33,581 nt of DNA from Xenococcaceae cyanobacterium MO_167.B27 (GTDB lineage: Bacteria; Cyanobacteriota; Cyanobacteriia; Cyanobacteriales; Xenococcaceae), in contig JASJCP010000034.1 of NCBI GenBank assembly GCA_030065935.1, positions 1 through 33,581 of the forward strand, given 5' to 3'. The notes beneath the pieces are model-generated. The model was given only the letters and a program-made list of their open reading frames with translations. It was not told the origin of the DNA and searched no databases. Made by a program: the position numbers and the translations under genes. Below, in pieces: positions 1 to 33,581 of the stretch; within the stretch, counting starts at the first letter, position 1, and each line of letters starts with the position of its first letter.

Positions 1-313
1 GGAAGAAGTTTGTAATTTATATTTGTAGGAATTTTGTTTTTTCAAGTAGTATGAATTGGACTGCTTGTTCAAATATTATTAATTATTGTCATCTCTTTGA
101 AATAAAATTATTGTCTTAAAACTATTTCAAAGATGTTAAAAACTTCCCTCTTATTGAACTTATTGAGAATAAGAATTCCAGTTAATAAATAGTTTATCTA
201 AATATTTAAATATATATTATTTACAAAACTAAATAATCATAGAAACTGGAAATAAGCTATATTTAAAAAGGCTTTCAAAGGTTATCTCTAGCAAAATTGT
301 TTGCGTACTGTGC

Positions 314-330
314 GACGACTTACGGTCGTC
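314..330. repeat. Short hairpin of a dispersed palindromic repeat type
   Basis: GACGAC and GTCGTC form a perfect 6-bp stem around the loop TTACG. It is followed by a GCGTAGCC motif that reappears near 20072. Such GC-rich islands in an AT-rich background look like the small dispersed palindromes common in cyanobacterial genomes; the exact family is not recognised. Confidence 0.4.
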
Positions 331-450
331 ACCGCGTAGCCTGTAAAGGCGTAGCAATAGTAATCAGAGCCATTTTGTCCTTTTGACAGTCTAGCTTGAA
401 ATCGCTCCAGATAGAAAGGCAATAACTAAGAGTTCCCCAAAACTAATTTT

Positions 451-542
451 TTGGGATACTTTTTTAAGATAAAGTCCCCCAAATTTATACAATGGGGATA
501 CAAAGATTATAAATGGGGATACTTTTAAGTTAATTGGGGTAC
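451..542. repeat. Phased TGGGGATAC direct repeats, 21-bp period
   Basis: TTGGGATAC at 451, TGGGGATAC at 493 and 514, and TGGGGTAC at 535 are spaced about 42, 21 and 21 bp, so they lie on the same face of the helix. They sit 110-200 bp upstream of the glycosyltransferase start. They could be an operator array or the relic of a heptapeptide-coding repeat, since the minus frame reads with a 7-residue period here. Confidence 0.4.
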
Positions 543-723
543 TGCTTAATAACGATAATAATGGCTTATTAGTAAAGGTTTTCAATAAGTTTAATTGTAT
601 AGGAAGCCCAAACTGTAACAATTCATTCATTATTTTAGCAACGGCTAGATTTAAGTGATGTTTTCTTTAGATAAATATATTCAAGATTCTGTCTCTCTAG
701 TAAATCTATTTTTTTTTGAACTA

Positions 724-1986
724 ATGACACATTTTGCTTTAGTTTGTCCTGCAGAAAGAGGACACCTTAACACTATGCTGCCTTTGGGACAAGAATTACA
801 AAGACGAGGTCATCGCGTTACTTTCTTTGGAATGTTAGATGCAGAATCTAACATAGAAGCTGCAAAATTAGAATTTATCCCAATTGGCGAGCAAGAATTC
901 CCTCGGGGAAGTATGAATAAAATGTGGGCAAAACAAGGCGAACTAACTGGCATTCCAGCAATACTTAATACAATCGAATGCATTAAAAAAACAGCTGTAA
1001 TATTCTTAAATCACGCTCCAAAAATACTCAAAGAAAATAATGTAGAAGCCTTAATAGTCGATCAAATTGCACCAGAGGGCGGAACTGTTGCAGAATATTT
1101 AAATCTTCCTTTTATTACATTATGTAGTGCTTTGCCATTTAATCAAGAAGCAAATGTACCACCATTTTTTACTGATTGGCAATACAATCCAACTTTTTGG
1201 AATCGCTGGCGCAATCGCATCGCTTATCAGAGCGGAAATCCTTTCGCACAACCAATTAAGAATTTAAGGCTTAAATATCGGCAAAAATGGCAATTACCGA
1301 GCGAACAGAGTCCCGATTCTCCTTTAGCAATTTTAAGCCACCAACCGGCAGAATTTGAATTTCCCAGACAAGATTTACCGCAATGGTTTCATTTTACAGG
1401 CCCATATCACAACCAAACTAGCCGCAAACCAGTATCTTTCCCTTGGGAAAAATTAACTGGACAAGCCTTAATTTATGCTTCAATGGGTACTTTACAAAAT
1501 CGTCAGGTAGATGTATTTGAAAAAATAGCAGCAGCTTGTGCGGGTTTAGAGGCTCAATTAGTTATTTCTTTAGGAGGCGCAAAGACCCCAGAATCTTTAC
1601 CCAAATTACCAGGCTCGCCTTTAGTAGTAGGTTACGCACCCCAGTTAGAATTGTTACAAAAAGCCGCTTTAGTTATTACTCATGCAGGAATGAATACTAC
1701 GTTAGAATCTTTAACTTATGGTGTGCCGATAGTTGCAATTCCAGTGACTAACGATCAATTTGGAATATCAGCTCGCGTAGTTTGGACGGGAACGGGAGAA
1801 GCTGTACCTCGAAATAAATTAAGCACTAGCAAGCTCGAAAAGCTTGTTAGAAAAGTATTAATAGAAGATTCTTACAAAAAAAATGCACTTAAGTTAAAAC
1901 AAGCAATTAAGCAAGCAGGAGGTGTATCCCGAGCTGCAGATATTGTTGAAAAAGCAGTATCTACCAAAGACCCAGTCTATCGTTAG
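724..1986 (+). CDS. UGT/MGT-type glycosyltransferase (GT1 family)
   Basis: Predicted GT-B fold glycosyltransferase that moves a sugar from a nucleotide-sugar donor to a small, probably lipophilic acceptor. The N-terminus (FALVCPAERGHLNTMLPLG, then RRGHRVTFFG) is the acceptor-side Rossmann start typical of macrolide, zeaxanthin (CrtX-like) and sterol glycosyltransferases. The C-terminal donor site reads HAGMNTTLESLTYGVPIVAI followed by PVTNDQ, the bacterial counterpart of the UGT signature with its terminal Asp-Gln. The frame is open from a GTG at 655, but the first 23 residues do not look like the family, so I start at the ATG at 724, giving 420 aa. No Shine-Dalgarno is obvious. The acceptor is unknown; a carotenoid is possible in a cyanobacterium but unproven. 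It is a single gene, followed by a convergent hydrolase. Confidence 0.85.
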   Translation: MTHFALVCPAERGHLNTMLPLGQELQRRGHRVTFFGMLDAESNIEAAKLEFIPIGEQEFPRGSMNKMWAKQGELTGIPAILNTIECIKKTAVIFLNHAPKILKENNVEALIVDQIAPEGGTVAEYLNLPFITLCSALPFNQEANVPPFFTDWQYNPTFWNRWRNRIAYQSGNPFAQPIKNLRLKYRQKWQLPSEQSPDSPLAILSHQPAEFEFPRQDLPQWFHFTGPYHNQTSRKPVSFPWEKLTGQALIYASMGTLQNRQVDVFEKIAAACAGLEAQLVISLGGAKTPESLPKLPGSPLVVGYAPQLELLQKAALVITHAGMNTTLESLTYGVPIVAIPVTNDQFGISARVVWTGTGEAVPRNKLSTSKLEKLVRKVLIEDSYKKNALKLKQAIKQAGGVSRAADIVEKAVSTKDPVYR

Positions 1987-2119
1987 TTGAGTCAAAAAAT
2001 TTAATCGATTCAGTAATAATAAGTGCGAATGTCTAGATTTATAGTTAGTTTCTTTAAGCCAAGATTTACAAAATTGCTATTAAGTCAGTTTACTGATTTA
2101 TAGATTTACTAACTCTATC

Positions 2120-2959
2120 CTAAACAGTACTTTCAGATACAAAAAATTTTAAGATCGAAGCTGCTATTTTTTGGGGATATTCTGTGGGTAAAGCGTGATC
2201 TGCGCCAGGAATAATTTCTAGTTGGGCATTGGGAATTTCTCTAGCATAGGTTTCAGAATGCCAAAGAGGAATAGTTTCATCGCATTCCCCAGCAATAACT
2301 AAAACTGGGATATTGAGTTTATGAATTTCTGTTTCTACTGTTTCTGCTCCTCTCATTCCTTGCAAGCGAGTAATTAACATCGATCGCGCTACTGGCTGAT
2401 TGGTTAATTGATAGCGATATTCTTTAATTGTTTCGAGCGCTTTTTTATAATTAAAAATTTCAGAAAGCGGAGTTACTAAATTCAATGACCAATCTATCAA
2501 AGGTGTTTCCCACAGTAAAGGTCTTAAGAAAAAATAGCGCTCTTCAAACCGATTATCTTTAATTCCCGCAGGCCCTAGTAAAATTAAACCATTAACACAA
2601 TCGGGGAAATTTAGAGCGTATTTGGAGGCTACCCAAGCTCCAAAAGAATGACCGATTATATAGCATCTCTTTAACTCTAATTTTTTCAGAAACTGATTGA
2701 TAAAAGTTACTTGAGCTGCAACAAAATGACTAAATTCTGGTTTAGCGGATTCTCCAAACCCAAGTAAATCTAAGCTAATACAGCGAAAATTCTCTTTTAT
2801 TTCCCTACTTAAAGGCTGCCAACACTTTCGCTCTCCGAAAAAACCGTGCAGCATCAATAATGGTTTTCCATTTCCTTCTTCTGAATAACTCGCTTGGCAT
2901 TCAACTTCAATTCCTTCAAAAGTCAAGATAAAGCTAACAAAATCTGGTTTTGGCATCAC
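2120..2959 (-). CDS. Alpha/beta hydrolase
   Basis: Soluble alpha/beta-hydrolase of 279 aa with a complete catalytic triad in the usual order: Ser105 in the nucleophile elbow GHSFG, Asp227 in GECDETIP and His255 in GADHALP. An oxyanion-hole HGF motif lies near residue 39, and a helical cap region covers about 135-205. The family includes esterases, C-C hydrolases and haloperoxidase-like enzymes, and nothing here fixes the substrate. The gene converges on the glycosyltransferase and leaves about 130 bp between them. Two adjacent Met codons at the start make the exact initiation site uncertain by one residue. No signal peptide is seen. Confidence 0.85.
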   Translation of the reverse strand: MMPKPDFVSFILTFEGIEVECQASYSEEGNGKPLLMLHGFFGERKCWQPLSREIKENFRCISLDLLGFGESAKPEFSHFVAAQVTFINQFLKKLELKRCYIIGHSFGAWVASKYALNFPDCVNGLILLGPAGIKDNRFEERYFFLRPLLWETPLIDWSLNLVTPLSEIFNYKKALETIKEYRYQLTNQPVARSMLITRLQGMRGAETVETEIHKLNIPVLVIAGECDETIPLWHSETYAREIPNAQLEIIPGADHALPTEYPQKIAASILKFFVSESTV

Positions 2960-3197
2960 TAAATATTGCGAAAATACTTCTTAATAGTTTAAATTATTTT
3001 GGGGAAGATTCTTGAATAAATCTGGCTCTTCTAGAGTAGTTATGACAATTTAATATAAAAAATAGTCAATCACCAAAAGTATTTTTAACTTTAATTTGCT
3101 TATAATGCTTGATATATATTGACTAAACGGTATTTTTTATGATAGTAATTAGCTTGTTCTTAAATCACAAAAATTAATTTTTAATAAAATCAATAAA

Positions 3198-3440
3198 ATG
3201 CCTTCTAACTCCCTGCTTCATTTTATCACTAAAATCATTAATTTTGAAGGTTTCAAAGCAACTAATTATCATTTTATTACCGAGAATGAATTACTTATTC
3301 AATTAGAAAATAAAGAAAGTTTTGAGCCTTGCCCCCATTGTCATAAGATAACGAATAAAGTACATCAATCTCATCGATATAGAGTTAGATATATTCCCAT
3401 CAGTAGTTGTGATGGGCACTGGTCGGCAATGGTCAATTAA
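3198..3440 (+). pseudogene. ISL3-family transposase N-terminal remnant
   Basis: The 80-residue frame carries the zinc-ribbon start of ISL3 transposases: CPHC, then VHQSHRYRVRYIPIS. Full-length members are about 400 aa with a DDE domain, so over 80% is missing. Homology stops after about residue 68; the tail (CDGHWSAMVN) does not continue the family and ends at a stop. The piece is therefore truncated by a later rearrangement, probably arrival or deletion of the IS1-like fragment immediately downstream. Confidence 0.75.
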
Positions 3441-3545
3441 AGGGTGTTATCTTCCCAACTTCGGCAATTTAACATCTTTTCGGTAGTGCATCAGACTTAT
3501 GTGGGTTTGGTAAAATAGGGCGAGCGTAAATTTCATCAAAAACTA

Positions 3546-3708
3546 ATGGAATGCCCTCTCTGTGGTCATGACAAGACCCATAAACATGGAAAGACCAGCA
3601 AAGGTTCTCAAAGGTATCTGTGTCTGACTTGCCAACAAACATTTACCGATACGAATGGATAGGATTTACTATCGTCGTCAAATAAGTGATGAACAGATTA
3701 GAACTTAG
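3546..3708 (+). pseudogene. IS1-like (InsA-type) transposase remnant with frameshift
   Basis: Starting at ATG 3546, the reading MECPLCGHDKTHKHG, then SQRYLCLTCQQTFTDT, is the zinc-ribbon N-terminus of IS1-family InsA proteins (two Cys pairs, CPLC and CLTC). The frame hits TAG at 3660-3662. In the next frame the protein resumes as DRIYYRRQISDEQIRT and stops at 3706-3708, so a one-base shift separates the halves. The usual continuation into the helix-turn-helix and the InsB part is absent. The sequence GGTAGTGCATCA near 3481 resembles an IS1-type left end. The right side abuts the broken hydrolase gene. Confidence 0.7.
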
Positions 3709-4402
3709 TATTAGCTGCTTCAATTGCTGCAATTTCAATTTCTTCGGGATGATAAGAGTGAATCTTGAGAGCAAGTTTTTTTAATTCTTTTGCGATCGCC
3801 TGTTCGATATATTTTCCTGAAGGATGTTGCATTAAATAGGGTAAAGAGCGATTAGAATCTAAATTCGGACAAATTACAGCCCCTCCTGCCACATCAGACG
3901 ATTTTAAGCCATTTACTTCTAAAATCTGGGATTAATAAACACCCCATAAAGCCAATTGTCCTCCTAGAGAATAGCCTGTAAACCAAAAAGGTGCAGGACA
4001 ACCCAGAGCTTTACTTTCTTCAGCAATACTCACAAAGTCTTTTCCTTCATTGATCCCATCAGATGTTAGAGAATCAGACAATTTTGCTGACTAACCATGA
4101 GCGCGCCAATCAAATAAAATTACGGCATAATTCTGATGGTAAGCCTTCCTTCCCAGAATCTTGAGAAACCACTGATTGTCGAGACTCCCAGTAATACCAT
4201 AAGTCCCAATAATTGTACCCTTGGGATTTTCAGGAATTGCCATCCAAGCAAAAAGTGGTACTTCTCCTTCGGTAAATACTACCTTTTGATATTTTGGCTC
4301 TGTTTCCCTCAGAGTTTTTTCCCAAGTTTTACTAGAGCGAAACGCAGCATAGAGAGTCATTAAAAGACCATTACTTAAAAACAAAGGGGGAGAAAATAAC
4401 AT
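3698..4402 (-). pseudogene. Alpha/beta hydrolase pseudogene, two in-frame stops and lost C-terminus
   Basis: One minus-strand frame reads as a hydrolase from 4402 (more likely start 4360, MTLYAAFRSSKTWEKT) to 3698, broken by TAG at 4091-4093 and TAA at 3932-3934. Between and after the stops the protein sense is intact: ILFDWRAHG, stop, SAKLSDSLTSDGINEGKDF, the nucleophile elbow GYSLGGQLALWG, stop, then AGGAVICPNLDSNRSLPYL and a helical stretch. The part carrying the catalytic Asp and His is missing: the reading runs into the IS1-like fragment at about 3705. Both stops are single-codon events, so the decay is recent enough to leave the frame in register. It is unrelated to the intact hydrolase at 2120. 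Confidence 0.8.
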
Positions 4403-4427
4403 TATTCTGGCTCTTTTATACTTATGG

Positions 4428-4460
4428 CGATCGCGCAGTGGCTCGCTGTCAGCGCGATCG
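4428..4460. repeat. HIP1-containing inverted repeat
   Basis: CGATCGCGC (4428-4436) and GCGCGATCG (4452-4460) are perfect inverted copies around a 15-nt spacer. The left arm overlaps a HIP1 octamer. It lies between the hydrolase pseudogene and ocp. Confidence 0.5.
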
Positions 4461-4760
4461 TCTGTTCGATGTATTGTCCCAAAGCTTACAAATAAATCCT
4501 TATTAAGTACTTATCTAGCTAGTTTCGATAATTAGTATAAGATTTAAATGAGGCAGTCTAGTTGAAAGTTGATTGGGATGCCAAAAAACCATCAGTACGG
4601 TTTTCACTACCCATAATTTTTGTCAAGCTATTGCAATATTTATTTACAATAGAGCCAGCGTTGTGAGTCCACGGTACTCCGCCGATGATAGGCGGAAGCA
4701 CCCTTAGACTTCGTAAAAAGCGTTTTTTGATTGCACAAATAAGTTAACGGAGGAACATCT
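4461..4760 (+). promoter_or_regulatory. Upstream region and ribosome binding site of ocp
   Basis: Roughly 300 bp without a gene precedes ocp. A small hairpin, TCCGCC (4678-4683) with GGCGGA (4691-4696), falls in the probable 5' leader. A strong Shine-Dalgarno, GGAGG (4749-4753), is 7 nt before the GTG start and decides that start. The TATAAG near 4536 could be a -10 box, but no clear -35 accompanies it. The minus-strand open frame across 4640-4846 is a shadow of ocp. Confidence 0.4.
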
Positions 4761-5720
4761 GTGCCATTTTCTATCGAATCAGCCCGTGGCATATTTCCAA
4801 ACACTTTATCTGCTGATGCCGTACCAGCATTAACAGCACGATTCAATCAACTTAGTGCTGAAGACCAACTGGCGTTGATTTGGTTTGCCTATCTAGAAAT
4901 GGGTAAAACTATTACAGTTGCTGCTCCAGGGGCAGCTAATATGCAGTTTGCGGAACTAACTCTTAATGAAATTAAGGGAATGAGCTTCCAAGAACAATCT
5001 CAGGTAATGTGCGATCTAGCTAACCGTGCTGATACACCAATTTGTCGCACCTATGCAACTTGGACTCCTAACATCAAGCTTGGTTTTTGGTATCGACTGG
5101 GAGAATTGATGGAACAGGGTGTTGTCGCTCCCATTCCTGAAGGCTATAAGCTGTCAGCAAACGCTTCTGCTGTGCTGCAAACACTCATAGGATTAGAATC
5201 GGGTCAACAAATTACAGTATTACGAAATACTGTGGTTGATATGGGATATGATCCTGCTAAAATCAGCAATTTTACTAGAGTTAGCGAACCTGTTGCTCCT
5301 CCAACAGAAATATCCAAGCGAACCAAAGTTACTATTGAGGGTGTTAGTAACCCAACCATATTGAGCTATATGAACCTGTTAAATGCCAATGACTTTGATG
5401 AGCTAATAAAACTTTTTACTCCCGATGGTGGGCTGCAACCCCCCTTCAAAAGACCAATTGTGGGTCAAGATGCAGTACTGCGATTTTTCAAAGAAGAATG
5501 TCCTAACCTTAAATTAGCTCCAGAGCGAGGTATTTCTGAAGCTGTAGATGATGGTTATACTCAGATCAAAGTAACAGGTAAAGTGCAAACTCCTTGGTTT
5601 GGTGCTGGTGTTGGGATGAATATGTCTTGGAGATTCTTGCTTAATTCCGAGAACAAAATATTCTTCGTCGCGATTGATCTATTGGCATCTCCCAAAGAAT
5701 TACTCAATCTAGCTCGTTAA
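4761..5720 (+). CDS. ocp: Orange carotenoid protein
   Basis: Blue-light photoreceptor that binds one ketocarotenoid (such as hydroxyechinenone) and, in its red form, docks on the phycobilisome to quench excitation. At 319 aa it is full length. The N-terminal all-helical carotenoid domain (about 1-165) has Trp41, Trp101 and Trp110. Arg155, which bridges to a C-terminal Glu in the dark state, is present, with its partner at Glu246. The C-terminal NTF2-like domain (about 195-319) has Tyr203 and Trp290, matching Tyr201 and Trp288 of the Synechocystis protein, which hydrogen-bond the carotenoid carbonyl. The start is GTG, supported by GGAGG 7 nt upstream and by the canonical MPFSIESARGIFP beginning. 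It is followed by frp on the same strand, the arrangement seen with OCP1-type proteins. Confidence 0.98.
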   Translation: MPFSIESARGIFPNTLSADAVPALTARFNQLSAEDQLALIWFAYLEMGKTITVAAPGAANMQFAELTLNEIKGMSFQEQSQVMCDLANRADTPICRTYATWTPNIKLGFWYRLGELMEQGVVAPIPEGYKLSANASAVLQTLIGLESGQQITVLRNTVVDMGYDPAKISNFTRVSEPVAPPTEISKRTKVTIEGVSNPTILSYMNLLNANDFDELIKLFTPDGGLQPPFKRPIVGQDAVLRFFKEECPNLKLAPERGISEAVDDGYTQIKVTGKVQTPWFGAGVGMNMSWRFLLNSENKIFFVAIDLLASPKELLNLAR

Positions 5721-5815
5721 AAAAACCTTTTCTAACAGAAGAAAAAAAAGTCAGTTGATTGCAATAAAACTTAACTTTAATTGGAATTAAGCAGCAATCA
5801 TTAATTTAGATGTAT

Positions 5816-5855
5816 AGTAAGTCGATCCCCTTCGGTTTTTGGGGATCGACTTACT
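5816..5855 (+). terminator. Perfect 15-bp hairpin between ocp and frp
   Basis: Arms 5816-5830 and 5841-5855 are exact inverted copies (ending GATCCCC / GGGGATC) around the loop TTCGGTTTTT. No U-run follows on the plus strand, so it may be an attenuator or mRNA-stabilising structure rather than a simple intrinsic terminator. Its position suggests it uncouples frp from ocp. Confidence 0.6.
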
Positions 5856-5957
5856 TAATATTTGTTGAAATTTTCGTTAAACTACTATTAATATTTTGGG
5901 TTTTAATGTTATTATGATCGTCATCAGATAATTTTATCCAATTAAGATTCGGTATTA

Positions 5958-6287
5958 ATGTTACAAATAACTCAAACTAAATGGTCGGGAACGGAGGAAA
6001 AAATAGCAAAACAAGCCTTAAAGACAGCTTATGAGCGAGAAACTTCCGCTTTAATCTCCAATGTTCGCGCTCGCGCCAGTTCGATTACAGAGCTAGATGA
6101 TTTATGGTCTTTACACGATCTATTAAGTACTAAAAGGTTTGAAATAGACGGTAAGTATGCTTACAATATTACTACTATTGTGTTTGATTTTGCTAGATTA
6201 GTAAAAGAGGGATGGCTGTATCTGGACGAACTAAAAGGTTTGAAACCAGAAATGTTATCTAAAATATCTGCTTTGGCACGTATGTAA
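5958..6287 (+). CDS. frp: Fluorescence recovery protein
   Basis: Small all-helical dimeric protein (109 aa, the normal length) that binds the C-terminal domain of active OCP and speeds its return to the orange form, ending phycobilisome quenching. The conserved central stretch DDLWSLHDLLSTKR gives Trp50, His53, Asp54 and Arg60, residues known to be important in FRP. It is followed by FEIDGKY and a helical C-terminus ending ALARM. It lies 237 bp after ocp, with a strong hairpin between, so it probably has its own promoter. An intrinsic terminator follows at 6322-6356. Confidence 0.96.
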   Translation: MLQITQTKWSGTEEKIAKQALKTAYERETSALISNVRARASSITELDDLWSLHDLLSTKRFEIDGKYAYNITTIVFDFARLVKEGWLYLDELKGLKPEMLSKISALARM

Positions 6288-6321
6288 ATATAATTTCTAT
6301 TTAATTTATAAGTTATAAAGT

Positions 6322-6356
6322 TTGGGCTGACAAATTAGATGTTTGCCCAATTTTTT
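6322..6356 (+). terminator. Intrinsic terminator of frp
   Basis: TTGGGC (6322-6327) pairs with GCCCAA (6345-6350), with an inner CAAA/TTTG pairing possible, followed directly by six T. It sits between the convergent frp and birA genes. Confidence 0.65.
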
Positions 6357-6385
6357 ATTTGAACAAACTAATAGCCTTAAATCGA

Positions 6386-7183
6386 TTAATAATCGTAACC
6401 CAAGCTGATTTGTCCTGGGGATAAATATACAATATCGTCGTTCCTACTAGAGTTTCCCAGATTAACTTGTAATTGTCCTGCTGTGGTAACTCCTGCGATC
6501 GTCCCTAGTTTACCATCTAGATTAATTTTTCTTCCCAGACTGTTAAGCAATTGTTGATAATTCTCTAATATTTTTGCTGCTCCTAGTTTAAGGTATTGTT
6601 GATAGCCAGATAAAATACCAGTCAGAATTACTGCTGCTAAGTGTTCTAGACAACTGAAGTTTTGCAGACCAGTTTCTTGACAAAAAGATTGTAAATTAAT
6701 ACCCAATTCAGGAACAGTATTAATCCAGTTAATTCCTACGCCAATTACAGCATATTTCAGAACATTATTTTGAGAACGAGTTTCGATTTTAATTCCACCC
6801 AGTTTGCGCTGATGCAAAATCAGGTCATTAGACCATTTAATAAACACGGGAAAACTATAACTCCTCAAAATATCAGCAATTCCCCAAGCTGTCGCCATCG
6901 TCAGATGAAAGCTATTATTAAGAGTAAGATTCGGTTGCATAATTACCGAAAGATATAGCCCCCCTTCAGAAGATAACCAAGTTTTACCCCATTGTCCCCT
7001 TCCTGCTGTTTGTTGTAGTGCAATTGCTGCTACTGGGGTACTTTCTCCAGAATCTAATAATTCCCACAGTTTTCGATTAGTAGAAGGGATTGTCTCAAAA
7101 ATATGTAATTTAACAGGTTCCGGGTTGTAGGTTTGAGATAGTTTTTCCCAATGCTGTTGGTAAATTTCTAAACAAAAATCCAT
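6386..7183 (-). CDS. birA: Biotin--[acetyl-CoA-carboxylase] ligase, monofunctional
   Basis: Attaches biotin to the carboxyl-carrier subunit of acetyl-CoA carboxylase through biotinyl-AMP. At 265 aa it has the catalytic core and C-terminal SH3-like part but no N-terminal helix-turn-helix, so it is not a repressor. Family motifs in order: GRGQWG (61-66, adenylate-binding loop), KWSND (116-120), KLGGIKIE (127-134, catalytic lysine region) and GVGIN (148-152). It converges on frp. The start ATG at 7183 lies just downstream, in its own direction, of heptamer repeat arrays shared with the divergent ndhL promoter region. Confidence 0.95.
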   Translation of the reverse strand: MDFCLEIYQQHWEKLSQTYNPEPVKLHIFETIPSTNRKLWELLDSGESTPVAAIALQQTAGRGQWGKTWLSSEGGLYLSVIMQPNLTLNNSFHLTMATAWGIADILRSYSFPVFIKWSNDLILHQRKLGGIKIETRSQNNVLKYAVIGVGINWINTVPELGINLQSFCQETGLQNFSCLEHLAAVILTGILSGYQQYLKLGAAKILENYQQLLNSLGRKINLDGKLGTIAGVTTAGQLQVNLGNSSRNDDIVYLSPGQISLGYDY

Positions 7184-7208
7184 TATTCACGAGATAGATA
7201 GATGAGTG

Positions 7209-7234
7209 ATTGCTAATTGCTAATTGCTAATTGC
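7209..7234. repeat. Heptamer tandem repeat (ATTGCTA)
   Basis: Three and a half uninterrupted copies of a 7-nt unit, immediately before birA and 16 bp from the larger heptamer array. This is the class called short tandemly repeated repetitive (STRR) sequences in cyanobacteria. Confidence 0.8.
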
Positions 7235-7250
7235 GCTCTTGTTGATTTTT

Positions 7251-7369
7251 GAATACTGATGACTGAATACTGATTACTGAATACTGATTACTGAATACTG
7301 AATACTGAATACTGATTACTGAATACTGAATACTGAATACTGATTACTGATTACTGATTACTGACTCCT
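7251..7369. repeat. 17-unit heptamer array (GAATACT / GATTACT)
   Basis: Seventeen consecutive 7-nt units run without a break from 7251 to 7369. Most are GAATACT or GATTACT; the second unit (GATGACT) and the last (GACTCCT) are divergent. The array fills most of the birA-ndhL divergent spacer. It belongs to the STRR class, whose copy number can vary between strains by slippage. Confidence 0.95.
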
Positions 7370-7443
7370 GATTTACCACCTTCTATGGCTAATCTTGTAC
7401 AATAGTTTTGAATCTAAATATTAAATTAAATTAAGCAATAATT

Positions 7444-7695
7444 ATGGGAATCACAGAAATAATTGCGGGAATCACAGAAACTCAATTGATTGCTCTATTG
7501 TATCTTGCTCTGAGTGGTGCTTATCTCGTAGTATTACCAGGAATACTCTATTTCTATCTTAAGAGTCGTTGGTATGTAGCTAGTTCTGTAGAACGTCTGA
7601 TAATGTACCTCTTTGTATTTTTATTATTCCCAGGAATGTTGTTGTTAAGTCCTTTCCTTAATTTCCGTCCCCGAGGTCGTAAACTGAGCGCGTAG
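7444..7695 (+). CDS. ndhL: NAD(P)H-quinone oxidoreductase subunit L
   Basis: Oxygenic-photosynthesis-specific membrane subunit of the NDH-1 complex, which takes part in cyclic electron flow, respiration and, in some forms, CO2 uptake. The 83-residue protein has two membrane segments (about 15-38 and 50-71) and the conserved [17 protein letters not shown] loop and [13 protein letters not shown] tail. A TACAAT sequence about 45 bp before the ATG is a possible -10 box. It is followed after 9 bp by the DUF3007 gene, a pairing widespread in cyanobacteria and indicating one transcript. Confidence 0.95.
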
Positions 7696-7704
7696 TTAAA
7701 TATC

Positions 7705-8010
7705 ATGCGTAGAATAGATGCTCTTGGTATTGGTTTTGGCGTTTTTGTTGCTGGAGGAATCATCTATTTAGTTTTTCAGACTGTTGGTTTGGATGGTGTC
7801 TCCGCAGGAATTTGGACACAAACCCTCTTAGTTGCAGGGTTAATTGGTTGGTCAATTACTTATTTACTGCGAGTTGTTACCAAAAATATGACCTATAATC
7901 AGCAGCTTAAGGACTATGAAGATGCAGTGTTGCAAAAGCGTTTAGAAGAGATGTCCCCCGAAGAATTAGCCAAGCTTCAGGAAGAAATAGAAAGAGAAAA
8001 GCAATCTTAA
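7705..8010 (+). CDS. DUF3007 family membrane protein
   Basis: Protein of 101 aa with two predicted membrane helices (about 7-26 and 36-57) and a charged, helix-prone C-terminal tail (KRLEEMSPEELAKLQEEIER). This is the DUF3007 family, found in cyanobacteria and plastid-bearing organisms and commonly next to ndhL. Co-transcription with ndhL (9-bp gap) suggests a role linked to thylakoid membranes or NDH-1, but no function is established from sequence. A strong hairpin follows the stop. Confidence 0.85.
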   Translation: MRRIDALGIGFGVFVAGGIIYLVFQTVGLDGVSAGIWTQTLLVAGLIGWSITYLLRVVTKNMTYNQQLKDYEDAVLQKRLEEMSPEELAKLQEEIEREKQS

Positions 8011-8022
8011 AACATTGAATTG

Positions 8023-8064
8023 GGTTAGGTAGGGGAGCAAGGCTTGCGCCCCTACCTATTAACC
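8023..8064. terminator. Bidirectional hairpin between DUF3007 and murE
   Basis: AGGTAGGGG (8027-8035) pairs with CCCCTACCT (8049-8057). The stem is extended by GGTT/AACC after a short bulge, and an inner GCAAG/CTTGC lies in the loop. It resembles a dispersed cyanobacterial palindrome and sits exactly between two convergent genes, where it can stop transcription from both sides. There is no U-run. Confidence 0.6.
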
Positions 8065-8075
8065 TAATATGGTAT

Positions 8076-9563
8076 TTATTTGCGTTTGGCTAAAGCTTCT
8101 CTAGCTTGTTCACGGTCATCAAAGTGAATTTTCTCTGTACCTAGTATTTGATAGTCTTCGTGTCCTTTTCCTGCAATTAATACCCCGTCTCCTGGTTGTG
8201 CTTGACTAATCGCAGTTGCGATCGCATTGGCTCGATCGCAGATTACTAAAGGATTTACTGTATCAGGTATTCCCTCTAATATATCATCGAGAATTCTTTG
8301 GGGGTCTTCGGTACGGGGGTTATCAGAGGTAACAACCGCTAGATCGGCTAGTTTAGCTACAATTTGACCCATCAGAGGGCGTTTAGTGCGATCGCGATCG
8401 CCTCCACAACCAAAGACACAGATCATTTTACCAGTTATAAAGGGACGGGCTGCAATAAGTAAGTTTTCCAGACTGTCAGGAGTGTGAGCATAATCTACAA
8501 TGACACTGATATCTTGATTCTCGTCTAGTTGTACTCGTTCCATTCTGCCAGGAACACCATCAAATTGAGTCAGACTACTGGCAATAAGAGATAATTCTAC
8601 TCCCATATGTAGGGCTGCTCCTACTGCTGCTAATAAATTAGCTAAATTAAATTGACCCACTAAAGGAGAGTTAAAGAGGATTTCTCCTTGAGGAGTATGT
8701 AAAATACCACTAACCCCAGTTGCTTGATAATTTAGGTCTGTAGTGTATAAATCTGTTTCAGGGTTGTTAACACTGTAACTCCAGACTTGCTCCTGTGGGA
8801 GTTGAGCTATTAAACGCTGTCCGTAAGCATCATCTAGATTGATAATTGCTTTTCCTGAGAGATATTGGGGACTAAATAGTAAGGCTTTGGCTTGGAAATA
8901 TTCTTCCATATCCTTATGGTAGTCTAGATGATCTTGAGTCAGATTGGTAAAAACTGCTACTTCAAAAGGACAGCCTTGGACTCTACCCTGTGCTAGTGCA
9001 TGGGAACTAACTTCCATCACCCCATATTCACTACCAGCACTTACAGCAGCAGCTAATTGGCTTTGTAAATCTACTGCAAAGGGAGTGGTATAGAGGGCGG
9101 TTTGTTGATAACCTTGCCAACGAGTATAAAGAGTACCTAATAACGCTGTTGGTAACTGAGACTGTAAGAGGAAGTATTCAATAAGATGTGTGGTTGTGGT
9201 TTTACCGTTTGTTCCTGTTACCCCGACTAATTTTAACTTCTGTGCAGGAGCATTGTAAAAGGCTGCTGCAACTGCTGCACAACTAGTGGTCATATTATCG
9301 GTAATAATTACACAGTCTGTTGCTGTTGGGGGTTGTTTGGCTGCTGCTTCGGTGGAAACAATGGCTGCGACTGCTCCTTTGGCGATCGCACTTTGCCAAT
9401 ATTCTCCTCCATCAACTCTAGTCCCTGGCATTCCGATAAACAAGTTTCCTGGTTGACAGGTGTGGGAATTGGTTGATAATCCTGTAACTTCTCGATCTAG
9501 GGCAGAATGTTCAGAGGTGAGCTTAATTGATTCTATGTTGGCTAATAATTCACGTAATTTCAT
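8076..9563 (-). CDS. murE: UDP-MurNAc-L-Ala-D-Glu:meso-diaminopimelate ligase
   Basis: Cytoplasmic peptidoglycan enzyme that adds meso-diaminopimelate to the UDP-MurNAc dipeptide, using ATP. From the ATG at 9563 the protein is 495 aa, normal for MurE. The ATP loop GVTGTNGKTT is at 114-123, a lysine in the position usually carbamylated is near 226, and DNPR (414-417) is the motif that selects meso-DAP over lysine. GKGHEDYQ closes the C-terminal domain. The frame stays open upstream to 9704, but those 47 codons are translated mobile-element sequence and are not MurE. The 5' flank is interrupted only 30 bp upstream by the TnpB element, so the native promoter may be displaced. Confidence 0.96.
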   Translation of the reverse strand: MKLRELLANIESIKLTSEHSALDREVTGLSTNSHTCQPGNLFIGMPGTRVDGGEYWQSAIAKGAVAAIVSTEAAAKQPPTATDCVIITDNMTTSCAAVAAAFYNAPAQKLKLVGVTGTNGKTTTTHLIEYFLLQSQLPTALLGTLYTRWQGYQQTALYTTPFAVDLQSQLAAAVSAGSEYGVMEVSSHALAQGRVQGCPFEVAVFTNLTQDHLDYHKDMEEYFQAKALLFSPQYLSGKAIINLDDAYGQRLIAQLPQEQVWSYSVNNPETDLYTTDLNYQATGVSGILHTPQGEILFNSPLVGQFNLANLLAAVGAALHMGVELSLIASSLTQFDGVPGRMERVQLDENQDISVIVDYAHTPDSLENLLIAARPFITGKMICVFGCGGDRDRTKRPLMGQIVAKLADLAVVTSDNPRTEDPQRILDDILEGIPDTVNPLVICDRANAIATAISQAQPGDGVLIAGKGHEDYQILGTEKIHFDDREQAREALAKRK

Positions 9564-9662
9564 ATTGCACCAGGAAGAGAAATAACAACTATGTGACATC
9601 TCCCGTCCCCTAAAAGGGAGACGGGCTTCTAACCTCACGATTAGAACTTGCTCCCCTCTCTT

Positions 9663-9705
9663 GGTGCGCGTTCCCATGCTCGGGAAACCCGAGCGGGGTC
9701 GCACC
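9663..9705. repeat. Palindromic unit A in the TnpB right end
   Basis: GGTGCG (9663-9668) pairs with CGCACC (9700-9705), and inside it CTCGGG (9679-9684) pairs with CCCGAG (9688-9693) around AAA. It shares the outer blocks GCGCGTTCCC and GCGGGGTCGC with unit B at 9759-9805, while the inner loops differ. Confidence 0.75.
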
Positions 9706-9715
9706 GCTGCGCCAC

Positions 9716-10972
9716 TTATCTAGAACGAAGTTCCCCGACAGTACGACTTGAGAGCCACGACGAGCGCGTTCCCTTGCGTCTTACGCCGACGCGGGGTCGC
9801 TCGTCAATTTCTTGCTTTTCGGGAGTCCCCCGATACGTTTCTATTGCTCGATTACACAGTTCTTGGGCTGAGGCAATGTCCCGATCTATTTCGTACAAAC
9901 ATTCAGGACATGAATGTAAGCGAACTGACAAATCTTTTCTCACTTCTGCACGGCAGTTAGGACAAGTTTGGCTACTTCCTTTGTGATCAACTTCCCCTAT
10001 AAACTTGCCCCGTTTCCATCCCACATACTTGAGTATTTGTCGGAACTGACCAAATCCTGCGTCGATAGTGTGTTTCCCCAAAAACCCTTTTGCCATAATG
10101 CTCCAATCTATATCTTCAACAAAGATTGAATCCGCCATGTCACAGAGTTTGTGGGCTAACTTAAACTGGTAATCTTTGCGTTTGAAGGCAATATGGTTAT
10201 GTTGTTTTTCTACTTTCAGTCTGGCTTTAGAATAGTTAGCAGAACGTTTCTTTTTCTTCGATAACCGATGTTGCAGCACTTTCAGCCTACGGTGTTCAGT
10301 TTTGAAGAATTTACGTCCTGGTTCTCTCCAGCCGTCACTAGTAGCGCAATATGACAGTAATCCGACATCTACCCCTATAAAATGCCCAGAAGGAACTGGA
10401 TTTGGTACGGAGATGTCAGACTGAATACTAATGATTGCAAACCATCCTTTTGCCTTTTTGATAACACGAACTTGCTTGATGACAAAACCTTCTGGAATCG
10501 GTCGATGCAAGTTGATTTGCACCCTACCCAATTTCGGCAATTTTATCTGCCAATCAGTCAAAGGGTTAGATCGGAACTGCGGGAAAAGAATTGACTTCAT
10601 TTGCCCATATTTCTTGAATCTAGGGAATCCGTAACCCCGACTGCGAAAAAAATCCCAAGCATCATGCAACCTTCTAATATTGGTTTGTAAAACTTGTGAA
10701 GGTACTGATGCTAAGAAAGGAAATTTTTTCTTGGCTGCTGGTAAGTTATTTTGCTGTTGTTGATATCCAGGGAAAGGATAATCTGCTGACATTATATATT
10801 CAAACTCCAAACTACACCTATCAATAGGACACTTACGAGAAGATATCCAATCCTTCAATTCCCTCAGTGCATAGTTGTAACTAATACGACAAGTTTCCAA
10901 CCACTCGTTGAGTAGTTCGACTTGAGAATTCTCTGGATACAGGCGATATGTATAGTTGAAAATTATAGTCAT
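9716..10972 (-). CDS. tnpB: RNA-guided endonuclease TnpB
   Basis: OrfB/TnpB protein, ancestor-type relative of Cas12, which cuts DNA next to a target-adjacent motif using a guide RNA from its own 3' end. The 418-aa protein looks intact. It has an N-terminal OrfB helix-turn-helix region (TYRLYPENSQ), RuvC-I Asp202 in GVDVGL, RuvC-II Glu286 in VEDIDW, a zinc ribbon CPNC (337-340) with CPEC (355-358), and the RuvC-III DRD at 363-365. The last 30 or so residues are unlike the family and are partly encoded by palindromic unit B. The gene points toward murE. A 9-bp inverted repeat sits just before its start. Confidence 0.93.
   Translation of the reverse strand: MTIIFNYTYRLYPENSQVELLNEWLETCRISYNYALRELKDWISSRKCPIDRCSLEFEYIMSADYPFPGYQQQQNNLPAAKKKFPFLASVPSQVLQTNIRRLHDAWDFFRSRGYGFPRFKKYGQMKSILFPQFRSNPLTDWQIKLPKLGRVQINLHRPIPEGFVIKQVRVIKKAKGWFAIISIQSDISVPNPVPSGHFIGVDVGLLSYCATSDGWREPGRKFFKTEHRRLKVLQHRLSKKKKRSANYSKARLKVEKQHNHIAFKRKDYQFKLAHKLCDMADSIFVEDIDWSIMAKGFLGKHTIDAGFGQFRQILKYVGWKRGKFIGEVDHKGSSQTCPNCRAEVRKDLSVRLHSCPECLYEIDRDIASAQELCNRAIETYRGTPEKQEIDERPRVGVRRKGTRSSWLSSRTVGELRSR
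9759..9805. repeat. Palindromic unit B inside the tnpB coding tail
   Basis: GACGAGCG (9759-9766) pairs with CGCTCGTC (9798-9805), with an inner GCGTC/GACGC stem. It shares the GCGCGTTCCC and GCGGGGTCGC blocks with unit A. It lies within the tnpB reading frame and codes for about residues 390-405 without a stop, so it looks like an in-frame insertion of a dispersed palindrome. Confidence 0.7.
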
Positions 10973-10976
10973 GAAT

Positions 10977-11012
10977 TTATGTTACCATAACTAAGTTTGA
11001 TTAGTAACATAA
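10977..11012. repeat. Inverted repeat just upstream of tnpB
   Basis: TTATGTTAC (10977-10985) and GTAACATAA (11004-11012) are perfect 9-bp inverted copies around 18 nt. It sits 5 bp before the tnpB start codon and may be an operator or part of the left-end structure. Confidence 0.6.
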
Positions 11013-11018
11013 ATCTAG

Positions 11019-11067
11019 CCGAGCGCGAACATCCCGTCCCCTGAACTCTAAGGGAATTCCCGCTCGG
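11019..11067. repeat. Left-end hairpin of the TnpB element
   Basis: CCGAGCG (11019-11025) pairs with CGCTCGG (11061-11067). The loop holds CATCCCGTCCCCT, close to the ACATCTCCCGTCCCCT of the right end (9596-9611), which supports pairing these as the two ends of one element. Confidence 0.6.
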
Positions 11068-11082
11068 TTCTTTAATACTTAC

Positions 11083-11130
11083 TTATTTAACTGCATCTTT
11101 TTCTAGTAAAAGAGGGACGGCGACCTTTGG
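11083..11130 (-). pseudogene. dtd: Distal fragment of split dtd
   Basis: Read on the minus strand from 11128, the frame gives KGRRPSFT. KGRRPSF is the diagnostic motif that follows SQFTLYGDC in D-aminoacyl-tRNA deacylases, exactly where the proximal fragment at 13418 breaks off. In a second frame the same stretch ends LLLEKDAVK and TAA at 11083-11085, which resembles the usual DTD C-terminus. The simplest reading is that the middle of the second half (about 50 codons) was deleted, fusing KGRRP to the last residues with a frame change. The KGRRPSF part is firm; the C-terminal match is tentative. Confidence 0.6.
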
Positions 11131-11214
11131 ACCCAAGGTATTAACTCCTAATGTATTATATATTTCACAAGCTTATAGGCTTTATATACAAAGAAACTAA
11201 GTAATAAATAAGGA

Positions 11215-12831
11215 ATGACCAAGGAAAATAAGGAGCTAGAAAACTTACCATCTGAACAGTTGCCTAATGATGGTGGTTGGCACTGGGACAGATTAGTAAC
11301 AGAAGCTAATGAGCGGTTACACAAGATTGGGCGACACGGAAAACGAGCCAAAATAAAGATTAGTAGCCCGATTAAACCTGGAAAAGCAATATCAGCACAG
11401 TTTAAAGTCCCTGGAGATAAACAAAGAAGCTATGGGCTAAACTTATCCTTAAACAAAAACAACCTAGTTAAAGCTGAGGAGCTATGTAGCTTAATTACTG
11501 GTCAATTGGTAGCTAATACATTCACCCTGGATTGGTTTTATTCATTGATAGGAAAAATTGAGAAAGTAAGTAAAAAACCAGAGAAGCCTCTAACTTGTAA
11601 AGAGATGTTGGAAGAATACAAGACTCATTATTTCAAACAAGGAAAAGACAACAAAGATACTGATAATAATTGGATTAAATACTATAGGCACATAGAAAAA
11701 ACCTTTTTAAAGTATAAAAATGATGTCCTTACCCTAAAAATTCTAAAGGAAACCATAGAGTGTACTAATAATAATAGTAATGCCAGAAATGTAACTTTAA
11801 ATAGTTTAGGCAACCTATTTAAATACTTTGATAATAATGACTTTAAGCCAATTATTAAGCGATACAAATTAGAAAATAACCCTAAACCTAAACAGAAATA
11901 TATTCCTACAGATACACAAATATATCACGTGTATCAATCTGGTTTTGAAATCAATCCTAGTTGCTCTAAAAGGTGGCGTTATAGATATGCTCAATGGCAA
12001 TTTTTATATAGCTTGCTTGCCATCTATGGATTGAGAGCGCATGAAGCCTGGAACATTAAAAACTGGGATGAACCTGTAACTTTAAAAGCTGGCGAATGGA
12101 TAGCTATAGCTGACTTAGAAGACACTAAAAAGGAAAATGAAGAAGAGCAATATAGCTATCATCAAATTAAACAAAATCGAATTATTCCAGCTATTCTTGA
12201 TCCAAATAACAAAGATTATTTACTTTGTATAGGACATGAGACTAAAACGGGTTATAGGGTAGCTATTCCTATGTCTCCTAGCGGAATAGCGAGGAATTGT
12301 GATTGGGTACAAAAGTTTAATCTAGTTCAGTCCATGAATTTGCCTGATGTGAAAGAGGCGTTAAAAAGAAGACCAAGAAACGGAACTCGCAACTGTACTC
12401 ATGCGACAACTAAATGGTTTAATCCTAGTTCTAACTGGCAAAAAAATAAACGCAACAATACCCCAAATAAATGCACTCTTAGATATGGATTCACCGCTCA
12501 TGCTTTAAGACACGCTTACAACATTCGAGCGCATAGATTGGGAATTACTCCGAAAATGATTGCTGATAGTTTGGGACATGGTCAAGATATAAACTTAACC
12601 ACATACAAGAGACATGAACAAATTGAATCTAAAATTGAGGGAATCGAGCAAGAAGTATCTAAACAAGTTAAAAAAATGTCTAAAGTACAAGAACTTCAAA
12701 GCCAACTAGAACAAGCTTTAAAACAGAACGCTTACCTAGAAGATGAAAATAAACACCTAAAAGCAGAAAACGAAAAACTAAGGACTGAGTTAGCGATGCT
12801 CAAAGCAATACACCCAACTCAACCCCAATAA
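11215..12831 (+). CDS. Tyrosine-type site-specific recombinase/integrase
   Basis: Catalyses DNA strand exchange through a 3'-phosphotyrosine. In this 538-aa protein the catalytic residues can be placed: Arg274 (YGLRAHEAW), His429 and Arg432 (HALRHAYN), His455 (LGHG) and nucleophile Tyr464 (TTYKRH). Residues 1-115 form a lysine-rich N-terminal region, about 125-220 the core-binding domain, and about 485-535 a strong heptad coiled coil (LQSQLEQALKQ, then NKHLKAENEKLRTEL), an unusual tail that may drive assembly. The gene lies inside dtd with a convergent Rep remnant overlapping its 3' end by 13 bp, so it is the likely agent of the insertion. Codon use and AT content are like the rest of the window. 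Confidence 0.92.
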   Translation: MTKENKELENLPSEQLPNDGGWHWDRLVTEANERLHKIGRHGKRAKIKISSPIKPGKAISAQFKVPGDKQRSYGLNLSLNKNNLVKAEELCSLITGQLVANTFTLDWFYSLIGKIEKVSKKPEKPLTCKEMLEEYKTHYFKQGKDNKDTDNNWIKYYRHIEKTFLKYKNDVLTLKILKETIECTNNNSNARNVTLNSLGNLFKYFDNNDFKPIIKRYKLENNPKPKQKYIPTDTQIYHVYQSGFEINPSCSKRWRYRYAQWQFLYSLLAIYGLRAHEAWNIKNWDEPVTLKAGEWIAIADLEDTKKENEEEQYSYHQIKQNRIIPAILDPNNKDYLLCIGHETKTGYRVAIPMSPSGIARNCDWVQKFNLVQSMNLPDVKEALKRRPRNGTRNCTHATTKWFNPSSNWQKNKRNNTPNKCTLRYGFTAHALRHAYNIRAHRLGITPKMIADSLGHGQDINLTTYKRHEQIESKIEGIEQEVSKQVKKMSKVQELQSQLEQALKQNAYLEDENKHLKAENEKLRTELAMLKAIHPTQPQ

Positions 12832-13391
12832 GTAATAAAAATTCTAATATTCATTGTAGTAGGGAATTGTTCATTGAATTTAACTTGACTACCTTTGGTT
12901 GATAGATTGTTAAACCAGTCTCTTTCTATGTCGGCTATTATGTCTATTATCTTTTGAGCATATTTCCCCTTAAACTCGGTTTCATGCCTTAAAAATTGCC
13001 CTTTATGGTCATATATTCTAGTGTAATGGTCTGACTTTCTTGACCCCATAGCATGAGTTATTTTCCCATCTGCTTCTGATTCACAATGGTCATAAGTTCG
13101 GAAGTAAAACTTGTTCCCATCATTAATAGCTTGTACCATCTCATCTACTGGAATATGTTGGTAAGTTACATCATCAGTAGCTATATCGATTCGGCAACAA
13201 TGACAGCCATAGGCATTACATAACCCTCTAATTATTCGCCATATATCTATTGCAGTTTTTCCTTGAAAGTACTTACCTGTAAAGTCAACCATTACATCTA
13301 CAGTTCCAGCTTTTTCATTGATGTTAAATCCCCCTACTACCCCATTAGCAGTGGGAATACATAAAACCCAAAATTCTTTGTATGTAAAGGT
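12819..13391 (-). pseudogene. Rolling-circle replication initiation factor remnant (Rep_trans-like)
   Basis: The frame reads as a plasmid/ICE-type Rep without a proper start. From 13391 it gives [17 protein letters not shown], then a Met at 13292 (MVDFTGKYFQGKTAIDIWR). Next come the family's CRIDIATDD motif, a GSRKSDHYTRIYDHKG block and FLRHETEFKGKYAQKI, all in the order seen in replication initiation factor proteins (Pfam PF02486 type). Full members are around 300 aa or more. Here the N-terminus is cut at the dtd junction and the C-terminus ends early (TYWG), overlapping the integrase end. It may be expressed from 13292 as a 157-aa piece, but is probably non-functional. Confidence 0.6.
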
Positions 13392-13678
13392 TTAAGCGAC
13401 GATAAGTAAAAATTGTGGCAATCTCCATAAAGGGTAAATTGACTCACAACGAGTAATTCTCCCTGAATATCAGTAACGGATTTTTCCCATTTACTACTGT
13501 CGCTGTCCCCTGGAAATATTCTTAAATCGAGACATTTGCGAGCCATCCACTCAATTTCTGTATCAGTATCATGGGGGGAAATTCCCACTAACAGATTTAA
13601 ACCTCTTCCGATTTTACCAATGATTTCTTCGTTAACAATGACGGAAGAGGATTTTACTCGCTGAATTACAACGCGCAT
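13337..13678 (-). pseudogene. dtd: D-aminoacyl-tRNA deacylase, proximal part of an interrupted gene
   Basis: DTD removes D-amino acids (and glycine) from mischarged tRNA. The start [15 protein letters not shown], the GLNLLVGI segment and the catalytic-side motif SQFTLYGDC (ending at 13418) are well conserved. The normal continuation (RKGRRPSF and about 60 more residues) is replaced by unrelated sequence to a stop at 13337, giving 113 aa instead of about 150. The second conserved Dtd motif, GP(V/T), is in the missing half, so this piece cannot form a normal active site. KGRRPSF is found 2.3 kb away at 11128, beyond the integrase element. Confidence 0.88.
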
Positions 13679-13742
13679 CAGTTTTAATTCTTGGGTTTCA
13701 AACAGAACAATTGATCTTAATTATCCATTGTCCATTTACCAA

Positions 13743-14834
13743 TTACTTGCCAAATCCTTTACCACGGTTGCTAGAAGGGAAACAGAGACATTTCTCAATT
13801 TGTGTTCTTAAATTATCATGATCGAGGTTTTGACCAATCAAGACTAATTGGTTTTTCTTCTCTCCTTTCCATTCTTCATCTTCGATGCTAAATCTTTTCC
13901 CGCTCAGATGGAAGATATGACGCTTGGGACTTTCATCAAACCAAAGAATACCTTTAGCGCGAAATACGTTTTCTGGTAGATGGTTATCAAGGAAGTTTTG
14001 GAATTTTCTAATATTCAATGGGCGATCGCTTTTAATGGATAGAGAGGTAAAACCATCATTCTCTAAGTGATCTGAGTGGTGGTGATGGTGATGATCGTGG
14101 TGATGCTCATGGTGATGATCGTGGTGATGCTCATGGTCATGATCATGGTCGTGATGATGTTCTGATTCAGCACTATCAAAATATTTATCAGACTCAAACA
14201 ATCCCACACTTAAAATTAGAGGTAAAGATACTTGAGATTTTTGAGTGCGTAAAATTCTCGCATCTTTCTTAAAGTCTCTAATTCTAATTTCTAAAGATTC
14301 AACATCAGCCTCATCTACTAAGTCAGTTTTGTTGAGAACAATCACATCTCCATATTGTATCTGACTGTGGGCTGCTTGGGAGTTGAATAGATCAAGACTG
14401 AAGTTAGCACAATCCACCATCGTTACGATAGAATCGAGGCGGGTCATGTCTCGTAACTCTGTCCCCAAGAAAGTCAAAGCAACAGGAAGGGGGTCAGCAA
14501 GTCCAGTAGTTTCTACTACTAAGTAATCAATTTTATCTTCTCGTTCCAGAATTTTATAGACTGCATTAACTAAATCTTCGTTAATGGTACAGCAGATACA
14601 ACCGTTATTGAGTTCTACCATACTGTCATCGGTAGAGACGATCAACTCGTTATCAATCCCAATTTCACCGAATTCATTAACTAATACTGCTGTTTTTATT
14701 CCTTCTTGGTTAGTTAAGATGTGATTGAGGAGAGTTGTTTTACCGCTACCAAGAAAACCCGTGATGATAGTAACAGGTAAACCTTTTTTTTGTGTATCCA
14801 TGCTTGATGTAGCTTGAGTCTCAACTATTGTCAT
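13743..14834 (-). CDS. COG0523 (CobW/ZigA-type) GTP-dependent metallochaperone
   Basis: G3E-family GTPase that uses GTP hydrolysis to hand metal, often zinc or cobalt, to client proteins. Features of the 363-aa protein: Walker A GFLGSGKT (26-33), the family's metal-binding CxCC in GCICC (78-82), Walker B-like VETTGLADP, base-recognition NKTD (168-171), and a C-terminal CobW domain from about 265. Between them lies a very His-rich linker (226-256) with 22 His in 31 residues, interspersed with Asp and Glu, which should bind several metal ions. The gene is downstream of the RHH and SPFH genes on the same strand, about 100 bp apart. No Zur box could be confirmed by eye. Metal identity is not determined. 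Confidence 0.92.
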   Translation of the reverse strand: MTIVETQATSSMDTQKKGLPVTIITGFLGSGKTTLLNHILTNQEGIKTAVLVNEFGEIGIDNELIVSTDDSMVELNNGCICCTINEDLVNAVYKILEREDKIDYLVVETTGLADPLPVALTFLGTELRDMTRLDSIVTMVDCANFSLDLFNSQAAHSQIQYGDVIVLNKTDLVDEADVESLEIRIRDFKKDARILRTQKSQVSLPLILSVGLFESDKYFDSAESEHHHDHDHDHEHHHDHHHEHHHDHHHHHHSDHLENDGFTSLSIKSDRPLNIRKFQNFLDNHLPENVFRAKGILWFDESPKRHIFHLSGKRFSIEDEEWKGEKKNQLVLIGQNLDHDNLRTQIEKCLCFPSSNRGKGFGK

Positions 14835-14935
14835 AGCGATCGCCGTTAAGAAAAAATGTTTTTCAACGATATTTTAGTGTTTATGAGTCAATTATTACCC
14901 ATTTGACAATTTATTTTTCATAAATCGTCTTGACT

Positions 14936-15115
14936 CTATGGTTTTGATTGGTCTGATTTATTGGTTTTTGATTTCATACGGCCTGCTTGTTGGGTTGCTT
15001 TGGTTAACAAATATTCAATTTGAGCATTGACACTACGGAGATCGTCAGCAGCCCACTTTTCTAGGACTGCGTACAATTCAGGGTCTAATCTTAATAGAAA
15101 TCGCTTTTTGCTCAC
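14936..15115 (-). CDS. Small ribbon-helix-helix (Arc-like) protein
   Basis: A 59-aa frame from GTG at 15115: beta strand [11 protein letters not shown], helix [12 protein letters not shown], turn, then helix [16 protein letters not shown], and a basic tail ending SDQSKP. This is the ribbon-helix-helix plan of Arc/MetJ-type DNA-binding proteins, where RFLLRL would form the strand that enters the major groove in a dimer. No ATG is available; the frame is closed by a stop a few codons upstream. It begins 28 bp after the SPFH gene stop and is almost certainly co-transcribed with it. Its target is unknown; autoregulation of the SPFH unit is a reasonable guess. Confidence 0.75.
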
Positions 15116-15143
15116 TGATTCATCTTCACTTAGGTATCTTCAT

Positions 15144-16031
15144 TTAGGTGTATAAAGTGCCTGTATTAATAATTGGTTGAGTAGCACCCTCAGAGACAAT
15201 CGCGACAAGAAGATTATTGACCATTGCAGCTTTGCGCTCTTCATCTAATTCCACAACTTGTTGTTCACTAAGACGATTTAGAGCCATTTCCACCATCCCC
15301 ATCGCTCCTTCCACAATTCTTTCTTTAGCAGCGATTACCGCAGCAGCTTGTTGCCGGCGTAGCATTGCTTGGGCGATTTCAGGAGCATAAGCTAAGTGAG
15401 TGATCCGCGCATCGACTACTTCAACTCCAGTTACTTCTAATCTGTTTTGAGCTTCTATCTTTAGCACTTTTGCCATATCGTCTGGCTGGCTTCTCAGGGT
15501 TGGGACATCCGCTTCATAGACATCATAAGGGTAACGGTTGGCTAAAGCTCGAATTGCTGTTTCACTTTGAATAGCCACAAATTCCCTAAAGTCTTCAACA
15601 TCAAAAACCGCTTTCGCAGAATCAATAACACGCCAAACAATTACCGCCCCAATCTCAATGGGGCTACCTTGAGCATCATTAACCTTGATATAGTCACTAT
15701 TAAAGTTTCGCACTCGCAGAGAAACTTGTTTGCGTTGGACAATCCAAGGTAGAGTCCAGTAAAATCCTGGTTGGCGGATACTACCAATATAGTTTCCTAA
15801 CAAAATCAAGACTTGAGCTTGGTTGGGTTGAACAATAAATAAACCAGTACATAGGAACAAAGCTAACAGAAAAATAGTCAGACCAATACCCAATAGTAAA
15901 GGATTAACTACTTGATTATCCGCAATAGATTGAGTAAATAAGAAAACACTTCCTAGAAACCCCAGGGCAATAGCAGGAATCATCAAAAGTCCATTTAAGC
16001 TCCAAGATTGGATTTCACGAATCTGATTCAT
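15144..16031 (-). CDS. SPFH/band-7 membrane protein
   Basis: A 295-aa stomatin/prohibitin/flotillin-like protein. Two close membrane helices (about 14-36 and 44-66) anchor an SPFH domain (about 68-250), with [20 protein letters not shown] at its start and PGFYWTLPW shortly after. An Ala/Glu-rich helix ([20 protein letters not shown]) typical of band-7 oligomerisation follows. Such proteins form large rings or scaffolds in membrane microdomains and often control proteases. It heads a unit with the small RHH protein. The ATG at 16031 gives the expected short N-terminus before the first helix. Confidence 0.88.
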
Positions 16032-16455
16032 GGCATTTTTACTTATAGGATATGGCTACCTTAGCAAAATTCATTGCTGTTTTTGATATCAACATGATAT
16101 CACTTTGAAATCAAAAGTTGCTGGAAAGTAGCAAAATCTACTAGTTTGACATAAGTAGTTGGTGCATCGGTATGAAGCGATAGTTGAGATACTGTCGAAT
16201 CTTGGGAGCTTTAACCATTTTTGCTCCCTTGTTTCCCTTGTTAGCTTGTCGGCGGGAAGCGGAACATCTGTACCCGATAGGGTCAGTGGTGGAATCCCGC
16301 TTAAAAACAAAATCGATAGGCTTTAAGTCTCATCCTAGATATAATAAAGCGGGTTTCCACGGATGAAAGCCGACGCAGGGTTTATCGGTCGCGCGGTTTA
16401 CAGTTTTGAAACAAGATATTCATTGGCATTAACACACTTTATCTTTGTCACATTA
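16032..16455. other. Intergenic region between SPFH gene and glgX, with decayed element
   Basis: No real gene is supported. The minus frame across 16089-16310 has no domain and runs through a palindromic element. The part next to the SPFH start should hold its promoter. The block 16249-16374 is listed separately. Confidence 0.5.
16249..16374. repeat. Nested palindromic element, possible TnpB-type MITE remnant
   Basis: GTCGGC (near 16249) and GCCGAC (near 16369) enclose a stronger inverted repeat. GTGGAATCCCGCTT (16289-16302) matches the complement of 16347-16360 with one mismatch in 14. A small CCC-GATA-GGG hairpin lies inside the left half. On the minus strand MRLKAYRF, a start reminiscent of TnpB proteins, appears at about 16332, immediately before a stop. 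This fits an internally deleted IS200/IS605-type relic, but other palindromic elements are possible. Confidence 0.4.
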
Positions 16456-18579
16456 CTAATCCCTAATCCGCGATTTCTCCATTAAGACTACAGATGAGCG
16501 TGGTGCAACCAGATAATTGTTTTGGTCAGTTTTGACGGCTGTTTCTAAGTCAGAAAAATCATCTGGTGCAGATAAAGCAGTATCCACAATTCTATGCCAG
16601 TGGTTTCCTGGTTTTAGGGGTGGTAATTCAAATTTAAGGGGTTCCCAATAGGTATTGAGCATAATATGGAGGTGTTCCCCTTCAGCAGGATGGCACAAAG
16701 AAAAAGCTAGAGAGTGAGAATATTCGCTCCAATCAGGCTGACCTAAATATACTCCATGCCAAATTAGATGTGGCTCAGGGCTTGCATAACTAACTTCTAA
16801 AAATTGTTCTTGGCGGAAAATTTCTAGTCCTTGAATAAAGTGAATCAACTTTTTGACGAAACGCAGCAAACCATCATGTTTATTTACCAAACTCCAGTCA
16901 AACCAGCTTAATTCGTTGTCCTGACAGTAGGCGTTATTATTCCCTAGTTGGGTACGTCTTACTTCATCTCCCATCAGCAACATAGGTGTTCCCTGAGAGA
17001 TAAAGAGAAGGGTCAAGAAATTTTTAATTTGTTGCGATCGCAATTGCTCGATTTCTGGGTCATCTGTTTCTCCTTCTACTCCACAGTTCCAACTAAAGTT
17101 ATCATTACAACCATCACAATTTTCTTCTTTGTTAGCTAGATTATGTTTGCGATTATAAGAAACTAGGTCATTAAGAGTAAAACCATCGTGACAGGTAATA
17201 AAGTTCACACTACGATTGATATCGGTATCTAAGCGCGAGTAGATATCGGGACTGGCTATAATTCTCGCTGCTACAGCATGAATTGAACCATAATCGCTCT
17301 TAACAAAACGGCGGACATCGTCCCTAAATGGTCCATTCCACTCGGAAAACCAGTCTGCTAATTCCACAAACTTACCCACGCTATATAATCCTGCTGCATC
17401 CCAAGCTTCAGCAATTAGTTTGCTTCCAGCTAAAACTGGATCGGATTCGATGACGGAGAGAATGTTCATTGTTCCCGTTTCTTCATGTATCGGGTGTCCA
17501 AAAGTATTTCTTGCTAAAATTGTCGCCAGATCAAACCGAAAACCATCAACGTGCATTTCTGAAACCCAGTAGCGTAAGGAATCCAGAATTAACCTACTGA
17601 CGATAGGATGATTACCTTTAAAGGTATTACCACACCCACTATAGTTTTTGTAGTGAGCAGGATTCTCATCTTCCAAAATATAGTAAGTTTGGTTATCTAA
17701 CCCTCGGAATGAGAGAGTAGGTCCTTGATGATTGCCTTCTGCGGTATGATTGAAAACCACATCCAAAATTACTTCAATTCCTTCTTTATGAAGGGCTTTA
17801 ACCAGATCGCGAAACTCATCTACTGCTCCTAAGAGATCCCGCCGTGAACTGTAACCTCTATGAGGCGTAAAAAAGTTAATTGTGCTGTAGCCCCAGTAGT
17901 TTTTTAATCCAGGGCGCACATCCTGGGGATCGAACTGATGGACTGGTAGCAATTCTACTGCGGTAATTCCCAATTCCTTAAGATAGGGGATTTTTTCAAT
18001 TAAGCCTGCATAGGTTCCTCGCTTTGACTCTGATACTCCAGAGTTGGGATGGCGAGTAAAACCCCCTACGTGCAGTTCATAAATTACACTGGTTGAGTAA
18101 GGAATTCTGGGATGGCGATCGCCATCCCAATCATAAGTACTAGGATCTATTACCACTCCTTTCAGTGCTTGAGCGCAGTTATCCCCTGAACTAGAAGCCT
18201 CGGCACGATTGTAAAATTCGCCCCCTGCAATTGCCTTGGCGTAAGGGTCTAGTAAAACTTTAGTACTATCAAAGCGATGTCCTGTTTCGGGTGCAAACTC
18301 TCCGTAAGCTCGATAAGCATAAATCTGTCCAGCCTTAATTCCTGGTACAAAGACGTGCCAATAGTGACAGGTTTTGTTTAGTGAAGAATCTAGTTTAATT
18401 GTCTGGTCTGGTTGCTCCGCGTTAGCTGTATCAAATAATAGCAGTTCCATAGCTTCTGCGTGTTGAGAAAAGATGCAGAAGTTTACCCCATTAGGATATA
18501 CAGTAGCTCCTAGAGGGAAACTTTCTCCAGGTAATACCTTGAGTTTTTCAGTCATTTTGTGTATTTTTTTTTGGCTCAA
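16456..18579 (-). CDS. glgX: Glycogen debranching enzyme (isoamylase type)
   Basis: Hydrolyses alpha-1,6 branches of glycogen, chiefly the short stubs left by glycogen phosphorylase. The 707-aa protein has an N-terminal CBM48 domain (about 15-125), then a GH13_11 catalytic barrel. DVVFNHT (273-279), GFRFDLA with nucleophile Asp350, Glu391 in IAEAWD as acid/base, and CHDG (His464, Asp465) are all present. A C-terminal beta domain ends the protein. Translation may start at the ATG of 18579 or 24 bases later (MTEKLKVLPGESFPLG), closer to family starts. Glycogen phosphorylase lies at the far end of the window, so the genes are near but not in one operon. Confidence 0.95.
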   Translation of the reverse strand: MSQKKIHKMTEKLKVLPGESFPLGATVYPNGVNFCIFSQHAEAMELLLFDTANAEQPDQTIKLDSSLNKTCHYWHVFVPGIKAGQIYAYRAYGEFAPETGHRFDSTKVLLDPYAKAIAGGEFYNRAEASSSGDNCAQALKGVVIDPSTYDWDGDRHPRIPYSTSVIYELHVGGFTRHPNSGVSESKRGTYAGLIEKIPYLKELGITAVELLPVHQFDPQDVRPGLKNYWGYSTINFFTPHRGYSSRRDLLGAVDEFRDLVKALHKEGIEVILDVVFNHTAEGNHQGPTLSFRGLDNQTYYILEDENPAHYKNYSGCGNTFKGNHPIVSRLILDSLRYWVSEMHVDGFRFDLATILARNTFGHPIHEETGTMNILSVIESDPVLAGSKLIAEAWDAAGLYSVGKFVELADWFSEWNGPFRDDVRRFVKSDYGSIHAVAARIIASPDIYSRLDTDINRSVNFITCHDGFTLNDLVSYNRKHNLANKEENCDGCNDNFSWNCGVEGETDDPEIEQLRSQQIKNFLTLLFISQGTPMLLMGDEVRRTQLGNNNAYCQDNELSWFDWSLVNKHDGLLRFVKKLIHFIQGLEIFRQEQFLEVSYASPEPHLIWHGVYLGQPDWSEYSHSLAFSLCHPAEGEHLHIMLNTYWEPLKFELPPLKPGNHWHRIVDTALSAPDDFSDLETAVKTDQNNYLVAPRSSVVLMEKSRIRD

Positions 18580-18781
18580 TTAGCTTTTAGCTTCTAGCTT
18601 GGAATTAAGTAACATAAAATACCATAAAAATAATATATAGATTATTTTGGTATCCGCGATTCGCGTCACCGAAAGTGCAAAAAGTAGCGACTCACCCTTA
18701 CAATATATATATATTCGTAGCAAACATCTAAGTATTTCATATAAGGTCAGGGATTCAAAACAAATTCTGATTCGGAGTTGC

Positions 18782-18899
18782 TTAATTGCCATCGATAATT
18801 TTAGGATGGGCTGAGAAAGGTTGATTAGATTCTAGCAAGCCATTAAGATAATCTTTCCCGATAGTCTCTAATGTATCAGGAACTAGTTGGTGAGGTTGA
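18782..18899 (-). pseudogene. C-terminal fragment of an unidentified gene
   Basis: The minus frame from 18899 to a TAA at 18782-18784 reads QPHQLVPDTLETIGKDYLNG, then LLESNQPFSAHPKIIDGN. It is protein-like in composition but has no start. It meets the SIMPL fragment of the opposite strand head-on at about 18899, so the rest was lost in a rearrangement. I do not recognise the family. Confidence 0.4.
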
Positions 18900-19168
18900 C
18901 CCCCTCAATATCTTTACACCCAACTCAGTCAACTGCTAGTAAAAATGATAGCGGAGGCTACCAAAGATGCAACCGCTCGGGCTAAGGCGATCGCCAATAG
19001 TACTGGCAATCAAGTAGGTGCGATCAGAAGTGCCAAAACAGGTGTATTTCAAATTACATCCCGCAACTCAACAGATGTAAGCGATTACGGTATTTATGAT
19101 ACTTCTTCCCTGGAAAAAGATATTACTTGGTGTCAGTTCATTTTGCCATGAAGCCAGGGCAAAGATAG
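18900..19168 (+). pseudogene. SIMPL/DUF541 (YggE-like) protein, C-terminal remnant
   Basis: The frame from 18900 reads PPQYLYTQLSQLLVKMIAEA, then TKDATARAKAIANSTGNQVG and a block ending NSTDVSDYGIYDTSSLEKDIT. This is the conserved C-terminal half of SIMPL-domain periplasmic or outer-membrane-associated proteins. After DIT (about 19128) the frame goes wrong (WCQFILP, stop). In the adjacent frame the family ending reappears as VSVHFAMKPGQR with a stop at 19166-19168. The gene has therefore lost its signal peptide and N-terminal half and also has a small deletion causing a frameshift. The ATG at 18945 could start a 68-aa peptide, but I do not regard this as a working gene. Confidence 0.72.
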
Positions 19169-19265
19169 TCAAACAAACTAAATTTAGGGTTTTATAAAGT
19201 TCTTCTTGTAGTAATTCTCTGAGCAAATACTCTTTGTAATACTCCAGAAAGTGATTTTCAAACTA

Positions 19266-19481
19266 TCAAGCCTGTTTGCATAGTTCCCGCAACTGTTGCC
19301 GTTGATGAGAGTCTTCTGGTACTAAATATGACCAAAGTCTGGGACAATTTTCATAATAACTACCAACTAAATAGTAACCGCGAATTCTGTCTGAGAAATA
19401 ATGCTGGATTACACAGATTAACTCAAGCAAAATTTGGTCAATCTTGAGATAAGCTGATGAGGTTATCTCAAGTAATATCAG
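19266..19481 (-). pseudogene. Remnant with nucleotidyltransferase-like start, internally deleted
   Basis: A 72-codon minus frame without a usual start codon reads IDQILLELICVIQHYFSDRI, then RGYYLVGSYYENCPRLWSYL and VPEDSHQRQQLRELCKQA. The piece DRIRGYYLVGSY resembles the beginning of minimal nucleotidyltransferase domains, where GS is followed by acidic residues. Here those are absent and the sequence jumps to what looks like a C-terminal tail. An internal deletion is the best explanation. The family assignment is weak. Confidence 0.35.
19443..19472 (-). terminator. Inverted repeat downstream of the GNAT gene
   Basis: CTTGAGATAA (19443-19452) and TTATCTCAAG (19463-19472) are perfect 10-bp inverted copies with a 10-nt loop. 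It lies 16 bp past the GNAT stop codon on that gene's strand and could end its transcript, though no T-run follows. Confidence 0.5.
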
Positions 19482-19487
19482 TCATTT

Positions 19488-20000
19488 TCAATTGGGGGAA
19501 TCAATGGCGTAAACACGAACTGGTTTATCTTCCAAAATTACATCTTTTTCATAGGTCAAGCCGACTTTTGATGCTACTTTGCAAGAGGCAATATTATCTG
19601 GATCGATCAAAGAAATCATCCGCTTGCAACCTACAATCTCAAATCCATAATCGCGAATTGCACAAGCTGCTTCTGTTCCTATTCCCTGTCCCCAATAGTC
19701 TTTAGAGAGCATATAAGCAATTTCAACTTCTCGCACTCCTTCTATATTTTGGGCAATCAGTCCACAGCGACCAATTAGTTTATTATCCGCTTTGTGAATT
19801 ACTGCCCATAAGCCATATCCATATTTGTCGTAGCACTTAAATATCCATTCCAAACTTTTCAAGGTTTCCTCGTAATTTCGGAGACCCAGGAATTTCCTGA
19901 CTACAGGATCGCCATAGAGAATAGCTAAATCCTGTGCATCTTCTAGGGTGAAATGTCGCAGCAGCAATCTTTTTGTTTCAGTGACAATTTTAGAACTCAT
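19488..20000 (-). CDS. GNAT acetyltransferase, RimJ/RimL-like
   Basis: A 170-aa acetyl-CoA-dependent N-acetyltransferase. The start ETKRLLLRHFTLEDA is typical of the RimJ/RimL-type GNAT subgroup. The acetyl-CoA binding motif A is visible as SKDYWGQGIGTEA, and the conserved Asn of motif B lies in DPDNIASCKVASKVGL. The length is normal. Substrate cannot be inferred; members act on ribosomal proteins, tRNA-linked groups, antibiotics or small amines. It appears to be a single gene beside a patch of decayed sequence on its downstream side. Confidence 0.88.
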   Translation of the reverse strand: MSSKIVTETKRLLLRHFTLEDAQDLAILYGDPVVRKFLGLRNYEETLKSLEWIFKCYDKYGYGLWAVIHKADNKLIGRCGLIAQNIEGVREVEIAYMLSKDYWGQGIGTEAACAIRDYGFEIVGCKRMISLIDPDNIASCKVASKVGLTYEKDVILEDKPVRVYAIDSPN

Positions 20001-20519
20001 TATCTTGTTAATTTCTGTAATTTAAGCGCGAAAAAACCGGAAAATCGAGAATTATTCCAAGGCGATCTCCGCGTAGCCTCCGCCACTGCACGAGACCTTC
20101 GGTAGTCGCTGTCGCGATCGCAGTGACATTTTTTACGATACTGAATACAGCAATGCTAGTTCAAGCAAGTGAAACAGTTTTAGAGGTTTTATCTTAATGC
20201 TTTCTTACTGTATTGTGGTTCATCCAATTGGGTGATTTACAGCGACATCCTAATCTTAGCTTTATCACCCATGAGATATTTTGGCATCATTATACTAGTA
20301 CAAAAATATCTTGCGCTATAGTTTTAGTAGGAAAATACTAGTACAAAAATATCTTGCGCTATAGTTTTAGTGGGAAAATACTAGTACAAAAATATCTTGC
20401 GATGTAGTTTTAGATAGAAACAAAAATCCGAAACTTTAGAAGAAACCTAATTATTTCGTCGATCTGTTGGCGGTACTGAATCCTATTATTTGGTTAATAA
20501 TTTAAAATTGAGTCGATAG
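20001..20519. other. Intergenic region with HIP1 island and 43-bp repeats
   Basis: No gene is visible. 20060-20125 is a GC-rich island with the GCGTAGCC motif also seen near 335 and a HIP1 octamer. 20293-20420 carries three direct repeats, listed separately. The remainder should include the promoter of the phosphatase-like gene. Confidence 0.6.
20293..20420. repeat. Three tandem 43-bp direct repeats
   Basis: Units start at 20293, 20336 and 20379, exactly 43 bp apart, each beginning with the palindrome TACTAGTA followed by CAAAAATATCTTGCG. The first two differ by one base in the region compared; the third diverges after TTGCG. They are adjacent with no spacers, so this is not a CRISPR array. 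They end about 100 bp before the start codon at 20520. Confidence 0.92.
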
Positions 20520-21359
20520 ATGAAAAATCTTGTTGTCATGCAGTTTCAAGAAATTTATCCTTCCCTCGACACTCACCTAACGCTTTATATGCTCGAAACC
20601 TTCGGAGCATCAGTTAAATTAGCTAGTGAATATTATCCTGATGAGTTGGAGGTTCAACTGTGGACAAATACCCTCAACAAACTCAATAGTGAAGGTGATT
20701 GGCATCCCATAGAATTGTCCTATCAATCCCAAGAATCGGAACATAGCTATATCTTTCAAGGCTCTTTGACTCCCACCAGTCAAGGTAAGTACCAATTTAC
20801 CTATCGAGTAGGACTAAAGCGGAAGCCTGGACAATGGCTTTGGGCTGGTCAATGGGGGGAAAAGGGTTCTCTTAATGTTGAAGCTCCTTCACCTGAAATG
20901 ATTTGGACTCAGGGTGCTAGTTACGTCGAGATTTTGCCTCGGGTCTATGTGGGCAATTTCATCGCTGCTTCTAATGCTTCCGAACTTGGCTTTGATGCGG
21001 TTCTCAACTTAGCAGAGGAATTTCTGTTGAATTTTCCCGAAGCTACTGGCATTGCTTACAAGCATCAACCCCTCAAAGATGGAGCGCAACATTCCATAGC
21101 GGATGAAATTCTAGCAGAAGCTATTTTCTGGATTAAGCAACAACTGCACCAAGGAAAGAAAAAGGTGCTTATCAACTGTCGGGCTGGCATCGGCAGAAGT
21201 GGCTCTGTTGTTTTAGCTTATTGTTTCTCTCAATATCCTCACTGGAGTTATCAACAAGCCTTAGATTATGTTTGGAGTAAAAAAGCAGATATTTACCCTC
21301 ATCAAAATCTTCAGAACAGTTTAGAATGCTTGTTTCCTAGAGTAAATAGTATTAGTTAG
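20520..21359 (+). CDS. Dual-specificity phosphatase-like protein with N-terminal beta domain
   Basis: A 279-aa two-domain protein. Residues about 30-122 look like a beta-sandwich (VQLWTN, then GKYQFTYRVGLKRKPGQWLW), reminiscent of carbohydrate-binding or glycosidase accessory domains. Residues about 133-275 match the dual-specificity phosphatase fold: PRVYVGNFIAAS start, general-acid candidate Asp187 (LKDGAQHS), and the P-loop CRAGIGRSG with Cys220 and Arg226. The His that usually precedes the Cys is Asn219 here, which could alter Cys reactivity. A phosphatase fused to a sugar-binding-like domain recalls glucan phosphatases (laforin, SEX4), and glgX and glgP are in this window, but that role is inference. 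The start may be M1 or M7. Confidence 0.75.
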   Translation: MKNLVVMQFQEIYPSLDTHLTLYMLETFGASVKLASEYYPDELEVQLWTNTLNKLNSEGDWHPIELSYQSQESEHSYIFQGSLTPTSQGKYQFTYRVGLKRKPGQWLWAGQWGEKGSLNVEAPSPEMIWTQGASYVEILPRVYVGNFIAASNASELGFDAVLNLAEEFLLNFPEATGIAYKHQPLKDGAQHSIADEILAEAIFWIKQQLHQGKKKVLINCRAGIGRSGSVVLAYCFSQYPHWSYQQALDYVWSKKADIYPHQNLQNSLECLFPRVNSIS

Positions 21360-21420
21360 CAAGGTCAATAAGTAAGAGCAACAAACAAGGTGAGTTCGAT
21401 GAAGACCTAAATCTTGGAGG

Positions 21421-21488
21421 GATCAGAGGTCAGAGGGTCAGAGGGTCAGTAGTCAGAGGTTAGAGGTCAGGGGTCAGAGGGTCAGAAA
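21421..21488. repeat. Imperfect heptamer/octamer array (GGTCAGAG)
   Basis: About nine copies of GTCAGAG-like units with 7- or 8-nt spacing follow the phosphatase-like gene. It is a second STRR family, different in sequence from the one before ndhL. Confidence 0.85.
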
Positions 21489-21560
21489 CACTGAAAAATC
21501 CTTACCTTACTAATTTGTCAGCATACATACGGCTTGCTGGTCGAACTCACGTACAAACAA

Positions 21561-22301
21561 TTAAAAACTGAGTTGCCAAATCTGAAATAACTCGCCAGCA
21601 GCACTTTTAACGATTTTGCCCTCAGCTTGGCGCACCAAACTTTGCCACTCACTCAAGGGTGTTAAGAACACTTCTGCACCGAGATAAGTTTCTAAAATCG
21701 CCCAATCTTCAGCAATAGGACTTTCAGGATCGATAACATCAAAAAGAAAACTGCCTCCAGGCTTCAGAACCCGCTTGACTTCAGCCATAACCCGCTCCCA
21801 GTAATCAAGAGGATAGTAACAACTCCAACCTGTTGCGATCGCACCATCAAACTGGTTATCTTCGTAAGCTAATAGATGACCAGCACCTAATTTCACTCCA
21901 CGAAACAGTTTAGAATTGAGTTGTGGTCCCCGACTCATTAAGATGTCCCGCGCCACAGCACTAACTTCCTGTCCAGAGAAAAAAGCATCCCACTCGTACC
22001 AGGGATAGATTAAAAAACTCAAACCACAACCAATATCTAACCAAGATTGCTTTTTCTTAGGAGTTTTCAATTCCCAAAATTTAGAAGCAATGCGGTTTTG
22101 CAGACTTCCCATTTGCCATTCGTTAAAAATAGAAATCAGTTCTACTTCTGGAGGGAGAGAGAATTTTTCTTGACGGTATTCGCGATCAAATCTCTGAGTC
22201 GTATTTTCAATGACCTTTTGCCAGTCTGAGGCTTTTTCTGGTAGTCGAGTCGAGGGAGAAGTCTGTTTGTGCTGTTCTTGGTCTGATTTGCGTTTTGCCA
22301 A
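21561..22301 (-). CDS. Class I SAM-dependent methyltransferase
   Basis: A 246-aa protein with a Rossmann methyltransferase core: motif I LDIGCG (88-93) for S-adenosylmethionine, an acidic DNQFDGAIATG region (motif II/post-I), and EVKRVLKPGGSFLFDV (motif III), all of the Methyltransf_11 style. The N-terminal 80 residues are charged and helical and may bind the substrate. It is 24 bp downstream of the surface-type protein gene on the same strand, which hints at one transcript, but no functional link is evident. The acceptor molecule is unknown. Confidence 0.85.
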   Translation of the reverse strand: MAKRKSDQEQHKQTSPSTRLPEKASDWQKVIENTTQRFDREYRQEKFSLPPEVELISIFNEWQMGSLQNRIASKFWELKTPKKKQSWLDIGCGLSFLIYPWYEWDAFFSGQEVSAVARDILMSRGPQLNSKLFRGVKLGAGHLLAYEDNQFDGAIATGWSCYYPLDYWERVMAEVKRVLKPGGSFLFDVIDPESPIAEDWAILETYLGAEVFLTPLSEWQSLVRQAEGKIVKSAAGELFQIWQLSF

Positions 22302-22325
22302 AGTGTCTGCTTCCTGATATTTGCT

Positions 22326-23075
22326 TTAGTGGTGCTTGGATAGACAATCTTTACTTTTAAAGTAATTGATTTTTAGTAATAACAATATGCCCAAACTAAT
22401 AATAAACCAAAGATTAGAAGCTTCAGGTATGCTTGTAGAACCGTTGTTATCCACTGCAACAAACTCCGCTTCAAAATTAGTATAGTAAAGAGTAGTTGTA
22501 CCTTCAAAACCAGAATCCGTACCAAAATAAAGCCAGGCACTTCCACTATCATCTGTAAGAAAACTATAGGGCTGTTGGGAAGAGCGATTGATTAGGGCAT
22601 AGTCAAATGTACCATCGTCTGGTTTAGCAATATCCCCCAATAGAACCGAATCAGACCCAGCATTAGCTTGATTCCCCTTATCTACATTTAATCGCAGTAA
22701 ATTTTCATCATTTTCTAGTATGGGTAAAGGCTCAACTAGGGTTGCACCAGCTTTAAGAAATACACTGTTAGCTGGACTCCCACCAATGCCGACACTACCA
22801 TCAGGAGCATTGCTAGCTAGTTCAAGAGCGAAGGTTACTTGATAATTGGTATTGGGAGCTAATCCATCAATTTCCCTACGAAAATACATGAATAAATCGT
22901 CACTGCGATTTGCCCCTGTGATAAATAAAGCAGTATCATCACCCAAGTTTTCAGGCAGAGGAAGCAAACCTGAGTCTAACTCATAAAATTCCTCTTCTCC
23001 TGGTGGATAGTCAGCAAAATCTCCTTGCCAACCTAAACTGCCTTCGCTAAAATCCCAATTTAATATTGTTGACAT
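22326..23075 (-). CDS. Surface-type protein with C-terminal PEP-CTERM-like anchor
   Basis: From the ATG at 23075 this is a 249-aa protein starting MSTILNWDFSEGSLGWQGDF. The body is beta-rich and Asn/Asp/Gly-rich, like secreted or adhesive domains. The C-terminus has IPEASN, then a hydrophobic helix (LWFIISLGILLLL) and a Lys-containing tail, the tripartite plan of PEP-CTERM sorting signals (with Pro-Glu-Ala). An N-terminal signal peptide is expected with such signals but none is seen. Extending to the ATG at 23114 adds 13 residues that do not form one either. Either export is unusual, the N-terminus was lost, or the C-terminal match is a plain membrane anchor. Function is unknown. Confidence 0.65.
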   Translation of the reverse strand: MSTILNWDFSEGSLGWQGDFADYPPGEEEFYELDSGLLPLPENLGDDTALFITGANRSDDLFMYFRREIDGLAPNTNYQVTFALELASNAPDGSVGIGGSPANSVFLKAGATLVEPLPILENDENLLRLNVDKGNQANAGSDSVLLGDIAKPDDGTFDYALINRSSQQPYSFLTDDSGSAWLYFGTDSGFEGTTTLYYTNFEAEFVAVDNNGSTSIPEASNLWFIISLGILLLLKINYFKSKDCLSKHH

Positions 23076-23206
23076 TGCCCTGTTTGATTCCCTGTAAACA
23101 ACTAGATGCAACACCTCTAAGTTTAGTATATGCAGGCATCAACCTTTGCTATGTGCTTTTAGATTTTCTTTATAAACAGTCTCTTAGTTATTAGTTTTGA
23201 ATAGCG

Positions 23207-23230
23207 AAAAAAAGATGGGCATTGCCCATC
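23207..23230 (-). terminator. Intrinsic terminator of flv3
   Basis: On the minus strand a GATGGGCA/TGCCCATC stem (23214-23230) is followed by seven T (23213-23207). It starts 27 bp after the flv3 stop, in the right orientation. Confidence 0.85.
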
Positions 23231-23256
23231 CTATAAGAAATTCAATCAAAATTAAT

Positions 23257-24984
23257 TTAATAGTGATTACCTACTTTACGGTGGTGTATTGCTGTTATGG
23301 CATCGGGGTCAGAGACTCTACCAGTGGTTACTTTGCTATATACGAGCCAGTGATCGCTGCACTCCATGCGACTGACAACTTCACATTCTAAGTATGCTAG
23401 AGCATCGGTGAGGATGGGAGAGCCATTATTAGCAGTTTGGGTATTTACCCCTGCAAAACGGTCTGCACCTGGTTTAAACCGTTTCAGAAAGTGCTTCATT
23501 AGTTGCTGATATTTGCCTTCTTCCAGAACATTTAGCACAAAGCGATCGCCGACTTGCATTAAAGATTCGATCGCCCGATCCTTAGCTACAGCAATAGTAA
23601 ATCCAGGGGGTTCAAAACTAGCTTGAGATACCCAGGAAGCTAGCATGGCACTTTTTATATTTCCTTTGGTAGCGGTGATAATATATAGTCCACCACTGAT
23701 TCTTCCCATAGCTTTATCGAGATCGCTATCTAGGGATTTCATTTGTTTAACCATTTTCTCACGGGTTAACAGTTGTCCTAAGTCTGTTCCCGATTCTTCA
23801 CAGAGTTGGTAAATTTTTTCGTTGGGAGTATCTTTAACTCGGATGGAAGGAAAAGCTTTTTTGAGCCCTACATCCCTAAATTTAGTTAATAATGGGTCTA
23901 TGGGTTCGTCATTATCACCGTAGGATTCAAACATCCCGATTACTTGTTTTTCCTTGGCAGCAGCGAGAATTGTTCCTATATTGGCTACTATTTCTTGATG
24001 ATTATGACCTGATAGGGGAGGCATCCCTAACACAATAGCAGAGGCACGGGTGACAATTTCGTGAACTTCATTGTTTTCTGCTGATCGCAAGTCCAACATT
24101 TCTACTGCAACACCAGTTTTAGTAATACCTCTAGCAATGGCTTGGGATAGGCGATCGCTGTAACCGTAGTCGGAGATGTAAAAGACAGCGACATTTTTTT
24201 CGGCTTTAGTCTGTGCTTTACTCCATTTCTGATAGCGGTCTAACAGTTCTTGGACGTTATATTTTAGTATTGGACCATGACCGTTAGCAACAGTGGTAAT
24301 TTCTCCTAGTTTTTCCATTCGCTTCATTGCAGAAATAACGGAACGAGCATTAGGAGCCATTAAGCAGTCATAATAAAAGCGGTAGTCTTTTTCAATGGCG
24401 GATAGGTCTTCATCAAAAAAGTGAGCGGAACAATAGTGCATTCCAAAGGCATCGCAAGTATAGAGGATATTAGTACCGCGATCATAACTAAAGATAGTGT
24501 CGGGCCAGTGTAAGTTAGGAGCATTAATAAAGTCAATAATATGACCTTTACCTAAATCGATACTCTCACCACTTTTAACTAACTTACGTTCAAAGGGTTT
24601 GTGAACTAAATCTTCTAAAAACTTGATTGCTGTTTTTGCACCTACTACTACTGCTTGGGGTGCTAACTCTAAGACATCTTTAACTAAACCACTGTGATCT
24701 GGTTCGGTATGACTAATAATGATGTAGTCAATGGTTTTGGGGTCAATAATTCCAGTTAAAGTTTCTAGATATAGCTGACGGAATTTAGCATGGGAAGTAT
24801 CAACTAGAGCCGTTTTTTCTCCCTGGATAATATAGGAATTGTACGTAGTACCGTTTTGTAAGCCAAATTCAATATCAAAGCGATCGCGATCCCAGTCTAG
24901 GGAACGAATTGTAATAGTATCAGAAGCGATCTCGGTAGTTTGTATTGTTAAACGCTTTTCAGTTTTTATGGGCGTTGCTACCAT
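23257..24984 (-). CDS. flv3: Flavodiiron protein, Flv3 type
   Basis: Cyanobacterial class C flavodiiron protein that, with Flv1, reduces O2 to water using photosynthetic electrons and so protects photosystem I. The 575 aa hold three domains in order: a metallo-beta-lactamase-like diiron domain (about 30-255), a flavodoxin-like FMN domain (about 262-405) and a C-terminal flavin reductase domain (about 425-575) ending HHRKVGNHY. The diiron ligands are present: His92, Glu94, Asp96 and His97 in HTEPDH, His159, Asp178 and His236. This points away from Flv1, where several ligands are replaced, and with overall sequence suggests Flv3. It is divergent from xfp across a long spacer and ends at a good terminator. 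Confidence 0.9.
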   Translation of the reverse strand: MVATPIKTEKRLTIQTTEIASDTITIRSLDWDRDRFDIEFGLQNGTTYNSYIIQGEKTALVDTSHAKFRQLYLETLTGIIDPKTIDYIIISHTEPDHSGLVKDVLELAPQAVVVGAKTAIKFLEDLVHKPFERKLVKSGESIDLGKGHIIDFINAPNLHWPDTIFSYDRGTNILYTCDAFGMHYCSAHFFDEDLSAIEKDYRFYYDCLMAPNARSVISAMKRMEKLGEITTVANGHGPILKYNVQELLDRYQKWSKAQTKAEKNVAVFYISDYGYSDRLSQAIARGITKTGVAVEMLDLRSAENNEVHEIVTRASAIVLGMPPLSGHNHQEIVANIGTILAAAKEKQVIGMFESYGDNDEPIDPLLTKFRDVGLKKAFPSIRVKDTPNEKIYQLCEESGTDLGQLLTREKMVKQMKSLDSDLDKAMGRISGGLYIITATKGNIKSAMLASWVSQASFEPPGFTIAVAKDRAIESLMQVGDRFVLNVLEEGKYQQLMKHFLKRFKPGADRFAGVNTQTANNGSPILTDALAYLECEVVSRMECSDHWLVYSKVTTGRVSDPDAITAIHHRKVGNHY

Positions 24985-26265
24985 TTCCCCACTCCTTTAC
25001 TTTATTTTTAAATTGTCTATTTTTCTTTATTGTTACACGATGTCAGTTATCGGGTGGAAAACAACGGATTGGGGATTGGGGAAGTAATACTTATTACTTA
25101 TTACTACTAAATACCTCGTTGCGATCGCATGGATTGTCGAAACCCCAAGTATCGGTTTCAAGATTTCCTTCTAGAACAACATTTGTTCAATCCTTATAAG
25201 GTGGTGTTGCTGACGCACCAGTAAAGTCTTATGCCAGCAATACTTCAAGTTCATCTGTCAAAATTGAATTATTCACGGTTAAGATTACTCAAAATTCATT
25301 GATAAATTTCTAATATAATGCAAAGTTTTTAACAATCAACAGTGACCTGTAGCCAGTTATTAATAATCTTGAATGACCAGCTTCATGATACAATAATCAA
25401 GCTATTTTAACCTAGTTTATTCCTCATAGCAAGCTGTTTTTCGCTACGTCTCTATGTTCAATTTATAATCTTATAATGATATAAACGAAAGTAATAACTG
25501 ATTGTTGTTTTAGTTACTTTCTCAAAATTTTGTGGGGTTTATTTTCTTGAGAGTTGTGACCCTAAAAAAACTTTATTATTAAATGGTAAATGAGCTACTT
25601 TATCTCGATTTTTTCAAAATATTTTTTTACCACATTGTATCATTACAACTCCATTTTTTTTAGCCTGGCTAAATTATCTTTTAACTTTACTTTATTTACA
25701 TTTTGCAGTTAGTAATTGTTTACAAAGTCTAAGTATAATAAGCCCTTTTAAATGGTAAGCACTTTAGACTACCTCAAATATATCATACTTCAAATGTTCT
25801 AGGTTATCGCTTTTCAGCAAATTTTAACTTTAATTTCCTAAGATTTAGTTTTAACTAGCCATTAGTCAAGAATGAATAAATTGTAACCATTGAATAAATT
25901 GAATATCAAGTAAATTTTAAACTTGTTACAATATTAGATTTTTAACTCTGGATGAATTCAGTCTTATTAGGAATTTTCTAGTTCAAGTGAGCTAGAAATA
26001 CTAATTTATAAATACTACCAATATAGAAAGATCAATACATCTTGCGGTAGAGCCAGAAAGTGAATATAATTAGCAGGATTATTGTCACAAATATTAATAA
26101 AATGTTCTAGTTTTAGGAAATCTACTAAAATTTTATTGACTTGCATTAAGTGACTTAATTCAAGTGTAAATTCATATACAAAACTAAGGAAATTTAGTTA
26201 GTTCAGTTACAAAATCAATTCAGTAATCTAGAAAACTTAATTCTTGTACCAAAAGGAAACGACTT
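24985..26265. other. 1.28 kb divergent intergenic region between flv3 and xfp
   Basis: No gene could be supported on either strand. The region is very AT-rich. A heptamer run (TACTTAT, three units, 25088-25108) and a HIP1 octamer lie close to the flv3 side. The final 500 bp before xfp hold no ORF, hairpin or repeat I can identify. A frame near 25200-25318 (VADAPVKSYASN and onward) is protein-like but lacks a start and a known match. The length suggests long leaders, a small RNA or a lost gene. Confidence 0.5.
25088..25108. repeat. Short heptamer array (TACTTAT)
   Basis: Two perfect copies of TACTTAT and a third variant (TACTACT) run in tandem, close to the flv3 promoter region. The unit is similar to that in the array at 28763-28783. 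Confidence 0.7.
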
Positions 26266-28674
26266 ATGGTTGCTACTCCCCCTAGAGATTCAGCATCAGA
26301 AACAGCTTTAACTGGCGAGGAACTAAAAAAAATAGACGCTTACTGGCGTGCCTGCAATTATCTGGCAGTTGGGATGATATATCTGAAGGATAATCCCCTT
26401 CTGAAGCAGCCGTTAAAGCCGGAACACATTAAACAACGTCTATTGGGACATTGGGGTTCATCACCTGCTCTAAGTTTTACCTATATTCACCTCAATCGAC
26501 TGATCAAAAAATACGACCTGAACGCCATCTATATAGCAGGACCAGGACATGGTGCGCCAGGGGTATTAGGCCCAGTGTATCTAGAAGGGACTTACTCAGA
26601 AGTCTATACAGATAAGAGTGAAGATGAAGCAGGAATGCAGAAATTCTTTAAACAATTTTCTTTTCCTGGTTATATCGGAAGTCACTGTACCCCAGAAACT
26701 CCTGGTTCGATACATGAAGGAGGAGAATTAGGTTACAGCGTATCCCATGCTTACGGTGCAGTTTATGATAATCCCGATTTAATAGCAGCTTGTGTAGTAG
26801 GAGATGGAGAAGCGGAAACAGGACCTTTGGCAACCGCTTGGCACTCCAATAAATTCCTCAATCCCATCCGTGATGGGGCAGTGTTGCCGATTTTAAACCT
26901 CAATGGCTACAAAATCGCTAACCCTACCATCCTATCTCGTATTAGCCCCGAAGAACTAGAAGACTTATTTAAAGGCTATGGTTATAGCCCTTACGTGGTA
27001 GAAGGTTCAGACCCCGAAAAGATGCACCAAAAAATGGCAGCAGTCATGGAAGAGTGTATTCTGAAAATTCGGGAGATTCAACAAGAAGCCAGGAGCCAAA
27101 ATAAAGCCTTCCGTCCCCGTTGGCCCATGATTATCTTGCGGACTCCTAAAGGGTGGACAGGGCCCAAAGAGGTAGATGGTCATAAAGTAGAAGGGTTCTG
27201 GCGAGCGCACCAAGTACCCATGGGTGCAATGCATTCAAATCCCGAACACGTGAAACTCCTCGAACAATGGATGAAGAGTTACAAGCCAGAAGAATTGTTC
27301 GACGAAAATGGGACTCTAATCCCAGAGTTAAAAGAATTAGCTCCTGTGGGAATAAGTCGCATGAGTGCGAACCCAGTAGCCAACGGTGGTTTATTACGGA
27401 AAGATTTAAAATTGCCTGATTTCCGTGACTATGAGATCTCCATGGAGAAACCAGGAACAGTAGAAGTAGAAAATACTAGAGTATTAGGGAAGTTTTTACG
27501 GGATGTCATGAAAAATAACATGACCAACTTCCGTGTCTTTGGCCCAGATGAAACTGCTTCTAATCGTTTGCAAGATATCTACGAAGTCACCAAAAAAACT
27601 TGGATGGCGGATTCCCTACCAGAAGATGAAGATGGAGGGATGTTATCTCCTGACGGTAGAGTGATGGAAATGTTGAGCGAACACACTCTAGAAGGATGGC
27701 TAGAAACTTACTTGCTCACAGGAAGACATGGCTTTTTCCACACCTATGAAGCCTTTGTTCACGTCATCGATTCCATGTTTAACCAACACGCCAAATGGTT
27801 AGATATCTGTAGAAATGAGGTTCCTTGGCGTGCCTCTGTTTCTTCTCTCAACTTAATGCTATCTTCTTTAGTTTGGCGACAAGACCACAATGGTTTTTCT
27901 CACCAAGACCCTGGTTTTGTAGATTTAGTTACCAATAAAAGTCCGGATGTAACTCGCATTTACTTTCCCCCTGATGCTAACTGTTTGCTTTCGGTTGCTG
28001 ACCACTGCTTACGGAGTAAAGATTACGTGAACGTAATTGTTTCTGATAAACAGAAGCACCTGCAATACCTAACAATGGATGAAGCCATTAAACACTGCAC
28101 CAAAGGTATTGGTATTTGGGAATGGGCGAGTAATGATGATTGCGGAAAAGAAGCGGATGAGCCGGATGTAATTATGGCTTGTTGTGGAGATATTCCCACT
28201 ATGGAATCTTTAGCAGCTACAGCAATATTAAGGGAAGAATTCCCCTCACTCAAAGTCAGGTTTATTAACGTGGTTGACCTGTATAAACTACAGTCGGAAA
28301 CAGAACATCCCCACGGTTTATCTAATAAAGAGTTTGATATTCTGTTTACTCCCGATAAACCTGTCCTGTTTAACTTCCACGGCTATCCCTGGTTAATTCA
28401 CAAATTAGCTTATCGTCGCACTAATCAAGACAGGATTCATGTCAGAGGTTACAAGGAAGAAGGTAATATCAACACCCCTTTGGAATTGGCAATACTCAAT
28501 CAAATTGATCGCTTTAACCTAGTTATAGATGTGATTGATCGTGTTGACCAACTTGGCTCTAGAGCCGTCTATGTCAGAGAGCGCATGAGAAATGCCATTC
28601 TGGATAATCTGGCTTATGCTCACGAACAGGGTATAGATAAACCGGAAATTGTTAACTGGAAATGGCCCTATTAG
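26266..28674 (+). CDS. xfp: Xylulose-5-phosphate/fructose-6-phosphate phosphoketolase
   Basis: Thiamine-diphosphate enzyme that splits xylulose 5-phosphate or fructose 6-phosphate with phosphate to give acetyl phosphate plus glyceraldehyde 3-phosphate or erythrose 4-phosphate, a carbon-saving route to acetyl-CoA. The 802-aa protein is full length. Signatures include [11 protein letters not shown] (61-71), GPGHGAPG (92-99), [20 protein letters not shown] (132-151) and the ThDP/Mg site [20 protein letters not shown] (179-198). The C-terminal half carries the usual [12 protein letters not shown] and [11 protein letters not shown] blocks. The start is set by AAGGA (26253-26257), 8 nt before the ATG. 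A terminator follows at 28677. Confidence 0.97.
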
Positions 28675-28676
28675 GG

Positions 28677-28727
28677 AAGGATTCAGCGATGAGGAAATAT
28701 ACTTGTTCCTTATCGGTGAATCCTTTT
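28677..28727 (+). terminator. Terminator of xfp
   Basis: AAGGATTCA (28677-28685) pairs with TGAATCCTT (28717-28725), the inner GAGGAA pairs with TTCCTT, and a short T-run closes the stem. It begins directly after the xfp stop codon. Confidence 0.8.
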
Positions 28728-28728
28728 A

Positions 28729-28783
28729 AAGTAGCAAGTAGTAAGTAGTAAGTAGCAAGTTTTATTACTTATTACTTATTACC
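28729..28783. repeat. Two-part heptamer array (AAGTAGT then TATTACT)
   Basis: Four AAGTAGY units (28729-28756) are followed by three TATTACY units (28763-28783). The blocks are partly complementary to each other, so the array can fold back. It fills the xfp-pyk spacer between the terminator and the pyk leader. Confidence 0.85.
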
Positions 28784-28839
28784 TCACTCGGAGTCTTTTA
28801 TCCCTCATAATTTATCCCCACACCCCAATCCCCTAAATT

Positions 28840-30258
28840 ATGAATCCTCAACTACATCGCACGAAAATAGTGGCTACCATTGGGCCAGCTAGCAGTTCAC
28901 GGTCAATGCTCATACAGATGGTACAGCGAGGGATGAACGTCGCACGGCTGAATTTTTCCCATGGTAGTTATGAAACCCACTCAGAAATGGTTGCTCTGCT
29001 GCGCTCGGTTTCAGAAGAATTAAATACGCCAATTACCATCTTGCAAGACCTCCAAGGACCCAAAATTCGAGTTGGGATGTTACCAGAAGGGGGTATGGAA
29101 TTAAAGGTAGGAGAGCAGTTAACCTTAGTTCCTGAGTCTGAATATCAAGATTCTCCTGGTACAGTTTCTATAGATTATCCTTATCTAGCAGAAGAAGCTA
29201 AACCAGGGGAGCAAATTCTCTTAGACGATGGCTTATTAGAGTTAGAAATAGTCGCCATTGATGGGTTGGCTACCATCTGCAAAGTGGTGGAAGGGGGGAT
29301 CTTAAAAAGCCGTAAGGGGGTTAATTTACCAAGTCTGAATCTAAGATTGCCTTCTATGACGGAAAAAGACCAAAAAGATTTAGAATTTGGTATATCTCAA
29401 GGTATTGATTGGGTTTCTTTGAGCTTTGTCCGTCAAGCAGAGGATATTCGCTATTTAAAACAATTTATTGCCGAGCGCAATGGTGATATTCCCGTAATGG
29501 CAAAAATTGAGAAGCCCCAAGCGATCGCCAATCTGGATGAAATTATTGCAGAATGTGATGGCTTGATGGTAGCGCGGGGGGACTTGGGTGTAGAAATGAA
29601 ACCCGAGAAAGTACCATTTTGGCAAAAGCAAATTATCCGTAAGTGCAATCTCAAAAATATCCCAGTAATTACTGCAACTCAAATGTTGGACAGCATGATT
29701 AACAATCCTCGTCCCACTCGCGCGGAAGCTAGCGATGTAGCTAACGCCATTATTGATGGGACAGATGCGGTGATGTTGTCGGGAGAATCAGCTGTCGGAA
29801 AATATCCTCTTAAAGCAGTAGAAATGTTAGCCAAAATTGCACAGAGCATTGAACCCGATCTGCAATTTGTCAATAACCCCCCTGCTAAAACAGATCAAAC
29901 CCACGCTCTGAGTGAAGCTTTAAACGCCATCGATCAGATTTTAAACCTGCGCTATATCGTTTGTTTTACTGCTACTGGCTACACCGCTCTAATTGCTTCA
30001 GGAGAACGGCCGAAAGCGATGGTGATTGCTTTTACTCCCAATATTGATGTTTATCACCGTCTTAATCTAGTTTGGGGAGTCCAACCAGTTTATTTAGAAA
30101 AGGAAGGAACCACTTTTGAAGAGTTAGTAGCGATCGCCGAAACCTATTTAGTCAAGCAACAATTAGCAGACTCAGGAGAGCAAATTTTAATCATGGGGGG
30201 TATTCCTACCCAGACACCCCAAGGGACTAATTTCCTCAAGATTCATAGTATAAGTTAA
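28840..30258 (+). CDS. pyk: Pyruvate kinase
   Basis: Last step of glycolysis: phosphoenolpyruvate plus ADP to pyruvate plus ATP. The 472-aa protein is the short form without the C-terminal PEP-utiliser-like extension found on some cyanobacterial isozymes. Visible motifs: [13 protein letters not shown] start, ARLNFSHG (35-42), [10 protein letters not shown] (68-77) before the B domain (about 78-170), catalytic Lys222 in [19 protein letters not shown] (243-252), [10 protein letters not shown] (277-286) and [12 protein letters not shown]. The C-terminal allosteric domain spans about 345-472. gpmA follows after one base, so the two genes of lower glycolysis are translated from one message. Whether a second pyk exists cannot be told from the window. 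Confidence 0.97.
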
Positions 30259-30259
30259 T

Positions 30260-30958
30260 ATGGCTAAACTAATTCTGATTCGTCACGGACAAAGTCTCTG
30301 GAATGCCCAAAACAAATTTACGGGTTGGGTCGATGTTCCTTTAAGCGAAAGGGGACGTGCTGAAGCGACTATCGCTTCTTGTAAATTAAGAGAAAAAAAC
30401 TATCAAATAGATGTCTGTTTCACCAGCTTACTAATGAGAGCTATGGAAACGGCAATTGTCTGTTTGACTGAATGTGATGAAGTTTCTGGCGGAAAAACAC
30501 CAATTATCCAACACGCTGCTGACGATCCTAACTGGCATGGTTGGGATAAGTATGAAGGCGATCATAGTCAAGAATTGCCCATTTTCCCCACCCCAGCTTT
30601 AGATGAGAGGTATTACGGACAATTGCAGGGCTTGAATAAAACAGAAACCGCAGCCAAGTATGGTAAAGAGCAAGTTCATATTTGGCGACGCTCCTATGAT
30701 ACCCCTCCCCCTGGAGGTGAAAGTTTGGAAGATACCAAAACCAGAGTTATACCTTTCTTGCGCGAGCGCGTTTTAGCTCACATTAAAAATGGAGAAACGG
30801 TTTTAGTAGCTGCCCACGGTAACTCATTACGCTCAATAATTATGGACTTGGATAAATTATCCCCAGAAGAAGTAACCAAATTAGAATTGGCTACAGGAGT
30901 TCCCATTATCTATGAGTTTGATTCAGAAGCAAAAGTTATCAATAAAACTCTTTTGTGA
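30260..30958 (+). CDS. gpmA: 2,3-bisphosphoglycerate-dependent phosphoglycerate mutase
   Basis: Interconverts 3- and 2-phosphoglycerate, the step two before pyruvate kinase (enolase lies between). The 232-aa protein starts with the phosphohistidine motif LILIRHGQSLWN (His9), followed by FTGWVDVPLSERG. LDERYYGQLQGLNK supplies the acid/base Glu, and VAAHGNSLRSI holds the second catalytic His. It is slightly shorter than the 248-aa E. coli enzyme. Its ATG begins one base after the pyk stop, implying an operon and probable translational coupling. No clear terminator is seen after the stop. Confidence 0.95.
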   Translation: MAKLILIRHGQSLWNAQNKFTGWVDVPLSERGRAEATIASCKLREKNYQIDVCFTSLLMRAMETAIVCLTECDEVSGGKTPIIQHAADDPNWHGWDKYEGDHSQELPIFPTPALDERYYGQLQGLNKTETAAKYGKEQVHIWRRSYDTPPPGGESLEDTKTRVIPFLRERVLAHIKNGETVLVAAHGNSLRSIIMDLDKLSPEEVTKLELATGVPIIYEFDSEAKVINKTLL

Positions 30959-31161
30959 CTAAAAATTATTTCTCGATTGTCTTGTGAGTACTGATAAAAT
31001 TACTTGATTGAGAAAATTTCAGACTAAATAACTAAGATTACTGAAGAGCTAGAAAAAAATTAACTAGTTTTATCGAAGAATAGTATCTTAAAAATCTTTG
31101 TTTTTCCCAACCAATATCTAATTAAAATTAGTCAAATAAATACACCATAGCCAATAAACCC

Positions 31162-31464
31162 ATGATTTACTCAAAACCAGAATATTCTAGTGCAGGTTCT
31201 TCAGTTATTAATACAGTTACTTCATTGCATTCTTACTTTCGGAATATGCAATCTTATTACAAAGTATTGCAGGGAAAAATCTTGAGCGATCTGGAAATAA
31301 CTGAGGATGAATTACAAATCAAAGAACTTAAACAAAAGCTGCAAGATGTTAATACAAAAATCAATTATTTTCATGTTTTAAATAATTCTATATCTACAGT
31401 AGATGTAGTGTTACACACAGAAACGATGATTGAAGAGTTTAGGACTAAAGAAACAAGTGTCTAA
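31162..31464 (+). CDS. Small hypothetical protein, helical
   Basis: A 100-aa product I do not recognise. The middle (about 38-70, LQGKILSDLEITEDELQIKE, then LKQKLQDVNTKINYF) is charged with heptad-like leucines and may form a coiled coil. There is no Cys, no signal peptide and no membrane segment. Protein-like composition, a separate 200-bp upstream region and its place 48 bp before glgP support a real gene, perhaps co-transcribed with glgP. A regulatory role for glycogen phosphorylase would be speculation. Confidence 0.55.
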   Translation: MIYSKPEYSSAGSSVINTVTSLHSYFRNMQSYYKVLQGKILSDLEITEDELQIKELKQKLQDVNTKINYFHVLNNSISTVDVVLHTETMIEEFRTKETSV

Positions 31465-31512
31465 TAGTTAATGAAAGCTAAACATTAATAAAATATAACA
31501 ATCTCAAATCTC

Positions 31513-33581
31513 ATGACCTTATCTCAAGAACCAAAAACAAGAAAAAACATAACTACTGAAGATGATCGCACCGGATTAAGCATTACTACCCTAAGAAGAG
31601 CGATCTCTGATAATTTACTGTATCTTCAAGGAAAATTTCCAGGTATTGCGACTACCAATGATTACTATTTAGCTTTAGCTTACACCATACGCGATCGCCT
31701 GCTTCAGCGTTGGATTGCTACTACTCAAACCTATATCAAGTCAGATATTAAGCTAGTTTGCTATCTCTCCGCTGAGTTTTTAGTCGGTCCCCATTTAGGG
31801 AATAATCTAATTAACCTGGGGATTTACGACCTGGTTGACCAAGCAATTGCAGAGTCAGGATTAAACCTAAGTGAATTAATTGACCAAGAAGAAGAACCTG
31901 GTTTGGGGAATGGCGGTTTGGGTCGTTTAGCTGCTTGCTATCTGGATTCTTTAGCTAGTTTAGAAATTCCTGCTATCGGCTATGGTATCCGCTATGAATA
32001 TGGTATTTTCGACCAAGAAATCAAAGACGGTTGGCAGATAGAAATTACGGATAAATGGCTACGATATGGCAATCCTTGGGAAATTGCTCGTCCAGAATCC
32101 TCGGTAGAAGTCAAGTTTGGCGGACATACGGAAGGTTATACGGACAACGATGGTAACTATCGAGTGCGTTGGGTACCAGCCTATGTAGTTAAGGGAATTC
32201 CTTACGATACGCCGATTTTGGGCTATAAAGTGAATACCGCTAATACTATGCGTTTGTGGAAGTCGGAAGCTTGTGAATCTTTTGATTTTGATAAATTTAA
32301 TGTGGGTGATTATTATGGTGCAGTTAACGAGAAAGTAGTTTCGGAAAACCTAACAAAAGTACTTTATCCTAACGATGCCCATCTTCAAGGTAAAGAACTT
32401 CGTTTAGAACAGCAATACTTCTTTGTTTCTTGTTCTCTCCAAGATATGATTAGTATCCATTTATTCTGCAATGATAGTCTGGATAACTTCCACGAAAAAT
32501 TTGCAGCCCAACTTAATGATACCCATCCTGCGATCGCTGTAGCGGAATTAATGCGCTTGTTGATTGACGAACATAATTTAGATTGGGATAAAGCCTGGAA
32601 TATTACGCAAAATACCCTCGGCTATACTAACCATACCCTGTTACCAGAAGCCTTAGAAAAATGGTCTGTAGGTTTATTTGGCTACTTGTTACCGCGACAT
32701 TTGGAACTGATTTACGAAATCAATCAGCGTTTTCTCAACCAGGTTAGAATCAAATATCCTAATAATAATGAGAAGCTGTCAAATCTATCTTTAATTGACG
32801 ATAGTGGTGAAAAATACGTCCGTATGGCTCATTTAGCCTGTGTTGGTTCTCATGCCATTAATGGTGTTGCTGCTTTACACAGTGAACTACTCAAAGAAAC
32901 CGTACTTAAAGATTTTTACGAACTCTTCCCAGAAAAATTCAGCAATAAAACTAATGGGGTAACTCCCCGTCGCTGGATAGTGCAGAGTAACCCTAGACTA
33001 AGTAAGCTAATTACCAAGCAAATTGGCGATCGCTGGATGAATCATCTAGAAGAACTAAAACAACTTGAACCTTTAGCAGATAACGCTGAATTTCGTCAAC
33101 AATGGCGGGAGACTAAATTAGCAGTTAAACAAGAATTAGCTGATTATGCTCAACAAAAAACAGGAATAACAGTTAATCCTGACTCCCTGTTTGATATCCA
33201 AGTAAAACGCATCCATGAATATAAACGCCAGCATCTCAATGTATTGCACATTATTACTCTTTACAACCGCCTCAAACAAAATCCCAGTTTAGATATTACT
33301 CCTCGGACTTTCTTCTTTGGCGGAAAAGCTGCACCAGGCTACTACATGGCGAAGTTGATTATTAAATTAATTAACTCTGTTGGTGATATTGTTAACAATG
33401 ACCCCGATATCCGCGATCTCTTAAAAGTAGTATTTCTTCCCGACTACAACGTTACTTTAGGACAGAGAGTCTATCCTGCTGCGGAATTATCAGAACAAAT
33501 CTCTACCGCAGGAAAAGAAGCTTCGGGTACAGGTAATATGAAATTTTCTCTCAATGGTGCATTAACTATTGGTACTCTCGA
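31513..33581 (+). CDS. glgP: Glycogen phosphorylase, 3' end beyond the window
   Basis: Releases glucose 1-phosphate from glycogen chain ends. The frame from ATG 31513 is open to the window edge (689 codons of an expected 830-850). Conserved blocks: DNLLYLQGKFPGIATTNDYY near the start, GNGGLGRLAACYLDSLA, GIRYEYGIFDQ, AAQLNDTHPAIAVAEL, KTNGVTPRRW, IQVKRIHEYKRQ, FFFGGKAAPGYYMAK, and EASGTGNMKF with the pyridoxal-phosphate lysine at residue 677. The missing part is only the C-terminal domain. With glgX in this window the pair covers both steps of glycogen breakdown. There is no N-terminal regulatory extension beyond about 25 residues. Confidence 0.97.
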   Translation, partial: MTLSQEPKTRKNITTEDDRTGLSITTLRRAISDNLLYLQGKFPGIATTNDYYLALAYTIRDRLLQRWIATTQTYIKSDIKLVCYLSAEFLVGPHLGNNLINLGIYDLVDQAIAESGLNLSELIDQEEEPGLGNGGLGRLAACYLDSLASLEIPAIGYGIRYEYGIFDQEIKDGWQIEITDKWLRYGNPWEIARPESSVEVKFGGHTEGYTDNDGNYRVRWVPAYVVKGIPYDTPILGYKVNTANTMRLWKSEACESFDFDKFNVGDYYGAVNEKVVSENLTKVLYPNDAHLQGKELRLEQQYFFVSCSLQDMISIHLFCNDSLDNFHEKFAAQLNDTHPAIAVAELMRLLIDEHNLDWDKAWNITQNTLGYTNHTLLPEALEKWSVGLFGYLLPRHLELIYEINQRFLNQVRIKYPNNNEKLSNLSLIDDSGEKYVRMAHLACVGSHAINGVAALHSELLKETVLKDFYELFPEKFSNKTNGVTPRRWIVQSNPRLSKLITKQIGDRWMNHLEELKQLEPLADNAEFRQQWRETKLAVKQELADYAQQKTGITVNPDSLFDIQVKRIHEYKRQHLNVLHIITLYNRLKQNPSLDITPRTFFFGGKAAPGYYMAKLIIKLINSVGDIVNNDPDIRDLLKVVFLPDYNVTLGQRVYPAAELSEQISTAGKEASGTGNMKFSLNGALTIGTL

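Follow-up and report, generated by a model that had tools for sequence, protein, structure and literature searches.

The closest described systems are the tyrosine-recombinase elements that interrupt genes in heterocyst-forming cyanobacteria, namely nifD/xisA, hupL/xisC, nifK and others (PMC4874684). In the available sections of that survey, the origin of interruption elements is called unclear, with phage or virus remnants as the hypothesis, and elements excised population-wide in a non-terminal cell are described as remaining extrachromosomal unless reintegrated; dtd is absent from its Table 1. A second kind comprises the integrative mobilizable elements (IMEs) that combine a tyrosine integrase with Rep_trans/MobT, such as IME_Sga2069_rpmE, which insert at gene 3' ends according to the accessible part of PMC5704250. 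Like the heterocyst excision elements, the element described here carries a homologous recombinase with a C-terminal coiled coil, encoded at the element edge, and it splits a protein-coding gene into collinear halves. Unlike them, it belongs to a separate recombinase clade, some members of which have Rep_trans aboard, and the copy is beyond repair. The two-module make-up is shared with the IMEs, but elements of the present type have an XisA-type recombinase and split genes internally. Our literature search, mostly of open-access texts, found no description of Rep-bearing XisA-type elements.

The window, which is the whole stretch of 33,581 nucleotides analysed, is contig C188 of the 7.02 Mb draft genome of Xenococcaceae cyanobacterium MO_167.B27. 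To our knowledge, Xenococcaceae form no heterocysts. The features of the locus, with the evidence for each, are as follows:

11083 to 11114, minus strand: natural 3' end of dtd (LLLEKDAVK and stop codon), out of frame with KGRRPSF; 25-bp blastn match (11090-11114) to the very end of the G002 dtd
11108 to 11128, minus strand: dtd continuation KGRRPSF; intact dtd of G002/G003
11129 to 11214, no strand: left end of the element; comparison with other clade members
11215 to 12831, plus strand: tyrosine recombinase of 538 aa with a C-terminal coiled coil; alignment of relatives and profile comparison
12819 to 13391, minus strand: Rep_trans (replication initiator) remnant, tail to tail with the recombinase; Pfam, PHROG and relatives
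13392 to 13417, no strand: right-hand element end with its junction to the 5' part of dtd; point where dtd homology to G002 and others ceases
13418 to 13678, minus strand: dtd 5' part, codons 1-87, frame intact; PF02580

The dtd gene is split by an inserted element. The product of its 5' part, MRVVIQ...SQFTLYGDC, is identical at 72 of 87 residues to the DTD of G002, the same-genus reference with an uninterrupted dtd (locus L041); G003 also belongs to this genus. The PF02580 match (13415-13675(-), positions 1-85 of 144, E 2.6e-30) breaks off there, as a reading made from the sequence alone had claimed in placing the end of dtd homology near 13418. The same reading took KGRRPSF at 11128, 2.3 kb away in unchanged orientation, for the continuation of the gene, and its match to the intact dtd of G002 and G003 identifies it as genuine dtd rather than part of an unrelated ORF; no relative was found with the integrase at this place but no dtd at 11083-11130. 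Alignment with the intact dtd of G002 mapped both junctions. By blastn, cobW and the dtd 5' part (window 13421-14843) are collinear with G002 on one side and the Mur ligase gene (window 8126-9591) on the other, and both neighbours, recognised by Pfam, flank dtd in G002 and G003 as well; we read the Mur ligase gene as murE. The cobW-family GTPase adjoining dtd has a long histidine/aspartate-rich insert (window 14078-14160, HHDHDHDHEHHHDHHH...). Between the dead dtd and murE lies an intact-looking TnpB gene of the IS200/IS605 kind (418 aa, window 9716-10972), absent from this interval in G002 and G003. A second dtd, which the sequence-only reading had proposed to look for, was not found: the Pfam profile search of the own genome gave a single PF02580 match, the dtd 5' part alone, and 0 matches to the back-up enzyme DTD2 (PF04414).

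Since dtd homology stops within ~3 bases on either side (GATTGC/AAAGGTCGCC), the insertion was precise. An assembly chimera might be suspected in a draft of 282 contigs, with the contigs of several relatives ending near such recombinases, but the two dtd parts and the two neighbouring genes share a single contig, arranged and oriented as in G002/G003, and the dtd parts abut within those ~3 bases; we consider a chimera scarcely conceivable. The recombinase gene sits at the element edge and reads inward, starting 86 bp from the left dtd junction. The DNA common to clade members starts ~67 bp upstream of the recombinase start, and the outer ~20 bp are not common. The recombinase and Rep frames, whose 3' ends overlap by 13 bp, together take up the insert. 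The insert content proposed earlier, a recombinase with a coiled coil and a convergent Rep_trans remnant, was borne out, except for the limit of the Rep frame, which is open to 13391, beyond the ATG at 13292. The element is short, but its size is not unusual, contrary to what the earlier words "very small" implied: a 1.3 kb element is included in the sections of PMC4874684 available to us.

The junctions with dtd are the weakest point of the reconstruction. The residual junction sequences TTGCCACAA and TTGGGTCCAA bear only a vague resemblance to each other, and exact direct repeats were not found at the two element ends. As 55 of 100 shuffled controls score at least as high, no repeat remaining at the dtd junctions exceeds chance, and a recombination core is therefore unproven in the window; either the dtd core was short and has since decayed, or the overlaps differed. 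A 15-bp string, TCGCTTAAACCTTTA, occurs at the right ends of both the window element (13380-13400) and the G015 element (L054) in opposite orientations, which may be chance.

In the window recombinase, R274, K344, H429, R432, H455 and Y464 are intact; these residues are invariant in 15 aligned relatives, and we take them to be the catalytic set of tyrosine recombinases. Pfam Phage_integrase detects such proteins weakly (window recombinase, 14.1 bits; XisA-like protein, 19.8 bits; cut-off, 27.1). Recombinase matches at E <= 0.001, many of them remote, were obtained in 20 of 59 relatives (own genome excluded), and 16 loci were found among named genomes (11 Xenococcaceae MAGs, 2 Myxosarcina, 1 Pleurocapsales LEGE 06147, and 2 Gomphosphaeria). 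Plasmid records and phage records gave 0 recombinase matches. In G282 and G273, the recombinases adjoin nitrogenase gene pieces (PF00148 positions 1-219, 86-398, and 87-398 of 399); the XisA-like reference protein, encoded beside nitrogenase genes, is so called for its resemblance to XisA. By blastp, the window recombinase and one of these nif-associated recombinases share 23% identity over 504 positions (90 bits). Profile-profile comparison of the window family with the nif-type family covered 402 columns, coiled coil included, at E 2.7e-52, and the XisA-like protein alone gave 404 columns at E 1.4e-32; in contrast, the control, another tyrosine recombinase from the same family of genomes, gave 40 columns only at E 0.31. 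These comparisons show that the window recombinase is homologous over its length, C-terminal coiled coil included, to XisA-type recombinases.

The recombinase tree comprised 55 rows, of which 18 were window-type and 17 nif-type, and each type fell on one side of a branch with support of 100/100. The window fork (20 rows, 100/99) also takes in two rows of G029, a genome of another family, and support for the deep forks is weak; for these reasons, we use "sister" clade as a working word. The topology indicates that the recombinase clade of Xenococcaceae-type genomes is separate from the nif-associated clade. The earlier likening of this element to the nifD, hupL and fdxN elements is thus upheld in the homologous recombinase, as well as in the precise splitting of genes by its relatives, and needs qualification in that the clade is a separate one.

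The distal part of dtd is decayed. The G002 gene has two copies of the octamer CTCTTTTA, one at PSF and the other at TLL, at a distance of 146 bp. The window sequence passes from PSF directly into the second copy of CTCTTTTA (shared repeat at 11107-11114), followed by LLLEKDAVK and the stop codon. KGRRPSF therefore abuts the natural end of dtd because 146 bp, as measured in G002, are missing between the two 8-bp repeats, which agrees with the earlier suspicion that the distal part is shortened. As 146 is not a multiple of three, any joined dtd reading of the window stops early, ending in KGRRPSFTRKRCS and a stop codon. The motif NXGP(V/F)T is one of two DTD active-site motifs in the available part of PMC3845328, and the lost stretch includes it (GPVT). 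Given the frame shift and the GPVT loss, excision could not restore dtd, as the sequence-only reading had expected; the gene is dead whether the element stays or leaves. One might nevertheless suppose that in one cell type or another the recombinase cuts the element out and so restores DTD, given the intact recombinase frame with its six invariant residues, the in-frame dtd 5' part, and the excision carried out in heterocysts by XisA-type relatives (PMC4874684, in its available sections). Such a working excision element is refuted for DTD function by every joined reading, each lacking NXGP(V/F)T, and its junction cores are mismatched; we give this explanation very little credence. With the dtd distal part, the Rep and the junction match all decayed, the window copy is the fossil that had been suggested.

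Loss of dtd is not confined to the window. Across 291 genomes from the order, counting the window's own, 185 gave a dtd match and 106 gave none, intactness being judged from one row per genome. Within the family, the match is missing in 6 of 26 other genomes, and G014, G015, G017, G022 and G023 lack it at completeness of at least 95%. We re-searched 11 other genomes with weak or double dtd matches; the inserts were read in three of them (G126, G042 and G226), G268 has dtd in two pieces (L161 and L162), and for six the match table was the sole basis of judgement. The inserts in G126 and G226 are IS200/IS605 TnpB elements (Pfam), and that in G042 is a group II intron (maturase, RVT, Rfam RF00029); all lie at other positions, that of G226 within ~10 codons of the window site. 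The idea of a conserved dtd codon run serving repeatedly as an attachment site found no support in these three opened inserts, two IS200/IS605 elements and one intron lying elsewhere. Other breakages of dtd include truncations, as in G018, or stops. With 106 of 291 genomes lacking a match, and with cases of IS200/IS605 elements, an intron, truncation and stops, dtd has been lost often in this order, insertion as in the window being one route among several. The G042 intron (L158 1627-4535) encodes a maturase/RT/HNH protein, and its splicing might still yield DTD.

Genes other than dtd are split by relatives of the window element. Of the 18 window-type rows, 4 have both gene halves visible, namely those of the window, G020, G012 and G015. 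In G020, a luciferase-like monooxygenase gene is split (PF00296 positions 2-126 and 122-313); a 9-bp repeat, TCATGATAA (9/9), occurs in copies 5,407 bp apart, and the halves joined in silico give one frame of 366 codons, restoring the gene. In G012, the gene for a DctP-type protein is split, with PF03480 nearly complete ahead of the element; the core is a 20/21-bp repeat with copies 3,976 bp apart, and the element swaps the last residues only (frame of 371 codons with the element and 374 without). In G015, a FAD/Rieske oxidoreductase (PF01266, PF00355), whose open frames have 506-520 codons in seven relatives, is split at an imperfect 15-bp repeat with copies 7,043 bp apart; its 5' part is itself shortened, apparently, as judged by eye, by an upstream transposase. 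The distance from the recombinase start to the core is 68-93 bp in these three, alongside 86 bp to the junction in the window. The repeats were located by anchoring on the gene halves; a de novo scan by score does not single out the G020 and G015 cores, and the G012 core lay outside the scanned stretch. In a fifth row, G012 locus L060, the contig reaches far enough to show one half only, the 3' one, of a comM-like gene. Gene splitting was not seen in the other 13 rows, the inspected ones being at gene or contig ends, intergenic or ambiguous. Not counted were L059, where the insertion lies at the end of a gene, and L046, where a split gene was not recognised; no Pfam family was found at the element edges in L062 and L057.

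The second module of the window element resembles plasmid-type replication initiators. Its frame scores 22.8 and 22.3 bits against Pfam Rep_trans, below the cut-off of 29.6, and matches the PHROG replication-initiation family at E 5.7e-7. Compared with relatives, the first ~110-120 residues are missing, together with about 30 near the C-terminal end; G020 possesses a complete Rep_trans protein above the cut-off, and the window a remnant. Rep homologues occur in 8 of the 59 relatives (own genome excluded), all in the same family, at 12 loci when two G015 pieces are taken as one, with longest frames of 336-407 codons. A tyrosine recombinase lies near Rep at 8 of these 12 loci, 11 of which were inspected (G007:C364 was left out); the remaining three inspected loci, all close to contig ends, have none nearby. 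The window-type profile matches the recombinase at six Rep loci (three in G020, and one each in G015, G004 and G017), and two Rep loci (L178 3189-4403 and L182 6764-7978, in G010 and G017) adjoin another tyrosine recombinase type. This other type exceeds the Pfam cut-off for Phage_integrase. Among the four split-gene elements, Rep is absent in one and broken in two: the G012 DctP element gave 0 Rep matches, and the G015 Rep lies in two frames.

In G020, a 3.0-kb Rep module is found at three loci (L046, L047 and L121; identity of 98.7-100%), being nearly identical in two window-type elements and 98.7-98.9% identical in the third locus. The recombinases beside it differ, the first two being 74-94% alike over 250-bp DNA stretches and the third of a remote type. 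Rep and recombinase modules are thus exchanged. Small, differing ribbon-helix-helix-like frames lie at the right ends of two of the Rep-module loci. The G020 Rep finds the plasmids pCYLM01 (EF221636.1, 2,175 bp) and pFIS3754-01 (NZ_AP017306.1, 2,849 bp); the frames on both score above the Pfam cut-off for Rep_trans, and phage records gave 0 Rep matches. These circular records share with the G020 element a homologous Rep_trans, but they differ in lacking a window-type recombinase and in an identity of 24% and 36% over the matched parts.

The combination of a tyrosine integrase with Rep_trans is also the known make-up of streptococcal elements, and the MobT relaxases of Tn916 and ICEBs1 replicate the excised form as well (PMC5704250, in the part available). 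By analogy, the element could be an integrative mobilizable one, with Rep_trans as a MobT-type relaxase for helper-aided conjugal transfer and maintenance secondary; however, the plasmid homologues of Rep are typed non-mobilizable, and we regard this role as unlikely. We hold an equally low opinion of two independent arrivals, a recombinase-only insertion in dtd joined by a Rep fragment from elsewhere. The window Rep runs opposite to the recombinase, whereas the G020 and G015 Rep run in the same direction as theirs, and it is only ~30% identical to these two; its inverted orientation and this low identity are why it could be a separate arrival. It is, moreover, truncated at either end, and elsewhere in the clade there are members with no Rep in the vicinity. 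Nevertheless, the 13-bp overlap of the two frames, which leaves the insert filled, and the recurrence of Rep near a tyrosine recombinase at most Rep loci of relatives speak against a separate origin. Our preference, over both the MobT-type relaxase and the separate arrival, is that Rep replicates the circle.

The element is most likely a decayed integrative element from a sister branch of the XisA-type elements, a branch that is partly Rep-bearing. The most probable history is that a circle able to integrate, and bearing a plasmid-type Rep, inserted into dtd by means of an XisA-related recombinase and then decayed in place. A small integrative element would have entered between codons 87 and 89, its tyrosine recombinase joining the circular form into a short core inside dtd, and the deletion would have followed the insertion. 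A cycle of excision as a circle, replication from Rep, and reinsertion into the same or another gene is likely, because this recombinase type can travel with a Rep_trans that has homologues in tiny plasmids. In the window, such a cycle would have halted with the shortened Rep, the mismatched junctions, and a distal dtd lacking 146 bp out of frame. Against this explanation stand the lack of a repeat above chance at the dtd junctions, the opposite direction and low identity of the window Rep, the DctP element with its 0 Rep matches, the majority of clade members, for which a Rep was not demonstrated, the 13 of 18 rows in which gene splitting was not seen, and the occurrence of the recombinase in no plasmid or phage record.

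An XisA-type clade that sits in ordinary genes and is partly accompanied by a plasmid-type Rep provides interruption elements with a concrete origin and a means of persisting. We tentatively raise the broader possibility, which we rate as doubtful, that cyanobacterial tyrosine-type interruption elements descend from integrating rolling-circle mini-plasmids, some of which are still such in Xenococcaceae-type genomes. If so, the recombinase together with Rep would enable an element to exit a gene, survive as a circle and later re-enter, and genes such as that of the G020 luciferase-like monooxygenase could switch reversibly in cells that are not terminally differentiated. The heterocyst elements would then be Rep-less, one-way descendants, and the dtd copy a dead end of the cycle. 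The nearly complete genome G020 is a candidate for measuring excision, circle copy number and gene restoration, and the window dtd represents a case of irreversible decay.
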